A stretch of 64,000 bases of DNA from Humisphaera borealis (GTDB taxonomy: Bacteria > Planctomycetota > Phycisphaerae > Tepidisphaerales > Tepidisphaeraceae): the NCBI RefSeq assembly GCF_015169395.1, contig NZ_CP063458.1, positions 6,138,001 through 6,202,000 of the forward strand, written 5' to 3'. The position numbers and the translations under genes were made by a program. Under the pieces are notes generated by a model. The model was not told where the DNA came from. It searched no databases and was given only the letters and a program-made list of their open reading frames with translations. Positions 1-64,000 of the stretch are shown piece after piece. Numbering within the stretch: position 1 is the stretch's first letter; each line of letters starts with the position of its first letter.

Positions 1-89
1 TGTTTTCATTCGTGAAGAAGCGGCTCGTTCATTGGCGACCGGCGCTTCCTTCGTGGACAAACCCCTTCGCTGACATATCCTTCACAACC

Positions 90-1166
<1,077 letters not shown>

Positions 1167-1193
1167 CCGCTTTACCGAGAACTCGAACTGCCG

Positions 1194-1532
1194 TCACCTC
1201 GCGAGCACGTCCAGCAGCGTACCCAGCATCTGATCGCCGGTCTTGAGCAGTTTCGCGTTCGCCTGATAGAGGTGTTTGTCGCGGATCAGATTGACCGTCT
1301 CGCCGACCAGGTCGACGTTCGACGTCTCCAAACCTTCTTCGTCGATCCCCGCCGGCGTTTCGTCGAGGGTGACGGAATCCACCCGCACGCCGGCCGGCTC
1401 GACCGGCGTCAGATTCGCCCGGCGGGCCTGATACCCCGACGTATTGAGGTTCGCGATGTTCCCAGCCGTCACCGCAATCCGCGCCGAGGCGGCGGACAAT
1501 CCACTGGCGGCGATGTCGAGAACGGAGAACAT
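1194..1532 (-). CDS. Short flagellar basal-body rod protein (FlgC/FlgG type)
   Basis: A 112-residue protein made almost entirely of the two conserved ends of the flagellar rod/hook family. The N-terminus (about residues 1-40, with IAASGLSAASARIAVTAGNI and NLNTSGYQARR) matches the Flg_bb_rod segment. The C-terminus (about 70-112, with SNVDLVGETVNLI and YQANAKLLKTGDQMLGTLL) matches the Flg_bbr_C helix. Only about 30 residues separate them, so it is shorter than usual FlgC (about 135). Such proteins form the periplasmic rod by coiled-coil packing of both ends. It stands alone here; flagellin is 48 kb away, so the motility genes are scattered. It could be a genuine minimal FlgC or a rod-like paralogue; sequence alone does not decide. 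Confidence 0.8.
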   Translation of the reverse strand: MFSVLDIAASGLSAASARIAVTAGNIANLNTSGYQARRANLTPVEPAGVRVDSVTLDETPAGIDEEGLETSNVDLVGETVNLIRDKHLYQANAKLLKTGDQMLGTLLDVLAR

Positions 1533-1726
1533 TCCACCTCCGACATCGGATGCCGCGAGCCGCCGGTCAAACCCTTCCGGTCAGCAAGTTGTTATCAGAC
1601 CTCAACCCGTACCGCGGCAGCGTCCAAACGGTCTGTTATTGATTCTCCATGACATGCCATCCCCCAAGCGATATAACCGCCAATCCGCATTGGCACTCTG
1701 AACGTACGTAAAGGACGGGAAACAGC

Positions 1727-3328
1727 ATGGCAGGCCGACTGGCAGTCGATTTCGGAACGTCCAACACCCTCGTCGCCGTCTGGGACGCCGAGCAGGGCGA
1801 AGCATTGCCGCTGTTGCTCCCGGACCTGTCGCGCAATCTCGCGGTGCACAGCCCGCAGGGCGATTTTGCCGAAGTGCCGCTGGTTCCGTCGCTCATCCAT
1901 TACGTCGACGAATCGCAGAAGTGGATCGGCCAGCAGGTGTTCGACCAGGATCTCTACGAGCACCCGCAGACTTTCCGGTGGAGCAAGCGGTATATCAGCC
2001 GCCGCACGCCGATCAAGCTGCACCTCGGCAGCCATGACATCACCGCCCGCATCGCTGGCCGCGATTTCCTTTCGTCCGTGCTCACCGCTGCCGTGTCCGG
2101 AATGGAGATCGATCCGCAGGAGGAAGAGGTCGCGCTAACGGTCCCGGTCGAGGCGTATGAGCATTACAACCACTGGCTGCTGTCGGCGGCCGAGAAGGCC
2201 GGCGTGCCACACGTTCGGCTGGTCGATGAAGCCTCGGCAGCCGCCATCGGCTACGGCGCGACCATGGAGATCGGCGACATCTACATGATCTTCGATTTCG
2301 GCGGTGGGAGCATGGATGTGTCGGTTGTGCAGGCCGACGAGCATGAGGGCTCGCGATTCTGCCGCGTGCTGGGCAAGGCCGGCAGCGATCTTGGCGGCGC
2401 GACGATCGACGAATGGATGTTCCGCGACGTTCTCCGCCGGGCAAAGCTCAAGGATGCCGAGCCCGACGTTCGGAAGATCAGCCGGAAGCTGCTTGTCGAT
2501 ATCGAACGGGCCAAGGAATTGCTGAGCGTCGAAGAGAAGGCCGACATCAGCGTGATCGACATGTACACGGGGTACATGGTGTCATCGGATTACACCCGGA
2601 AGCGGTTCGAGCAGATGCTCGACGTGCAGGGCCTGTTCTCGCAGATCGAACAGACGCTCAACCGCGCGCTCGAGGCCGCCCGGCTCCGCGGCGTCGATGA
2701 CGATCAGATCAAGTCCGTCTTCATGCTCGGCGGAAGCAGCCTGATTCCGTCCGTCCAGCGCGTGCTCACGCGGATCTTTGGCGGCGAGCGGGTCATGATC
2801 GACCGCCCGCTGGAAGCCGTCGCCTGCGGCGCGGCGGCGTACATCGCCGGTGCCGTCGATATTGCCGACTACATTCAACACGACTACGCCATCCGGTATC
2901 TTGACCCCGTCAAGGGCGCACACGGCTACCGACCGATCGTCCGCCGGGGCACGCAGTACCCGACCGTTGATCCGGTCGCCAAGGTGCTCGTTAAGGCGAC
3001 GCAGGATGGGCAGGCCAAGCTCGGTATGTCGGTCTTTGAAGTCGGTGAGCCGACCGGTGGCGATGCCAAGGTTGAACTGATCTTCGACAACACCGGCGCC
3101 GCCCGCGTACGGCAGGTATCGGCCGAGGAGGCCGGCAAGCGAACGCACTACTGGATCAACGAAAAGGCGGCGACGTTCCTCCCCACCAACCCTCCCGCCC
3201 AGCCCGGTGAAGCCCGCTTCGAAGTCCACTTCGGCGTAGACGCCAACAAACGCCTGACGCTCTCCGCGATGGACGTCACGACGGGCAGATACGTCTGTCA
3301 GGATGTACCGGTGGCCAAGTTGAGCTGA
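1727..3328 (+). CDS. Hsp70-family ATPase (DnaK-like)
   Basis: A 533-residue actin-fold ATPase. Phosphate-1 (LAVDFGTSNTLVAVWD, residues 4-19), phosphate-2 (YMIFDFGGGSMDVSVVQ, about 186-202) and adenosine-binding (VFMLGGSSLIPSVQ, about 330-343) motifs are present. The region after about 400 is short and beta-rich and ends without the long helical lid or acidic tail of DnaK, so this is a divergent cytoplasmic Hsp70 relative rather than housekeeping DnaK. It is divergent from the flagellar rod gene and convergent with rpiA. No DnaJ or GrpE partner is adjacent. ATG at 1727 follows an AAAGGACGGG Shine-Dalgarno-like stretch. Confidence 0.9.
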   Translation: MAGRLAVDFGTSNTLVAVWDAEQGEALPLLLPDLSRNLAVHSPQGDFAEVPLVPSLIHYVDESQKWIGQQVFDQDLYEHPQTFRWSKRYISRRTPIKLHLGSHDITARIAGRDFLSSVLTAAVSGMEIDPQEEEVALTVPVEAYEHYNHWLLSAAEKAGVPHVRLVDEASAAAIGYGATMEIGDIYMIFDFGGGSMDVSVVQADEHEGSRFCRVLGKAGSDLGGATIDEWMFRDVLRRAKLKDAEPDVRKISRKLLVDIERAKELLSVEEKADISVIDMYTGYMVSSDYTRKRFEQMLDVQGLFSQIEQTLNRALEAARLRGVDDDQIKSVFMLGGSSLIPSVQRVLTRIFGGERVMIDRPLEAVACGAAAYIAGAVDIADYIQHDYAIRYLDPVKGAHGYRPIVRRGTQYPTVDPVAKVLVKATQDGQAKLGMSVFEVGEPTGGDAKVELIFDNTGAARVRQVSAEEAGKRTHYWINEKAATFLPTNPPAQPGEARFEVHFGVDANKRLTLSAMDVTTGRYVCQDVPVAKLS

Positions 3329-3364
3329 CGCCCGGAGCGTGAGAACACCTAAGGCGTGAGAACA

Positions 3365-3420
3365 GTGGGGGACGTAGGCTGCGATCTGCGTGGCGACACG
3401 CGACTCGCTGAGTCCCCCAC
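3365..3420. terminator. Hairpin between convergent genes
   Basis: A 9-bp perfect stem (GTGGGGGAC at 3365-3373, GTCCCCCAC at 3412-3420) encloses a smaller GCGTG/CACGC stem. It sits between the convergent Hsp70 gene and rpiA. There is no U-run on either side, so intrinsic termination is only plausible; an mRNA 3'-end stabiliser is equally possible. Confidence 0.45.
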
Positions 3421-3428
3421 CCCTCGCA

Positions 3429-4127
3429 TCATTCGTCGTCCACGTACTCCCGTTCGCATACTTCGGCGTGCTCGTCGTCGGAGATGATCGCGATCGTGGC
3501 CATGCTCAGAAACAGTCCGCTTTCAACAATGCCGGCCCGCGTTCGCAACGCCTGCTCCACCTTGTGCGGGTCGGGGATACCGTCGGCAAACCGGCAGTCG
3601 TAAATGTAGTTCCCGTTGTCAGTCACGAACGGCGCGCCGTCCTTGGCCCGGCGAAGAGTCGGCTCGCCACCGAGGTTGCGGATGAACGGCACGTGCGCCT
3701 CGTGGCTGAACTGCACGATCTCGATCGGCAGCATCGCCCGGGTTCCAAGCTTCTCCACGACTTTCCCGGCGTCGGCGATGATGACCAGCTTGGCCGAGTT
3801 CTGCGCGACGATCTTCTCCCGCAGCAGGGCACCACCTAAACCCTTGATCAGATCGAGGTTAGGGTCGATCTCGTCGGCGCCGTCGATGGTGACATCGGGG
3901 TGCGGCGCTTCGACCAGGCTCACCAGTGGGATCTCCAACTCGCGGGCCCGGCGTTCGGACTGAATGCTCGTCGGCACGCCCCGGATGTCCGTGAGCTTAC
4001 CGGCCTTGATCGCTTTACCAAGAGCCTTGAGGAACTCGTCGGCGGTGGTACCCGTACCCAAACCGACGACCATTCCCGATTCGACATAGTTCATCGCCGC
4101 TTCGGCGGCACGCTGCTTCGGATTCAT
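3429..4127 (-). CDS. rpiA: Ribose-5-phosphate isomerase A
   Basis: Interconverts ribose-5-phosphate and ribulose-5-phosphate in the pentose phosphate pathway. The 232 residues match the usual length of about 220-230. Motifs seen are VGLGTGTTADEF (phosphate-binding loop, about residues 20-33), the invariant TIDGADEIDPNLDLIKG (about 80-97), GGALLREKIVA with the catalytic glutamate, and a conserved C-terminal VESGLF. ATG at 4127 starts directly with MNPKQRAAEAA, typical for the family. It is monocistronic, convergent with the Hsp70 gene and divergent from the lipoprotein at 4406. Confidence 0.95.
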   Translation of the reverse strand: MNPKQRAAEAAMNYVESGMVVGLGTGTTADEFLKALGKAIKAGKLTDIRGVPTSIQSERRARELEIPLVSLVEAPHPDVTIDGADEIDPNLDLIKGLGGALLREKIVAQNSAKLVIIADAGKVVEKLGTRAMLPIEIVQFSHEAHVPFIRNLGGEPTLRRAKDGAPFVTDNGNYIYDCRFADGIPDPHKVEQALRTRAGIVESGLFLSMATIAIISDDEHAEVCEREYVDDE

Positions 4128-4337
4128 CGCCGAAAGAGTACTTGAGCGGGGTAGGCGGGGGAAGAGGTGGTTAATTGACCGGGTGGATGGGTGGTTCGGT
4201 CGCTGTACAGCGTCCGACGCCTTCCCACCAAAGCGGGCGCAACTTGCCCGTACGTCAACGCACTACCGCAACACCCATCCACCCCTCTGCCCACCATCTT
4301 TTTCCTCGACTTTTTCTCATCTTCCGGCGCCGCCCCG

Positions 4338-4384
4338 TCCGATAACACTTCTAACGTCCGATTCCTACCCGCGGGGACCGCGGG
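4338..4384 (+). promoter_or_regulatory. Promoter-like element and leader hairpin of the lipoprotein gene
   Basis: TCCGATAAC at 4338-4346 is followed by a perfect 7-bp hairpin CCCGCGG-GGA-CCGCGGG at 4368-4384 and then a GAGG ribosome site before ATG 4406. The same nonamer, again followed by a stable structure, lies at 44268 upstream of the exosortase-anchored protein gene. A role as a -10-like element is inference; no convincing -35 partner could be named. Confidence 0.35.
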
Positions 4385-4405
4385 CACTTTGCAACGAGGT
4401 ACGCC

Positions 4406-4975
4406 ATGGAAGGCATCTTTTCCCGTTCGCGTAACGAACCTTTCGAAGTCGCCGCACCCGTCATCGGTGCCCGCGTCGCCGGCGACCACACGCCGCGCAG
4501 CGCTCTAACCGTCGGGGCCGCCGGCATCGGGCTGCTCTGCATCACGCTGGCGCTTCTGACCGGCTGTCAGGACACGGTATCGATGATCCCCAATCCCGAC
4601 CCGGATCTGCAAAAGACCCGGACCGAGTTCGCCCGCGACGCCATCAACCGCCAGTACAACACCGAGGCCCCGCGTGGCGGCAAGATCAAGGGTGGCGCGA
4701 CCGTCGACTACTCCGACAACATCATGCACGTCGCCAACTTCACCAATGAAGACTGGAAAGACGTCGAAGTCTGGGTGAACGGCCAATGGGTCGTCTTTGT
4801 TCCCAACATCCCCAAGAACGCCGAGACCTCCCGCCGGCTGAACTTCGAGATGATGTACGACCGCATGGGCCGTAGCTTCCCGACCGACAACACCGACGAA
4901 GCGACGACGGTTCGCAAAGTCGAGATCTTCCGCGACGGCAAGATGTACGAGCTGGCCGGGTTGTCCATCGAGTAA
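4406..4975 (+). CDS. Predicted lipoprotein of unknown function
   Basis: A 189-residue protein not matched to a named family. A hydrophobic segment (about residues 36-52) ends in LLTGC, a good lipobox with Cys54, so outer- or inner-membrane lipidation is likely. The 34 residues before the hydrophobic core are unusually long for a lipoprotein signal, yet no later start codon fits and a GAGG ribosome site supports ATG 4406. The mature part begins QDTVSMIPNPDPDLQKTR and holds a compact beta-rich region with NFTNEDWKDVEVWVNGQW, suggestive of an immunoglobulin-like fold. It is convergent with the tricorn-like gene and separated from it by palindromes. Confidence 0.8.
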   Translation: MEGIFSRSRNEPFEVAAPVIGARVAGDHTPRSALTVGAAGIGLLCITLALLTGCQDTVSMIPNPDPDLQKTRTEFARDAINRQYNTEAPRGGKIKGGATVDYSDNIMHVANFTNEDWKDVEVWVNGQWVVFVPNIPKNAETSRRLNFEMMYDRMGRSFPTDNTDEATTVRKVEIFRDGKMYELAGLSIE

Positions 4976-4987
4976 GCAATCCCCAGC

Positions 4988-5038
4988 TTGTGGTGCAGGC
5001 GTCCCGCCTGCAATGCAGCCGATACGGCTGCACCACAA
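4988..5038. repeat. Three-stem palindrome (inverted pair of small hairpins)
   Basis: The outer stem TTGTGGTGCAG/CTGCACCACAA (4988-4998 with 5028-5038) encloses two perfect 7-bp hairpins: GCAGGCG-TCC-CGCCTGC (4995-5011) and GCAGCCG-ATA-CGGCTGC (5015-5031). It lies between the convergent lipoprotein and tricorn-like genes. The architecture matches the pairs at 26371, 34204, 42232 and 61605. Confidence 0.85.
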
Positions 5039-5062
5039 ACACGACAACGAATCATGGACGGT

Positions 5063-5097
5063 CGATCGGGTGCGGCGCGGAGCGCGGCACCCGATCG
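5063..5097. terminator. Strong hairpin at the end of the tricorn-like gene
   Basis: A perfect 11-bp stem CGATCGGGTGC/GCACCCGATCG (5063-5073, 5087-5097) with a GC-rich loop lies about 25 bp past the stop of the minus-strand protease gene. No U-run follows on either strand, so a terminator function is inferred from position only. Confidence 0.4.
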
Positions 5098-5121
5098 TCA
5101 ATTCTTCATTGTGATCCCGGC

Positions 5122-8100
5122 TTACTTCGCCGCCTTTTCCTTCTCGATCTGCTGCAGCAACGAGTTCACCGCGACATCCAATTGGCTGTCCTTACCGGCC
5201 GATCCTTCGCCCAGGTTCCGGCGGACTTTGACATCGACCGGCCGGCCTTCACCTTCCAAGCTCTTGCCTTCGCGCGTGGTTACCTTGCTGAACGGAATAC
5301 GGACCGACGTACCGTCCATCAGTGTCGCCTCGCTGGTAAAGATCACGCCGCCCGCCGTCGGCTCGCCGACGACCTTACCTAGTTTCAGCGCCCGATACCC
5401 TTCGGTGAAGTTCTCGGCGTCGCTGATGCTCTGGCGATTGGTCACCAGCACCGTGGGCAGGTCGAGCGCCCGCTGGCCGACGTAAATCCGGCCCGGTGCA
5501 TCGGTCGCGCCACGACGGCTGATCGTCAGGTAGCCACGGCGGCTCAGCACGTCCAGCACATACGGGCTGACGAACCCACCCGTGTTGGCGCGGATGTCAA
5601 CCACCACGCCTTCCCGGGTGGCCGCCTCGGCATCCAGGTCGGCATTCAGCCGCGTCAGCGCATTGGCGCTCATGTCGGCGATGTGAACGTAACCCAGCCG
5701 GCCGTTGCTCGCCTTTGCGACCTGCAGGCGGTTGGCCTCGCTCCAGGCGCGGTAAAGCAGCGTCTTCTCGGTTGATACGTCCACCGGCCGCACCGGCACG
5801 TCGCGTTCGTCCTGCTGGCCGGCCGACTTCACGCTCAGTACCACCCGCCGGCCGATCTTTCGATCGAGCAACCGGTACAGATCCACGCCACCGTCGATCG
5901 GATCGCCGTCGACGCTCAGGATCGTGTCGCCGATCTTGATTCCCGCCTGTTGCGCCGGGCCGTCATGAAGGACCTGCGTCACCTTCAGAACACCATCCTT
6001 CTCGTACGCCGGCCGATCGAACCGAACGCCCAGCCTTCCGACATTGGTGTTTCCGAAACGCCCCCCGGAGACCCCGGTGTGCGATGCGTTCAGATCGCCG
6101 ATCATCAGCGACAGAATCCGCCGCATGTCGTCCGGCGTTTTGGCCCCGGCGATGCGCGGTTCGATCTTCTTCCACACGGCGTTCCAGTCGACGCCGTGCA
6201 TCTTGGGGTCGTAGAAGTTGAGGTTCAGAAACTGCCACGCCTGGCGGGCGACCTGCATCTTCTCCTGTGCAAAGTCGACCTCCATCGACGCCTGCACAGC
6301 AATCTCGCGAACAGTCCGGGTATCCATCGACACGGCGCGGATCTGGCCATTCTCCAGGTAGTAAATCTCGCCTGAGTTGGGCGAGAACCGCACCCAACCC
6401 TTACCGCCGGTGGTGCTCGTCAACTGCCGGACCGACGACCCTGAGGTCGAGTCGAGCGGGTAGGCATAGATGTTCTGCTTGCCATCGGTCGAACCGACGA
6501 ATGCGCACCACTTGCCGTCGGGACTGACGGTCTGAAAATCGACGTCCAGACCGATCTGCAGCAGGCTGATGCGATGGCGGATATCGGCCAGATCGAACCG
6601 CTCCAGCGTGGGGAACAGCCGGGGATCGATCGACGGAAGGGCAGGCCGGGTCGCCGGCCGAGTTGCCGGTTCGACCTTGGCCGGCTGGGTAGACGGTCTG
6701 GTCGCCGGCGATTCCGGTGGCGCGTCGCCGGGCGTTTCGGTGATCGGCGCCTTCTCCGGCGTTCGCCGGTCGGGCTGGGCCGGCTGCGGCGGCGTGGGTT
6801 GCGGCATGCCGGGCCGCTGCGTCTTCATCTCGTCCTTGAACAGCCCGCGGAACTGGTCTTCGCTGAAGTTCGGTGCCCGCGGAATCAGGTCGACCCGCGC
6901 GAGCTGATAGTCCTCCGTCCGCATCCCCGTGCCAAACAGCAGCGAACGGCCGTCGCCGCTCCACGAGACGCTGTTGCTCCCGGTGTTGGCGAAAAACGTG
7001 ACCTGTGTCGGCTTGGCGTCTTTCTCCTGCGTCGCGACGACGAACACGTTGTCGAACCCGCGCCGGCCGCTGTCGATGTACGCCAGCCACTTGCCCCGCG
7101 GCGAAAACACGTAAGGCGACGCCGCGTTATCAAACGGTGGCAGGACTGACGCCAATCCGCTCACCAGCGTTCGCTCAGTCTTGCTTCCCAGTTCGAGCAT
7201 TCGCAGCTCAGTGCCGTTGCGTCGGAAGACTAGCGCCGTACCGCCGGGCGAAAAACGCGGCGTCGAGTCGATCGCCTTGGCGGTCGTCAGCGGGATCTCC
7301 GTCTGTGTCCCGAAGTCGTACATGTAAATGTTCTGCACGCCCGAGTCTTTGCCTCCGCGATCGGAGACGTAGACCAGCTTCTGGCTGTCCGGCGACCAGT
7401 CGATGTGTCCCTCGGCGGCGGGGGTGGTGGTGACGCGCGTCGCACGGCCGCCGTCGCGGGCCGAGACGGCGAAGATCTCGCCGTGGACCGAGAATGCCAG
7501 TTTCTTACCGTCCGGCGAAACCGCCAGGTCGCGGAAGCCACCGGTGTAGTTCAGGCTTTCGACGACGGGCGCGTTGGCCGCGCCGCGGAGGTTGATCTTG
7601 AGTTCCCACGGCGTGCCACCGGTAGTCGGAACACGCCAGATGCCGAAATCCCGCTCGAAAACGATCGTCTTGCCGTCCTTCGAGATACTCGGCCACAGTA
7701 CGCGGCCGTCTTTGAAGGTAGTCAGCGGCCGAGACGTGCGAACCACTTTCGCCGGCGGCTTTGCCTTGGCACCATCGGCGGCGTTGGCCTTGACGCCTTC
7801 AGCGGGCTTGGCCTGCTGGGGCGGGGTCATATCGTACGCGATGATGTTCTGCGGCTGGGCGTCGCGATCGCTCACGCAGTAAAGCGTCTTGCCCCCGTCG
7901 CCCCACATCGGCCAGATTTCACGTGCGCCGGGCTGCGTGATCTCCTCGTACGCCACGCCTTTGCCGCGCTCCCGGCGAACCCAGACGTGCGCCTCGTTCC
8001 AGTTCGAATGGCCGTTCCGCCACCAATCACGGCTGCTCGCACCGGCGCTCATTGCCAGCGACTTTCCGTCGGGAGACGGGGCGGCGTTGAACTCGTTCGT

Positions 8101-8592
8101 GTACCGCTCGTCCGACACCGGCATCGGCGTGCCGCCGGTCGCGGCGACGCGGTAGATGTCGGCGTTACTCGCCCCAAGATCTGCGACGGTTGAGCTGAAA
8201 TAGATGTACTTGCCGTCGGCGCTCCAGGCGTCGAGCTGGTCGGCCCCGTCGTCGCTGGTCAGCCGGGTCAGGTCGCCGGTCGCGAAGGTCAGCAGGTAGA
8301 TGTCGCCGTTGCCCGACCGGCTGGAGACGAAGGCAAGCTGCTTGCCGTCGGGTGAATAAAGCGGCCGGCTTTCGTTGGCCGGATCGCTGATCAACAGGTG
8401 TGCCGTCCCGCCCTGCGCCGGCACAATCCATATGTCGCCGGCATGAACGAACGCGATCTCCTGCCCGTCGGGCGAGATTGCCGGTTCCGAAAAACTCGGC
8501 AGCGGTTTGACATCATCGGCGGCAGCAAATGCCGTCCAGGGAAGACCGACAAGTCCGGTTAGACAGGCCAGGCGCAATGCGAATCGCTTCAT
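5122..8592 (-). CDS. Tricorn-like S41 protease, secreted
   Basis: An 1156-residue protein with an N-terminal signal peptide (hydrophobic core within the first 23 residues, cleavage near AFA-AADD). The first half is a chain of WD40/TolB-like blades recognisable by repeated SPDGK or SADGK turns. A Pro/Thr-rich linker with TRPATRP repeats (about 590-650) comes next, then more blades. A C1 domain holds DLNASHTGVSGG with the expected catalytic His. A PDZ domain follows (GVLKVTQVLHDGPAQQAGI). The C-terminal S41 domain has RQSISDAENF, with the nucleophile Ser in the ISD context, and GEPTAGGV. This is the Tricorn/C-terminal processing protease architecture. Export to the periplasm distinguishes it from archaeal cytosolic tricorn. 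It is probably monocistronic. Confidence 0.92.
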   Translation of the reverse strand: MKRFALRLACLTGLVGLPWTAFAAADDVKPLPSFSEPAISPDGQEIAFVHAGDIWIVPAQGGTAHLLISDPANESRPLYSPDGKQLAFVSSRSGNGDIYLLTFATGDLTRLTSDDGADQLDAWSADGKYIYFSSTVADLGASNADIYRVAATGGTPMPVSDERYTNEFNAAPSPDGKSLAMSAGASSRDWWRNGHSNWNEAHVWVRRERGKGVAYEEITQPGAREIWPMWGDGGKTLYCVSDRDAQPQNIIAYDMTPPQQAKPAEGVKANAADGAKAKPPAKVVRTSRPLTTFKDGRVLWPSISKDGKTIVFERDFGIWRVPTTGGTPWELKINLRGAANAPVVESLNYTGGFRDLAVSPDGKKLAFSVHGEIFAVSARDGGRATRVTTTPAAEGHIDWSPDSQKLVYVSDRGGKDSGVQNIYMYDFGTQTEIPLTTAKAIDSTPRFSPGGTALVFRRNGTELRMLELGSKTERTLVSGLASVLPPFDNAASPYVFSPRGKWLAYIDSGRRGFDNVFVVATQEKDAKPTQVTFFANTGSNSVSWSGDGRSLLFGTGMRTEDYQLARVDLIPRAPNFSEDQFRGLFKDEMKTQRPGMPQPTPPQPAQPDRRTPEKAPITETPGDAPPESPATRPSTQPAKVEPATRPATRPALPSIDPRLFPTLERFDLADIRHRISLLQIGLDVDFQTVSPDGKWCAFVGSTDGKQNIYAYPLDSTSGSSVRQLTSTTGGKGWVRFSPNSGEIYYLENGQIRAVSMDTRTVREIAVQASMEVDFAQEKMQVARQAWQFLNLNFYDPKMHGVDWNAVWKKIEPRIAGAKTPDDMRRILSLMIGDLNASHTGVSGGRFGNTNVGRLGVRFDRPAYEKDGVLKVTQVLHDGPAQQAGIKIGDTILSVDGDPIDGGVDLYRLLDRKIGRRVVLSVKSAGQQDERDVPVRPVDVSTEKTLLYRAWSEANRLQVAKASNGRLGYVHIADMSANALTRLNADLDAEAATREGVVVDIRANTGGFVSPYVLDVLSRRGYLTISRRGATDAPGRIYVGQRALDLPTVLVTNRQSISDAENFTEGYRALKLGKVVGEPTAGGVIFTSEATLMDGTSVRIPFSKVTTREGKSLEGEGRPVDVKVRRNLGEGSAGKDSQLDVAVNSLLQQIEKEKAAK

Positions 8593-8680
8593 GAACGGTG
8601 CTCCGAAACGGGATCAGTGGCAGGAGCCGTAAGGTTATGAAGCGGGGATGGGGGGTGCAAGGAATATCCTCGATCCAAGC

Positions 8681-8747
8681 ACCGCGCTCCGCTTTGCGTC
8701 GCGGCTAACCGTGCGGGGGTTAACCGCGATGCAGAGCGGAGCGCGGG
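8681..8747. repeat. Imperfect inverted repeat, about 30-nt arms
   Basis: The left arm (8681-8710, beginning ACCGCGCTCCGCTTTGCG) and right arm (8718-8747, ending AGAGCGGAGCGCGGG) pair with a few mismatches around a 7-nt loop. A relative of one arm (CCGCGCTCCGTTTGAGTCG) occurs alone near 21766. It lies upstream of the tricorn-like gene and just past the stop of the delta-60 gene, so it could act as terminator or leader. Confidence 0.8.
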
Positions 8748-8760
8748 TACGACACGCAGT

Positions 8761-10515
8761 TTACAGGCGACCGAAGATCATCGCGTCATTGTCCTGGATG
8801 CTGACGGTCGCCGTGTCGGCTGCGTCGATCCGGTAGAGGCTGTTGGCGTTGATCGTCAGCTTTACCGTCTCGACACCCTCATTCACGGTGTCGTCGATGA
8901 CGTCGATCGGGACGACCACGAACGACTGCCCGGCGGGGATTTCGATGCACACCCGGCGTTGGAAGGTCGGCACGCCGGTCGTTGGCAGCAGATCGCCAGG
9001 TGTCCTCGTTGTCGTGGTCGAGTTGATAAAGGTCAGCGAGGTTGTGTAGTCAGAACCGACGGTCGCGCTGGCCGCGATGTCGAAGAATACCTTCGTGTTG
9101 AAACTATAGACGGCGTCTCGCGTCACGACGAAGTTGGCTTGGTTGTCCACCGCGCCTTCGCGAGCCGAGTTGTCGAGCGAATAAATGCCGACCTTCGGCA
9201 CCGCGCTGATAAACCGAGCCATGGTGCCAGTGCGGCCGACAGCGAGGATCTTTCCGTCGGAGGTCAGGTTCGTCGTCAGAATCGAGTCCTTGATGCCGGC
9301 GGCGGTGGTGACCTTGCCGTTTTGGCCGAAGAAGCCGTCCAACAGTCCGTTGGTCTTGAAACGCGCCATCGCAAACTTTCCATTAGAGCTGCCGGCGACC
9401 AGGATGCCTTCCTTGCTGACGCGGACGTGCCTTGCATCGTCAACACCGCCCAGGTCCGTTTCCACGTGACCTGTGCCGGCAAAGTTCGTGTCGAGCTTTC
9501 CGGCCGATGTCAGCCGTGCGACCGCGAAGTTGTCCGCGAACTTTCCAACCAGTACGACGCTTCCGTCCGGCTGCGCCTGCAGGTCGCGAAGTTCGGACTT
9601 GGGGAGAAAGAGATTGTTGAATCGGCCCGGACCGCTGATGCCGTCACTGAAGCTGCTGTCGAGCGAGCCCTGGTCGGTGAGCCGCGCCACGGCGAACCGA
9701 ACCTGGCTGCCCGGCCCGCCGCTGCCGCCGACGTAGATTTTTCCGTTGGGGGCGAGCGAGATCGCGGTGGCCGCTTCGGACGTCTCGCCGCCGAAGCCGA
9801 TCGTGATCTTTCCGGTCCGGCCGGCCGTCCCCGAGAACGAGCCGTTGCCCGCCTTTCCGAAAGTCGTGTCCAGCGAGCCGTTGGGGTTGATACGGGCGAC
9901 GGCAAAGTCCTCGGTCCTCAAATGGATAGTGATGGTACCCGCCGTGTTGGCGACCCCCGCGACGACGAGCTTTCCGTCCGGCTGAATCGCGATCGCGTTC
10001 GCGAAGCTTTCGCCGACGCCAGTGAAGTTGATCGTCATCCGGCCGTTGCCGTCGAAGGAGTTGTCCAGCGTGCCGTTGGTGTTGAAACGGGCGACGGCGG
10101 TATTGCCATAGTTATCCCAGGCGTCTTCGGTCATACCGCCGGCGACGACGATCTTGCCGTCGGCCTGGATCGCGACGGTGTTGGCAAAGTCGCCGCCGAT
10201 GCCGAAATCGGGGTTGTCCTCGCCGCCGAAGTCGGCCGTCGCGACGCCGTCGCCACCGCCGAAGGTCCTGTCGAGCTTTCCGTCGGTACTCAGCCGGGCG
10301 ACGGCGAAGTCCTTGTTCAGGGTGCCGATGGCGATGACCTTGCCGTTGGGCAGAACGGCGACGTCGGCGATCTCGAACCCGACGCTCTGTGCGAGCACCT
10401 TGCCGCTGCCGGCGACGCCGAACGTCGTATCCAGGCTGCCGGCGCTCATCAGGCAACGGGTTTCGAGGGTTTCGAGCAGGCACGGCCGGGACTTGCGGGG
10501 GGTGAGGTCTTTCAT
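8761..10515 (-). CDS. Delta-60 repeat / Calx-beta surface protein with LEPR-XLL-type N-terminus
   Basis: A 584-residue protein. ATG at 10515 is chosen over the upstream ATG at 10725, because the extension would run through a long inverted repeat, and because residues 14-24 (LETLETRCLMS) then place the planctomycete LEPR-XLL-type N-terminal motif where it is normally found. From about residue 26 to 440 run about seven to eight repeats with the pattern GSLDTTFG...DGKIVVAG...FAVARL, the delta-60 repeat (propeller-like). The C-terminal 120 residues (SAREGAVDNQANFVVTRD ... VNEGVETVKLTI) form a Calx-beta domain. It is probably exported and cell-surface or secreted. No catalytic motif is seen. Confidence 0.88.
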   Translation of the reverse strand: MKDLTPRKSRPCLLETLETRCLMSAGSLDTTFGVAGSGKVLAQSVGFEIADVAVLPNGKVIAIGTLNKDFAVARLSTDGKLDRTFGGGDGVATADFGGEDNPDFGIGGDFANTVAIQADGKIVVAGGMTEDAWDNYGNTAVARFNTNGTLDNSFDGNGRMTINFTGVGESFANAIAIQPDGKLVVAGVANTAGTITIHLRTEDFAVARINPNGSLDTTFGKAGNGSFSGTAGRTGKITIGFGGETSEAATAISLAPNGKIYVGGSGGPGSQVRFAVARLTDQGSLDSSFSDGISGPGRFNNLFLPKSELRDLQAQPDGSVVLVGKFADNFAVARLTSAGKLDTNFAGTGHVETDLGGVDDARHVRVSKEGILVAGSSNGKFAMARFKTNGLLDGFFGQNGKVTTAAGIKDSILTTNLTSDGKILAVGRTGTMARFISAVPKVGIYSLDNSAREGAVDNQANFVVTRDAVYSFNTKVFFDIAASATVGSDYTTSLTFINSTTTTRTPGDLLPTTGVPTFQRRVCIEIPAGQSFVVVPIDVIDDTVNEGVETVKLTINANSLYRIDAADTATVSIQDNDAMIFGRL

Positions 10516-10873
10516 GCCCCTACAAACGAGACCCGCAAGCTTCATCTGCGGTGGCCCGGAATAGGGCATCCGTAGGGCGGGCACTGCCCGCCGGAGAAAG
10601 CGGAGATCGCCAGGGTGAGGCACGGGACTTCGGGCGTCGCGATCCGGAGTCCGACCCAGAGAGCCCTGCGGCTCTGCCGCGGGTTCTTTCATGCGACGAG
10701 CGAGTCTCCCCATCGCAATCATCAAGCGTTATCGAGATTTCCGCCGGAAGCGGTTTTTCCGTCGTACGGAAGAACCCGCGGCGGAGCCACAGGGCTCTCT
10801 GCGCCCGGACTGCGACGCCCGACGTTCGGCCCCTCACCCCAACCCTCTCCGTGCGAGTACAGGGGAGAGGGGG
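10516..10873. repeat. Gene-free junction with a long inverted repeat (arms about 52-58 nt)
   Basis: The 358 bases between the delta-60 gene and the PVC cytochrome hold no credible gene. Arms at 10631-10688 and 10770-10821 are reverse complements with few mismatches, both containing AGAGAGCCCTG and CCGCGGGTTCTT. Flanking sequence with GGTGAGG and GGCCCCTCACC words is shared with the junction at 30846-31045. Confidence 0.8.
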
Positions 10874-13800
10874 TCAAGGCTTTGCGAGGTATTTGAACAG
10901 GTCCCGAATCTCCTGATCGCTCAGCCCCAGCAACAGCCCTTCGGGCATCAGCGACTGCTTCATCGCCCGCTCGTCGGCGATATCGCCTTTGGCGACCGTC
11001 GTCTTCTGCTGGGCGGCGTCGACGAGCGTCAGGCGGTCGCCGGATCGCTCGATCACCAAGCCGACGTAAACCTCGTCTCCCTTGGTCTTGATCCGAGTGG
11101 CGGCGAACTCTTCGCGGATGTAGGCCGACGGATCGACGATGTTGATCGCCATGTCGTTGGCGTTTCGGCGATCGTAGGTTGTCAGGTCGGGGCCGATCTT
11201 GCCGCCTTCGTTGAACAGCGTGTGGCAGACGCCGCAGCGGGTCATGAACAGTGCCTTGCCGCGGCCGGCGTTGCCAACGCCGGTGGTCGCGAGCCGCTTG
11301 ATGCGCTCGACCTCGGCGGCCTTCTCGGCGTCGGTGGCGCGGACGGCCTTGCCGAAGACTTTCTCGACCAGCGCGGCGACGGCGGGGTCTTCGAACTGGC
11401 GAAGGCGTTCGATGTCGGCGGGGGAGAGGTCGGATCGCGGGATAGTGCCGGATTCAACCGCGCGAACCAGTTCAGCCGAGCTCGACGCCCGAGCCAAAAG
11501 TGCCGAAATCACGCCGTCCTTCAAGTTTCGATCCGAACTCTTCGCCGAATAAAGCTTCACCAAGCCTGCACTAACGGCCGGATGATCGCATTGAGTTAAT
11601 GCAGCAACGGCGTCAAGTCGCTGCTGCTTCGCGCCGGGATTGGACGCGATCTTGAGCAGAAACTCGGCGTCTTCGGCTTGGCCACGTCGAGCCAATAGTC
11701 GCATCGCCCTCAGTGTCATCGAGGTGAGCTTGTCAGGGGAACTCAACATCGAGCTACGCATCCGTTCGACTGTCGCGCGGTCGCCTGCGATCAAAGCAAG
11801 TTCCAGGTCGCCGGACTTGGTGAATTGTTCCTTCAGTTGCGGGATGAGCCGCGCTGGATCGAAATCGGACGAAAGCCCTTCCTTGATGCCGGCCATTGCC
11901 ATCTTTCGCCAGCCGTCATCCCGTGCGTCCCTAAGCAGTAGCGTCAATGTCCACTGATGTGCTTCTGTGAGTTCAGCAGCCGCGCGCCGGATGAGCCTTG
12001 GAACGACGACTTCACGTCCAATCTTTGTGTTAAGCCAGAACCCATTCAGATCAAGTTCGGCAACCCGGGTTCCGATCGCGCGTTCGATTGCCCACCAGAG
12101 AAGTAGTGGAATGTGCGCGTCCGCCACGTCATCATCTCGCTGCAACATCGTCATCGCGAGCATATAGGCATGATCCGCCGTGCCAATGCGCCTTGCCGAA
12201 CTAGCCAACTGACTGCGAACTTGTGAGTCCGTTTCCTTCTCTGCGAGTTGCGTCAGCCGTTTCACGACTGAGTCCGGTAGTTCCACGCCGTCGTGATCCG
12301 CGGCGAGCCGGATCGCCCACGCACGTACGCTGGGATCGCCATGCTTCAGAGCGCCGAGCAGGGTCTTCTCGTCCAATTCTCCGGTAACCTGCAATGCCCA
12401 GAGGGCATCAACCGGATGCTTTGATTCTCTGTCGTTCAGCGTCGCCAACAATGCGGAAGTTGATTCCTTGCTGCCCCGGTCCCCCAGCGCACGCCGCGCG
12501 GTCGTTCGTTCCCATCGGTTATCGCTCTTGAGCCGCTCGACCAGCTTCTCCGCCGGCTCGGTCTGCAAATCCATCGCAACCGTCGTCGGCTTCCAATCCG
12601 CCGGCCGGATGCGGTAGATGCGGCCGCTGCCGCGCTCCCACGTGTCCCGCGGGTCGACGTGACTGATGCGTTTCTCGTAAAAGTCGGCGACGTAGATCGC
12701 GCCATCCGGCCCGACCTTCAGGTCGACCGGGCGGAACCAGCCGTCGTCGCTCGTCACCAGATATGGCTCCTCGACCGTCTTGTACGTCGAGCCCATCGGC
12801 TCCAAGCGCGAGAGCTGAATGCGACTCTGGAGCGAGTTGGGGCTGATGATCTTGCCGCGATACTGCGGGAAGAGCGTGCCGCCGTAGACGACGAAGGTGT
12901 GGCTCAGTCGGTCGGCGTTGCCTTCGTGGGGCATGTGTTCGAAAAAGCCGAACGCGTAGGGGTTGGTCAGCGGGCCGTGCTTGCCCCAGCCTTTGACGTA
13001 GTAGCCGCCCTGCACGAAATGCAGGCCGCGGAACTTGCCCCAGTTGGTGCCGGAGAAGGCGCGGCCGGCGTCGTCGAACTCCAGGCCGAAGGTATTGCCG
13101 CCGCCCTCGGCGAAGATCTCGAACACGTGCCGCTCGGGGTGGTATCGCCAGATCGCCTGGCCGAGGAAGTCGGTCGTTTTGCTGGTGTCGCCAAGAAGGG
13201 TTTTCACCTTGGCGGTGCAGGTGGAACCCTGGCAGCCGTAGAGCCACCCGTCGGGGCCCCAGGTGAGGTTGTTGGCGACGGCATGGGTGTCTTCCAGGCC
13301 GAAGCCGGAGAGGTGGACGATCGGATCGCCGTCGGGGACGTCGTCGCGGTCGGCGTCGGGGTAGAAGAGCAGGTAGGGGGCGTTCATCACCCAGACGCCG
13401 TAGTCTGTGCCGTCCTTTCGTGGCCGCCCACCACGGCCGGGCAGGGCGCTGGTGGCGATCGACAGGCCCGACACGAACGTCTTGTGTTTGCGGAAGCTGC
13501 CGTCGCGATCAACGTCTTCGAGGATGGTGATGACGTCTTTCCCCGCCGCATGGTTCGGCGGGGCGGCGGGGACCTTATCGAACTTCGCCCGGATGTAGCG
13601 GTCGTACTCGACGACCTTCAAACCCTGTGGGAATGGGTACTGGATGTACTGCACCACCCACATCCGCCCGCGCTCGTCGAAGTTGATGCACAATGGCTGA
13701 CGGATGTCCGGCTCGGCGGCGATGAGGTCGACTGCGAGGCCGGGAATGGGCTTGAACTTCTTCAGTGAATCCGCCGGCGACAGCGGGTCGGTTTCGCGCA

Positions 13801-13966
13801 TCGGCGCTTTGAGCTTTTCGAGCGCCGAGTCGAGGCCCTTGGCGTCGAGGACGTTGGCGGTGAGCGCGGGGTTGGTGGCGGGGGCGGACGGTGCCGTCGC
13901 AGGTCCGGCGGCGATGGACAGACTTGCGCCAAACGCAACGACAGCGAGAGTGACAACGTTCCGCAT
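10874..13966 (-). CDS. PVC-type heme-binding CxxCH protein with HEAT repeats
   Basis: A 1030-residue exported protein. The signal peptide (about 1-20, ending SIAAG) is followed by an Ala/Pro/Thr-rich linker. Residues about 60-450 resemble the putative membrane-bound dehydrogenase (sorbosone-dehydrogenase-like) beta-propeller, with PNHAAGKDVITILEDVDRDG, LTWGPDGWLYG and KVGPDGAIYVADFYEKRISHVDP. Alpha-helical HEAT-like repeats span roughly 470-880. The C-terminus is a c-type cytochrome domain with CGVCH (Cys911, Cys914, His915) and EGLLLGLSDQEIRDLFKYL. This architecture is nearly confined to Planctomycetes-Verrucomicrobia, where it is inferred to oxidise sugars and pass electrons to the periplasm. 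The substrate is unknown. Confidence 0.93.
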   Translation of the reverse strand: MRNVVTLAVVAFGASLSIAAGPATAPSAPATNPALTANVLDAKGLDSALEKLKAPMRETDPLSPADSLKKFKPIPGLAVDLIAAEPDIRQPLCINFDERGRMWVVQYIQYPFPQGLKVVEYDRYIRAKFDKVPAAPPNHAAGKDVITILEDVDRDGSFRKHKTFVSGLSIATSALPGRGGRPRKDGTDYGVWVMNAPYLLFYPDADRDDVPDGDPIVHLSGFGLEDTHAVANNLTWGPDGWLYGCQGSTCTAKVKTLLGDTSKTTDFLGQAIWRYHPERHVFEIFAEGGGNTFGLEFDDAGRAFSGTNWGKFRGLHFVQGGYYVKGWGKHGPLTNPYAFGFFEHMPHEGNADRLSHTFVVYGGTLFPQYRGKIISPNSLQSRIQLSRLEPMGSTYKTVEEPYLVTSDDGWFRPVDLKVGPDGAIYVADFYEKRISHVDPRDTWERGSGRIYRIRPADWKPTTVAMDLQTEPAEKLVERLKSDNRWERTTARRALGDRGSKESTSALLATLNDRESKHPVDALWALQVTGELDEKTLLGALKHGDPSVRAWAIRLAADHDGVELPDSVVKRLTQLAEKETDSQVRSQLASSARRIGTADHAYMLAMTMLQRDDDVADAHIPLLLWWAIERAIGTRVAELDLNGFWLNTKIGREVVVPRLIRRAAAELTEAHQWTLTLLLRDARDDGWRKMAMAGIKEGLSSDFDPARLIPQLKEQFTKSGDLELALIAGDRATVERMRSSMLSSPDKLTSMTLRAMRLLARRGQAEDAEFLLKIASNPGAKQQRLDAVAALTQCDHPAVSAGLVKLYSAKSSDRNLKDGVISALLARASSSAELVRAVESGTIPRSDLSPADIERLRQFEDPAVAALVEKVFGKAVRATDAEKAAEVERIKRLATTGVGNAGRGKALFMTRCGVCHTLFNEGGKIGPDLTTYDRRNANDMAINIVDPSAYIREEFAATRIKTKGDEVYVGLVIERSGDRLTLVDAAQQKTTVAKGDIADERAMKQSLMPEGLLLGLSDQEIRDLFKYLAKP

Positions 13967-14285
13967 GAAAGCTCCCGGCGTTAGGTGACGTGCCGCTTAC
14001 GATACCGGCTAGAGCAGTAGATGTGCGAGGCATTACTCCCTCTCGGGTGCTTCGGAGTACCTCGCGTCCGACCTTTTTAAGAACCACGCAGGAAGTGTAC
14101 TCACGCAGTAAGCGGGAATGGACCTGAAACCGTCACCGTTCCCGCTTACTGCGTGAGTACACTTCGTGCGCGGCTCCTCAATAGGTCGCACACTCTCAGC
14201 TCAGGATGACAGCACGGGGACGGCCTGTAGAGCGGAACACTGCCAAGCGTTCGGCCCGTCTGCCCCGAATACAGGTGAGAGGGGA
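13967..14285. repeat. Gene-free junction with a perfect 27-bp hairpin
   Basis: About 320 bases without a gene. Arms at 14092-14118 and 14139-14165 are perfect reverse complements (27 nt, beginning GAAGTGTACTCACGC) around a 20-nt loop. It contains CGCAGTAAGC, related to the words of the hairpins at 50714 and 62791. It lies between the 3' end of the phosphotransferase gene and the start of the cytochrome gene, both on the minus strand. Confidence 0.9.
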
Positions 14286-15305
14286 TCAGAGCGTCTCCGT
14301 GAACTGGTCCGTCAACCCGCGAACCGTCGCCGGCGGGTTCGCCATCAGTGCGATCACCGCACGCCGCTGTCGCGATTTCTCGTCCTCGCTCAAATACTCC
14401 AGCGGCGACCGGCCGGCGACGCGGGCGAGCAGGCAGCCTAGGGTCTGACGAACGGCAGTCGGTTCCAAATCCGCCGCCCACATCACATCGCCGACGCCTT
14501 CGCGATAGCGCGTCCAGAACGCGACGGCGGCGTCCGAAAAGCGTGGCCGCATCGCCGGCAGGTGATGGGCTTTGCTCAGCAGGTGCGTCATGGCAAAGCC
14601 CAAATCGAATGACGGATCGCCCCAGTGAATGACCTCGTGATCCAGAAGGATCAGCCGGCCGTCGTGTACGAGCACGTTCTTGGGGCTGTAGTCGCCGTGG
14701 ACGATCGAGAACCGGCGCGACCGCGTCTCGACAATCAGCCTGTCGTAGAATGCCGCCGACTCGGGGACCTGGCTGGCGGTGTAGGCGTAGTACGGCTCCA
14801 GCCGGAGGCTCTCAAAGAAACCTCGATCGTCGAACACCGGCGCGAGCTCCTTACGTCGCAGCCACGAATTGCGATGAATGCCGGCGAGAAGATCGGCGAA
14901 CTGGCGGACGTGACCCGCCTCCAGCCGGCCGGCAAGCAAAATCGTCTTCCAGTTCTCGTGCGGCTGCGGCACGGCCTGCATCGCCAGCAGGTGATGCGCC
15001 GGGTCTTCAAACACCAGCGGCGTGATCGTCCCCGGCGGGGCAAGGGTGGCCAGATGCCGCAACCCGGCGGCCTCCCGCTCGATGCGGACCGGATCGCTAA
15101 ACCAGTCGACCTTTACGCGTAGCTTGGCCAGGGCCTGTTTCAACACCCAGGCTTTGCCGCCGACCCGCTCGACCAGGACCGTGCGGTTGGAAACGCCGCC
15201 GGCGAGGACGGTGATCGCTGGTTTTTCGGGGGGATCAATGCGGTTCGTCTCGCGGAGGTACGCGAGAAGTAGTTCAGGCCGTTCGATGTCGAGGCTATTG
15301 GGCAT
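14286..15305 (-). CDS. Aminoglycoside-phosphotransferase-fold kinase
   Basis: A 339-residue cytoplasmic kinase-like enzyme of the APH/choline-kinase fold. The N-lobe has a glycine loop (VLAGGVSNRTVLVE, about 34-47) and a lysine in WVLKQAL. The catalytic loop is HGDYSPKNVLV with His203, Asp205 and Asn210, and the metal-binding LLDHE has Asp222 instead of the usual DFE. GDPSFDLGF follows, as in many sugar or choline kinases. The substrate cannot be read from sequence. It is the last gene of a minus-strand run pyrG, small membrane protein, phosphotransferase; the 77-bp gap makes co-transcription plausible. Confidence 0.85.
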   Translation of the reverse strand: MPNSLDIERPELLLAYLRETNRIDPPEKPAITVLAGGVSNRTVLVERVGGKAWVLKQALAKLRVKVDWFSDPVRIEREAAGLRHLATLAPPGTITPLVFEDPAHHLLAMQAVPQPHENWKTILLAGRLEAGHVRQFADLLAGIHRNSWLRRKELAPVFDDRGFFESLRLEPYYAYTASQVPESAAFYDRLIVETRSRRFSIVHGDYSPKNVLVHDGRLILLDHEVIHWGDPSFDLGFAMTHLLSKAHHLPAMRPRFSDAAVAFWTRYREGVGDVMWAADLEPTAVRQTLGCLLARVAGRSPLEYLSEDEKSRQRRAVIALMANPPATVRGLTDQFTETL

Positions 15306-15382
15306 CTAGTCCCTCCTCCGACGTTCCCGAGAGGGCGATCGGCGTTCTGGCGTTGTTCTAGTCTGCGACAGTGTCCGGTTGA

Positions 15383-15808
15383 TCAGCGAACGGGCGACAA
15401 GGCGCGGCCAATCTGGATGATCCCCGGGCCTGCTGCCAAACAACCCCCAACGACCGCCAATCGTTGGGTGATGCCAAACCAAAGAAACCCGCAAATGATA
15501 ATGACCCCGGCCGCGCACAACATCAGACCTGCGCCGACTTGCCGCGCTACCCACGCCGACATGGGCTTGCCGTCAGGCCGAAGCTCGCACCTTGCCTGTA
15601 CCATTCGAGATAAGACGGCGATCACCATCAAGACAAGCAAGCCAAGGGCGATCAAACCGAAGATCTGCAAAGTAGATGCATCGACTGGGAGGTCTCTGAT
15701 GTAAGCAGTGTAAAATAGAACTAGCGCCATCGGCATGGCAAACACCGACGTGATGAACACGCCGAGTTGCCAGCTCACCTTGATTTCAGGCATCGGTCGC
15801 TTATCCAT
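15383..15808 (-). CDS. Small membrane protein, unknown
   Basis: 141 residues with about four hydrophobic segments (roughly residues 13-33, 43-65, 85-107 and 112-128). No family recognised. ATG 15808 follows the pyrG stop by about 36 bp on the same strand, which suggests co-transcription. An internal ATG four codons in is an alternative start. Confidence 0.7.
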   Translation of the reverse strand: MDKRPMPEIKVSWQLGVFITSVFAMPMALVLFYTAYIRDLPVDASTLQIFGLIALGLLVLMVIAVLSRMVQARCELRPDGKPMSAWVARQVGAGLMLCAAGVIIICGFLWFGITQRLAVVGGCLAAGPGIIQIGRALSPVR

Positions 15809-15844
15809 GATCGCACCATACGATCAAGTACCGTCGGCGACGCC

Positions 15845-17623
15845 TCACACCGGCTGCGGCTCGGGCTTCCTGGATTGCGATGGCGAAGACGATCCGCCGG
15901 CATGCCGATTGGCGAACTCTGCTGCGGCCTTGACGAAGCCCATGAACAACGGGCTCGGCCGCAGCGGACGGCTGGTCAGTTCCGGGTGTGCTTGCGTGCC
16001 GACGAAGTACGGGTGCATCGACTGCGGCAGTTCCAGCACCTGCATGATCGGCTGCGTGGGATGCTTGCCGCTGAAGATCATCCCCTTGTCTTCCAATTGC
16101 TTGATGTAGGTGGGGTCGACTTCGTAGCGATGCCGGAAACGCAGGCGGGTCATGCGGGCGTTGTCGAAAAGCTTGCTCACGAGCGACCCCTGCTTCAGCT
16201 CGATGTCCTTGCCGCCCAGCCGCATATTGCCGCCGAGGCCTTCGATCTTCTTCTGCTCGGGGAGGATATCGATGACCGGATGCTTGCAGTTGGTTTCGAA
16301 CTCGGTGCTGTTGGCTTCCTTCAGGCCGCAGACGTTGCGGGCGAACTCGATGACCGCCATCTGGAACCCCAGACACAGGCCCAGGTAGGGCATCTTGTTC
16401 TCGCGGGCGTAGCGAATGCACTCGATCTTGCCTTCGGTACCGCGAATGCCGAACCCGCCGGGCACGATGATGCCCTGCACGTCGGCCAGGCGCTTGGCGA
16501 CATTGTCGGCGTCGATCATGGTCGTATCGAGCCAGCGAAGCTGCACATCGACGCCCAAGTGCACGCTACAGTGCTCGGCGGCCTTGATGATGCTGGCGTA
16601 GGCGTCGCGTAGGGCGACGTACTTGCCGGTGACGGCGAGGGTGACACTCTTCTTGTTGACGCCGATACGATCCACGAACCACCGCCAGCGCAGGCGGGCC
16701 TGGTCTTCGTGGCGCTGGTTGACGCGTTCATGGAGGTCGAGCAGGGTGAGCACTTCGCGGTCGATGCCGACGTCGCGCAGCGCATCGGGAATGAGATAGA
16801 TGCTGTCCAGGTCGTGCATGCTGACCACGCGCCGCATCGGCACGTTGGTGTACATGCTGATCTTCTCCCGGACTTTCTCCCGCACTTCGCGGGTGGCCCG
16901 GCAGGCGATAATGTGCGGCATGATGCCGACTTCCATCAGCCGTTTAATACCGAGCTGGGCGGCCTTGGACTTTTGTTCGCCGACGGCGTTGGGCTCGAGG
17001 ATGTACGTGAGTGCGACGAACACCACGGCGCCTTCGCCCTCTTCGAACGCGAGCTGGCGACAGGCTTCGAGGTAGTGCATCGTCTCGTAGTCGCCGACGG
17101 TGCCGCCGACTTCGACGAACACCACATCGGCGTTGGACTTCACGGCCAGTTCCCGCAGGCGGAGCTTGATCTCGCCGGTCACATGAGGGATGGCCTGTAC
17201 GTCGCGGCCGAGATAGGAGCCTTCCCGCTCCTTCTTCAGCACCGACGACATGATCTGGCCGTTGGTGGTGAAGTTGGCGGCCGAGAGATCCTGGTCGAGC
17301 AGCCGCTCGTACGTGCCCAAGTCCATGTCGGTCTCCATGCCGTCATCTAGCACGAAAACTTCGCCATGGCGGTAGGGGTTGAGCGTGCCGCTGTCGACGT
17401 TGTAGTAGCCCTCCATCTTGATCGGTGCGACCCGCAGACCCTTGTCCTGCATCAGCTTCGCGAGCGATGAAGCAAAGATGCCCTTGCCCAGCCCACTGAT
17501 AACGGTACCGACCACGACCACGTACTTGTGGTGCCCCTTTCGATAGCCGGGGGGCATCGGGGTGTAGAACTCGGTCTCTTCCGTGGACTGGCCGATCTTG
17601 GCGAGAAGGTCTTGGGTGCTCAT
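15845..17623 (-). CDS. pyrG: CTP synthase
   Basis: Converts UTP plus glutamine to CTP. It has 592 residues, longer than the usual 535-545 because of an N-terminal extension of about 35 residues (with TPMPPGYRKGHH). The synthetase domain P-loop reads GTVISGLGKG rather than the common GGVVSSLGKG. VEVGGTVGDYETM replaces the usual GDIES. The C-terminal class I glutaminase is intact: LGLCLGFQ with Cys417, and AHPELTSRP with His546 and Glu548. ATG 17623 is chosen because the upstream 18 codons of open frame run through a palindromic repeat. kdsB lies directly upstream on the same strand, a common pairing because KdsB consumes CTP. Confidence 0.95.
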   Translation of the reverse strand: MSTQDLLAKIGQSTEETEFYTPMPPGYRKGHHKYVVVVGTVISGLGKGIFASSLAKLMQDKGLRVAPIKMEGYYNVDSGTLNPYRHGEVFVLDDGMETDMDLGTYERLLDQDLSAANFTTNGQIMSSVLKKEREGSYLGRDVQAIPHVTGEIKLRLRELAVKSNADVVFVEVGGTVGDYETMHYLEACRQLAFEEGEGAVVFVALTYILEPNAVGEQKSKAAQLGIKRLMEVGIMPHIIACRATREVREKVREKISMYTNVPMRRVVSMHDLDSIYLIPDALRDVGIDREVLTLLDLHERVNQRHEDQARLRWRWFVDRIGVNKKSVTLAVTGKYVALRDAYASIIKAAEHCSVHLGVDVQLRWLDTTMIDADNVAKRLADVQGIIVPGGFGIRGTEGKIECIRYARENKMPYLGLCLGFQMAVIEFARNVCGLKEANSTEFETNCKHPVIDILPEQKKIEGLGGNMRLGGKDIELKQGSLVSKLFDNARMTRLRFRHRYEVDPTYIKQLEDKGMIFSGKHPTQPIMQVLELPQSMHPYFVGTQAHPELTSRPLRPSPLFMGFVKAAAEFANRHAGGSSSPSQSRKPEPQPV

Positions 17624-17632
17624 GGTTGGCTC

Positions 17633-17755
17633 GTAGGGTCCGCCTTGGCGGACGCAATTTGCGTTCAGGTTTTCCATCGACCTTCAGGACTCGTCTTCAA
17701 CGAGCGCAACGCCGCTGCGGTCACCGGCTATCGCGTCCGCCAAGGCGGACCCTAC
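17633..17755. repeat. Inverted pair of GTCCGCC-TT-GGCGGAC palindromes at the kdsB/pyrG junction
   Basis: Two 23-nt copies at 17633-17655 and 17733-17755 are exact reverse complements, and each is nearly palindromic itself (GTCCGCCTTGGCGGAC core with a flanking TAGGG). The right copy lies inside the kdsB coding region and encodes its last residues (RVRLGGR). The left copy ends 10 bases upstream of the pyrG ATG. Related copies lie at 18659, 42232, 42264 and 58454. Confidence 0.93.
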
Positions 17756-18467
17756 GTACAAACTCCGCGTACTGTTCCGGCGTATCGATTCCATGCGTCG
17801 CCCGTGGCGTAATCAGGACGCCGATCGACCGGCCATGTTCCAATGCTCGAAGTTGTTCCAGCTTTTCGGTCATTTCCAGTGGGGTCGGCTTCCAGGAAGC
17901 AAACTCCAGCAGGAACGGACGACGGTAGGCGTAGATGCCCAGATGCAGATAGTACGCCGCCGCCGGGGGCGTCGCCTGGTCCCGCTGATGGGGAATCACG
18001 CTCCGCGAAAAGTAAATCGCCCGGCCGTCGATGCCGGCGACCACCTTTACCAGGTTCGAATCCGTCACCGCCGCGCCGGCGGGGAACGGTGTTGCCGCCG
18101 TTGCCATGTCTTCGGCGGTCGTTTCCAGCCGCTGAATCAGCGCATCGACAATACCCGGTTCGATCTCCGGCTCATCTCCCTGGACGTTGACGATGATCGG
18201 CTCATCAACGCCGCGCGCGACTTCTGCAATTCGGTCCGTCCCACTCTGGTGATCCGGCGACGTCATCACGCAGCGGGTTTCGAACGGCCGCAGCGCCGCG
18301 ACGATGCGGTCGTCATCGGTTGCAACGATTACGTCCTTCACCAGCCTGCACTTACGTACCTGATCCACCACATGCTGGACCAAAGGCCGGCCGGTATCAG
18401 CGGCGAGAATCTTGGCTGGGAAACGGGTCGATCCGAAGCGGGCAGGGATGACGACGATCGCAGCCAA
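17721..18467 (-). CDS. kdsB: 3-deoxy-manno-octulosonate cytidylyltransferase
   Basis: Activates Kdo as CMP-Kdo for lipopolysaccharide synthesis, implying an LPS-type outer membrane. The 248 residues match the family. Motifs seen are IPARFGSTRFPAKIL (nucleotide-binding loop, about 6-20), GRPLVQHV, VIVATDD (about 47-53), SGTDRIAEVARG, VNVQGDEPEIEP with the metal-binding Asp, and HLGIYAYRR. The final eight to nine residues come from a palindromic repeat shared with other loci, so the native C-terminus was probably altered by the repeat. It is upstream of pyrG in the same direction. Confidence 0.95.
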   Translation of the reverse strand: MAAIVVIPARFGSTRFPAKILAADTGRPLVQHVVDQVRKCRLVKDVIVATDDDRIVAALRPFETRCVMTSPDHQSGTDRIAEVARGVDEPIIVNVQGDEPEIEPGIVDALIQRLETTAEDMATAATPFPAGAAVTDSNLVKVVAGIDGRAIYFSRSVIPHQRDQATPPAAAYYLHLGIYAYRRPFLLEFASWKPTPLEMTEKLEQLRALEHGRSIGVLITPRATHGIDTPEQYAEFVRRVRLGGRDSR

Positions 18468-18560
18468 AGACAGACCTCAGACGCGTTTACAGGTCCACTT
18501 CAAACTGCAGAGCGAACATACGGATGCAAGGGGGGGGTGTCAAACATTGGAGGGGAAAGT

Positions 18561-18652
18561 GTCATTTGTCATTTGTCATTTGTCACTGGTCAATGGTTAC
18601 TGGGTCGCACCTGATTCGCGCAAGTGACAAGTGACAAGTGACAAGTGACAAG
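18561..18652. repeat. Tandem-word hairpin (GTCATTT / GTGACAA heptamers)
   Basis: The left arm holds GTCATTT three times followed by GTCAC (18561-18586). The right arm holds GTGACAA four times (18624-18651). The arms are complementary with G-T or mismatch positions and can slip in register. Lies in the 209-bp junction between the comF-like gene and kdsB. Confidence 0.92.
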
Positions 18653-18658
18653 CATGTA

Positions 18659-18680
18659 CGTCCGCCAAGGCGGACCCTAC
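18659..18680. repeat. Single GTCCGCC-type palindrome overlapping the comF-like stop codon
   Basis: CGTCCGCCAAGGCGGACC (first 18 bases) followed by CTAC. The CTA at 18677-18679 is the TAG stop of the minus-strand comF-like gene, so the repeat supplies its stop. It is flanked by CATGTA and TACATG, which extend the palindrome. Confidence 0.9.
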
Positions 18681-19474
18681 ATGAGTTCGAAATCCCGGCG
18701 CTTGGGGTCTGCGATCGCGATCACGATCGCCGACAGACTTGCGGGCTTACCCTGTTTCAACGTTCTTGCGACCGATTGCAGTGTCGCGCCCGTGGTCATA
18801 ACGTCATCGACGATCACGACATGCTTGCCTTCGATCGCCGCGGCGTCCGTCAGCCCGAACGCCTGTTTGAGATTCTCTTCCCGCTTCGAACGGGCGCGAA
18901 CGCGGATTTGCGCCTCGGTGTTTCGGACGCGTACCAGTGGGTATGCAACGCACGGGTCCTTCCCCGTCTGCTTGCTGAGCCGCCGGGCAAGGACATCCGC
19001 CTGGTTATAACCCCGGCCGATCTGCCGCCAGCGGTGCAGCGGCACCGGGATCAGGCAGTCGGTCTCGGTTAACAGCGCTTTCACGCGCTCCTGCTCGATC
19101 AGCCGGTCAGCGAAGAACTCGGCGAGCGACCAACGCCCGTGATACTTCATGCGGTAAACAAGATGCCGGATCGGGTCGGAGTAGACGCCCAGCCGGACGA
19201 TGCGTTCGAAGTTGGGTTCGCCTTTGCCTTCGCAGTAGGGACAGGGGTCGCCGTGCTGGCCGAGCGGCATCGCACAGGCGGGGCAGGCGGGTTCATTTTC
19301 CTGTTTGTAGAGGTCGTCGGCGCACTTGGGACACAGCGGGCCTGCGCCATCGACAAATACGTCGCACGCAGCGCAGGTCGTCGGGTAAAGCAGATCGACG
19401 ACGTCCCGGAAGAGAGATTTGACGAACCCCAGTGGCACGGAAGGATAATATCGGATGTCGGATTTTAGCGCCAT
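18677..19474 (-). CDS. ComF/GntX-family phosphoribosyltransferase-like protein
   Basis: A 265-residue protein. The N-terminal zinc-ribbon-like region has paired cysteines CAAC (34/37), CPKC (48/51), CPAC (64/67) and CPYC (78/81). The C-terminal type I phosphoribosyltransferase domain has VRNTEAQIRVRARSKREENL and the PRPP loop VVIVDDVMTTGAT. ComFC-like proteins act in DNA uptake or related processes; the biochemical reaction is uncertain. The ATG at 19474 lies inside the arm of an inverted repeat element (19463-19656) and the TAG stop lies in another repeat. A GTG at 19438 (residue 13) is an alternative native start. Confidence 0.85.
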   Translation of the reverse strand: MALKSDIRYYPSVPLGFVKSLFRDVVDLLYPTTCAACDVFVDGAGPLCPKCADDLYKQENEPACPACAMPLGQHGDPCPYCEGKGEPNFERIVRLGVYSDPIRHLVYRMKYHGRWSLAEFFADRLIEQERVKALLTETDCLIPVPLHRWRQIGRGYNQADVLARRLSKQTGKDPCVAYPLVRVRNTEAQIRVRARSKREENLKQAFGLTDAAAIEGKHVVIVDDVMTTGATLQSVARTLKQGKPASLSAIVIAIADPKRRDFELM

Positions 19475-19656
19475 CCCCGAAGGGGTGGGTTTTCGCGCGG
19501 AGGGTGTCGAACTGCGGACGTCTCGCGGAAGTCGTCCGGATTAAGGAGATTTTTTCGACGACATCGGAGGCGCGTCGTCGGTCGCGGGGTTTTGAACGGG
19601 TGCGAAGTCCGACATCCACCGCGCGAAAACCCACCCCTTCGGGGATGGCGCTAAAA
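19463..19656. repeat. Inverted-repeat element, 38-bp perfect ends (copy 1)
   Basis: Arms 19463-19500 and 19619-19656 are perfect reverse complements (38 nt, starting TTTTAGCGCCATCCCCGAAG); weaker pairing continues inward. Each arm also contains a small CATCCCCGAAGGGGTG hairpin. It spans 194 bp exactly between the methyltransferase stop and the comF-like start. A diverged second copy lies at 53738-53886. It encodes no credible protein, so it resembles a small non-autonomous element or a REPIN-like pair. Confidence 0.92.
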
Positions 19657-19657
19657 G

Positions 19658-20380
19658 TCACCGTAGTTTTTCACCCGCGAGTACAAAACGGTGTCCGAAC
19701 TTTTCGAAGTATGTCGCGTACTCGACGCCCGCTCGATCTCTCAAGGCCTCGATCTCTTCACGGGTAAACGCCTGCGCCACGCTCGCCCGCGCATCATGAC
19801 GGACCATGGGCCCCGCAGCCAGCGTGAACAGCGTGATCCACGCGTAGGCACGCCGGCGGCGCAGGAGGTCGGCAACGATCACGCCTCGGGCGCTGACCCG
19901 ATCCATCTCCCGCAGCACTTTCACGACTACATCTTCATCCAAGTGGTGAAGGAACATGCTGGTCATCGCGTAATCGAATGAACCCGCGTCGAACGGCAAG
20001 GATGTGGCGTCGCCCTGAACGATGGACAGCTTCGATTCGGCAATCCCCGCAGCAGCGGCCGCACGCCGGGCGGCGTCAACCGTCTTCTGGTGCAGATCGA
20101 GGCCGACGATCCGCACATCATACCCACGCCGCTCGGCCCAATTCAGCACCGCCAGCGGCACATCGGCCGAACCGGTGGCAACATCCAGAATTCGAATCGG
20201 CCGACCCTTCTCCCACTTGCTGGCGAAGCGGTCGAGATGCCCAATCGTCGCCCGCGTGTAGCCGAACCGGGTGTTCACCCGGCGAATGAAAACGAGCGAG
20301 CGCTCCAGCTCCGCCTGGTCGGCGGCAGGGTCGTCCATCCATTCGTCGGCGCGGAATCGCTGAGATTTTCGGAATGGCAT
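19658..20380 (-). CDS. Class I SAM-dependent methyltransferase (UbiE-like)
   Basis: 240 residues from ATG 20380 (MPFRKSQRFRADEWMDDP), which is preferred because the upstream open frame runs through a tandem-word hairpin. Motif I is ILDVATGSADVPLAVLNW; motif II-like is VRIVGLDLHQKTV; LPFDAGSFDYAMTSMFLHHL matches the post-motif typical of methyltransferase type 11/UbiE enzymes. The substrate is not deducible: quinone, lipid or small molecule are all possible. It is the first gene of the minus-strand run that continues to comF-like and kdsB. Confidence 0.85.
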   Translation of the reverse strand: MPFRKSQRFRADEWMDDPAADQAELERSLVFIRRVNTRFGYTRATIGHLDRFASKWEKGRPIRILDVATGSADVPLAVLNWAERRGYDVRIVGLDLHQKTVDAARRAAAAAGIAESKLSIVQGDATSLPFDAGSFDYAMTSMFLHHLDEDVVVKVLREMDRVSARGVIVADLLRRRRAYAWITLFTLAAGPMVRHDARASVAQAFTREEIEALRDRAGVEYATYFEKFGHRFVLAGEKLR

Positions 20381-20567
20381 TTTAACCACGAAGGAGCATG
20401 AAGAATCACGAAAGAGACTGTCCACGAATGAACACGAATCAATGCACAAATCTAGGGTTCGGTTCGAACTTTACAGCCAGATCCCATGTCTCTTTTCTAT
20501 TCGTGGACATTCGTGTCCATTCGTGGAAAACCTCTTCTTCGTGTGCTTCTTCGTGGTCAACAACACC
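20381..20567. repeat. Tandem-word hairpin (CACGAA words)
   Basis: Left arm 20381-20440 (CCACGAAGGAGCATGAAG..., CCACGAATGAACACGAAT) and right arm 20508-20567 (TTCGTGTCCATTCGTGG..., CTTCTTCGTGGTC) pair imperfectly. Both are built of degenerate CACGAA-containing words. It lies upstream of the methyltransferase gene. CCACGAATGAACACGAAT recurs as a lone arm near 60391. Confidence 0.88.
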
Positions 20568-20576
20568 TTTCATGGA

Positions 20577-21578
20577 TCACTTCGGCGGTGCCGGCGGCGT
20601 GTCGAAGTTCTGCCGCCAGTTGTAGTCGAGCAACTTCTTGGCCTTGGTGCCGACCGTTGCGGCCGTTGCCTTGGGACCGTCGAACTCCTTGCCGGTCGCG
20701 CCAAGCGTCCCGCCGAGTTCGTCGCAGCTTTCGTGGATTTTCAGACACGTCGCCAGCGTGTTTTTCAGCGTACCGAACTGCTTGTTGTCGGGGCCACGAT
20801 ATTTGTACTTGGTATCGAAGCGAATGATTTTGCCCGTCATCGGATCATTCACGGGCACGCGGGCAGTGATGACTTCCATCGAAGCCTTCTCGATCGAATC
20901 GGTCGATTCTGTCAGCTCCTCCATCGCCGATTCGAGCAGCTTTTTGGCCTTTCCGATCAGGTCGGCGACCATCGTCTTGGTCGTTCCGTCGCTGCCGGTG
21001 GCGGCCATCTCCAGCCAGCGGACGTTGCGAATGTCGGGCAGGGCACTCAGGATCGGCGGCAGGGTGCGGCCGTCTTTCGCGGCGGCAACCTTTGGTGTGA
21101 CCGCGGCCAGCTCGTCGGCGTAGAGCAGCTCGATCGCCTTTTTCCTGTCCGCCATCTCGATCACGTTCACCGGCGGCAGTGACTTAGTCTTGTCGTCCTT
21201 GTCCTTCAGCTTCGGCTGGTAGTTGTAGCCGGCGTTCACCTTGCGGAAGAGCAATTCCGTCGCGATGTCCAGGGCGGCGGCCGGGCCGTCGGGCGCGATC
21301 TTCGACGCCTCGGCAAACGCCGAGATCGCCGGCTGCGATGCCTTCATGCGGATGTGGGTCTCGGCCTTGATCAGCAGCAGTTCGTGCCGGTCGTAACCCT
21401 CGGCGGCCTTGCCCTTCAGTACCAGAACGCGCTGAAGTAACTGCAGCGTTTTCGGGTAATCTCCGGCGGCGTAGGTATCGCGAATGGTCTGTTGAGACGG
21501 CAGCGGGTCGGTGGCGGCACGGAGGGGAAAGGTCAGTAGCAGAACCAGTCCGGCAACGATCCAAGGTGTGCGGCGCAT
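20577..21578 (-). CDS. Exported TPR-like protein, unknown
   Basis: 333 residues from ATG 21578 (MRRTPWIVAG), which begins a clear signal peptide ending near PLRAA. Upstream open frame is ignored because GAGGAAC lies just before this ATG. Residues about 25-110 form helical tetratricopeptide-like repeats (YAAGDYPKTLQLLQRVLVLK, AISAFAEASKIAPDGPAAAL). The rest is unassigned. Probably periplasmic scaffold. The gene is divergent from the ABC operon at 22031. Confidence 0.8.
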   Translation of the reverse strand: MRRTPWIVAGLVLLLTFPLRAATDPLPSQQTIRDTYAAGDYPKTLQLLQRVLVLKGKAAEGYDRHELLLIKAETHIRMKASQPAISAFAEASKIAPDGPAAALDIATELLFRKVNAGYNYQPKLKDKDDKTKSLPPVNVIEMADRKKAIELLYADELAAVTPKVAAAKDGRTLPPILSALPDIRNVRWLEMAATGSDGTTKTMVADLIGKAKKLLESAMEELTESTDSIEKASMEVITARVPVNDPMTGKIIRFDTKYKYRGPDNKQFGTLKNTLATCLKIHESCDELGGTLGATGKEFDGPKATAATVGTKAKKLLDYNWRQNFDTPPAPPK

Positions 21579-22030
21579 CGGTTCCTCCAGGGTGGTGTCG
21601 GATGATAGCGTGCCGGCACGAGCAAGTGACAGATCATTCTTTCTGTCCACCACGCCGGTGACGGATGTGCTCCGAAGGCACCGGCGTTCGATTCATCCTT
21701 CGCGCCCCCATTCGTGCATTCGACGTTCGACATTCGACGTTCGGTGTTCGCATGAAACCCGCGCTCCGTTTGAGTCGTGGCTAACCCCGTTGTTAGGTCT
21801 CATCCCCTGCGCCCGTCTGGACTTTCCCCCGCCGGTGGCTTTAATAGCGCCATCTGTCCCGGTCGGCGTTGCGGGGGGTTGGAACGGTTTGCCGGCAATG
21901 GGACGGGGTTCTGCAACAAACGTCGCGACGAGTGCGTCCGGCTTCGGCATTTCCTGCCGACAAACGGACTGCGGTTATCGTGTCAGATCGGCCAGCCATC
22001 GGCCGTCTTTCACGCGGAGGACCAAAACAC
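21579..22030. other. Divergent intergenic region with repeat words
   Basis: A 452-bp region between the TPR-like gene and the ABC operon, with no credible gene. At about 21718-21757 it holds CATTCGACGTTCGACATTCG and GACGTTCGGTGTTCGCAT, the same vocabulary as the hairpin at 48486-48580, but no complementary arm is seen. It is followed by CCGCGCTCCGTTTGAGTCG, a relative of the repeat at 8681. Promoters for both genes should be here, but none was recognised. Confidence 0.6.
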
Positions 22031-22993
22031 GTGATCTCCGTTTCTCAGCTCACCAAGGCTTACGGTCCGGTGCTGGCCGTCGACCATATTTCTTTCGACG
22101 TGCCCAAGGGCCAGATTGTCGGGTTCCTCGGACCCAACGGTGCGGGCAAATCCACCACCATTAAGATGCTGTCATGCTACCTTCCGCCTACCAGTGGCGG
22201 GGCGACGGTCAACGGGTACGACATCTTCCACCAATCCGAGAAGGTCCGTGAGAATCTCGGATATCTCCCGGAAAACTGCCCGCTCTACACCGATATGAGG
22301 GTGCGGGAATACCTCGACTACCGCGGCCGGCTGCGCAAGATGCCCCGCGACCTGCGAAAGAGCCGCATCGATTACGTGATCGACCGTTGCTGGCTCGAGA
22401 AAGTCCGCGACCGGGTCATCGGTCAGCTTTCCAAGGGGTATCGCCAGCGCGTCGGCCTGGCCGATTCGCTGCTGCACGACCCGCCGGTGCTGATCCTGGA
22501 CGAGCCCACCGTCGGCCTGGACCCGTCCCAGATCATCGAAACCCGCAAGCTGATCAAAGACCTGGGCGGCGACCATACCGTCATGCTCTGCACGCACATC
22601 CTGCCGGAGGTGGAAGCGGTGTGTGATCGGGTGATCATCATCCGCGGCGGCACCATCGCGGCGCAAGGTACACCTGATGAACTCCGAGACAGCCTCAAGA
22701 TGCAGGCTCGTGTGCTGGTGGAACTGAAGGGGTCGGCGGACCAGGTGAGCAAAGTCCTGGGGAACGTCGCCGGTGTGCAGAACGTCGAGATCCTGAACGG
22801 CCGTGCGTCGGCGGGATCTGACGGCTTCATCACCGCGGCGATTCGCGCCCAGCCGAAGCGCGACGTCCGCGAAGATGTCGCCCGGACGGTGATGCAGAAT
22901 CAATGGCCGCTCCGGGAAATCCGGCTGGAGCAGGCAAGCTTGGAAGAGTACTTCGTGAAGATGATGGCGGCGCAAGCCACCAAAGGCGGGTAA
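22031..22993 (+). CDS. ABC transporter ATP-binding protein (GldA-like)
   Basis: 320 residues from GTG 22031, chosen because GGAGGA lies eight bases upstream and the conserved strand VISVSQLTKAYGPVLAVDHI begins there. Walker A is GPNGAGKST, the signature is QLSKGYRQRVGLADSL, Walker B is LILDEPTVGLDP, and the H-loop is in LCTHILPEVEAV. The C-terminal 80 residues form an accessory domain seen in ABC-2 exporters. It is first in a four-gene operon with an ABC-2 permease, a GldG-like protein and a DUF4340 protein. Such Gld-type operons were named for gliding in Bacteroidetes, but in planctomycetes the exported substrate is unknown. Confidence 0.93.
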   Translation: MISVSQLTKAYGPVLAVDHISFDVPKGQIVGFLGPNGAGKSTTIKMLSCYLPPTSGGATVNGYDIFHQSEKVRENLGYLPENCPLYTDMRVREYLDYRGRLRKMPRDLRKSRIDYVIDRCWLEKVRDRVIGQLSKGYRQRVGLADSLLHDPPVLILDEPTVGLDPSQIIETRKLIKDLGGDHTVMLCTHILPEVEAVCDRVIIIRGGTIAAQGTPDELRDSLKMQARVLVELKGSADQVSKVLGNVAGVQNVEILNGRASAGSDGFITAAIRAQPKRDVREDVARTVMQNQWPLREIRLEQASLEEYFVKMMAAQATKGG

Positions 22994-23069
22994 CGGCTAT
23001 CCGACGTTCGGCACAGGAACCAAGCATTACTGAAACTCGACCGCTCAAAGACTTTCCCAAACCAACACC

Positions 23070-23789
23070 ATGACTCGCGCACCTACCATCGCCCGCCGCG
23101 AAATCACCAGCTATTTCTATTCGCCGATCGCCTACGTGGCGCTCACGCTCTTCTTGTTGGTGGCCGGCTTCTTTTTTCAACGTGACTTCGACCCCGGTCA
23201 ACCCGCCGGGCTGCGAACCGTGTTCGATATGATGCTCTGGACGCTGGTCGTCATCGTCCCGGTTCTGTGCATGGGATTACTGGCCCAGGAGTGGGCCAAC
23301 GGAACCGTCGAGACACTGTTCACCGCGCCCGTCGGCGAAACAGATGTCGTGCTTGGCAAATGGCTCGGCTCGCTCGGGTTTTTCGTCCTGCTGCTGCTGC
23401 CGACGCTGATCTACGTTGCACTGCTGAAGATGTACAGCCAGGTTGACCTGGGACCGGTCTTCACGGGTTATCTCGGGCTGTTTCTTGTCGGGGCGATGTT
23501 CCTGGCGATCGGGCTGTTCTGCTCGTCGCTGACCCGCAGCCAGGTGATCGCCGCCGTGTCGGCCGTCGCGATCTTGTCGCTGATCACTGTCGCCCCATTC
23601 CTGATGGCGGCCAACCTTTCCGAACTGCATCCGGTCTTGCGAAAGCTCACCGAGTGGGGCGTGCAGAGCCGCTACGCCGACTTCGGCAAAGGCGTCATCG
23701 ATACCGGCCACCTGGTCTTTTTCGCGGTCATCACGGCGGTGTTCCTGTTCCTGACCGTGAAGGTGCTGGAATCGCGACGGTGGAAGTAG
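23070..23789 (+). CDS. ABC-2 permease (GldF-like)
   Basis: 239 residues with six hydrophobic segments, typical of the ABC-2 permease: about 18-38 (IAYVALTLFLLVAGFFF), 55-75, 100-120, 135-155, 165-185 and 215-235. QEWANGTVETLFTAPVGETDVVLGKW in the first cytoplasmic loop is the coupling-helix hallmark of this family. It starts 76 bp after the ATPase and forms the membrane channel for it. Confidence 0.9.
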   Translation: MTRAPTIARREITSYFYSPIAYVALTLFLLVAGFFFQRDFDPGQPAGLRTVFDMMLWTLVVIVPVLCMGLLAQEWANGTVETLFTAPVGETDVVLGKWLGSLGFFVLLLLPTLIYVALLKMYSQVDLGPVFTGYLGLFLVGAMFLAIGLFCSSLTRSQVIAAVSAVAILSLITVAPFLMAANLSELHPVLRKLTEWGVQSRYADFGKGVIDTGHLVFFAVITAVFLFLTVKVLESRRWK

Positions 23790-23815
23790 TCCGCCGCCGC
23801 GAACAAGGAAAGATC

Positions 23816-23947
23816 AACCACGGAGTTCACGGAGGACACGGAGAAAGACACACAGAGAGAGATGCATTCCCTAAACGGAGCTACGAGACCATTGGAATTT
23901 AATCCTCAGTCTTCTCTTTCTCCGTGTCCTCCGTGTCCTTCGTGGTT
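23816..23947. repeat. Tandem-word hairpin (CACGGAG words) inside the ABC operon
   Basis: Left arm 23816-23848 (AACCACGGAGTTCACGGAGG...) and right arm 23915-23947 (...CCGTGTCCTTCGTGGTT) are 33 nt each with three mismatches. It separates the permease gene from the GldG-like gene within a co-directional operon, so it would be transcribed as a stable hairpin. Confidence 0.93.
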
Positions 23948-23992
23948 AGGCGTTTTTCGGGGTACAGACAAACTCAGAATCAGTGAGTGCTC

Positions 23993-26374
23993 ATGAGCAA
24001 GAAGAACAAGAAATCCCCAAACGGCACGAAGCCCGATTCGGCCGCATCGTCACCCGACGTCACCGACGGCGACGAGCTGGTTAAAGGCGAGCGCGACGCG
24101 CTGTCGGCGATCCCTCCCGACGTGTTCGTCGCCGAAGACCAGCAGGCCCGCTGGCTCAAGTACGGTGCCAACGTCGTATTGACAACCGTCGTCGTGCTGC
24201 TGCTGTCGGCGATCGCGATCTGGGCCTTCAACAAGGACTCGATCCCGCTGGGCAAAAGCTCGATCACGCTCAAGGGCCGCAAGGACCTGACCGGCGACTC
24301 GTCCAACGAGCTCAAGCCGCAGACCAAGCAACTGATCAAGGACCTGCCCAAAGAAGTCACGCTCGTCAGCCTGTACCCAAAGCTCAAAAAGGAAGAAGCC
24401 GCCAACAAGGGCGCCGACACTCACCAGAAAGTTCTCGACATCCTCGACGAGTACAAGCGCAACGGCAGCAAGATCAAGGTCGAAGCGATCGACCCCGTCA
24501 ACGACCCTGACGCCCTCAACGTCTGGCTCGGCCAGGTCAAGCGCAACTACGGCAAGAACATCGACAAGTACGAAAAGTTCGTGAAGGAAGAGGTACCGGC
24601 GGCGATCACCGACATCAAGAAGATGGCCGAGACCGAGGCGGCCGAAATCAACAAGCTGATCGGCTCGCTCGGTGAAAACGGCCTGACCGAAGAGCAGAAC
24701 CGCAAGCTCGCCCGCACGATGGTGCCTGCCAGCAGCACAGTCGCCTCAATGCCCGACCTGCTCACGCAGCTCAGCGACGCATCGCAGGAACTGCTGAAAG
24801 CCAAGATCCCCGACTACGCGCAAGCGGTGAAGCTCATCCGCGAAGGCACGCTCGCTCCAGTCGGCCCGGGCATCATGTCGAAGGTTCCGGGCATGAACCT
24901 GCTCCGCGACAACAGCAAAGCACTGACGACGCTCTTCGAAGGCATTAAGGGTGATAAGGATCTGCCCGAATCCGTCCGCAAGTATGCCGAGGCGGCAATC
25001 CCGCGATTCCAGAAGCTGCACGACAAGGCCGACGAGACGATCAAGAAGGCCGACAGCCTCGGCGAACTGAAGCTGGACGACGTCCGCAAGAAGCTCCTGC
25101 CGACAGAAGACGGCGTCGCCGCGCCGCCGGCAATCGCCGTCATGGGCGAAGACGACGTGAAAGTGATCGAAGACAGTGCCCTGTGGAAGAGCGGCCAGAC
25201 CACCGGCATGATGGGCCCGTCGAGCCAGAAGCCGCGGCTGCGTTTCGCCGGCGAGCAGCAGCTCACCAGCGCCATCCTGTCGATCGCGCAGACGAAAAAG
25301 ACCAAGATTGCGTTCATTCGCGCCGGCGGCGGGGGACTGCTGTCCAGCGGCGGCATGATGATGGGCATGGGCGGGCCGGGGCCGTTCGGCGTGATCGCCG
25401 ACCGCTTGCGGGCCTATAACTTCGAAGTCGTCGAGAAAGACTTCGGCCCCCAGCAGCGGCCCGACCCCACCCAGCCTTCGGAAGAGGACATCAAGGACGC
25501 GATCTGGGTCGTCTTCGCCGGCGACAACGCGCCCGACCCGCGCATGGGCGGCATGCCGACAGCAGGCATCCTTGGCGAGCGGCTCAAGACGCATCTCGAA
25601 GCCGGCGGGTCGGCCTTGTGTCTGCTGAGCTTTGAAACCGAAGATCTGGTACCGGCCCTCAAGGATTGGGGCATCGAAGTCAAAACCAACGTCATCCTCG
25701 TTCACGAGCCGATCGAAGCCGGCAGCGGCGCGCAAGGCGACTTCATCGAAGCCGCCCGAAGGCGTCCGCCGATCTTCATCGTCAATGAGTACGGCGAACA
25801 CCCGATCACCACACCGCTGCGGACGCTCGATGCAGCGCTGGTGCCGCTGGTGCAGGTCGGCAAAACCGCCGCCACGCCCGCCGGCGTGAAGGTGACGCAG
25901 ATCCTGCCGATGCCCAATAACCCCAAGGCGTGGGGCGAAACCGATACCAGCTTCATGCGTCCGAGCCCCGGCCGACGTCCGTCGAACCCGGAGTTCGACG
26001 CCTCCACCGATACGCCCGGCCCGGTCTACGCCGGCGCGGTCGCCGAGAAGGAAGGCAAAGGCCGGCTCGTCGTCATCGGGACGCAGAGCTTCATCCACAA
26101 CGACATGATCAACATCCCGGACACCGAGGTGCTCGAGAAGTCGAAGATGGAGGTCTCGCGGTTCCCCGGCAACGGCGAGCTGTTCACCAACAGCGTGTTC
26201 TGGCTCAGCAAGCAGGACAGCATGATGGCGCTCAGCCCCGCCGCGATGGACACCGCCCGCATCGAGGCGATCCCCGCGGGCAAGCTGGGCTTCATCAAAG
26301 TCGGCCTGGTCCTGGTCATCCTCCCGCTGCTGGCGGTCGGAGCAGGGATCACGGTCTGGCTGTCGCGGCGGTAG
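23993..26374 (+). CDS. GldG-like ABC auxiliary membrane protein
   Basis: 793 residues from ATG 23993. The cytoplasmic N-terminus (about 1-60, Lys/Asp/Ser-rich) is followed by a membrane segment VVLTTVVVLLLSAIAIWAF (about 61-79), a long extracytoplasmic domain with lysine-rich coiled helices (about 180-380) and a beta-rich GldG/ABC_transp_aux-like region (ILSIAQTKKTKIAFIRAGGG, about 425-444). There is one C-terminal membrane segment, GLVLVILPLLAVGAGITVWL. It acts with the two upstream genes as an exporter complex; the ligand is unknown. A long Met/Gly stretch (GGMMMGMGGPGPFG) is an unusual insertion. Confidence 0.85.
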   Translation: MSKKNKKSPNGTKPDSAASSPDVTDGDELVKGERDALSAIPPDVFVAEDQQARWLKYGANVVLTTVVVLLLSAIAIWAFNKDSIPLGKSSITLKGRKDLTGDSSNELKPQTKQLIKDLPKEVTLVSLYPKLKKEEAANKGADTHQKVLDILDEYKRNGSKIKVEAIDPVNDPDALNVWLGQVKRNYGKNIDKYEKFVKEEVPAAITDIKKMAETEAAEINKLIGSLGENGLTEEQNRKLARTMVPASSTVASMPDLLTQLSDASQELLKAKIPDYAQAVKLIREGTLAPVGPGIMSKVPGMNLLRDNSKALTTLFEGIKGDKDLPESVRKYAEAAIPRFQKLHDKADETIKKADSLGELKLDDVRKKLLPTEDGVAAPPAIAVMGEDDVKVIEDSALWKSGQTTGMMGPSSQKPRLRFAGEQQLTSAILSIAQTKKTKIAFIRAGGGGLLSSGGMMMGMGGPGPFGVIADRLRAYNFEVVEKDFGPQQRPDPTQPSEEDIKDAIWVVFAGDNAPDPRMGGMPTAGILGERLKTHLEAGGSALCLLSFETEDLVPALKDWGIEVKTNVILVHEPIEAGSGAQGDFIEAARRRPPIFIVNEYGEHPITTPLRTLDAALVPLVQVGKTAATPAGVKVTQILPMPNNPKAWGETDTSFMRPSPGRRPSNPEFDASTDTPGPVYAGAVAEKEGKGRLVVIGTQSFIHNDMINIPDTEVLEKSKMEVSRFPGNGELFTNSVFWLSKQDSMMALSPAAMDTARIEAIPAGKLGFIKVGLVLVILPLLAVGAGITVWLSRR

Positions 26375-26497
26375 GGTGGGGTTCACCCCACCGCACCGCG
26401 TTCGACAACGGGATGTGTGCATTGCTGTTCGATGCAAAACGGCGAGACGACACACTCAGTGTTTGCAAGGTTTCCGGTGGGCTGAAGCCCACCCTAC
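26371..26497. repeat. Inverted pair of palindromes (GTGGG..CCCAC) inside the ABC operon
   Basis: Copies at 26371-26393 (core GGTGGGGTTCACCCCACC) and 26475-26497 (core GGTGGGCTGAAGCCCACC) are near reverse complements, each self-palindromic. The left copy overlaps the TAG stop of the GldG-like gene; the right copy ends 12 bases before the DUF4340 ATG. Confidence 0.92.
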
Positions 26498-26509
26498 AAA
26501 ATCAGATCC

Positions 26510-28399
26510 ATGAATTTCCGCACAACAATCATCCTGCTGATTCTGCTCATTGGCGCGGGGGTGTTTTTCATCGTCGCCAACAATTCCGAGGATCCGCCGA
26601 AGAAGGCGTCGCCCACCGCCGCCGACGAGAGCGGGCGGAAGCTGTTTGACGTCAAGTCGGCCGACATCAAGAAGATCTCGGTCGTCCCAGGTGCCGGCGT
26701 GGCCAACAGCTCCCAGCCGCTGGAGATGACGAAGGTCGACGACGAATGGAAGATCACCAAGCCCATCAACTGGGCCGCCGACAGCTTTGAAGGCGGGAAC
26801 CTCGTTGACACCATCGTCGACCTGCGCTCCAGCGCCACGATCGACCTGACCGACAAGAACCGCAGCGGCACCGGGCTGGCCAGCCCGCGCTACACCGTCG
26901 AGCTGACCGACACCAACGGCAAGGTCCACAAGCTGCTCGTCGGCGAACGTTCCGAACTGGGCCGGCTCTACGTCCAGAGCGGCGGCGAGACCGCGACGGC
27001 GTCGGTGATCACCGAAGGCCGGCTCGCCGAGAAGCTCGGCAAGGGCACCGATGGCCTGGTCGCCAACATCCGCGATAAGAAGCTCGTCGGCATCAGCACG
27101 TTCGACGCGAAGCAGATGGAGATCACCGTCGGCGGCAGGAAGCTGTCGCTGGTGAAGGACGCCAACGCCTGGAAGCTGACGTCGCCGGTCGATCTGGCGG
27201 CGGACATGAGCGAAGTCAGCGACATCCTGACGACGATCTCCAACCTACGCGCCGATGCGTTTAGCAACGAGGCCACCGCCACCAGCCGCGGCGCGAAGTT
27301 CGAGCAGCCGCGGGCGGTGGTGACACTCTCGACCGCGGCCCCGGCAACGCAGCCGGCTACCGGACCGGCATCGCAGCCGGCCGCCAGAACGGTGACCGTG
27401 TACATCGGCCAGCCGACCGACATCACCGAGGAAAAGGTGTGGGTGAAGGTGTCCGACCCGGCAAGCGTGGCGACGGTGAGCCTGTCGAAATCCAGCTTCG
27501 AGAAGATCGCCGACGCGACAGTGCTGTCGCTGCGGGACCGGCGGGTATTCGATCTGGACCCCGAAACGGTATCGGAGGTCTCGCTGACGACCGAGACCAG
27601 CGGCGCGACGCAGCCGTCGCAGAAGCAATCGCTCAAGATCGAACGGCGGAAGGAGAACCTGGAACTCGGTCCGCAGATGCCCAAACCCGAGGCGGGCCCG
27701 GCAGCTGCGCCGGCGACCTCCCCGGCCACCAAACCATCGGCTTCGCAAAGCGGGCATCTAAGCTGGGTGGCATGGGCAAGTACGCTTGCCCGTGGAGCCA
27801 GCCTGACCACGTTGCTGCAATCGGAAGGGGCTCCTGCCACCAAGCCCGCCGTGCCCGCAACGCTTCCGACGACCATGCCGTCCGCGGTCGCATCTCCTGC
27901 GGGCACCCAGCCGACGACGACGCCCGCCGCCATACAACCCGCCGCGTTGCCGGTGATGCCCGAGCCACCACCTCCGCCGAAGACCAAGTGGGTTCTCGGT
28001 TCAGCCAAGGGTGCCGATGCCGACGATGCTACCGTGAGCAACCTGCTGTTCGACCTGCACCCGCTGCGGGCGACCAAGTTCCTGGCGGCGATGCCCGCTG
28101 CCCCGGCTGGCACCCAACCAGCCACACAGCCGGCCACGTCGGTTTACGTCCTGACGGTGAAAGCAGTCGCGGCCGGCGGCAAGGCGACAACGTACGAGCT
28201 GAAAGTCACCGATCGCGGCGGAGACACCAAGCCGATCGGCCAGTACCAGGACCTGATCTTCGAACTGGATCGCGCGTTCGTGGACAAGCTCAAGAACAAG
28301 TTCGACGGCACCGATAAGGCGCCGGCTCCGCCCCCACGCCCGCAAGGCATGCCCCAGGGATTCCCGGGCGGCGGATTCCCAGGCGGGTTTCCGGAATGA
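26510..28399 (+). CDS. DUF4340 membrane-anchored protein
   Basis: 629 residues. A single N-terminal membrane segment (TIILLILLIGAGVFFIVA, about 5-22) is followed by DUF4340-type beta-rich repeats: DIKKISVVPGAG, SPRYTVELTDTNGKVHKLLVGE and VSDILTTISNLRADAFSNE. Residues about 385-490 are Pro/Ala/Thr-rich linker (TKPAVPATLPTTMPS). Inside it, residues about 418-429 (SWVAWASTLARG) are encoded by a stray copy of the palindrome at 61605. The C-terminus is Gly/Phe/Pro-rich. DUF4340 proteins typically follow GldG-like genes, as here. No recognisable Shine-Dalgarno precedes the ATG. Confidence 0.88.
   Translation: MNFRTTIILLILLIGAGVFFIVANNSEDPPKKASPTAADESGRKLFDVKSADIKKISVVPGAGVANSSQPLEMTKVDDEWKITKPINWAADSFEGGNLVDTIVDLRSSATIDLTDKNRSGTGLASPRYTVELTDTNGKVHKLLVGERSELGRLYVQSGGETATASVITEGRLAEKLGKGTDGLVANIRDKKLVGISTFDAKQMEITVGGRKLSLVKDANAWKLTSPVDLAADMSEVSDILTTISNLRADAFSNEATATSRGAKFEQPRAVVTLSTAAPATQPATGPASQPAARTVTVYIGQPTDITEEKVWVKVSDPASVATVSLSKSSFEKIADATVLSLRDRRVFDLDPETVSEVSLTTETSGATQPSQKQSLKIERRKENLELGPQMPKPEAGPAAAPATSPATKPSASQSGHLSWVAWASTLARGASLTTLLQSEGAPATKPAVPATLPTTMPSAVASPAGTQPTTTPAAIQPAALPVMPEPPPPPKTKWVLGSAKGADADDATVSNLLFDLHPLRATKFLAAMPAAPAGTQPATQPATSVYVLTVKAVAAGGKATTYELKVTDRGGDTKPIGQYQDLIFELDRAFVDKLKNKFDGTDKAPAPPPRPQGMPQGFPGGGFPGGFPE
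27763..27795. repeat. Palindromic repeat inserted in the DUF4340 reading frame
   Basis: The segment starts CTGGGTGGCATGGGCAAG and continues to CGCTTGCCCGTGG, closely matching the left half of the inverted pair at 61605-61698. It is in frame within a low-complexity linker and adds Trp-containing residues unlike the surrounding Pro/Ala/Thr. Confidence 0.85.
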
Positions 28400-28420
28400 A
28401 GAATCGGGCGGGATGTGAAA

Positions 28421-28502
28421 TGCGGAACACGCAATGAAAAGTGCAGAATGGAAGAAGCCGATCGGCGACCTTCATTCTGCATTTTTCATTGCGTGTTCCG
28501 CA
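28421..28502. repeat. Hairpin, 30-nt arms with one mismatch
   Basis: Arms at 28421-28450 (TGCGGAACACGCAATGAAAA...) and 28473-28502 differ by a single mismatch. AATGCAGA-type words repeat within and just outside the arms. Located between the convergent DUF4340 and SGNH hydrolase genes, so it could also act as terminator. Confidence 0.92.
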
Positions 28503-28559
28503 CTCTGCATTGCCCCTGGCGCGATACCTCGGAAGTAAACCTGCATCCGATGGTGCGCT

Positions 28560-29321
28560 TCACTTCGCCTTCAGCCGCGGCTCAATCACCTTCACCCACA
28601 GCTTGTAGCTCTCCGGCTTCATGTGCAGGTTGTCGGAGACAAAGAGGTCGGGCTTCACTTTTCCTGTTTCGTCGAGCATCGGCGTGAAGACATCGATGAA
28701 CTCGAGGTTCGGATTCTTTGCTTCCTTGACCCACGCTTCCAGAAGGCCGTTGGCCTTCTTCTGCGTTCCAAAGAGGCTCTCGCGTTTTACGCTCGGCTTG
28801 ATTGCCAGGTAGAGAATCCGCGTCTGCGGAAGCTTGTCGTGAACGAGCTTGGCAAAGGTCTTGCAATCGTCGACGAACTGCTCGGGCGTTCGGCCTTTGC
28901 CTAAGTCGTTGTCCCCTTCGTAGAAGACGATGATCGACGGCTTCAGCGGGATGACGGCCCGGTCGACGTACTTGATTGCGTCGGGCGCACTGGATCCTCC
29001 GAAGCCGCGGTTGATCACCGGCAAATCGGGGAAGTCGGTCTTGAGGGTCTGCCATCGCTTTATGCTTGACGACCCGTAGAAAACGATGCCTCCGGGCGCA
29101 GGCAGTGATTTGCGGTCGGCAGCCTCGAAGGCTTGGATCTCCTTCTCGAACGGCTGAGTGGAAGGGGCAGTCGCCGGCTTCGTGGACGACGGTTTGGTCA
29201 GGGGTGCTGGCGAGTTCGACCCCTTGGCAGCGTCGGCGCCGGCGGATGTACCCGTCGTGCAACCCAACATACCGCCGAGCGCGGCGACGACAACGCACCT
29301 GCCGATTCGATTCATTACCAT
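28560..29321 (-). CDS. SGNH/GDSL-like hydrolase, lipoprotein
   Basis: 253 residues. The N-terminus MVMNRIGRCVVVAALGGMLGC is a lipoprotein signal with Cys21. A Ser/Thr/Pro-rich linker (STKPATAPSTQP) follows. The catalytic domain shows block I FYGSSSIKRW (nucleophile Ser), block II RGFGGSSAPD, block III FYEGDNDLGKG and block V DNLHMKPESY (catalytic Asp-x-x-His). This is the SGNH esterase fold, often an acetyl esterase on polysaccharides. It lies 133 bp downstream of a sulfatase on the same strand, so joint action on sulfated or acetylated glycans is plausible. Confidence 0.9.
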   Translation of the reverse strand: MVMNRIGRCVVVAALGGMLGCTTGTSAGADAAKGSNSPAPLTKPSSTKPATAPSTQPFEKEIQAFEAADRKSLPAPGGIVFYGSSSIKRWQTLKTDFPDLPVINRGFGGSSAPDAIKYVDRAVIPLKPSIIVFYEGDNDLGKGRTPEQFVDDCKTFAKLVHDKLPQTRILYLAIKPSVKRESLFGTQKKANGLLEAWVKEAKNPNLEFIDVFTPMLDETGKVKPDLFVSDNLHMKPESYKLWVKVIEPRLKAK

Positions 29322-29454
29322 TGAAGGTCCTCCTGAAAATCACGTCTATTCTGAACGAATGCCTCAGCCAAAGATGGACAGCATTCTGCACAGATGCAGC
29401 TCCGTGTGCGAAACAGGCCTCTGCGTATCCGTGCCAGACTGTCCCGATCTACGA

Positions 29455-30834
<1,380 letters not shown>

Positions 30835-30845
30835 CCCATCTCCTC

Positions 30846-31045
30846 TGTACTCGGAGGAGATGGCCAGGGTGAGGGGCCGAACGCCGGGCATCGTCGCCCG
30901 CCAAGGAGCTCTGTCTGCAACGTCAGAAGGGACCGGTTATTGATCAGAACGAAATCGCCCCGGTCTGTCGTCGTCGGCGATGGAAGAAATGGGGGAGTCG
31001 ACTCAGGGTCGGCCCCTCACCACAGACCTCTCCCCCGAAGTAGGG
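30846..31045. repeat. Imperfect inverted repeat upstream of the sulfatase
   Basis: The left portion (about 30846-30888, CTCGGAGGAGATGGCC and GGTGAGGGGCCGAAC) pairs with the right portion (about 31007-31045, GGTCGGCCCCTCACC and CCTCTCCCCCGAAGTA). The same GGTGAGGGGCCGA vocabulary occurs at the 10.6-10.8 kb junction. Confidence 0.7.
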
Positions 31046-31059
31046 TGGAAAGGGAGCCG

Positions 31060-34000
31060 TCACACCAGCCCGTTCGCCTTACGGATAATCCACTCCGCGG
31101 TGATCAGTCCGACGAACACCGCCAGGAACACCCAGTGGGTTGTTCGGCTGTACTTGCCGTTGGGGTTGCCGAACAGGCTGATCTGCTCGGCGGAGCTGTC
31201 GGTATAGCTCAGTTCCGGGATGTGCTCGGCAAGGATGTCGGCATACGCACCGTCGACCATCACACCGCCGCCAGCGGCGGCGATGCTGCTCAGTGCGGGG
31301 CGGTCGGCATTGATGTTCTTTTTCTCGAGGTTCAGCGTATCGACGACCTCCACGGTCAGTGATTTCTGCAACGCCTTGGTGTCGTCGGCGAGCAGTTTCT
31401 CCACCTCCGCACCCTGCAGCGTCAGTTCGACCTGTCCCGGCGGAAGATTACCGAGCGTGGCGCGATAGCGGCCCGGGGCATCGGGAATCTCGCTCATCTC
31501 GGCTTCGACAACGGCCTTGGAGTTCGGATCGATTTGCCCAGTTGCGCTCAATACGCGCGCCCGCACCTTCACCTTCAAGCCGGTCTGCGGGACGAGCTTG
31601 GTATTAACGATGCGAGCGGTAACCGAAGCCTGTTCGCCGCCGACGTATCGGGGCTTGTCGGTGCCGAAGCGGACGAACTCGCCGCCGGCCGGGAGATCGC
31701 CGGAGACGACCCACCGGATGACCTGTCCCCAGAGCCGCTCATGGTAGTTGATTCCGTTGACCTGCCGCAGCCGCCATGTGGCGTCGCCGGCGAGGTACAT
31801 CACCTGGCCCAGGCCAGCGTTCATCGTCGCCAGCAGGGCGCGCTTGCGGGCCGTCTCCAGCGCGGTAATGGCATTGGCGTCGGCAGGGTTCGTTGACGGC
31901 GTCGGGGCGGCCTGGCCGAGTGCCCGGCCGTCTTCGATCGACCAGATCACGCTCGCGCCACCTCGAGCGAGAGTGTCGTCGGTGTGCCAGTACCAGGCCA
32001 GGTTCGGATCGGTCCGGATGGTCTCCCACACCTTGCGGTTGGTCTCTTCGTCGATGCCGAACTGCGTGAGCAGATGGTTTTCGCCGTCCGGCGCGATGAC
32101 CGGGTGGTACCCGATCTTCAGGTGCTGCTGCAGTTTGCCCGGCGTCCAGTCGGGACTGGGCTCACAGGGGAACAGCGCTGACAACGGCTGGCCGGCGCCC
32201 CATGCGCCTGGCATGTTCAGGTGGCCCGAGAGGATCAGCAGCGTCGCTCCGCCGTCGGTCACTGCTTTGACGATCATTTCCTGCTGCTTTTTCGGCAGCT
32301 TCTCTGGCGGAATGTCGCCGATGACGATGAACCGCCACTGGTACCACTCCTCCTGCGTTTCAGGCAGGATCTGGAAATCCACGCGGGTGTCCTTCAGGTC
32401 GGTCGAAGGCTTTCGCGGGTCGGGGGGTTTGATGTTCTTCGACGGGTCGGTGTCCCACCCAATTCGTGCCGGTTGGAGCAGCATCGTCTGCAGCTTGATG
32501 CGATGATCTCGCTCGAAATAGTTCGTGATGTACTGGTATTCCCAACGGGGAACGTTGTCGAGATAAAGGACCGTCAGCTTGGTGTCCTTCACGTTCACCC
32601 GCACGGTCGAGTTATTGTTCACGACCACCGTCTCGCCGGGAATCTCCTTGATCTGGATACGGTAATCGTACAGGCCGGCGTCGGGGAGGTTCTCTTTCTT
32701 CTCCGTAAAGGTGATTACCTCGCGGGGGCGTTTGACGTCTATCTCCTTGGTGTCGATCAATGTGGAGGCGTCGGTCGTGCCCGGTGCGTTACCGTCGCCG
32801 CTTCGGCCGTCGGCCACTTTCAGGCGGTGCAGTTCGACGGTCGCTCGCTTACCGTCGAGGCCATCAAGCCGCAGAAGGGACGAGATCTTGATCGTGTCGC
32901 CTTTAAAGACCCAATCCGGCGCTTCGATCGTTTCGACGGCCGCATCGGGGGCGACCTTGCCCGTGCCGGTGGCAATGGAGTAGACCCGCACACCGCGCGA
33001 CGCCAACCGGCTGACGGCCTCGGCGGTGTCGGCCTCGCGGCGGTTCTGGCGGCCGTCGCCGACCATCACGACCGTCGCCGGCTCGTTCTGGCTGAGCTGA
33101 TCTTGGATCGCCTGGAGCGCGCTGGCGACATCGGTCACGGGTGCCACCGTGCGCGATAGCGCCGTTTTGACTGCCTTGCCGGCGTCGGCCTGGTCGTCGG
33201 GAATGATCGTCTGCGGCCGCTGACCGAAGCCCATGACCTTCACGGTCTGCTTGGGCATCAGCACGTCGAAGCCCGGGGCATCAGCCTTGGACTTGTCGGT
33301 GATGACCGCCTTGGCGAGCTGTGCCCGGGTCATGGTCGAGACCTTCTCGAGCGCCTCGGTTACCCGGCTGTCGTTCAGCGAGAGGATCGCCTGGTCGGCT
33401 TTATCCGCGGCGGCCTGAAGCTTGGTGGCGGCGGCTGCGAGAGTGGTGCGAGCAAGGTTCCAGTCGACGTCGTTCTGTGCTTCTTCGGGCTTCTGGCGTG
33501 TGTCGATCTTTTCGATCCCCTTGGCAACGGCGTCCACCACCGTCCGCAACTCTCGGGCAATCGTCCCGTCGTCGCCAGCGATCGGCGACTTGGAGATCGT
33601 GTCGGCGACGCCGGTGAGGAGACTGTTCCACTGCTTCAAACCGCGGACGATATCTTCGACCTGCTTGCGCTGGTCCTTCTCTGCTGCACCAGCCCGTGCG
33701 AGGGATTGGTAGTAATTGACATCGGCCCCGAGCACACTCAGCCGGATAGCCTGTCGATCGAGCGCGCCGGTGCGAACGCCTGCAGGTACCAGGCCCATTG
33801 CATCCGCCCAGCGCAACTTTTCAATCGGCGGGGCGTGGGCATCGGTCCGTTCCATCGATTCGCTCTGATCCAGCAGCAGCCAGAGTGTGCCGTTGACCTT
33901 GCCCGTCCAGGTGAAGACGCGCGCCGCGCCCAGCAGCACGAGGAACATCATGAGGATCAGCAGCGTGCGAATGGCGGTTAGCGCGAAGACGGCCTTGGCC

Positions 34001-34161
34001 GGGGCGATGCGGCGCTGGGCGCGATAGAGATAGAACGCTGCGACGATCGCGACGAGACCCAGACCGGCAAGCAGCCAGATGTTGATCTGAGCGTTGGTGG
34101 TCCAGTGCGAGTCCACGATAGGCTCGGCCTGAGAGAGGATGGGAATCAAAGCGAGTTGCAC
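31060..34161 (-). CDS. Large VWA/glutamine-amidotransferase-like membrane protein of the MoxR-Bat operon
   Basis: 1033 residues from GTG 34161 (VQLALIPIL); the open frame extends to a GTG at 34206 inside a palindrome, so the start is not certain. Membrane segments lie near the N-terminus (NIWLLAGLGLVAIVAAFYLY and TLLILMMFLVLLGAARVF). A VWA-like site follows, LWLLLDQSESM (DxSxS). A second VMVGDGRQNRREAD region and an amidotransferase-like region (LLILSGHLNMPGAWGAG) come later. The C-terminus is one membrane segment (WVFLAVFVGLITAEWII). It is fourth in the moxR-DUF58-batA-vwa operon and is inferred to act with BatA in envelope stress or metal/chaperone functions. Confidence 0.82.
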   Translation of the reverse strand: MQLALIPILSQAEPIVDSHWTTNAQINIWLLAGLGLVAIVAAFYLYRAQRRIAPAKAVFALTAIRTLLILMMFLVLLGAARVFTWTGKVNGTLWLLLDQSESMERTDAHAPPIEKLRWADAMGLVPAGVRTGALDRQAIRLSVLGADVNYYQSLARAGAAEKDQRKQVEDIVRGLKQWNSLLTGVADTISKSPIAGDDGTIARELRTVVDAVAKGIEKIDTRQKPEEAQNDVDWNLARTTLAAAATKLQAAADKADQAILSLNDSRVTEALEKVSTMTRAQLAKAVITDKSKADAPGFDVLMPKQTVKVMGFGQRPQTIIPDDQADAGKAVKTALSRTVAPVTDVASALQAIQDQLSQNEPATVVMVGDGRQNRREADTAEAVSRLASRGVRVYSIATGTGKVAPDAAVETIEAPDWVFKGDTIKISSLLRLDGLDGKRATVELHRLKVADGRSGDGNAPGTTDASTLIDTKEIDVKRPREVITFTEKKENLPDAGLYDYRIQIKEIPGETVVVNNNSTVRVNVKDTKLTVLYLDNVPRWEYQYITNYFERDHRIKLQTMLLQPARIGWDTDPSKNIKPPDPRKPSTDLKDTRVDFQILPETQEEWYQWRFIVIGDIPPEKLPKKQQEMIVKAVTDGGATLLILSGHLNMPGAWGAGQPLSALFPCEPSPDWTPGKLQQHLKIGYHPVIAPDGENHLLTQFGIDEETNRKVWETIRTDPNLAWYWHTDDTLARGGASVIWSIEDGRALGQAAPTPSTNPADANAITALETARKRALLATMNAGLGQVMYLAGDATWRLRQVNGINYHERLWGQVIRWVVSGDLPAGGEFVRFGTDKPRYVGGEQASVTARIVNTKLVPQTGLKVKVRARVLSATGQIDPNSKAVVEAEMSEIPDAPGRYRATLGNLPPGQVELTLQGAEVEKLLADDTKALQKSLTVEVVDTLNLEKKNINADRPALSSIAAAGGGVMVDGAYADILAEHIPELSYTDSSAEQISLFGNPNGKYSRTTHWVFLAVFVGLITAEWIIRKANGLV

Positions 34162-34203
34162 TAATGCCTCATTGCCTTCGTGTTGCGGACGCTCTGTCCG
34201 TGA

Positions 34204-34293
34204 CACGGGCTTCCAGCCCGTGCGTGAGTCTCAAGTGGTCGATAGGTGCAATCTTCCGACTACAACGCACCTGGCACGGGCTGGAAGCCCGTG
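34204..34293. repeat. Inverted pair of palindromes (CACGGGCT..AGCCCGTG) inside the MoxR operon
   Basis: CACGGGCTTCCAGCCCGTG at 34204-34222 and CACGGGCTGGAAGCCCGTG at 34275-34293 are exact reverse complements of each other, and each is a palindrome with a 3-nt loop. They lie between the batA-like gene and the downstream VWA gene. Confidence 0.95.
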
Positions 34294-34307
34294 CCACTGA
34301 TTGCGTC

Positions 34308-36590
34308 CTACGCCACCGTCGCCGATGCGGTCGTGCCCATTCCGGCGACCGTCTGTTGTCGCATCACTCGGTACGTCATGAACGTTTCAAACAGCAGCAC
34401 GCCGAGTACCAGTCCCGCCAGGATCGGCCAGAGCTGTGTTCCCTGGCTACCGCCGCCGACGGCAGACGCGAGTTCCGTCGGCGTGATCGTCGCCTCGAGG
34501 AACTTGTGGTCCTCACTCGCCAGCCACTTGCGGTCGGCTTCGCTCAAAGTCTCTTCCTGAAGCTCGACCGGGTCGATCCCGACGCCGTAGTACACCGGCG
34601 CCAATGCCGTCTGGTCGAACCGCAGTTCGTACCGGCCGGGCTGGTGCGTTTCCTTGAAGCGAATGATCTGCCGGCCGTCGCGAACGATCGGGCGGACCTG
34701 TTCCTTGGTGTTGTCGGGCAGCGTAATCTCGGCCTTGCCGATCGCCGGCGATGTCGGCCCCGTCCAGACGAGTGGCTGACCACTTTCGAGCCGGCGATTG
34801 GCCTGCCCCTTGGTCCAGCCGCTGGCCAGGTGATAAACAGTCGTATTCACCAGCGGCGAAAATGCCCGCATGCTCGGCCAGTTGTTCCAGCCGGTCGTGC
34901 CGTCGACCGGGCTCGTCCAGACGACGATGCGGCCGCCATTAGCGTCGATCTCCCGCTCGAACATCAGCGGGTCGCCGTTCTTCGTCGCCAGCAGCACCTT
35001 GACGTCGGGGTTCCTGGGCTTGACCGACCACCATTTGAGCGTGGTCATGCCAACGAGCACGTTGCGCTCGGGCTTGGTGAACGGGCGGAGCGTCGGATGG
35101 TCGGGGCTGATGACTTCAATGCCGGCCGACTCTTCCACCGCTTCCTGCCGGTCGCTGACGTCGAGCTGCAGCAGGTTCGAAGCCGCAAGCTGATCTCGGA
35201 TCAGCCCGCGTTCGCTGTTACGCCCCAGGATAAACCAGACGCCGTGGCCGCTGCTGGCATAGTCGCGGAGCTTGCTCTGGATCGACGTCGGCAACTGCGG
35301 AACGTCGTTGACGATCACCATCGCGTAGTCGTCCAGCGGAACACCGCTGAGCTTGCCGTCGGCGACACTGACGAAGGTCGGTTTGATCAGCGACGGACTG
35401 TCGGCGGTCGGGGCGGCCGACAGCATCGCCGCACCCAGGAACTGACTTCGCTTGAACTTGTCCAGCGTCGCCTCGTTGGCGTTGGAATCGATCCCCGCAC
35501 TGCTGAGCTGCCCGTCGATCACCAGCACCGGCAGAGTTTGCCAGACGTAGGCGCTGGCGGTGGCGGCGTTGTCGGCGTCGAGACCGTCGGGCGCGTCGAT
35601 GCGGACTTCCACCCATTGCGAGTTCGGATCAGTGAACGTGTGGTCAAACCGCAGCGTGCGCGACTCGCCCGGCTTGAGTGCCGATACCGGCTGCCGGCCG
35701 CCTTCCGTTCCGGCGACGATCAGCCGTGCGCTCACCCCCGGCATCTCAGCCGAGCCGGTATTGGTCACCGTCGCAGTGATTGTCGACGGCTGATTCTGGC
35801 CGACAAGGTCGGGCGAGATTGTCACCTCACCGATGGACAGGTTCGCCCGCTCGCCGACTGGCGTAATCGGCAGCTCGTACATCTTGATCGAAGAATCAGC
35901 CCCTTTGACGCGCTGGCCAAGGGCGGCGTTCCACGCTCCCAGATCGTTCGCCCGCCAGTTCGACTTCTGGCCGTCCGAGAGCACGATGATGGTCTTGCGC
36001 GTGTTGCGGCCCTTGCCGATGATCTCCCGCGCCTTCTGCACCGCATCAGGGATGCTGGCTGCGGTGAGGCCCGGTTTCTCCTTGCGAAGTTTATCGAGCG
36101 TTCCGGCGAAGTTGTCGCGCGGCACCGGCAGGGGGGTAAGCACGCGCGGTGCCTTCTCGGCCAGCACCACCGAAACCGTGTCCGACGACTGGAGCGCGGA
36201 CGCCTCGGTCAGTCGGGCGATCGTGGCGACGGCCTGGTCGTACACCGTCCGGTCGCCGGACAGCCGACGGGTGGAAAGCGAGTGATCGATGACAATGCCG
36301 ATATCTGTCGAAGCCTTGCCGGCAAGCGGGTTGTATTCGTTGTCTTCCCACAGCGGCTGGGCGAGCAGCGCAACCAGCAGCGCCAGCCCCGCCAGGCGAA
36401 GCAGCATGAGGAGCCAGTGGTCGACCTTCTTGCGGCGTTTCTGCTGAAGCACCGACTGCTTCAGGAACATCATGGCGCCCCAGAGCACCGGCTGCGTCCG
36501 TTGGCGGTGCAGCAGGTGGATGATGATCGGTATCGAGACCACAAGGGCCCCGGCGATCCACCAGGCGAGAGAACCGAAGAGAAAACTCAT
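34308..36590 (-). CDS. BatA-domain VWA membrane protein
   Basis: 760 residues. The N-terminus is the BatA/aerotolerance domain: a membrane segment (WWIAGALVVSIPIIIHLL), then HRQRTQPVLWGAMMFL, a basic loop and a second membrane segment (LRLAGLALLVALLAQPLW). A VWA domain (about 95-270) carries IVIDHSLSTRR (DxSxS MIDAS) and TIIVLSDGQKS. Beta-rich domains fill 270-710, and a C-terminal membrane segment (WPILAGLVLGVLLFETFMTY) anchors the end. Third gene of the operon, 214 bp after the DUF58 gene. Confidence 0.9.
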   Translation of the reverse strand: MSFLFGSLAWWIAGALVVSIPIIIHLLHRQRTQPVLWGAMMFLKQSVLQQKRRKKVDHWLLMLLRLAGLALLVALLAQPLWEDNEYNPLAGKASTDIGIVIDHSLSTRRLSGDRTVYDQAVATIARLTEASALQSSDTVSVVLAEKAPRVLTPLPVPRDNFAGTLDKLRKEKPGLTAASIPDAVQKAREIIGKGRNTRKTIIVLSDGQKSNWRANDLGAWNAALGQRVKGADSSIKMYELPITPVGERANLSIGEVTISPDLVGQNQPSTITATVTNTGSAEMPGVSARLIVAGTEGGRQPVSALKPGESRTLRFDHTFTDPNSQWVEVRIDAPDGLDADNAATASAYVWQTLPVLVIDGQLSSAGIDSNANEATLDKFKRSQFLGAAMLSAAPTADSPSLIKPTFVSVADGKLSGVPLDDYAMVIVNDVPQLPTSIQSKLRDYASSGHGVWFILGRNSERGLIRDQLAASNLLQLDVSDRQEAVEESAGIEVISPDHPTLRPFTKPERNVLVGMTTLKWWSVKPRNPDVKVLLATKNGDPLMFEREIDANGGRIVVWTSPVDGTTGWNNWPSMRAFSPLVNTTVYHLASGWTKGQANRRLESGQPLVWTGPTSPAIGKAEITLPDNTKEQVRPIVRDGRQIIRFKETHQPGRYELRFDQTALAPVYYGVGIDPVELQEETLSEADRKWLASEDHKFLEATITPTELASAVGGGSQGTQLWPILAGLVLGVLLFETFMTYRVMRQQTVAGMGTTASATVA

Positions 36591-36635
36591 GCCGTTTCCG
36601 TAGTCCCGAGTTGCAGAATGACAGCTGCGATTGAA

Positions 36636-36803
36636 TCGCGAAATGACGAATGACTAAATGCGAATGACGAATGAATGTTCAAGTGTCCAATCTCGAAACA
36701 GATGCTCGTCGTCGCCATCTTCATTTGATCATTGTCTGTTTGGTGCTTCATTCGCCATTCGAGTTTCGCCATTAGTCATTTCACGCAGTGCCGTCATTCG
36801 CCA
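36636..36803. repeat. Tandem-word imperfect hairpin (AATGACGAATG words)
   Basis: The left part 36636-36676 (CGAAATGACGAATGACTAAA..., then a second AATGACGAATG) and right part from about 36748 (CATTCGCCATTCGAG, CCATTAGTCATTTC, CATTCGCCATT) are complementary in register-slipping fashion. It lies between the DUF58 and batA-like genes in the MoxR operon and abuts the DUF58 stop codon. Confidence 0.82.
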
Positions 36804-37757
36804 TTACTTTCTTCCCATCCGCTGGGCCAAATACGTCATCAACACCTCATCGAACGGCTGGCTCGTGTTCAGCAGCAGGTGGCTCACGTGCTGCTTCGCC
36901 AGCCCGATGCGCAGCGCCTCCTGGTGCTTCTTGAGATTTTCAAGGTAGATCGCCCGCATCAGCGCCGGGTCGAGGCGGATCTTGTCGGTCGGCAATTCCA
37001 GATTCTCGAACTGGCTCCACTTGCGGAACGGGAACTCCAGCTCGTCGTTGGCCATGACTTGCAGCAGAATGACCTCGTGCCGCTTGTGCCGCAGATGGTG
37101 CATCGCCTCCATCAGCTTGTCCGGGTCTTCGAACAGGTCGGAGATGATGACGACGAGCCCGCGGCGGTCGATGCGCTCGGCGATCTCGTGCAAAATTGGC
37201 GCGATTCCCGTTTCGTTCTCGGCGTGGGTGGTATCCAGCGTGCGGAGAATCCGCATGAGCTGCGACGGCGTGCTCTTGGTCGGGATGAAGGAGCGAATCT
37301 TGGTATCGAAGGTGATCAGCCCGGCCGAGTCCTGCTGGTGCAGCACGATGTATGCCAGGCACGCGGCGACGAACTGGCCGAAGCGAAACTTGCTGAGCGG
37401 GTCTGTCGCGCCCTGGTACTTCATCGAGCCCGAGGCATCGAGCACGATGCTGCAGCGGAGGTTGGTCGTCACCTCGTACTGCTTGATGTAGTAGCGATCG
37501 GCCTTGGCGTACACCCGCCAGTCGATGCGCTTCACGTCATCGCCGGGCACGTATTGGCGGTGCTGGGCGAAGTCGAGCGCGAAGCCGACGTGGGGCGACT
37601 TGTGCATGCCCTGGACGTAACCGTCCATGACCTGCCGAGCCACCAGCTCCATCTTGCTGATCTTCTGGAGCGTGTGCGGTTCGAGCAGCGAAGACCCCGG
37701 CGACCGCACGGTCGCCGCGCGGTCGGTGGCTTCGGAAGGCTGGGTGGCGAGGGCCAT
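36804..37757 (-). CDS. DUF58 domain protein
   Basis: 317 residues. Contains the DUF58 signature HVGFALDFAQHRQYVPGDDV followed by RIDWRVYAKADRYYIKQYE (about 57-92), and a VWA-like site CSIVLDASGSMKYQG with VVIISDLFEDPDKL later. It is cytoplasmic, with no membrane segment. DUF58 proteins follow MoxR ATPases and are thought to recruit clients through the MIDAS site. The gene is second in the operon and is flanked on both sides by repeats. Confidence 0.92.
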   Translation of the reverse strand: MALATQPSEATDRAATVRSPGSSLLEPHTLQKISKMELVARQVMDGYVQGMHKSPHVGFALDFAQHRQYVPGDDVKRIDWRVYAKADRYYIKQYEVTTNLRCSIVLDASGSMKYQGATDPLSKFRFGQFVAACLAYIVLHQQDSAGLITFDTKIRSFIPTKSTPSQLMRILRTLDTTHAENETGIAPILHEIAERIDRRGLVVIISDLFEDPDKLMEAMHHLRHKRHEVILLQVMANDELEFPFRKWSQFENLELPTDKIRLDPALMRAIYLENLKKHQEALRIGLAKQHVSHLLLNTSQPFDEVLMTYLAQRMGRK

Positions 37758-37799
37758 TCAGGACACCTGAAGGAAGGGGCAGTTCTTTGAAACACAACG

Positions 37800-37892
37800 A
37801 AGAATGAAGAACATGGAATGAAGAACGGAGAATGAAGGGAAGATCAAGAGAAGCGTTCATTCCCCGTTCTTCATTCCATGTTCTTCATTCTT
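37800..37892. repeat. Tandem-word hairpin (GAAGAAC/GGAATGAA words), 37-nt arms
   Basis: Arms 37800-37836 and 37856-37892 are reverse complements with one mismatch. Each arm contains GAATGAAGAAC-type words two to three times. It lies between moxR and the DUF58 gene, so it would be transcribed within the operon. Confidence 0.95.
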
Positions 37893-37924
37893 TATTTCCA
37901 CGATCCAACGGCTACCCACCGCGG

Positions 37925-38965
37925 CTACGCTGCCTTCGTCGATTCCGTCCGCGGAATCTCCCGCACCAGCCGCTCGATGATCTTGTCGCTGGTCATGCCG
38001 GCGGCCTCGGCACTGAAGGTTGTCATGATACGGTGCCGCAGGACCGGCAGCGCCATCTTGGCGATGTCTTCGGTGGTGACGTGCACGCGGCCGTTGAGGA
38101 TCGCACGGGCCTTGCCGGCCATGATGAGATAGATGCACGCACGCGGGCCTGCACCCCACTGGACCAGCTCGTTGATGTACGCCGGCACACCGGGCTCCCC
38201 GGCGCGGGTGGCCCGCACAAGATCGCGGGCGTAGGCATACACGTGATCGGCGACCGGCACCCGCCGGACGATCTGCTGCAGTTCCATGATCGCGTTACCG
38301 TCGAGCAGGCGGCTCAGCTCGGCTTTGTAGTTCGTCGTCGCCTGCTTCATGATCTGGATCTCGTCCGCCGGCGTCGGATATTTCACGATCGTCATGAACA
38401 TGAAGCGGTCGAGCTGGGCTTCGGGCAGGGGGTAGGTGCCTTCCTGCTCGATCGGGTTCTGCGTCGCGAGGACGAAGAAGGGTTCCGGCAGCGTGTAGGT
38501 CTGTTCGCCGACGGTCACCTTGTGTTCCTGCATCGCTTCCAGCAGCGCGGCCTGCGTCTTGGGCGGGGTTCGGTTGATTTCGTCGGCCAGCACCATGTTG
38601 GCAAACAGCGGGCCCTTCACGAAGCGGAAGGCGCGCTTCCCAGTGGTGTGATCTTCTTCCAGCACGTCGGTGCCGGTGATATCGGATGGCATCAGGTCGG
38701 GCGTGAACTGCACCCGCTTGAAGCCCAGATGCAGCACTTTACTGATGGTGCTGACCAGCAGCGTTTTGGCCAGGCCCGGCACGCCAACCAGCAGCACGTG
38801 GCCGTTGCAGAACATGGCGGTCAGCACCTGCTCGACGACCTCTTCCTGGCCGACGATGACCTTCCCCAGTTCGGTCTTCATCACCCGATAGGCGCGGGCG
38901 AGCTGTTCGACGGCTTCAAGGTCATTGGTGGAGGCAGGGGCTGGCGCCGCGGGTGCATTGGCCAT
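37925..38965 (-). CDS. MoxR-family AAA+ ATPase
   Basis: 346 residues from ATG 38965 (MANAPAAPAP), preferred over the upstream open frame because the conserved part starts about 25 residues later. Walker A is LLVGVPGLAKT; Walker B is LADEINRTPPKTQAALLEAM; sensor 1 lies in LATQNPIEQEGTYPL, followed by PEAQLDRFMF. C-terminal AAA lid domain is present. MoxR ATPases act as chaperones for VWA partners. This is the first gene of the operon that continues with DUF58, BatA and VWA proteins. Confidence 0.95.
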   Translation of the reverse strand: MANAPAAPAPASTNDLEAVEQLARAYRVMKTELGKVIVGQEEVVEQVLTAMFCNGHVLLVGVPGLAKTLLVSTISKVLHLGFKRVQFTPDLMPSDITGTDVLEEDHTTGKRAFRFVKGPLFANMVLADEINRTPPKTQAALLEAMQEHKVTVGEQTYTLPEPFFVLATQNPIEQEGTYPLPEAQLDRFMFMTIVKYPTPADEIQIMKQATTNYKAELSRLLDGNAIMELQQIVRRVPVADHVYAYARDLVRATRAGEPGVPAYINELVQWGAGPRACIYLIMAGKARAILNGRVHVTTEDIAKMALPVLRHRIMTTFSAEAAGMTSDKIIERLVREIPRTESTKAA

Positions 38966-39235
38966 GGGGGGAATCTCCGGAGAATCCGATCCGCCGGGGT
39001 GAAGGGCGGATCGGTCACAGACAGGGGGTCGAAGGTTGTTGGAATCGAATGCCCGCAGGCGAACCCACCGCGCGGGCACACCTAGTACGCCGGGGTGCGC
39101 ATCGGTGTTGAAGGGACTTATCGTTCACCGCGACCCGATGCGAATTGCGATGTTCCCCGCCGGGTGCCTCGCGTTCTATCGCGAATCATGTTTCTCTACC
39201 CACCACATCCTCCGACGACTACACTAATACTCCCG

Positions 39236-40492
39236 ATGAGCCACCTCCCCTCCACTCGTCGATCCTGCCTTCGGCCGATCGCGGCGATGCTGCTGCTGAT
39301 GGCGGTTACATCCTTCGCCGGGGCCCAGGTCGATCAGGCGGCGATGCGCGACCAGCAGCGCCGCAACCGCCAGGACCAGTACCGGTCGATGCAGAACATC
39401 GTCCGCAACATGCAACGGCTGGAGGTACGGCGGATCGAAGACGTGTTCCAGATTCGCGTCGAGGGCAAGTCGCTCGTTGTCGGCCTGCCCCTGGGCGAGC
39501 GGGATGCCCGCCTTGCCGGCGAATCGACAAAAAGACGCAACGGCCAGTTTCGACTGGAACTCGAAGGCTTTTCCGGTCCGACTTACATTCAGTTGTCCAA
39601 CGTCTCGCCGTTCCAGGTTCGCGCGGCCCGGGCGCCCGGAGCCCAGCCCGCCCCGGCGAACGATGAAGCCGCCGCCGCACGGACCTTCAGCCTGCTCAGC
39701 TACGACATGCCCAACCCCGACACGCTGACCACCACCAGCGTGCAATCGTACCCGAGCTACTTTCATGTCGAGCGCAATACCCAGCTGAATGACGGCCACT
39801 GGATGGTTCGCATCATGGAGCAGCGCAGTCCCGACCTGCCCGACGGCGGTACCGTGCAACTATGGGTGAACCAGTACGGCGGCGGGGCGACCCAGCCGAT
39901 CAACATCAACATCCAGGCAGCCGACTTCCCCACCCTTGTTCGCGACAACCCCAATGAAGTCGAGCAGTACATCCGCCCGCTTCTGCGGCAACTGGGGCAG
40001 GAACAGATCTTCGCCCCCGACGCCCGCGTCGCGTGGCAGGTGCTGGCCGACTACTGGCCGGCCGATGAGGTCGTCGGCAAACAGGTGAACGGGCTGCTGC
40101 CCGACCTGGACCATTCCGACTTCCGCCAGCGTGAAAAGGCGCTTGCACTGCTGCTCAAGCTCGACCGACAGGGTGCAGCGGTGCTTCGCCACCTGGATCG
40201 CTCCGGTTTCTCTGCCGAGAAGAACCTGATGATCGACCGCGCGCTTGCCCCGTATGCGCAGCTCCCCGATCGTGAAATGAACCGGCTGGCAACCGACAAG
40301 GGATTTCTGCTCGACTGCCTCTACAGCGACGACGAGCCCATCCGCGGCGCGGCGATCCAGCAATTGGTCAAGATCACCGGAAAAACCAACCTCCGATACG
40401 ATCCCAAGGGCACCACCGGAGATCGATTCTCGGCCGCCAGGGACCTGCGCGAGAAATTGACCGGCAAACCGGCGACTCAGCCGGTGAAGTGA
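39236..40492 (+). CDS. Exported protein of unknown function
   Basis: 418 residues from ATG 39236. A signal peptide (PIAAMLLLMAVTSFAGA) is followed by an Arg/Gln-rich segment (MRDQQRRNRQDQYRSMQNIV), a beta-rich region (about 60-250) and a C-terminal helical region (about 270-400) that looks like Armadillo/HEAT packing (LLPDLDHSDFRQREKALALL, DLLYSDDEP-type turn at DCLYSDDEPIRGAA). The last residues are KPATQP, like linkers in neighbouring proteins. No known family recognised. It is divergent from moxR. Confidence 0.8.
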   Translation: MSHLPSTRRSCLRPIAAMLLLMAVTSFAGAQVDQAAMRDQQRRNRQDQYRSMQNIVRNMQRLEVRRIEDVFQIRVEGKSLVVGLPLGERDARLAGESTKRRNGQFRLELEGFSGPTYIQLSNVSPFQVRAARAPGAQPAPANDEAAAARTFSLLSYDMPNPDTLTTTSVQSYPSYFHVERNTQLNDGHWMVRIMEQRSPDLPDGGTVQLWVNQYGGGATQPININIQAADFPTLVRDNPNEVEQYIRPLLRQLGQEQIFAPDARVAWQVLADYWPADEVVGKQVNGLLPDLDHSDFRQREKALALLLKLDRQGAAVLRHLDRSGFSAEKNLMIDRALAPYAQLPDREMNRLATDKGFLLDCLYSDDEPIRGAAIQQLVKITGKTNLRYDPKGTTGDRFSAARDLREKLTGKPATQPVK

Positions 40493-40570
40493 ATCAAGGT
40501 GCCGACGGCCGCGTCCCCAGGTGCAAGGCAGTACTGCCCACCCAAGAACAGGCCCTGAAATAGCTTTCGT

Positions 40571-40966
40571 TTACTCCCCGCCTTTGAGCATCATCGAGAT
40601 CGCGATCGCGACGATGATCACGCCGATAATGATGAGCCATCGCACCCGTCGCATGGTCTTGCCGAACTTGCGCGACACGCCGATGACGACGTCTTCGCGG
40701 GTCCGCACGCCGCGCTCTCGCCGGGTGGATTCACGGGCTTCTTCGACAATGGATTCGGCCGACTCGGCGTCCCACCCCTGCGACAAAAGATCCGCCGCCA
40801 CGTCGTCGAACGTCCGACCGGCGACCAGTTCTCGCATGGTCCACTCGACGGCGTCTTCCCGCCCGCCGGTGTCGTCCACGACGTGGTCCAGGCGATCGGT
40901 GAGCTCTGCGGCGGGCGGGGCGGTCGCCTCGGCAGGCGGGGGATCGGGTTGATCGGAAGGGTCCAT
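40571..40966 (-). CDS. Small single-pass membrane protein
   Basis: 131 residues from ATG 40966 (MDPSDQPDPPP). A Pro/Ala-rich N-terminus is followed by a helical region (LTDRLDHVVDDTGGREDAVE and MRELVAGRTFDDVAADLLSQ) and a C-terminal membrane segment (WLIIIGVIIVAIAISMML). A C-tail anchored topology is likely. Function unknown; convergent with the preceding secreted protein gene and divergent from the xylose isomerase gene. Confidence 0.75.
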   Translation of the reverse strand: MDPSDQPDPPPAEATAPPAAELTDRLDHVVDDTGGREDAVEWTMRELVAGRTFDDVAADLLSQGWDAESAESIVEEARESTRRERGVRTREDVVIGVSRKFGKTMRRVRWLIIIGVIIVAIAISMMLKGGE

Positions 40967-41106
40967 GACGGGCGGTCGCTCCTGAGGGTGATTGTAGCGA
41001 CAAGTCGCCGGCGGGGAACGCGGATGGCTCGGCGTCGCTTGACTCCCCACTGGCCCGTCGTAACCTCCGTGCCTTCGATCGAAAACCCGCGAGGAGGAAC
41101 CGCATC

Positions 41107-42153
41107 ATGTCCGCGACCTGGAGCACCAAGAGCGACTTCAAGTTTTCCGCCGGCCCCTGGAACCTGCACACCGGCGCAGATCCCTTCGGCCCGACGGTTC
41201 GCGACGACCGCGACTTCGCGGCGAAGCTGAAGATATTCAAAGACCTCGGCTTTGAGTACGTCCAGTTCCACGATGACGACGCCGTGCCCGACAGCTTCAC
41301 CCCCAGCCAGCGCGAGGCCAAGGCCAAGGAGATCAAGAAGCTTCTGGACGACCATGGCCTCAAGGCCGAGATCTTCGCCCCACGGCACTGGGAAGACGCC
41401 CATGGCGTGGACGGCCCGGTCACAAGCAACAGCGCCGCCGACCGCAAATGGGCCTTGGAACGCGGTCGCCGGTCGATCGACGTCGGCCGCATCCTCGGCA
41501 GCGAGCGATTCGTCTGGTGGCCGGCGCGCGAAGGCACCTACATCCGCGAAAGCAAAGACGCCGTCACCAGCTTCAGCCGAATGCTGGAGTTCGTTGACGC
41601 AATGCTCGATTACGACAAGAAGATCCGCATCCTCGGCGAGATGAAGCCGAATGAGCCGATGGACCTGATGTACCTGCCGACGACGGGCCACTTCCTGGCA
41701 CTGGCGTACAAGACGCGTGATCCCAGCCGCGTAGGCGTGCTGATCGAAAGCGCCCACGCGATCCTGGCCGGCATGGATCCGAGTGACGAGTTCGCGTACG
41801 CCCTGTTCCACCAGAAGCTCTGGGGCGTTCACCTGAACGACCAGAACGGCCTGAAGTACGACCAGGACAAGACCTTCGGCAGCGTCGATCTGCGTCGCGC
41901 CTTCAACCAGGTCGATACGCTCGTAAGGCACGGCTACGGCAAGCAAGGCGAAGTCGTCGGCCTGGACGTCAAGGCGATGCGCACCCAGCCGTTCGACAAG
42001 GCCCACCTGCACCTGAAGCACTCGAAGGAGATCTTCCTGATGCTGGTCGACCTGGTGCACTCGATCGACCGCAAGACGTGGCAGGGGTATGTCGATGCAC
42101 GGGATTACGAGGGGCTGGAGCTCTTCATTGTGAAGAACTTGATGGGCAAGTGA
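41107..42153 (+). CDS. xylA: Xylose isomerase (actinobacterial-type class I)
   Basis: 348 residues. The TIM-barrel active site matches xylose isomerase: FHDDDAVPDSF with His55 and Asp58, GEMKPNEP with Glu178 and Lys180, LIESAHAILAG with Glu214 and His217, HLNDQNGLKYDQDKTFG with Asp245, Asp252 and Asp254, and GLDVKA with Asp287. These parallel the Streptomyces enzyme's metal and substrate ligands almost number for number. It interconverts D-xylose and D-xylulose (and glucose/fructose). It is somewhat short (usual about 385). The acetyl xylan esterase gene lies convergent next to it, which fits xylan use. Another sugar isomerase of the same fold cannot be excluded. Confidence 0.85.
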   Translation: MSATWSTKSDFKFSAGPWNLHTGADPFGPTVRDDRDFAAKLKIFKDLGFEYVQFHDDDAVPDSFTPSQREAKAKEIKKLLDDHGLKAEIFAPRHWEDAHGVDGPVTSNSAADRKWALERGRRSIDVGRILGSERFVWWPAREGTYIRESKDAVTSFSRMLEFVDAMLDYDKKIRILGEMKPNEPMDLMYLPTTGHFLALAYKTRDPSRVGVLIESAHAILAGMDPSDEFAYALFHQKLWGVHLNDQNGLKYDQDKTFGSVDLRRAFNQVDTLVRHGYGKQGEVVGLDVKAMRTQPFDKAHLHLKHSKEIFLMLVDLVHSIDRKTWQGYVDARDYEGLELFIVKNLMGK

Positions 42154-42178
42154 TGCGGCAACACCGACTATGACGTGA

Positions 42179-42211
42179 CAAGAGCCCTGCGACGATGTCG
42201 CAGGGCTCTTG
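42179..42211 (+). terminator. Strong hairpin after xylA
   Basis: A perfect 15-bp stem (CAAGAGCCCTGCGAC / GTCGCAGGGCTCTTG) with a 3-nt loop lies 25 bp after the xylA stop. Only a weak T-rich tail (TCGTT) follows, but position and strength support termination, possibly in both directions. Confidence 0.75.
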
Positions 42212-42231
42212 TCGTTGAGGCAACTGCTTCT

Positions 42232-42286
42232 GTAGGGTCCGCCTTGGCGGACGCGAACACAAACGGTCCGCCAAGGCGGACCCTAC
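42232..42286. repeat. Inverted pair of GTCCGCC-TT-GGCGGAC palindromes
   Basis: Copies at 42232-42254 and 42264-42286 face each other across 9 bases. The left copy is identical to 17633-17655 and 58454-58476; the right differs at one to two bases from the 17733 copy. Lies between the convergent xylA and acetyl xylan esterase genes. Confidence 0.95.
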
Positions 42287-42320
42287 GTCTTGAGGTCGGC
42301 GACTTCGAGATCAACCAGAA

Positions 42321-43640
42321 TCACTTCCCGTTCAGCAGCTCCCACAACCACTTCTCGCTCTTAACGTAGAAGGCCGCCTGCGCGTTCCCCGTCCCATGGT
42401 GGTTCGAAAGCGGCAGCACGATCAGCTCCTTCTTTCCCTGTGTCGCGTTCACACTGGCTGCGATTCCGGCCGGCGGGCAGGTTTCGTCGATCAGGCCGGC
42501 CGACACCATCACCGGGCACTTGATGTTCCTGGCGAAGTTCGTCGCACAGAAGTATCGGCTCGCCGCGACGACCTTCGCCTTGTCGCGGCCCCAGGACTGC
42601 CCCGGCCAGTTCGGCCAGCCGGGGGCACGGCCGGCCTGGTCGCCGGTCAGGTCGCAGCCGGCGGGGACGTTGGCGAGCATCGCCGTCACCTTCGGGTGCA
42701 GGCCGGCGGCGGCGAACGACTGCCCGCCGCCCTGGCTGGTGCCCATGACGACCAGCGTCTTGCCGTCCCAGTCTTCGCGGGCGGCCAGGTATTCGGCGGC
42801 GCGATAGCAGTTGAGGTACATCCGCAGGAAGTAGCTCGTCAGCCGGTCTTCATTGCCGATGCGGACGTAGTCTTTCAGCGGACCGTTCGACTGTTCCTTG
42901 TAGAACGCCTCGTCTTTATCAAAGGGCAGGTCGTGAGCCATGATGTTCAGGCAAAGCCAGCCATCTTCCGCCCGGCGGACCACGTTTGAACTCGGCAGTC
43001 CGTATACGCCGGCGTACTGCACCAGCAGCAGCGCGGGAAACCTGCCCGCCTTCTTCGGCCGGGCAAGCTGCCCGTACAGATGCGTGCCGTTGATGCTGTC
43101 CATCGTCAGCTTGAAGTACTCGAACGGCGGTCGGCCATCTTTCGTCGCCTTGGCGGCGGCAGCCTCCAGTTTCGGGTTCGCCGGGATCGCCGACATCGCC
43201 TTGATTTGACCCGCCCAGAAGCTGTCGAAATCCTCCGGCGTCGGGGCCGAAGGCTGGATTTTGTCGGGCGCGACAATGGCACCGGCAAGCGCCCGGATCG
43301 GCTTCTTGTCGGGCCCCATGACGCCGGGCAGCGTGAACTCGACTAGCAGGTTTCCCGGCTCGTCGAGCGTCGCCGACAGCGTTGCGACGCCTTCCTTCAA
43401 CTCCAGCTTGCCCTGCTTGATGACGGTCAGTCCGCCCTTCTTGATGTGGTAGTTGACGGTTGCGGGCGCGGTCGTCGCCGCATTGCCTTTGGCTTCGACG
43501 CGCCACTCGATCGCCTCACCCGGCGCATAGACGCCAGACGGCTTTACTGGGGTCGCGGTGAGTGTTTGAGCGAAACCGACCGACGACGACCCGAGCAGAA
43601 CGAGTAGCGCAAGCCAATGAACGCGTTTGAGCATATTCAC
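42321..43640 (-). CDS. Secreted acetyl xylan esterase-like hydrolase (CE7/AXE1 family)
   Basis: 439 residues. Signal peptide (WLALLVLLGSSSVGFAQ) precedes an N-terminal beta domain (about 25-130) and an alpha/beta hydrolase domain. The nucleophile elbow is VMGTSQGGGQSF; AGLIDETCPP holds the acid and LSNHHGTGN the histidine. This fits the AXE1/CE7 esterase family, which deacetylates xylan or acetylated oligosaccharides. The extra N-terminal domain is unusual for classical CE7. Convergent with xylA, consistent with a xylan-related role. Confidence 0.85.
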   Translation of the reverse strand: MNMLKRVHWLALLVLLGSSSVGFAQTLTATPVKPSGVYAPGEAIEWRVEAKGNAATTAPATVNYHIKKGGLTVIKQGKLELKEGVATLSATLDEPGNLLVEFTLPGVMGPDKKPIRALAGAIVAPDKIQPSAPTPEDFDSFWAGQIKAMSAIPANPKLEAAAAKATKDGRPPFEYFKLTMDSINGTHLYGQLARPKKAGRFPALLLVQYAGVYGLPSSNVVRRAEDGWLCLNIMAHDLPFDKDEAFYKEQSNGPLKDYVRIGNEDRLTSYFLRMYLNCYRAAEYLAAREDWDGKTLVVMGTSQGGGQSFAAAGLHPKVTAMLANVPAGCDLTGDQAGRAPGWPNWPGQSWGRDKAKVVAASRYFCATNFARNIKCPVMVSAGLIDETCPPAGIAASVNATQGKKELIVLPLSNHHGTGNAQAAFYVKSEKWLWELLNGK

Positions 43641-43856
43641 GAGAATCCTCCGAAAGGTAGGGGAATGCTACACGGGTGCCCCCTGGATGATCGAAGACTT
43701 TCTCAATAAGACAGGCTCGCCGTCCGGGTAACGCGGCATCGGGTGCCACTCAACAGTGTGGGCACGGTTTTGCTTCCACTCCCACCAAACGTGTGCTAGA
43801 ACCTTCGGCCCGGGCGGCAAACGCCCGTCGAATCCTGTCCTCGCAAGGAGCCTGCT

Positions 43857-44159
43857 ATGTCCCGTTTCGGTCGTTGTCTTGCTTCTCTCAGCCGAACCGC
43901 GCTGGCCGCGATGATCGCCGTCTCGGTGATCGGATGCCAATCCGGCAACACAACGGCCAAGGAAGAGATGCTTCCGCCGGGCAAGCTTGAGATGCTCAAC
44001 AGCGGCGACAAGCTCATCAACGAAGGCGAAGACCTCAAGGATCAGGCCAAGAAACTGCAAGCCGAAGGCAAAGACGGGGCAGAACTGGCCCGCCAGGGGG
44101 ACGCCAAGATCGCCGAAGGGGAGGCGATCAAGAAGAAGGCGATGTCGATGAAGCAGTAG
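43857..44159 (+). CDS. Small predicted lipoprotein
   Basis: 100 residues. The hydrophobic segment ALAAMIAVSVIGC ends in a lipobox with Cys27. The mature part is highly charged and helical (KLEMLNSGDKLINEGEDLKD, then QAKKLQAEGKDGAELARQGD) and looks like a coiled coil, reminiscent of Lpp-like or YgdR-like small lipoproteins. Function unknown. ATG 43857 follows AAGGAG. Confidence 0.8.
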   Translation: MSRFGRCLASLSRTALAAMIAVSVIGCQSGNTTAKEEMLPPGKLEMLNSGDKLINEGEDLKDQAKKLQAEGKDGAELARQGDAKIAEGEAIKKKAMSMKQ

Positions 44160-44164
44160 GAATC

Positions 44165-44188
44165 GCCCTGATCACCCTGATTCAGGGC
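44165..44188 (+). terminator. Short hairpin after the small lipoprotein gene
   Basis: GCCCTGA (44165-44171) and TCAGGGC (44182-44188) pair across a 10-nt loop just past the TAG stop. No U-run follows; it is called on position only. Confidence 0.35.
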
Positions 44189-44267
44189 AGAGAACGGCGA
44201 CATTATCGGCACCTGCGGGTTCGGAAGTCCGATAACGTTCGCCGGCGGTCTTTTTGCATGGTCCGCT

Positions 44268-44340
44268 CCGATAACAGTGGCGTGATGCAACGCGGCTTGT
44301 CAGCCGCACCGGTTCCGGGGGAACCGCTGGCGTCACGCCG
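44268..44340 (+). ncRNA. Candidate three-helix leader RNA with promoter-like element
   Basis: TCCGATAAC at 44268-44276 (and again at 44229-44237) is followed at once by a compact structure. P1 is GGCGTGA/TCACGCC (44280-44286 with 44334-44340). P2 is GCGGCT-TGTC-AGCCGC (44293-44308). P3 is CGGTTCC-GGG-GGAACCG (44311-44327). All three stems are perfect. The structure ends 23 bases before ATG 44364 and its ribosome site CGGAG. A cis-regulatory RNA or riboswitch-like leader is inferred; it does not match a riboswitch class I can name. Confidence 0.5.
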
Positions 44341-44363
44341 CGATGGACATCGGAGCCCGACGC

Positions 44364-45224
44364 ATGCGACCGTTTCGTAAAACCCACCTCGCCATTCGAT
44401 CGATCGCCGGCTGCCTTGCGACGGCAATGCTGGCCGCGCCCGCCTGGGCCGGCATCGTCACCTACCGGCAGGGGGAGCAGGACTTCGCGTCCGGCGCAGG
44501 CCCGATACTGGTCACCGACGCCGTACTGGCCGGCGCCAATGAAGCGGCTCCTTTCGACGGCTCGGTCTTCGGCGACGACCGCCGATCCGCCTTCGGCCGC
44601 ATCCGATTCACCTACCAGCTCCCCAAGGAAACCACCGGCGACGGCAGCCTGACGTTGGGCCTGATTGGCCTGGATTCCCCTCCGGACTCCAAACCCACCG
44701 TCAAACTGTTCCTCGACGGCATCGAACAACCCAACGCCCCCTTCGCAGGCGTGTCGTCACCCCTTTTCCGGTCGTCGGCCAGCGTGGTGTCGGTGCCGGT
44801 GCCGGCGGCGCTGCTGGAAGACGGCGAAGTGGAAATCCTCGTCAAAGCCTTCCGACGCGGACCCGGATATCCGGGCAACGCCATCAGCATCGATTTTTCC
44901 ACGTTGACGGTCATGAACGTCAACACCATCCCCGGCGATGGCACCAACGGCGGCGGGACCGATCAGCCGGGCGGCGGTGGCAACGGCGGTGGAGGCAATG
45001 GGGGCGGTGACAACGGAGGCACACCTGGTGGTGGCGGCGGCGGGGGTAACAATGGGGGCGGCGGCGGTGTCGTTCACCCCCCGACGGCGATCCCGCTTCC
45101 ACCGGCCGTCTGGGCAGGCGGTGTCGGACTCCTGATGGCCGCATTCGCGCGAAAAAAGAAGCTCAACCGCGGCGCGTTTCCCTCGATCTCACGCGCTCGG
45201 CGACACTCGGCGTTCCAACGGTAG
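44364..45224 (+). CDS. Exosortase-type (PEP-CTERM/VPLPA-like) anchored surface protein
   Basis: 286 residues from ATG 44364 (MRPFRKTHLA), preferred over ATG 44343 because CGGAG precedes it. Signal peptide ends near PAWAG. A beta-rich globular domain (about 30-190) contains LVTDAVLAGANEAAPF and VKLFLDGIEQPNAP. A Gly/Asn linker of about 45 residues follows. The C-terminus is AIPLPPAVWAGGVGLLMAAF then RKKK, a PEP-CTERM/VPLPA-type sorting signal: motif, membrane segment, basic cluster. About 20 further residues (NRGAFPSISRARRHSAFQR) follow the basic cluster, which is unusual since such signals normally end there. No exosortase gene is seen in the window. Confidence 0.82.
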   Translation: MRPFRKTHLAIRSIAGCLATAMLAAPAWAGIVTYRQGEQDFASGAGPILVTDAVLAGANEAAPFDGSVFGDDRRSAFGRIRFTYQLPKETTGDGSLTLGLIGLDSPPDSKPTVKLFLDGIEQPNAPFAGVSSPLFRSSASVVSVPVPAALLEDGEVEILVKAFRRGPGYPGNAISIDFSTLTVMNVNTIPGDGTNGGGTDQPGGGGNGGGGNGGGDNGGTPGGGGGGGNNGGGGGVVHPPTAIPLPPAVWAGGVGLLMAAFARKKKLNRGAFPSISRARRHSAFQR

Positions 45225-45256
45225 CCGACATCTCGCGTGCCGGGTGGAACGTCGCA

Positions 45257-46864
45257 CTATTCGTGCGTCGCACCGGTGCCGGTCGCCGCTTCGATGAACT
45301 TCGTCACGTCCGCCTGCAACTGCTTCAAGCCGCTCGCCTCGTGATACAGCATGTGTCCACCGGGGTAGAACGTCTCGGTGATGTTCTTTCGCAGCGACTC
45401 GCTCAGCTTCATCTGCCGTAGTGTGTAGGCCGCGCCCAGGTAAGGCGTCGCCAGGTCGTAATGACCGCTGGCGACCATCAACTTTGTGTGGGGGCTCAGC
45501 CGCATCGCCCGTTCCAGATCGTCCGCGACATTCAGGTAGCCGTTGCCGGCCCGGCCGAAGTTCCAGGGCTGCACGCGACCGGTCAGCACGTCGTACTGCA
45601 GATCGGACTCGTACTTGAGCGTCCGTCGGGCGTAGTCGTTAAAAGCCCCGGCGTACGCCGCGAAAAACTGGTTGAAGCTCGGGTCGTGATCGGAACCGCG
45701 TTCGAGGGAGTCAGGATCGTACCCCGTCAGGCGGGAATCAAACCGCCCGACGACCTTCTGCTCGTCCAGCAGCAGTGACTTGCGGAACAGATCCGAGTCG
45801 ATGCGCAGGTCTGCCTTGCGAACGACACTTTCCGACAATCCGGTGAGACGGGCGAGCTTCTTCACCGCTTCGGTGCGCTCGTCGGCAGTCGCCGAGGCCC
45901 CTCGCGCCAGGATGCTCGCATAAGGCCCGACCGCGAACGCCTCCGACTCCTTCAACGCCGCCTTCAAATCCTTCTGCAGATCCTCCGGCAGCTTGCCATG
46001 GTAGTGGGCGGTCGCTGTATAGGTCGGCAGGAAGAGCATGTACGGCAGGTCGTTGCCGTTGCCGAACGAGAGTGTCTGGAAGTTGAGCACCGTCGAGATC
46101 AGGATCACGCCGTTGAGGGCAATACCCTGGCGCTGCAGCAGGTGGTTGCTCAGGCCGGCGGCGCGGGTGGTGCCGTAGCTCTCCCCGGCGAGGAACTTGG
46201 GGCTCGGCCAGCGGAGATTGCGGGTGGTGTAGAGCCGGATGAACTCCGCGACCCATCGCAGGTCTTCCTCCACGCCGTAGAACTGCTTGCCGTCCTCGCC
46301 CGCCGCCGCCCGGCTGTAGCCGGTGCCGACGGGATCGATAAACACCATGTCGGTCGCGGCGAGCCAGGAGAACTCGTTCTCTACGGTCTTGTAAGGCGGC
46401 GGCAGCGCTTCGCCCTTGTCCGACAGTTTCACCCGCACCGGCCCGGCGGTGCCCAGGTGCAGCCAGACCGACGCCGCTCCGGGCCCACCATTGAATACAA
46501 ACGTAATCGGCCGCTTGGCGGCTTCGTCTGCGGTGGCGGGGCGGGGGTGCTTCTCGTACGCGATGAAAAACAGATCCGCCTTGGTCTTGCCGCCGTCTTC
46601 CTTGAGCGGATAGGTGCCGGCGGTCGCGGTGTACTTGACCGGCTTGCCGGCGATGGTGATCTGACCTTCGGTAACCGACAGGTTCTTGTCGGATTTCCCA
46701 TCCGTCCGCTTTTCCTCAGGCGGCTTGGCATCCGCGGGGCGCGCCTCGGTTGCCGGTTGCGTCGCCGGCTTCGTGGCAGGCGATTCGGCGCGAACTTCTG
46801 GCACCGGTAGCGGCGTCAATAAGGCAAAGAACAACGCGAGGAGTGTGAACTGGCGAGCGGGCAT
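45257..46864 (-). CDS. Secreted S10-family serine carboxypeptidase
   Basis: 535 residues from ATG 46864 (MPARQFTLLALFFALL), which starts a clear signal peptide; the longer open frame adds 47 codons through a hairpin. The mature N-terminus has a PATKPATQPATE linker. Catalytic features of S10 peptidases are present: FVFNGGPGAASVWLHLG, the serine in LAGESYGTTRAAGL, the aspartate in VASGHYDLATPY and the histidine in YPGGHMLYHE. The usual S10 oxyanion/pocket signature NGGPGCSS reads NGGPGAAS here. It removes C-terminal residues from peptides in periplasm or medium. Divergent from fumC. Confidence 0.92.
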   Translation of the reverse strand: MPARQFTLLALFFALLTPLPVPEVRAESPATKPATQPATEARPADAKPPEEKRTDGKSDKNLSVTEGQITIAGKPVKYTATAGTYPLKEDGGKTKADLFFIAYEKHPRPATADEAAKRPITFVFNGGPGAASVWLHLGTAGPVRVKLSDKGEALPPPYKTVENEFSWLAATDMVFIDPVGTGYSRAAAGEDGKQFYGVEEDLRWVAEFIRLYTTRNLRWPSPKFLAGESYGTTRAAGLSNHLLQRQGIALNGVILISTVLNFQTLSFGNGNDLPYMLFLPTYTATAHYHGKLPEDLQKDLKAALKESEAFAVGPYASILARGASATADERTEAVKKLARLTGLSESVVRKADLRIDSDLFRKSLLLDEQKVVGRFDSRLTGYDPDSLERGSDHDPSFNQFFAAYAGAFNDYARRTLKYESDLQYDVLTGRVQPWNFGRAGNGYLNVADDLERAMRLSPHTKLMVASGHYDLATPYLGAAYTLRQMKLSESLRKNITETFYPGGHMLYHEASGLKQLQADVTKFIEAATGTGATHE

Positions 46865-46926
46865 GTCGTCGAGAGTGCCCGTTTCGCCGTAGGACGTCAA
46901 GCAATCGGACCGCAGCAGCAGGTCCA

Positions 46927-46956
46927 AACGCCCACGGACGGCTGTCCGTGGGCGTT
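46927..46956. repeat. 13-bp hairpin upstream of the S10 peptidase
   Basis: AACGCCCACGGAC and GTCCGTGGGCGTT pair perfectly around GGCT, in the divergent region between the S10 peptidase and fumC. Could be a leader hairpin of the peptidase mRNA or another palindromic repeat of the class described at 34204. Confidence 0.8.
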
Positions 46957-47043
46957 GGCACGCTTCGTGTCTTGCCCCACGCCCGCCCGCATTCATAATG
47001 TCCACCCCGGCGTCTTCCGCCGGACTAACACCTGAGGAGCCTC

Positions 47044-48474
47044 ATGTCCGCACCCCAATTCCGCACCGAAAAAGACTCGATGGGCGAGATGCAGATTCCC
47101 GCCGACGCCTACTACGGCGCCCAGACCGGCCGGGCGGTCGAGAACTTTCCGATCTCCGACCTGCGCTTCAGCCGCCGGTTCATCGCCGCGATGGGCCTGA
47201 TCAAATGGTCCTGCGCCGAAGTGAATCACAAGCTCGGGTTTCTCGATGACAAGCGGAAGACCCTGATCCAGCAGGCCGCCGACGAGGTGATCGCCGGCAA
47301 GCTCGACGCGCAGTTCGTCGTGGATATCTTCCAGACCGGCAGCGGCACCTCGACGAACATGAACACCAACGAGGTGATCGCCAGCCGCGCCAATGAAATC
47401 GCCACCGGCAAACGCGGCGGGAAGGACCCCGTCCACCCCAACGACCATGTGAACATGGAGCAAAGCTCCAACGACAGCATCCCGACGGCGATCCACGTGT
47501 CGGCCGCCGTCGCGATCAACGAATCGCTCGTGCCGGCGCTGGAACACCTTCAGAAGGTGCTGGAGGCCAAGGCCAAGCAGTACGACGACGTTGTAAAGAT
47601 CGGCCGAACGCACCTTCAGGACGCCACCCCCATCCGCCTGGGTCAGGAGATCTCCGGCTACGCCGCGCAGGCAAAGCTTGGCGTCATGCGGGCCCACAAG
47701 GCGATCAACGCGCTGCGCGAATTGCCGCTGGGCGGGACGGCCGTCGGCACGGGCATCAATTCGCACCCCGACTTCGCCAAACAGGCGATCGCCGTCATCG
47801 CCCGCAAGAGCGGCATCGACTTCGTCGAAGCGGCAAACCACTTTGAAGCCCAGGCCTCGAAAGACGGCGTCGTCGAGGCTTCGGGACAGCTCAAGACCAT
47901 CGCGATCAGCCTGAGCAAAATTGCCAACGACATCCGCTGGCTGTCGAGCGGTCCCCGATGTGGTATCGGCGAGATCAACATCCCCAGCACGCAGCCGGGC
48001 AGCAGCATCATGCCGGGCAAGGTGAACCCCGTCATGAGCGAGATGGCGCTGATGGTCGCGGCGCAGGTCGTCGGCAACGACACCACGATCGCGTTCGCCG
48101 GCTCCGGGCTCGGCAGCACCTTCGAGCTGAACGTGATGATGCCGGTGATGGCGTACAACCTGCTGCAGTCGATCGATCTGCTTGCCAAGGCCGCTCGAGT
48201 CTTTGCCGACCGCTGTGCCGCCGGCATCGAAGCCGACAAGGCCCGCTGCGAAGGCCTCGTCGAGCAGAGCCTGGCGATGTGCACGAGCCTGGCCCCGGTC
48301 ATCGGCTATGACAAGGCCGCCGACATCGCCAAGGAAAGCCACAAGACCGGCAAGACGGTCCGCCAGGTCGCGGCAGAGCGGAAGCTGATGAGCGACGCGG
48401 AACTGAACAAGGTGCTGGACGCCCGGCGGATGACCGAACCGCAGGCGGACATGGTGGGCAGCGGCGGGGGTTGA
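47044..48474 (+). CDS. fumC: Fumarate hydratase class II
   Basis: Hydrates fumarate to malate in the TCA cycle. 476 residues, close to the usual 460-470. Signature GSSIMPGKVNPV (about 319-330) is present, with TGSGTSTNMNTNEVIA (about 99-115), HPNDHVNMEQSSNDSIPTAI (about 139-158) and GRTHLQDATPIRLGQE. ATG 47044 has GAGGAG nine bases upstream. Aspartase and argininosuccinate lyase share the fold; the SSNDSIPTAIHV and GSSIMPGKVNPV forms favour fumarase over aspartase. Confidence 0.93.
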   Translation: MSAPQFRTEKDSMGEMQIPADAYYGAQTGRAVENFPISDLRFSRRFIAAMGLIKWSCAEVNHKLGFLDDKRKTLIQQAADEVIAGKLDAQFVVDIFQTGSGTSTNMNTNEVIASRANEIATGKRGGKDPVHPNDHVNMEQSSNDSIPTAIHVSAAVAINESLVPALEHLQKVLEAKAKQYDDVVKIGRTHLQDATPIRLGQEISGYAAQAKLGVMRAHKAINALRELPLGGTAVGTGINSHPDFAKQAIAVIARKSGIDFVEAANHFEAQASKDGVVEASGQLKTIAISLSKIANDIRWLSSGPRCGIGEINIPSTQPGSSIMPGKVNPVMSEMALMVAAQVVGNDTTIAFAGSGLGSTFELNVMMPVMAYNLLQSIDLLAKAARVFADRCAAGIEADKARCEGLVEQSLAMCTSLAPVIGYDKAADIAKESHKTGKTVRQVAAERKLMSDAELNKVLDARRMTEPQADMVGSGGG

Positions 48475-49116
48475 AGGAGCGGGGGGAACACCGAACACCG
48501 AACGTCGAACGTCGAATCCGGGCGCCATTGTCTCCCCGTGATTCGACGTTCGGCGTTGGAAGTTCGACGTTCGGCGTTCGCATTTCCGCGAAAACACACC
48601 GACCGCGATGATGCGCAAATCCTGCGCCCTGCCGCCCGAAACGACCTCCGACCCCCGCCGAATCGCCCCGGAACCGTTATTATCGGCCACTGGGGCGGCG
48701 CAGAACTTGCTCTCGGACGTGCTCAAGTTTGCGCGGGTTTCCGTCCGAAAACACTCTTGACGAACGCACGAGCGGCGTTGGACGGGAATCAACCGGACAG
48801 CGACTCGGGCGAGCCGAACGGATTCGGCGTCCTGATCGTCCGCGGCCCACGGACCGCGTGACAGCCAGGACCACGACAAGGAGGTTTGCCCCGCCAGGAG
48901 CATCCCCCTGTAGCGCGACAATGACCAGCCGTTGCCCGGTCGCCACCCGGCACCGGCTCTCCCGGTTCATTTTTCGCGTCACTTCCGAATCCACCTTCGA
49001 CACGTCGACGCTGTCCATCGTGTTCTGTCGCCCCAGGGGCCTGCCGGTAAGGATACCGGCCGGTCCGATTCCATGGCGATTGCTACAATCGCCGCATTTG
49101 TGTCACGGAGGATCTC
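48475..49116. other. Long gene-free leader region of flagellin with repeats
   Basis: 642 bp with no credible gene. A tandem-word hairpin lies at 48486-48580. Nearer the flagellin start are two perfect 7-bp hairpins: GCCGGTA-AGGA-TACCGGC (49043-49060) and GGCGATT-GCTAC-AATCGCC (49075-49093). The second ends 14 bases before the Shine-Dalgarno. No convincing sigma-28 or sigma-54 promoter was identified. Confidence 0.6.
48486..48580. repeat. Tandem-word hairpin (CGAACGT / GACGTTCGGCG words)
   Basis: Left arm 48486-48517 (ACCGAACACCGAACGTCGAA...) and right arm 48541-48580 (ATTCGACGTTCGGCGTTGG..., GTTCGACGTTCGGCGTTCG). Words repeat within each arm. The same vocabulary occurs without a partner at about 21718-21757. 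Confidence 0.9.
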
Positions 49117-50520
49117 TTGAGCCGGATTAATACGAACATTGGCGCGCTTCAGGCCCAGCACCGCCTGAACTACAACCAGGCCGACCTCTCGACGCGGCTG
49201 CAGCGTTTGAGCACCGGCTTGAAGATCAACGCGGGCAAGGACGCCCCGGCAGGCCTGATCGCCAGCGAAACGCTCCGCAGCGAAATCGCCGGCATCACGC
49301 AGGCCGTCGACAACAGCCAGCGTGCCAACAACGTCATCAACACCGCCGAAGGCAGCCTGAGCGAGGTCTCCAGCCTGCTGCTGGAAGTCCAGAGCCTGAC
49401 CAACCAGGCCGCCAACAGCGGGGCGCTTTCGCCGCAGGAAATCGCCGCCAACCAGCTACAGGTCGATGCCATCCTCAACAGCGTCAACCGCATCAGCAAC
49501 ACCACGCAGTTCAACGGCGTGAAGCTGCTGAACGGCGGGCTCGATTACACGCTCAGCGGCGTGGTGTCGGCTGACATCGACATCGCCACCGTCAACGCGG
49601 CCAAGATCCCCGACAACGGAGCGATCACCGTTGCCGTGCAGGTGACTGCCAGCGCCCAGCTCGGCAAGATCACCTACACCGCATCGGGCATTGGCGGCTC
49701 ACCGACCACGATCGAGATCGCCGGCAACATCGGCACCGAGCAGCTCAGCTTCGCCGCCAGCGCACAGAACAGCGCCATCTCGTTTGCGATCAACCAGCTC
49801 AAGGAATCGACCGGCGTGTCGGCGTCGGTCGTCGCCGGCGACCTGGAGATCTACTCCACCGCGTACGGCAGCACGCAGTTCGTATCGGTCAAGACCATCA
49901 CCGGTACCTTCACGACCGGCAAGGACTTCGGTGCCGACGCCGCCGTCACCATCAACGGCTCGGCCGCCAGCGTCGAGGGCAAGGTCGCCACGGTCCGCAC
50001 CGGCGACCTGGACATCACGCTTGACCTCGACGCGGCGTTCGCCCAGAACACCGCGACGGGCATCACGAGCTTCAACATCACCGGCGGCGGGGCAAAGTTC
50101 CAGCTCGGCGAGCGTGTCGAACGCCAGGGCCAGGTCAACATCGGCATCAGCTCCGTTGCGACGACCAAGCTCGGCAACGCGACGGTCGGTTACCTGTCCA
50201 GCCTGGCGAGCGACGGTGCCAATTCGCTGGTCGGCGGGAACACGATCCAGGCACAGAAGATTCTGGACGCGTCGATCAAGCAGGTCGCCGAGATTCGCGG
50301 CCGGCTGGGCGCGTTCCAGAAGAACGTCGTCGAAACGAACGTGAACAGCCTGAACGTGGCGTTGGAAAACGTGACCGCCGCCCAGAGCCAGATCCGTGAC
50401 GCCGACTTCGCCGCCGAAACCGCGTCGCTGACGCGGGCGCAGATCCTTGTGCAGGCCAACACATCGGTACTCGCCCAGGCGAACGCCAGCCCGCAGAACG
50501 TGCTGTCGCTGCTGGGTTGA
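49117..50520 (+). CDS. fliC: Flagellin
   Basis: 467 residues from TTG 49117, chosen because ACGGAGGATC lies just upstream and the conserved N-terminus SRINTNIGALQAQHRLNYNQ begins there. N-terminal D0/D1 (1-140) includes RLSTGLKINAGKDAPAGLIA, and C-terminal D1/D0 (about 375-467) includes SQIRDADFAAETASLTRAQI and QANTSVLAQANASPQNVL. The middle (about 145-370) is a variable surface domain rich in Ala/Thr/Gly. It is exported by the flagellar type III system. The terminator at 50675 follows. TTG may reduce or regulate initiation, together with the hairpins in the leader. Gene name by similarity. Confidence 0.95.
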   Translation: MSRINTNIGALQAQHRLNYNQADLSTRLQRLSTGLKINAGKDAPAGLIASETLRSEIAGITQAVDNSQRANNVINTAEGSLSEVSSLLLEVQSLTNQAANSGALSPQEIAANQLQVDAILNSVNRISNTTQFNGVKLLNGGLDYTLSGVVSADIDIATVNAAKIPDNGAITVAVQVTASAQLGKITYTASGIGGSPTTIEIAGNIGTEQLSFAASAQNSAISFAINQLKESTGVSASVVAGDLEIYSTAYGSTQFVSVKTITGTFTTGKDFGADAAVTINGSAASVEGKVATVRTGDLDITLDLDAAFAQNTATGITSFNITGGGAKFQLGERVERQGQVNIGISSVATTKLGNATVGYLSSLASDGANSLVGGNTIQAQKILDASIKQVAEIRGRLGAFQKNVVETNVNSLNVALENVTAAQSQIRDADFAAETASLTRAQILVQANTSVLAQANASPQNVLSLLG

Positions 50521-50674
50521 TCCCGGCGTTATGGCGGCCGCAGGACGGGCCGGCTGAAGAATCACAACCCGGGTAGTGCCCGATCGAGGATACCGGCGAC
50601 ACGTCGCCGCCACCCAAGGCCGGCACACCCTGGTGATACAGGGGTACGCCCCCGCGAGAGCAGCGTAATCCCCG

Positions 50675-50712
50675 AAAGGGCGGCACTGAGAAGTGTCCGC
50701 CCTTTCTTTATT
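50675..50712 (+). terminator. Rho-independent terminator after flagellin
   Basis: Stem AAAGGGCGG/CCGCCCTTT (50675-50683, 50697-50705) is followed by CTTTATTT. It lies about 155 bp past the flagellin stop. Confidence 0.88.
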
Positions 50713-50713
50713 T

Positions 50714-50813
50714 CAGTAGGCAGTAGGCAGTGAAGAGACGACGAAACCGGCCAGGGACTGGGTCTTTCTCTTTTCTGCCTACTGCCTACTGCCTACTGCG
50801 TACTGCTTACTTC
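50714..50813. repeat. Tandem-word hairpin (CAGTAGG / CTGCCTA heptamers)
   Basis: The left arm (50714-50736) has CAGTAGG twice then CAGTGAAGA. The right arm (from about 50769) has CTGCCTA three times, then variants CTGCGTA and CTGCTTA. The vocabulary matches 62791-62879. It lies between the flagellin terminator and the convergent FmdB-like gene. Confidence 0.93.
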
Positions 50814-50816
50814 TCC

Positions 50817-51050
50817 TCACATCTGACACGACCCCGGTGCTCCGCCGCAGCGGCCGCACATGGGGTCATCGCCGCCGCCGGACGACGACTTGGCCGCCCC
50901 TTCACCGCCGACGGCGAAGACGCTGAGCACCTTATTCGTCTTCGGCGACCCGCAAGCCGGGCAGGCCGGCTTGGCCTCGGTCGCCATCGATCTCACGAGT
51001 TCGTCGAACCGATTGTTACATTTTTCGCAGGTGTATTCGTAAACGGGCAC
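50817..51050 (-). CDS. FmdB-family zinc-ribbon protein
   Basis: 77 residues from GTG at about 51050 (VPVYEYTCEKC), chosen because GAGGAG lies about seven bases upstream. The N-terminal domain has CEKC and CPAC pairs of the FmdB/CxxC_CXXC_SSSS putative regulator, with YEYTCEKCNNRFDELV. A Ser/Gly-rich tail ends with CGRCGG and a final Cys, so an extra cysteine pair is present. Role unknown; probably regulatory or metal-binding. The previous gene on the strand ends about 22 bp upstream. Confidence 0.85.
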   Translation of the reverse strand: MPVYEYTCEKCNNRFDELVRSMATEAKPACPACGSPKTNKVLSVFAVGGEGAAKSSSGGGDDPMCGRCGGAPGSCQM

Positions 51051-51072
51051 TTCTACTCCTCGTTCTTTGGTC

Positions 51073-51405
51073 TCAGTATTGACCGCAGAGTTGAAAGACA
51101 AGTCGCGGCACATCCCGAAAGCCAGCGTCGGCTAACTTTCGCTTCGTCTCCTCAAAGATGCCACGCAATTGATCGTCACTCAGAACCGCCTCGCTCGCAT
51201 CTTGGGCGCCGAATCGGCCAATCTCGTGCCCGATCAAAAGGAAGTAGGGTTCGCCGTCCGTGAGGCGACCGAACGCGAACTTCAGCTTCACCTTGCGTGC
51301 GGCAGCAACTCGCGCGTCCTGCCTCATTTCCAAGCGTTCCGCCTCCTCGTCCGAGGCCACTTCATACCTTACCCCGTAGTAAACATAGAAGGCGTCTGCT
51401 CCCAT
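51073..51405 (-). CDS. Small unknown protein
   Basis: 110 residues from ATG 51405 (MGADAFYVYYGVRYEV), preferred because GGAGGGACA precedes it. Not recognised. It has a beta-rich start (YVYYGVRYEV), a charged helix (EEAERLEMRQDARVAAARKV), then a segment with DGEPYFLLIGHEIG and a terminal helix. Probably soluble and cytoplasmic. Co-directional with and just upstream of the FmdB-like gene. Confidence 0.75.
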   Translation of the reverse strand: MGADAFYVYYGVRYEVASDEEAERLEMRQDARVAAARKVKLKFAFGRLTDGEPYFLLIGHEIGRFGAQDASEAVLSDDQLRGIFEETKRKLADAGFRDVPRLVFQLCGQY

Positions 51406-51560
51406 TGTCCCTCCGTCGAGAGCGCAGTTGTTTCCATCGAAAGCCGAGCGGAATAAGCCGCTCGATACTACCAATACACCGCCCCGTATGCTCGTAAACG
51501 GGCATACGGATGGTGCTCCAAAGAATCGTCAACGCGAACCGACTGAAACGCGATCTCCAC

Positions 51561-52121
51561 TCACATCACGGCAATCGCGGCGAATGCAAGGATCACAAGA
51601 ACCGTCGACAAGCCTCCGATGGCAATCGCCGCAATCGCCATCCCCCGGCCTTTCTGAATGCCGAGCCTGCACAGGCCGACCAGCGACCAGATCCCCATGA
51701 CCAGCGAAACCGGCCCGAGGACGATGCGGAAGCAGAAAATCCCGATGATCGACAGCACCATCGCCGTGTTGGCCGCGTCGCTGTAGCGGTTGCGGATGAA
51801 CTTGTTCGAATAATGCGATGTCGGATCATACGACACCTGCGGCTGATAGGGTTGTTGGTACTCCAGCACGTTGGCCGTCGGATACTGGGGCTGAGAAGCC
51901 CCGGCCGGCACCTCGTACCCCTGGGGAACGGGCGGCACCGGTGATGCAAACTCCGGCAGGGTCGAGATTGCCTGCCAGTCGGGAAAGCCTTCCCGCCAGA
52001 CCTGATCGTCGAGCGTCAAGTGTCCGGCAGCGAGCATCTGCCGCAGGACCGACGACGTCACCGGCCCCACCTGCTGCCCGTTAGCGGCGTAATACCAGAC
52101 ATCGGATGCATTGGATGACAT
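51561..52121 (-). CDS. GYF-domain / DUF4190 membrane protein
   Basis: 186 residues from ATG 52121 (MSSNASDVWYYAANGQQVGP). The N-terminus is a GYF_2-type domain (about 7-55, with WYYAANGQQVGPVTSSVLRQ and VWREGFPDWQAI). A Pro/Gln/Tyr-rich linker (about 65-110) follows. The C-terminus is a DUF4190-like pair of membrane segments (TAMVLSIIGIFCFRIVLGPV and MAIAAIAIGGLSTVLVILAF). GYF_2 domains are presumed to bind proline-rich partners. Cytoplasmic N-domain with membrane anchor is inferred. Confidence 0.88.
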   Translation of the reverse strand: MSSNASDVWYYAANGQQVGPVTSSVLRQMLAAGHLTLDDQVWREGFPDWQAISTLPEFASPVPPVPQGYEVPAGASQPQYPTANVLEYQQPYQPQVSYDPTSHYSNKFIRNRYSDAANTAMVLSIIGIFCFRIVLGPVSLVMGIWSLVGLCRLGIQKGRGMAIAAIAIGGLSTVLVILAFAAIAVM

Positions 52122-52622
52122 CGGTCCCTTCCTCAGGCGAGTTCCCTGGCAAATCCCCGAACTCCCTAGCCCCATGATGGCGTCGCCGGTAGTGCTGTCA
52201 ATGTCGGACGCTTGCCCATGCCAGACGAGCACCACGGAGGCTCGCAGACACGGAGGGTCGCTTGAGGTCTATGCGCATCACTCGTGATGACACTGATCAG
52301 GGCGAACGCAATGACAATCGACTCGCTTGAAAACCAGCCCACTGAGCTCGAGAACATCCTCGGTCGGTTCGAACCCCTCCGCGCCTCCGTGCCTGCTCCG
52401 AAAATGCATTTAGGAACCGCAGATTCCGCAGATTGCGCAGATTTCAGAGAAGACAATCTGCGAGATCTGCGCAATCTGCGGTTTCATCCCCTTGGTGTGA
52501 GATCACGGTGTCATGATCAACTCCGTGGTGAATCTTCTGCCGCGCCAAGTGTGTTGCAGTGTATTGCACCCTCGGGCGACACCGGTATTCTCCTTGCCAA
52601 CCCGCAACCGGAGAAGGATTCC
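52122..52622. other. Intergenic region with a repeat hairpin
   Basis: About 500 bp between the GYF gene and the DUF4432 gene with no credible separate gene. It holds the hairpin at 52414-52484, flanked by CACGGAGG words near 52230-52262 and their complement CGCGCCTCCGTGCC near 52379. The open frame that runs through it upstream of the DUF4432 gene is judged non-coding. Confidence 0.6.
52414..52484. repeat. Tandem-word hairpin (CCGCAGATT / AATCTGCGC words)
   Basis: Left arm 52414-52443 (GAACCGCAGATTCCGCAGAT...) and right arm 52455-52484 (AATCTGCGAGATCTGCGCAA...) are 30 nt each with about four mismatches around an 11-nt loop. Three copies of the CGCAGATT word occur per arm. Confidence 0.92.
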
Positions 52623-53705
52623 TTGCCCAAGAAAGTCATCGCGTCAGCCCAGCCTTTCGACACCACCAAGTTCGTCCACCCCGCCCAGGTCGGCGGGATC
52701 GAGGCCTACAGCTTCGACAACGGAGCCGCCCGCGGCGGGCGGGCGCTGCTGGTTAACACCGGCGGCGGCCTCCGCTATCGCCTGCTTGTTGACCGCGGGC
52801 TTGATATCGACCAAGCCTTCTTCAACCAGCATTCGCTCGCCTTCCTGACGCACAAAGGCGTCACACCGCCGGCCCAGGGGCTCGAACGCGGTATCGACTG
52901 GCTCAAGACTTTTCCCGGCGGATTGCTGACCAGTTGCGGGCCGTTCAACATCGGTGCACCGAGCACCGACGCCGGCGAAGACCTGCCACTTCACGGGCCT
53001 CATTCCAATACGCCGGCCGAGATCGAATCGGTCGTCCAGCCCGACCCGCACGCCGGGAGGAATGAGATGTCGGTCGTCGGCGTGTTCCGCTACGGCCGGC
53101 TGTTCGGGCCGAATCTGACCCTGCGGCGGACCATCCGCTCGACGCTCGGCCAAAACGCGATCCACTTCACCGACGTGTTTTATAACGCCGGCAACCAGCC
53201 CGTTCCCCACGCCTGGCTGCTGCACATCAACCTCGGGTATCCGCTGGTCGATGGCGGCGCCGAGTTCTGCTACGACGCGAAGGTCGTCCCGCTGGGCAAC
53301 CCCGTCGCCCAGGCCCGCTTCAAGCCCGGCGGCGACTACAAGAAGGTCCCGAACCCGCTCGAAGCACATCGCGGCTCCACCGAAGCTGTCGCCTACCTGT
53401 ATCCCAAGGCCTCCCGCGACGGCTCCACCACCGTCGGTCTGGTGAATCGAAAGGTCGGCGTCGGTATCGCGATCGACTACAACACGAAGCAGTTCGGCCG
53501 ATGCGTCAACTGGCAGCATTGGGGACCGGGCGAGTACGTAACGGCACTAGAACCCAGCAACGGCAGCGTGGAAGGGCGTGCGAAAGATCGCGCCGAAGGC
53601 GTGATGGACATGCTCGAAGTGGGGGAGTCGAAAACCTACGAATATTCGCTGCGCATCCTGGGCGATCGGGCCGGGATCGACGAACTACGTGCATTGAACG
53701 GGTGA
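52623..53705 (+). CDS. DUF4432 (aldose 1-epimerase-like) protein
   Basis: 360 residues from TTG 52623 (LPKKVIASAQPF), chosen because GGAGAAGG lies just upstream and the longer frame passes through a repeat. The galactose-mutarotase-like beta-sandwich shows RYRLLVDRGLDIDQAFFNQH, GGLLTSCGPFNIGAPSTDAG, LPLHGPHSNTPAEI and WLLHINLGYPLVDGG with clustered histidines. DUF4432 proteins are thought to act on sugars; the reaction is not established. Convergent with ribonuclease D. Confidence 0.87.
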   Translation: MPKKVIASAQPFDTTKFVHPAQVGGIEAYSFDNGAARGGRALLVNTGGGLRYRLLVDRGLDIDQAFFNQHSLAFLTHKGVTPPAQGLERGIDWLKTFPGGLLTSCGPFNIGAPSTDAGEDLPLHGPHSNTPAEIESVVQPDPHAGRNEMSVVGVFRYGRLFGPNLTLRRTIRSTLGQNAIHFTDVFYNAGNQPVPHAWLLHINLGYPLVDGGAEFCYDAKVVPLGNPVAQARFKPGGDYKKVPNPLEAHRGSTEAVAYLYPKASRDGSTTVGLVNRKVGVGIAIDYNTKQFGRCVNWQHWGPGEYVTALEPSNGSVEGRAKDRAEGVMDMLEVGESKTYEYSLRILGDRAGIDELRALNG

Positions 53706-53737
53706 GGTTTCGGACAGCGCCGATGCACCGCATCACC

Positions 53738-53886
53738 TTTTAGCGCCATCCCCGAAGGGGTGGGTGTCGCGTGAGGGTCGTGGATGAACCACTGATCTTC
53801 ATCGCGAAAAACCAAGCGCAGTCCGGTTCTCTGCGCTCAGGGTGCAATCCGCGCCGAGCTCACCCCTTTGGGGATGACGCTAAAAA
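53738..53886. repeat. Inverted-repeat element (diverged copy 2)
   Basis: The left end is TTTTAGCGCCATCCCCGAAG from 53738. The right end, read in reverse complement, is TTTTAGCGTCATCCCCAAAG (to about 53886). This is the same end sequence as the 194-bp element at 19463-19656, but the interior is unrelated and about 150 bp long. It lies between the convergent DUF4432 and ribonuclease D genes. Confidence 0.9.
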
Positions 53887-53931
53887 GTCACTCGCAAGGA
53901 TGCACGTCGACGACCGGTCAAATCGTAAAAT

Positions 53932-55251
53932 CTACCGCGCCAACCCGTCTTTCCACTTGAACGCGAAGCCCTTCGTCCCCGCGAACAGCGCCGCAACTTC
54001 GTCGCCGGCGGCTTCCTTCCGCCAGCCGGTCATCACGTGAAGTTCGCCGACTTCGGCGCTGTCACGCAGGGCGTAATACAATTCGGTGAAGTCGGCCCGG
54101 CTGCCCACCAGTGACGGGTCGATCCCTTTTGAAAAGCAGATCAACTGCGCCGCCGACAGCAGGGCGTCGGTCTGAAACTTCTCGCTGGGGGTCGGCTCCT
54201 GGTTGGCGCTTTCTTCCAGGTTGGTCACGGGGTCGGCCAGGCCGCGGGTGGTGGCGTCTACGATCGCCTGGCCGAACTCGATCTCCACCGGCCGGGGCAA
54301 TCCTTTGACGCGCTGCAGCTTATCCACCGAACGGATCGGCGTTCGGGCCATGTCCACGAGCACTTCGTCCTTCAGAAACGCCCGAGGCGGGACATCCGTT
54401 TCCTTCGCCGATGCGTTCCGCCAGATCACCAGTTGGCGGAGCACGCCGGCGTGCCTGGCGTCGAGCGATCCCGCCCCCTTGATGCGCAGCCACTGCGTTT
54501 GCGGGTCGAAGCGGTACTGCGACGGCTCGCACATCGCGTCGCACTCCTGCCGCACCCAGGGCAGAAATCCACGCGCATCCAGACGGCTCTTGAGCTCGTC
54601 GTGCAGTCTCGGCAGGTAGCGTACGTCGTCGGCGGCATAGCGCAGTTGCTGTTTGCTCAGCGGGCGCTGGTCCCAGTGGGAGAAGGTCAGCCCCTTGCCG
54701 AGCCGCACGCCGGTCAATTCCAACGTCAGCTTGCCGAGCGACACCGGGTACGGAAACGAGCACATGCCGGCGGCGATCTGCGTGTCGAACACGTTCGCCG
54801 GGCCCCGGCCCAGGTGCCGCACCACCGGCTCGACATCCTGCTGGCCGGCATGAACGATCTTCTCGACGGCGGGGTCGGCCAGCAATTCCCAGAACGGCAT
54901 GAGGTCGATGTCGGCGATCGGGTCGATCAGCGCGACTTCGTGTGCCGACGCGACCTGGATCAGGCAGAGCTTGGGGTGGTACGACAGTTCGCCGATGAAC
55001 TCGCTGTCGTAGGCGAAGGTGCCTGCCTGCCGCAGCCGGTCGATGAGTTTGGCCAGTTCGGCGTCGGCCGTGACGAGCAGGGCATGGCCCCGGGGTACCA
55101 GGGGGTGTTCGTCAATCTGCTGGGGCGGGAGTTCGGGTTCGTCGCCGTCGTGGGCAGCCGAGTGAGCCTTGTCGCGATGCGCCGAGCGCCAGGAAAATCG
55201 CGACTTGTCTTTGGACGCAGGATTTTTGGGGGTGGATTCACGGTCGGTCAT
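53932..55251 (-). CDS. rnd: Ribonuclease D
   Basis: 439 residues from ATG 55251 (MTDRESTPKN). A charged, Ser/Pro-rich N-terminal extension of about 50 residues precedes the DEDDy exonuclease domain. Motif I is FAYDSEFIGE, motif II HAGQQDVEPV, and motif III YAADDVRYLP. A C-terminal HRDC-like domain (about 265-345, DARHAGVLRQLVIWRNASAK) follows. It trims tRNA and other structured RNAs from the 3' end. The gene for UppP lies 13 bp upstream on the same strand, so co-transcription is likely. Confidence 0.93.
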   Translation of the reverse strand: MTDRESTPKNPASKDKSRFSWRSAHRDKAHSAAHDGDEPELPPQQIDEHPLVPRGHALLVTADAELAKLIDRLRQAGTFAYDSEFIGELSYHPKLCLIQVASAHEVALIDPIADIDLMPFWELLADPAVEKIVHAGQQDVEPVVRHLGRGPANVFDTQIAAGMCSFPYPVSLGKLTLELTGVRLGKGLTFSHWDQRPLSKQQLRYAADDVRYLPRLHDELKSRLDARGFLPWVRQECDAMCEPSQYRFDPQTQWLRIKGAGSLDARHAGVLRQLVIWRNASAKETDVPPRAFLKDEVLVDMARTPIRSVDKLQRVKGLPRPVEIEFGQAIVDATTRGLADPVTNLEESANQEPTPSEKFQTDALLSAAQLICFSKGIDPSLVGSRADFTELYYALRDSAEVGELHVMTGWRKEAAGDEVAALFAGTKGFAFKWKDGLAR

Positions 55252-55264
55252 GGAGACGTATGTT

Positions 55265-56116
55265 CTACGCGCCCTTCCACGCCACTGCCAGCACCACAAT
55301 CCCCAGGATGATTCGGTAAATCGCGAATGGCACGAATCCGCGCCGCTTCACCCAGGCCATGAACCATGCGATGACCGCCCAGGCGACAAAGAACGAGACA
55401 ACGAATCCGACCGCCAGCACGCCCCAGCGATGGGCGTCCATCGTCAGCACCTGGTCGCCCGAGCCCTTACCGCGCACCGCCTGGATGAGCTTGTAGGCGA
55501 AAGCCGCGAACATGATCGGGATGGACAGGAAAAAGCTGAACTCCAGCGCCGCCGGGCGGCTGAGGCGGGAGATCTGCCCTGCGGCGATCGTGGACATCGA
55601 CCGGCTGGTGCCGGGAAACGCCGCCGCCAGGATCTGCGCCGCCCCGATGAAGATCGCCTGCGGGTAAGAGATGTCTTCCAGGCGGTTAACGACGGGCCTG
55701 GTGAACATGCGGTCGATCACCCACATCAGGATGCCGCCGACCAGCAGGGCACCGCCGATCACCCGGAGGTTTTCAAGGTTTTCACCGATCTTCTTGTCGA
55801 GCAAATACGCGGGGATTGCCGTGACCACGGACGCGATCAGCACCATCGACAGCGGGTGCGTCAGGAGGTTGGTCGATCCGTCGCGGCCGCGCGGGAAGCT
55901 GCGCAGGAAGTCGGCAATCCGCTTACGGAAGTAAACGACGACGGCCAGCACCGCGCCGAACTGGATCACGACGTCGTACATCTTCCAGTACGGATCGTGC
56001 AGATCGAGGCCCAGCGGCGCCTTGCAGAGGCGCAGGTGCGCCGTCGAACTGACCGGCAGGAACTCTGTCAGTCCTTCGACAATGCCAAGCAGGATGGAGA
56101 TGGCGTAGTCATTCAT
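55265..56116 (-). CDS. uppP: Undecaprenyl-diphosphatase
   Basis: 283 residues with about eight membrane segments. Active-site motifs are GIVEGLTEFLPVSSTAHLRL (about 11-30) and AAAFPGTSRSMSTIAAGQIS (about 155-175). It dephosphorylates undecaprenyl diphosphate to recycle the lipid carrier for cell-wall and polysaccharide synthesis. ATG 56116 starts the canonical MNDYAISILLG. Followed by rnd in the same direction. Confidence 0.95.
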   Translation of the reverse strand: MNDYAISILLGIVEGLTEFLPVSSTAHLRLCKAPLGLDLHDPYWKMYDVVIQFGAVLAVVVYFRKRIADFLRSFPRGRDGSTNLLTHPLSMVLIASVVTAIPAYLLDKKIGENLENLRVIGGALLVGGILMWVIDRMFTRPVVNRLEDISYPQAIFIGAAQILAAAFPGTSRSMSTIAAGQISRLSRPAALEFSFFLSIPIMFAAFAYKLIQAVRGKGSGDQVLTMDAHRWGVLAVGFVVSFFVAWAVIAWFMAWVKRRGFVPFAIYRIILGIVVLAVAWKGA

Positions 56117-56187
56117 GGGGTGCGGCGGGAAGAGAATGCGGGACAACGGCAATATCGGCAAAAGCTACCGTGAACTTTGCCGCGCCA

Positions 56188-56319
56188 GTTTGTCATCCTG
56201 AGGTACTCCAAAGGATGACAAACTCTCGCGATGAGGAGTGCGGAGCGAAAAGTGCTGAGTACTTAGCAAAGGCGGTAGGTGAATTGTTCACTCAGTACTC
56301 AGCACTTCTAACTCATCGC
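56188..56319. repeat. Two nested/adjacent hairpins between pgsA and uppP
   Basis: A perfect 12-bp hairpin GTTTGTCATCCT/AGGATGACAAAC (56188-56199 with 56212-56223) is followed by a second with AAGTGCTGAGTACT/AGTACTCAGCACTT (56250-56263 with 56294-56307). Outer GCGATGAG/CTCATCGC continue the pairing. It reaches the pgsA stop codon at 56319. Confidence 0.92.
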
Positions 56320-56984
56320 TAAGTGTTCCCCCGGCGATACATCGAAACCGCCTTGCCGACGTACGTCAGTCCGCTCCAGACGGTGATCGCGACGGTGGCC
56401 CAGATGCAGATGTCGCGGACGACCGCCGCGGCCCATTTGGTGTCGGGGCTGAGCGTGGTCGAATGGGCGATGTAGTTGACGTAAATGAGGATGACCAGGA
56501 TGGTCCCCGATTGGAAAACCATCTTGAACTTGCCAATAAACGCCGCCCCGAACGCCTGCCCGCCACTCTCTGCGACACCGCGCAGGCTGGTAACCAGCAG
56601 TTCGCGCGTGAGCAGCAGTACGACAATACCAGGGGCAACACCCGAAACGGTCTTGACCACGTCCTGTGAGCCCGGCGACATCGCCCGGGCGGTTTCGGCA
56701 ACGATGAAGTTCTTCCCGGCGAAAAAGATGAAGCTCCCCAGCACCAGCACCTTGTCCACCAGGGGATCAACGACCCGGCCGAACGCGCCCTCCACCTTCC
56801 ATCGCCGGGCGAGGTAGCCGTCCAGAAAATCGGTGATCAACGCGATGACGTAAATGATGAACGCGGTGTTCAGCAGCCACGGGTCACCCCGGCCGTCGTG
56901 CTGGTAGAACGACAGGAGAACAAAAAAGACCGCGGCCAGCACGAGCCGGCCACCAGTCAGTGCATTGGGCACATGGCGGATCAT
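56319..56984 (-). CDS. pgsA: CDP-diacylglycerol-glycerol-3-phosphate 3-phosphatidyltransferase
   Basis: 221 residues. The CDP-alcohol phosphatidyltransferase motif is intact: DFLDGYLARRWKVEGAFGRV followed by VDPLVDKV, matching D-x2-DG-x2-AR-x8-G-x3-D-x3-D. Several membrane segments surround it. It makes phosphatidylglycerol phosphate, the first step of acidic phospholipid synthesis. ATG 56984 starts MIRHVPNALTGGRL, the normal N-terminus. Upstream of uppP in the same direction. Confidence 0.93.
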   Translation of the reverse strand: MIRHVPNALTGGRLVLAAVFFVLLSFYQHDGRGDPWLLNTAFIIYVIALITDFLDGYLARRWKVEGAFGRVVDPLVDKVLVLGSFIFFAGKNFIVAETARAMSPGSQDVVKTVSGVAPGIVVLLLTRELLVTSLRGVAESGGQAFGAAFIGKFKMVFQSGTILVILIYVNYIAHSTTLSPDTKWAAAVVRDICIWATVAITVWSGLTYVGKAVSMYRRGNT

Positions 56985-57074
56985 CGGGGGCGGATTGTAC
57001 GGGTCGAAGCGACCGCGGCAATGCGGTCCGGAAGTTTGCGATTCGCATTCGCGTCGGGTACATGCCAGCGGTCC

Positions 57075-57704
57075 ATGACCGAACTCCCTTTGCAGCCACC
57101 CGATGATTCGAACCGCAGGCCCCGCAGGCTCACCTATCTCGCGTTTCTCGCGATGGCGATCGGCGGGATCGGAACGCTGGGGTGCGGCATTCAGCCGCTG
57201 TCGCTCAGCTTTGCCACCTACAAGGCTGGGGGATTCCAGACCGAATCCGGTGCGATCCTGCCTTTCGATCGCGGCCTGCTGAACTTCACGATCGCGTGCG
57301 CGATCTTCGACCTGCTAACGTCCGCGGCGTTGTTCGTCACGGCGTATGCGGCGTTCCGACGTTGGAGCTGGGGTCGGCGGGCAGCGGTGACGGTGTCTGC
57401 CGTCATCGTGGTTGTCGCGCTGCTAAAGATGACCGGGTCGCTCACCGCATTCCGCCAGCCGTTGATCGACATCCGCATGTCCGCAATCGCCGTCCTGACG
57501 CCGGAACAACAGAAGAATGTCCCCGCCGACTACGCCGAGCAGATCCAGAAGATGAGCTATCTCGGGCCGCTGCTGATGTTCGTCATTCAGTCCTTCGCCC
57601 CGGCGCTGATTCTGCTGGTCTGGACACGCCCGTCGATGCAGTCGGCGTTCAAACCCTCGCCTCCGTCGGGATTTGAAGTGCTGCCGCAGAAGAATGACCA
57701 CTGA
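57075..57704 (+). CDS. Polytopic membrane protein, unknown
   Basis: 209 residues from ATG 57075 (MTELPLQPPDD). About four membrane segments: YLAFLAMAIGGIGTLGCGIQ, FTIACAIFDLLTSAALFVTA, AAVTVSAVIVVVALLKMTG, and a terminal one (LLMFVIQSFAPALILLVW). The N-terminal 25 residues are basic and Pro-rich. No family recognised. Divergent from pgsA. Confidence 0.8.
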   Translation: MTELPLQPPDDSNRRPRRLTYLAFLAMAIGGIGTLGCGIQPLSLSFATYKAGGFQTESGAILPFDRGLLNFTIACAIFDLLTSAALFVTAYAAFRRWSWGRRAAVTVSAVIVVVALLKMTGSLTAFRQPLIDIRMSAIAVLTPEQQKNVPADYAEQIQKMSYLGPLLMFVIQSFAPALILLVWTRPSMQSAFKPSPPSGFEVLPQKNDH

Positions 57705-57727
57705 GGCACGGAGACATAGAGGTCAAC

Positions 57728-57932
57728 CCGACGACGACGTAGTCTGCGCAAAATTTCGGGGAACCACAGATGCACACAGATCTTCACTGATGAAATGCGT
57801 CGGAGATGCATGAACCAAAACGGACTGACACAGACATCCCGCAGCAAACGACGAGGTTGTCTGTCTCGATTATCTGTGCAGATCTGCGTGCATCTGTGGT
57901 TCCTTGGCCTTTGCTCAGACGACGTCGTAATC
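57728..57932. repeat. Nested hairpins with CACAGATGCA / TGCATCTGTG words
   Basis: Arms 57760-57792 (GGAACCACAGATGCACACAG...) and 57871-57903 pair with a few mismatches. Outer ACGACGACGTAGTCTG (from 57730) and CAGACGACGTCGT (about 57914-57927) pair again, so the whole 205 bp can fold back. The junction (57705-58008, about 300 bp) has no other gene. Confidence 0.85.
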
Positions 57933-58008
57933 GAGTTAACTTCCGTGGTGCTGACTTCCTGACCAATCCTGCATGGACGCCCCCGATTCCATCGACTACA
58001 AAATTGGC

Positions 58009-58422
58009 ATGCGAACCACCCTCACCTCCCTTATCGTGCCCGCCTTCGCGTTCCTGGCGATGGTCGGCGTTGTCGCCTCAACCTCGTCCGCCGCTGCGCC
58101 GGCCAAGGAGAACGGTGGCGTCATGTACCACGTCGTCTCGCTGAAGTTCAAAGAATCCGCCACCCCCGAGCAGATCAAGGCGGTCGAGCAGGCGTTCGGC
58201 GACCTCAAGGGCAAGATCGCTGAGATCAAGACCCTGACCTGGGGCACCAACGTCAGCCCCGAGAAGCACGACAAGGGCTTCACGCACGTCTTTGTGCTGA
58301 CCTTCGCCACCGCCAAGGACCGCGACGCCTATCTGGTGCACCCGGATCACAAGGCGTTCGGCAAGGTGCTCGGCCCGATCATGGCCGATGTGTTCGTGGT
58401 CGATTTTGTCGCGAAGGAATAA
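58009..58422 (+). CDS. Exported Dabb (stress-responsive alpha-beta barrel) protein
   Basis: 137 residues from ATG 58009 (MRTTLTSLIVP), which starts a signal peptide ending near SAAAP. The Dabb domain spans about 38-137: VMYHVVSLKFKESATPEQIK, then FTHVFVLTFATAKDRDAYLV and HPDHKAFGKVLGPIM. Dabb proteins are ferredoxin-fold dimers, often involved in small-molecule binding; secreted versions are common in planctomycetes. The function is unknown. Confidence 0.88.
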   Translation: MRTTLTSLIVPAFAFLAMVGVVASTSSAAAPAKENGGVMYHVVSLKFKESATPEQIKAVEQAFGDLKGKIAEIKTLTWGTNVSPEKHDKGFTHVFVLTFATAKDRDAYLVHPDHKAFGKVLGPIMADVFVVDFVAKE

Positions 58423-58453
58423 AAGTGACGTGCCGGGGTGACTGGGAGCACCC

Positions 58454-58476
58454 GTAGGGTCCGCCTTGGCGGACGC
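58454..58476. repeat. Single GTCCGCC-TT-GGCGGAC palindrome
   Basis: 23 nt identical to the copies at 17633-17655 and 42232-42254, here without an inverted partner. Located between the Dabb gene and the convergent rimO gene. Confidence 0.95.
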
Positions 58477-58608
58477 GGAACCGCCGACGCCATGCTGTGG
58501 TCGCGGGCCGACGCTCGATATCGACCTGGGTTCGGTAGACCATGGCGGCATCGGCCGCCCGCCGGCGACCAGCCTACCGTTGCACCCCATCACCCCGACA
58601 CCTCTTAC

Positions 58609-60078
58609 CTACCGCACGACCGACAGCGACCGCGATCGCTGTTTCGGCAGTTCCGCGACCAGATCGTACGCCTGGTAGTCCGTCACCTTCACATCCAGAA
58701 TCTGGCCCGGAAACAGTTCGCTTCCGTGCGTATGCACGAAAGTGACCGAGTCGATGTCCGGCGCCTGGCTCTGCGATCGGGCGACGTAGCCGTCTTCTTC
58801 GTCGCGGCCGGCGGGGCGATCGACCAGCACCTGGATCGTCTTGCCCACGGTCTTCTTCGCCCGGGCGAACGCGACTTCCTGCTGCGCCAGCATCAGTTCT
58901 TCGACGCGCTGCTGGCGGACTTCATCGGGCAACTGGTTCGTCAGCCGGCCCATCGGCGTGCCGGGCTCGGGTGAATAGGGGAACACGCCCATCATCTCGA
59001 ACCCGAAGTCCTTCACGAACTGCACCAGCTCCTGGTGCTGCTGCTCGGTTTCGCCGGGCGAGCCGGCAATGAACGTGGTGCGGATGGCGATCCCCGGCAC
59101 CCACTTGCGCAGCTTCTCCAGCAGCGTGACGATCTCTTTCTTGGTCACCCGGCGGCGCATCACGGTCAGCAGCTCGTCGTTGATGTGCTGCAGCGGCATG
59201 TCGATGTACTTCACCAGCTTAGCGCTGTCGGCGATCGTCTTGATCATCTCGTCAGTGAAGCAGGACGGGTACGCGTACATCAGCCGCAGCCAGTGCACGT
59301 CTTTCAAACCTTTGTCGAGCGCCTTAAGCAACCCCGACAGACCAGGGCCGTAGCCGATATCGGTGCCGAAGCTGGTCGTATCCTGACCGATCAAGTTCAG
59401 CTCGACCGCGCCGTCGGCGGCGAGTTCTTTTGCTTCCAGCAGGATCTGCTCGACCGGCTTGCTGCGCATCGGCCCGCGAATGCTCGGGATCGTGCAGAAC
59501 GTGCACCCTTGGTTACACCCCTCGCTGATGCGCAGGTATGCGTAGTGCCGGGGCGTCAGCCGCAGGCGGGCGCGGTCGTCTTCGAAGACCGGCAGGCGCG
59601 ATGTCTTGGTTTCCTTCCCGGTGGCGGCTAAACCCTGTGCGACCGCCAGTTCCTTCGATAAGTCGTGATACTTGCCCAGAAAATGCCCGTGTTCCTGCCG
59701 GGGGTTTTCCTTCCCGCGAACGGCTTCGACGATGTGTTCGCGATCGAACACGCCCACCAGCCGGTCGATGCCCGGGGCGTCGTTCAGCAGCTTGGTCTTG
59801 TGCCGCTGCACCAGGCAACCGGCCACAACCACGCGCTTGACCTTGCCAGCCTTCTTGAGCTCGATCGCGTCGCGGATTTCCTTCAGGCTTTCGTCCTTTG
59901 ATGCCTCCAGGAACCCGCAGGTGTTGATGACGATGACGTCGGCGTCGTCGGCGTCGGGGGTAATCGCCAGACCGTCTTGCGCGAGCAGGCCGAGCATCCG
60001 CTCGCTGTCCACGAGGTTCTTCGGGCAGCCGAGGCTGACGAACGCGACAGACTTGATGGACTTGGACGGCTTGGGCAT
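58609..60078 (-). CDS. rimO: Ribosomal protein S12 methylthiotransferase RimO
   Basis: 489 residues from ATG 60078 (MPKPSKSIKSVAFVSLGCPK). The N-terminal UPF0004 domain has cysteines in SLGCPKNLVDSE, INTCGFLEASKDES and VAGCLVQRHK (first iron-sulfur cluster). The radical SAM cluster motif is CNQGCTFC followed by TIPSIRGPMRSKP. A C-terminal TRAM domain ends in FPGQILDVKVTDYQAYDLVA. It methylthiolates the conserved aspartate of ribosomal protein S12. MiaB is the close alternative, but SLGCPKNLVDSE is the RimO form. Confidence 0.95.
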   Translation of the reverse strand: MPKPSKSIKSVAFVSLGCPKNLVDSERMLGLLAQDGLAITPDADDADVIVINTCGFLEASKDESLKEIRDAIELKKAGKVKRVVVAGCLVQRHKTKLLNDAPGIDRLVGVFDREHIVEAVRGKENPRQEHGHFLGKYHDLSKELAVAQGLAATGKETKTSRLPVFEDDRARLRLTPRHYAYLRISEGCNQGCTFCTIPSIRGPMRSKPVEQILLEAKELAADGAVELNLIGQDTTSFGTDIGYGPGLSGLLKALDKGLKDVHWLRLMYAYPSCFTDEMIKTIADSAKLVKYIDMPLQHINDELLTVMRRRVTKKEIVTLLEKLRKWVPGIAIRTTFIAGSPGETEQQHQELVQFVKDFGFEMMGVFPYSPEPGTPMGRLTNQLPDEVRQQRVEELMLAQQEVAFARAKKTVGKTIQVLVDRPAGRDEEDGYVARSQSQAPDIDSVTFVHTHGSELFPGQILDVKVTDYQAYDLVAELPKQRSRSLSVVR

Positions 60079-60168
60079 TACGGGCTCGAAAAACAGGCGA
60101 CCGGAACGCCGGCGCACGGGGGAAACGGGACAAAGTACCGAAATTCGGCCTTCCGGGCAACCGGAAGG

Positions 60169-60363
60169 CTACATTCGGGGGTCGTCAAGGTCGGCCGAAG
60201 GCGACTCCCGCTCCTTCAGGTCGTTCAGGAGATCGACAAAATCGAGGTCGTCGAGCTCAAACCAGGCCGGAATCGCCGCCACCGACATGCCACGCCTCTC
60301 GGCAAGCGCCTCGGTAATCCGCCGGCGAAGGTCGGGGTCATCAATCTCACGAATGCGGATCAT
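60169..60363 (-). CDS. Small acidic protein, unknown
   Basis: 64 residues from ATG 60363 (MIRIREIDDPDLRRRITEAL); the longer frame passes through repeats. Rich in Asp/Glu/Leu, with two helices (DDPDLRRRITEALAERRGM and LDDLDFVDLLNDLKERES). It lies 90 bp upstream of rimO on the same strand. Function unknown; the real-gene call rests on codon usage and the start context. Confidence 0.55.
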   Translation of the reverse strand: MIRIREIDDPDLRRRITEALAERRGMSVAAIPAWFELDDLDFVDLLNDLKERESPSADLDDPRM

Positions 60364-60910
60364 ACGTCGGATTGTACCAGAGGGTTTGATCCACGAATGA
60401 ACACGAATGATCTCAACACGGCCTGGCGGCACCCGGAATGAAGAGAACACGAAGGCGCGAAGGCACGAAGAAAGCGCGAAGGTTGTCGAATCCGTGGATT
60501 GGGCTATCCCACGGTGTATTCCGCTCACTGTGCGTTGGATTGCCCGCCAAGAGCGCCAAGAAGCCAAGTACGCCAGGAAGCAGATTCTCTTGGCATACTT
60601 GGCTTCTTGGCGCTCTTGGCGTTGAGATCGCTCTGCGTGGCGAACCCGAAAACATTAGGCTGTCCACTGATTCGACAACCTTCGCGCTTTCTTCGTGCCT
60701 TCGCGCCTTCGTGTTCTCTTCGTTTCGGGTTCGGCCAGGCCGCCTTGGAGTGCCTTCGCGTTCACCCTGATCTGGTAAACTTTTAGCAACGCCGGTCGAC
60801 GCATGAACATTGCCGAAACTTTTCGTGCCGACCGGCGTCAACGAGATTAGATTGTTTTGCCGAACGGCCCGACCCCGGGCTGCCACACTTCGCTTCAGAA
60901 GGAGCACGAG
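60364..60910. other. Gene-free region with nested inverted repeats
   Basis: About 550 bp without a credible gene, largely occupied by the nested hairpins at 60441-60720 and a lone CACGAATGAACACGAAT arm near 60392. From 60722 to 60910 is a leader with AGAAGGAGCACGAG just before the ATG at 60911; nothing else is recognised. Confidence 0.6.
60441..60720. repeat. Nested inverted repeats: 52-nt perfect outer arms, 31-nt inner arms
   Basis: Outer arms 60441-60492 and 60669-60720 are exact reverse complements over 52 nt, made of GAAGGC/GCGAAGG/CACGAAG-type words. Inner arms 60545-60575 and 60591-60621 (CGCCAAGAGCGCCAAGAAGC...) have one mismatch in 31. The inner and outer words are different. It is the longest perfect hairpin in the window. 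Confidence 0.97.
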
Positions 60911-61581
60911 ATGAACCAGTCACGTATGGGTCTTGCCCGGCAGTTCTGCTGGATGATGGCACCGGTCCTGCTGCTGAGCGGGATGGCATTCGCCAACGCG
61001 CCCGCGCGCGCCGGCCGGAACCGCCGCCGCCGCCGCCTCCGGAACTTCCCAAGCCCCCCGAAGGCCCGACGATGAAGATCGAACAGGTCCCCGGGCTGGA
61101 ACGGGCCAAGCTGATCATCCCGAAGAAGCTCCTGCCGGGCGCGAAGGAAGAAAAGGCGGACGCCGGGATGTCGCCGGCACGGACAGCGATCGCCGGCATC
61201 GCAATCTCAGGCGCGGTAGCGCTGCTGGGACTGCAGTTCATCCGTCGCCGGTCGGGCACGCCCGGCCGGTCGTCCACGCTGATGCTCGTCGCCGGCGGCG
61301 TCGGATTGGCGCTGGTGTCGGCGGCGGCAATGGCGGACATCGCCATCCCGGGACAGCCAAGGCGTCCGCGTCCGGTGCCGCCGGAACCCCCCGTCGTGCT
61401 GCCGGCCGGCGTGCCGGTGACGATCAGCGTGGTAGATACCGGCGACGAGGTCATCCTTCAGATCGCGCCAGAGCACGTGGCACCGACACCCAAGCCGTTG
61501 CCGGGACTGAACGCACCGCACGTCGAACCCGGACAGAAGCCCGCGCCGTCGGGCCTCACTCCGCCGCCGCCACCGGGGTGA
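60911..61581 (+). pseudogene. Proline-rich secreted membrane protein, frame disrupted
   Basis: The first frame starts at ATG 60911 with a signal peptide (MAPVLLLSGMAFANAPARA), then runs into Arg-rich out-of-frame sequence and stops at 61075. The next frame, read from about 61018, is EPPPPPPELPKPPEGPT running into MKIEQVPGLERAKLIIPKK at 61072, which then stays open to 61581. The two halves belong together as one roughly 222-residue protein. The frame changes around 61000-61018 in a GC-repeat tract (GCGCCCGCGCGCGCCGGCC). It may be a true frameshift, a sequencing error or programmed. The downstream part has two membrane segments (about 41-57 and 68-86 of the second frame) and a Pro-rich tail. 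Confidence 0.75.
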
Positions 61582-61604
61582 GGTGACAGGTTACGCGCGT
61601 AGCT

Positions 61605-61698
61605 CTGGGTGGCATGGGCAAGCGTACTCGCTTGCCCGTGACGAACACCAACCAACGATCCCCACGGGCAACGGAGTACCGTTGCCCATGCCACCCAG
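61605..61698. repeat. Inverted pair of palindromes with 17-bp outer stem
   Basis: CTGGGTGGCATGGGCAA (61605-61621) and TTGCCCATGCCACCCAG (61682-61698) pair perfectly. Each side continues as its own hairpin: GGGCAAGCG-TACT-CGCTTGCCC (61616-61637) and a matching GGGCAACGG-AGTA-CCGTTGCCC on the right. A copy of the left half is inside the DUF4340 gene at 27763. Confidence 0.95.
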
Positions 61699-62784
61699 TT
61701 GTACCTACCGGAATCATTCCACCCAGATTCAGCCTACCCAGTCTTGACCGCTTTACCCACCCAATCCCTGCTATCGTCCTCGTCCGCCGACGGTGCCCGC
61801 CAGGGCGACGTTCGGTCGCCGCTGGCGTTCGTGCTGGCGTGCCTGGGTGTGGTCACCCTCGCGGCGGTGCTGGCGGGGTTTGTGCCGATCGGGTTCTCGA
61901 TCGTCACCGTCTTCCTCTTCGCCGGGCCGCACAACTGGCTCGAACTCCGCTACTTCCTGGCCAAGATGCCCGCGCGGTGGGGGCCGCTCAAACCGTTCTT
62001 CACACTCGCGATCGGCGGCGTGCTGGTCCTGACCGCCGGGTTCATCGCGATGGCCCTGGTCGGCCGATCGGCCAACTGGGCGTACAGCACCTGGAGCCTG
62101 GCGTCGTCCGTCTGGAACAGCGCCCTGGTCCTCTGGGTCGCCACGCTCACGTGGATGCGTGGCCGGCAGACGCCCCGGCGGGACTGGTCCTGGGCGCTGC
62201 CGGCAGGATTGGCCGTCGTCGCGGTCGTCTGGATTTTTCCGGTCGCTTGGGAACTGGGTCTGGTCTACCTGCACCCGCTGATCGCGCTCGTTTTCCTCGA
62301 TCGCGAAATCGTCCGCCGCCGGCCCTCCTGGCGGCGGGCGTACCACGTCTGCCTGCTGGCCTTGCCGGTGTGCCTGGTCCTCCTCTGGTGGCGGTTGGCC
62401 GGCGCGGCGCCCCTCGCCGGGCAGGACATGCTGACGATGCGCATCACCCAGCACGCCGGCGCCGACATCCTGCACAACCTCTCGCCGCACCTGCTCGTCG
62501 CCACGCACACGTTCCTGGAGATGGTTCACTACGGCGTATGGGTCGTCGCGATCCCACTGATCGCGATGAAGACTGCGCCCTGGCAACTGACCAGCGTCCC
62601 CCTCGCCCGCCGAAGCTGGCGCTGGCGCACCGCCGTTGTCGCACTGCTGGTCTGCGGCGGCGGGGTCGTCGTCACGCTCTGGGCCGGCTTCATCGGCGAC
62701 TACGCGCTCACCCGCGACATCTACTTCACCATCGCGATCGCGCACGTGCTGGCCGAGTTCCCGTTTCTTTTGCGAATGCATTGA
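61699..62784 (+). CDS. Polytopic membrane protein with conserved-looking histidines
   Basis: 361 residues if started at TTG 61699, just after a repeat; TTG 61744 is an equally plausible start (346 residues). About eight membrane segments are visible. Histidines lie at membrane positions: AGPHNWLELRYFLAK, LVYLHPLIALVF, QHAGADILHNLSPHLL, THTFLEMVHYGVW and IAIAHVLAEFPF. The pattern resembles metal-dependent membrane enzymes, but I do not recognise a family; Brp/Blh-type carotene oxygenase is only a thought. The following gene is in the same direction. Confidence 0.8.
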   Translation: MYLPESFHPDSAYPVLTALPTQSLLSSSSADGARQGDVRSPLAFVLACLGVVTLAAVLAGFVPIGFSIVTVFLFAGPHNWLELRYFLAKMPARWGPLKPFFTLAIGGVLVLTAGFIAMALVGRSANWAYSTWSLASSVWNSALVLWVATLTWMRGRQTPRRDWSWALPAGLAVVAVVWIFPVAWELGLVYLHPLIALVFLDREIVRRRPSWRRAYHVCLLALPVCLVLLWWRLAGAAPLAGQDMLTMRITQHAGADILHNLSPHLLVATHTFLEMVHYGVWVVAIPLIAMKTAPWQLTSVPLARRSWRWRTAVVALLVCGGGVVVTLWAGFIGDYALTRDIYFTIAIAHVLAEFPFLLRMH

Positions 62785-62790
62785 AGAAGA

Positions 62791-62879
62791 GTAGGCAGTA
62801 CGCAGTAAGCAGTACGCAGAAAAACAAAGAGAACAGATGGCTTGCCTTCCCTGCGTACTGCTTACTGCTTACTGCCTAC
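62791..62879. repeat. Tandem-word hairpin (CAGTAGG / CTGCTTA words), 29-nt arms
   Basis: Arms 62791-62819 and 62851-62879 are reverse complements with one mismatch. The words (GTAGGCAGTACGCAGTAAGC...) match the hairpin at 50714. The right arm lies inside the reading frame of the membrane protein at 62837. Confidence 0.95.
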
Positions 62880-63379
62880 TTTCCTCCGACCTCTGGCAAT
62901 TCCTTCCTCTCGGTTACCTGACGACGATCGCGATCGAAACGCCGATCCTGCTTTTGCTCCTGTCGCGCGGTCATTCCGTCGGACGCCGGCTGCTCGCGGG
63001 GGTCTGGCTGACGGCTTGCACCTACCCGATTGTGATCCTGGTGCTTCCAGTGCTGATCCCGGCGCCAGAGGACCGCTGGCTCTACTTGCTGATCGCCGAA
63101 ACCTTCGCGCCCGTCGCCGAATGTGCCTTGTTCGCCGCGGCGTTTCATCGAAAACGAGTCGGCTGGACTAACGATGGATCGCATTCCAAGCACCCACCGG
63201 ATTCGATGGCAGTTCCGGATCGTGGCGAGAGGCACTTCGATGTTGGCGTAGTCGACTACGCTCCGGCAAATCTCAAGGCCTCACACGTGGAGCCGAATCG
63301 ACTGGTGGACTTCGTCGCCATCACGCTGGCGAACCTGGCATCGTTTGGGATTGGGGAGATCCTGAACCGGTATTGGTGA
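62837..63379 (+). CDS. Membrane protein with a repeat-derived N-terminus
   Basis: 180 residues from ATG 62837. Residues 5-17 (PCVLLTAYCLLSSD region) are encoded by the right arm of the tandem-word hairpin. Three to four membrane segments follow (FLPLGYLTTIAIETPILLLL, LLAGVWLTACTYPIVILVLP, YLLIAETFAPVAECALFAAA), then a hydrophilic C-terminal tail with a final FGIGEILNRYW. No family recognised. It could be translated from a start after the repeat, but no good ATG/GTG exists before the first membrane segment. Same direction as, and 52 bp after, the preceding membrane gene. Confidence 0.7.
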   Translation: MACLPCVLLTAYCLLSSDLWQFLPLGYLTTIAIETPILLLLLSRGHSVGRRLLAGVWLTACTYPIVILVLPVLIPAPEDRWLYLLIAETFAPVAECALFAAAFHRKRVGWTNDGSHSKHPPDSMAVPDRGERHFDVGVVDYAPANLKASHVEPNRLVDFVAITLANLASFGIGEILNRYW

Positions 63380-63488
63380 CCGGCCGAAACGACTCGGCGT
63401 TACCATCCTTTCAAGCGTCGAAGTTGCGTCTTGGTCCCCTCCTCCGGTACTCCGGGGGAGGGGACCCTGCGCCGCCACACGCAGGTAC

Positions 63489-63523
63489 AAAAAACCCCGG
63501 AAGTCGGGCAAGAACTTCCGGGG
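63489..63523 (-). terminator. Rho-independent terminator of the window-end gene
   Basis: Stem CCCCGGAAGT/ACTTCCGGGG (63495-63504, 63514-63523) is preceded on the plus strand by AAAAAA (63489-63494), which reads as a U-run after the stem on the minus strand. It lies about 50 bp past the stop of the minus-strand gene at 63572. Confidence 0.9.
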
Positions 63524-63571
63524 CGGGGAGGGAGTTGGAGGCTGCTTTTAGGCGTGCGCGGACGCCGGGCG

Positions 63572-64000
63572 TCAGAACCGGAACCGATGGCGGAACATGC
63601 GCAGCGCGGCAGTGATGGTCGAGTCGCCGGTCGTAACGCCGGTGGTGTCGCCGGTCGTGTCGGTCGAATCGTCGGTCGTGTCGTCCGTACCGTCGGTTGT
63701 GTCGTCGCAGTGGCCATCGTGCGGATGGCCTTCGCCAACTGTCGCATCGTCGGTCGTGCCGTCGTCCGTGGCGTCGTCGTGGGCGGTGCCGTCTTCGATC
63801 AGGCCGGCGAACGGTCCGCCTCGGAAGAATCCGCCGCGGCCGAAGAAGTGGCCGGCGATTCCGTCGAGGAAGTCGTGGAAGTGGCCCCATGGTCCGTCGG
63901 AGGTTCCATCATCGGTTCCGTCGTCGGTGGTGTCGGTGGTCGGGTTGACGGTGTCTTCGACATTGGTGACATCGTCGTTGTCGTCGACGATCGCCGAGTC
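63572..64000 (-). CDS. Asp/Thr-rich protein, 5' end outside the window
   Basis: An uninterrupted minus-strand frame of 142 codons plus TGA, with no start codon needed inside the window; the gene continues beyond base 64000. It is highly acidic and Thr-rich with repeated DDGT/DDTT units (TDDTTDDSTDTTGDTT), a central His/Gly/Phe stretch (HFHDFLDGIAGHFFGRGGFF) and a basic terminus MFRHRFRF. It has its own downstream terminator, supporting a real gene. No family recognised; a secreted low-complexity surface protein or calcium-binding protein is a guess. Confidence 0.75.
   Translation of the reverse strand, partial: DSAIVDDNDDVTNVEDTVNPTTDTTDDGTDDGTSDGPWGHFHDFLDGIAGHFFGRGGFFRGGPFAGLIEDGTAHDDATDDGTTDDATVGEGHPHDGHCDDTTDGTDDTTDDSTDTTGDTTGVTTGDSTITAALRMFRHRFRF

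Follow-up and report, generated by a model that had tools for sequence, protein, structure and literature searches.

A GC-rich foldback in the leader of a putative exosortase-sorted surface-protein gene of Humisphaera borealis, next to a conserved promoter-like motif

A stable three-stem fold precedes a secreted-protein gene

The window analysed here is a 64,000-nucleotide stretch of the genome of the planctomycete Humisphaera borealis (contig NZ_CP063458.1). On its forward strand, a gene at 44364..45224 (+) encodes a predicted secreted protein with a signal peptide, a Gly-rich linker and the C-terminal tail IPLPPAVWAGGVGLLMAAFARKKK, which is PEP/VPLPA-CTERM-like, and this protein has homologs in other genomes. 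A GGAG ribosome-binding site (44352..44355, +), recognized from sequence, is located 8 nt 5' of the ATG at 44364. Farther upstream are two copies of a promoter-like element, TCCGATAAC, at 44267..44275 (+, near copy) and 44228..44236 (+, far copy), and an inverted CCGATAA at 44203..44209 (-; TTATCGG on the plus strand). Just upstream of the gene there is also a small Cys-containing lipoprotein-like ORF (43857-44159) with weak similarity to the SoxAX-binding protein SAXB (E 0.0074, below cut-off).

The gene had been described as encoding an exosortase-anchored protein. The protein combines a signal peptide with a P-x-P, hydrophobic and basic C-terminus, as exosortase substrates do, and the genome encodes two exosortases (C1:1965415 and C1:4121382). 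The tail shares the P-x-P, the hydrophobic stretch and the basic end with PEP-CTERM/VPLPA-CTERM substrates (TIGR03370 and relatives), but it has the form PxPPA[VA] and scores below the curated cut-offs: no curated CTERM model matches the protein at cut-off, TIGR03370 finds no VPLPA tail over its cut-off, and searches of Pfam and NCBIfam gave no match. Sorting by an exosortase is plausible from the tail and the two exosortases, but it is not backed by a curated CTERM match.

Between the near promoter-like copy and the ribosome site, RNA folding predicts a three-way junction (44277..44341, +). P1 (44277-44288/44330-44341) has 12 bp, of which 10 are Watson-Crick and 2 G-U; P2 (44292-44297/44302-44307) has 6 bp and P3 (44310-44316/44320-44326) 7 bp. 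The stretch 44268-44345 adopts a single dominant structure (MFE -42.5 kcal/mol, z -3.91), a stability matched by 0 of 200 shuffles. The three-stem fold is real and stable. The three perfect stems of 7, 6 and 7 bp within 61 nt that had been reported are therefore present, and the 7-bp P1 of that report (44279-44285 with 44333-44339) is the uninterrupted Watson-Crick core of the 12-bp helix. The near TCCGATAAC stops one base short of P1, and 10 nt separate the 3' arm of P1 from GGAG. No intrinsic terminator of the upstream gene was found here.

The junction forms the tip of a longer imperfect foldback (about 44244..44374, +; MFE -74.8, z -5.3, 0/300 shuffles) that takes in the ribosome site and the start codon. 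In its outer arms, an inverted repeat (I7), GCTCCGAT at 44265-44272 pairs with ATCGGAGC at 44349-44356, and the latter contains the ribosome site. When the core was held fixed, the natural outer arms beat flank shuffles in 498 of 500 cases and natural gene flanks in 474 of 485. Elsewhere in the window (60547-60619), a near-perfect long foldback, in which 27 nt separate CCAAGAGCGCCAAGAAGCCAAGT from its exact inverse, lies upstream of a called gene.

The fold is probably confined to one lineage

Homologs of the protein occur in one congener (65% identity) and in five genomes that belong to a single genus of a different family within the class; two more distant ones are from Nitrosomonas. An alignment-based search returned eight loci, namely the six genes already found and the two Nitrosomonas loci, which have no exact CCGATAA; a single-sequence protein search of the relatives' contigs returned no homolog. 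The fold is absent at the congeneric ortholog and at the five other-family homologs (0/6), the congener being represented by one genome of 65% completeness. In the congener the z-score is +0.74 for the leader and -0.15 for the longer stretch, and in the five other-family homologs the longer stretch ranges from +0.4 to -2.7 with different shapes.

The original prediction could match the fold to no riboswitch, and this is borne out by a search of the window with the Rfam covariance models, in which no family matched at the gathering cut-off. The covariance search upstream of homologous genes that it proposed gave no convincing match at the homologs or in 60 relatives. A model of the fold, built from one sequence, recovered at the homolog loci only itself, its own other strand and chance matches; the best matches in the relatives (G025:C141, E 0.011 per genome; G001:C873, E 0.085) are not at known homologs. 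DNA-level matches in relatives were set aside as short chance matches. No second copy of the fold turned up that could be compared for covariation in P1-P3. The best reading of these comparisons is that the fold is lineage-specific and arose in this lineage.

Strong leader folds are common in the genome

Comparisons within the genome used a sample of 2.86 Mb of its 7.19 Mb, partly contiguous and partly chosen around CCGATAAC sites, in which genes were called by a simple ORF method. The fold occurs in one copy in its genome. A mobile repeat was rejected as its source, given the single copy, a P3 hairpin unit that is unique and a P2 unit found in full once in the 2.86 Mb.

Three perfect adjacent stems had been judged improbable by chance. 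This holds against shuffled sequence (0/200) but not against the genome, where three-way junctions with P1 of at least 7 bp and P2 and P3 of at least 6 bp number 127 in 2.86 Mb on both strands, and where 41 of 2084 gene leaders, taken at the same offset, match or undercut the z of the fold. The fold is thus in the top 2% of leaders and is not alone there. Similarly, the longer stretch reaches z <= -5 in 25 of 900 genes, and foldbacks of at least 20 bp are present before several genes. When P1 is set to at least 12 bp, the same junction search returns only 2 cases in 2.86 Mb.

Strong leader folds being common in this genome, it is very improbable that this is a compact regulatory RNA of an uncharacterised, riboswitch-like kind, built on a three-way junction and limited to this lineage; the fold is compact, very stable and near the start codon, as such an RNA would be, but no homolog carries it, a terminator was not found, and no switch-like alternative pairing was seen in the core folds.

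CCGATAA is conserved upstream of homologous genes

The heptamers within the two identical TCCGATAAC copies start at 44229 and 44268, the near one ending at 44274 and overlapping the outer foldback arm. CCGATAA is exact upstream of four of the six homologs; in the congener it reads CCGATAC and in the sixth homolog TCGATAG, and across all six the distance from motif to start is 63-97 nt. No other 7-mer from upstream of the window gene is common to four of the six homologs; CCGATAA is, with a shuffle probability of 0.002-0.018 in the four regions holding the exact motif, two of which are closely related to each other. At loci L202, L203, L204, L205 and L206, a second short motif (CCCGATTC, CCCGACTC or CCCAATC) stands some 15-20 nt ahead of CCGATAA in 4/5; it is missing in L204 and upstream of the window gene.

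A profile of the PxPPA tail found four strong genes in the genome, and in three of them TCCGATAA lies 75-135 nt upstream. In the fourth (C1:2624135, minus) CCGATAAC is found only within the coding part, and two genes with weak tails (C1:2154309 and C1:3647170) have neither CCGATAAC nor TCCGATAA listed nearby. The suggestion of a promoter next to the fold is thus supported by conservation of CCGATAA upstream of both the other-family homologs and other PxPPA-CTERM genes. By sequence, CCGATAA is a conserved promoter-like motif beside the fold.

Across 47 intergenic sites the context of the motif is G[TG]CCGATAAC. The far window copy, AGTCCGATAAC, fits this genome context (GTCCGATAAC) better than the near copy, GCTCCGATAAC. 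CCGATAA pairs within 150 nt number 13 versus 2.6 expected, in a sample whose partial choice around CCGATAAC may inflate the site counts. Triplets precede three genes (C1:6110868, C1:1732170 and C1:6182364). The window gene is one of these and a gene for a large LEPRxLL-like protein is another, both probably encoding surface proteins.

These clusters bear on a different reading, in which CCGATAA is not a -10 element but an operator. A DNA-binding regulator would then occupy the repeats and the inverted copy, and the fold would simply result from having inverted sites in DNA that is rich in GC. Three copies within 72 nt, one of them inverted, the excess of pairs, the triplets before two other genes and the lack of a -35 box all speak for such an operator. 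Intergenic sites are directional, however, with G at -2 in 68% compared with 32% of coding sites, and the motif, identical to the -10 of sigma-28, also sits before a FliA/WhiG sigma gene. We regard the operator as unlikely, though it is the strongest of the competitors.

Likeness to sigma-28 promoters and the expected transcription start

In E. coli FliA sites the -10 element is GCCGATAA (PMC4183435), and CCGATAA at both 44229 and 44268 is of this type. The genome encodes two FliA/WhiG-family sigma factors above the curated cut-off (C1:2611490 and C1:6490479), and one of the genes (C1:2612242, minus; locus L174), confirmed by NCBIfam, has two upstream CCGATAA copies, which suggests that it may be autoregulated as E. 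coli fliA is. The window elements differ from sigma-28 promoters in lacking the TAAA -35 about 15-16 nt upstream at both copies and in their consensus context, G[TG]CCGATAAC; moreover, the window's flagellin gene has no CCGATAA. The genome has only 5 instances of TAAA-N14-17-CCGATAA, all of them outside the window, and no -35 stands out over the 47 intergenic sites. The motif resembles the sigma-28 -10, and we do not call it a sigma-28 promoter. A limited literature search found no study of a surface-protein promoter of this kind in Phycisphaerae.

A search for sigma-70 promoters at the locus found none. A sigma-54 promoter was considered for GG-N10-GC at 44244-44257 and rejected, as a reading by eye found no such pair in the upstream regions of the homologs.

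Bacterial promoters usually start transcription 6-9 nt past the -10. Should the near CCGATAA, which ends at 44274, be a -10, this spacing predicts that transcription begins within the 5' strand of P1, at about 44281-44283. Folding predicts that RNA from 44280 retains P1 (inner pair 0.98) and RNA from 44283 loses it (0.21). The earlier proposal of a start exactly at P1 accordingly does not fit this spacing, which predicts a start that opens the helix. For the full fold to form, transcription would have to begin farther upstream, for example from the far copy.

Two possible start sites and translation of the gene

Of the two promoter-like copies, which are identical and 39 nt from each other, one lies directly ahead of the outer arm and the other falls within it, an arrangement that would suit a lineage-specific cis-regulatory leader in which the choice between the far and near CCGATAAC sets translation: the long RNA from the far start would bury the ribosome site and ATG, and the short RNA from the near start would be made without the outer arm. 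In the long RNA the outer arm does pair with GGAG and the ATG (SD bases unpaired 0-0.04), and the pairing is less in the short RNAs. The mean accessibility of the start region nevertheless shifts merely from 0.19 to 0.30 (genome mean 0.41), the foldback is not conserved in homologs, and the starts themselves are hypothetical. We consider such a leader improbable. Slimmer still are the chances of its extended form, in which two CCGATAAC promoters would set translation as part of a sigma-28-like CCGATAA regulon that, in this class of planctomycetes, would cover PxPPA-CTERM proteins along with further surface proteins.

A passive leader foldback as the favoured explanation

The explanation that we favour, with a fair measure of reserve, is a lineage-specific GC-rich leader foldback, passive at most, beside a conserved promoter-like element. 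The fold is probably an incidental leader hairpin, because relatives lack it at this gene and many genes of this genome are preceded by strong folds. On this view a stable GC-rich foldback occupies the promoter and the 5' leader of a gene for a secreted, probably exosortase-sorted, surface protein. Transcription would probably proceed from the far or the near CCGATAAC element or from both; these elements are sigma-28 (FliA/WhiG) -10-like, the start and the sigma factor both being predictions. If transcribed, the RNA would fold into a hairpin that may at most slow translation or shield the 5' end, and that would sense nothing specific. A dedicated leader RNA, as originally predicted, is unsupported, as is a regulatory role for it, given the absence of the fold at the ortholog and other homologs, in Rfam and, as far as convincing hits go, in the 60 relatives.

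The feature that goes against an incidental origin is the rarity of junctions with P1 of at least 12 bp and two perfect inner stems; together with outer arms that are better than most flanks, it could hint at selection.

Stable 5'-leader stem-loops are known in bacterial mRNAs, for example in the ompA leader. Like those of the ompA type, the hairpin described here is stable and separates the promoter of a surface-protein gene from its ribosome site; it differs in being part of a longer fold that extends over the ribosome site.

As an RNA, the fold is probably of minor importance, an example of how readily GC-rich genomes yield conspicuous leader folds that last no longer than a single genus. 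CCGATAA is worth more than the fold, as it suggests a sigma-28-type promoter common to exosortase-sorted surface-protein genes of Phycisphaerae.

Upstream regions of the same genome are also strongly enriched in heptamers of the repeat CTGACTACTGACT and CCTCCGTGG, with CTGACTA, for instance, found 27 times versus 3 expected.
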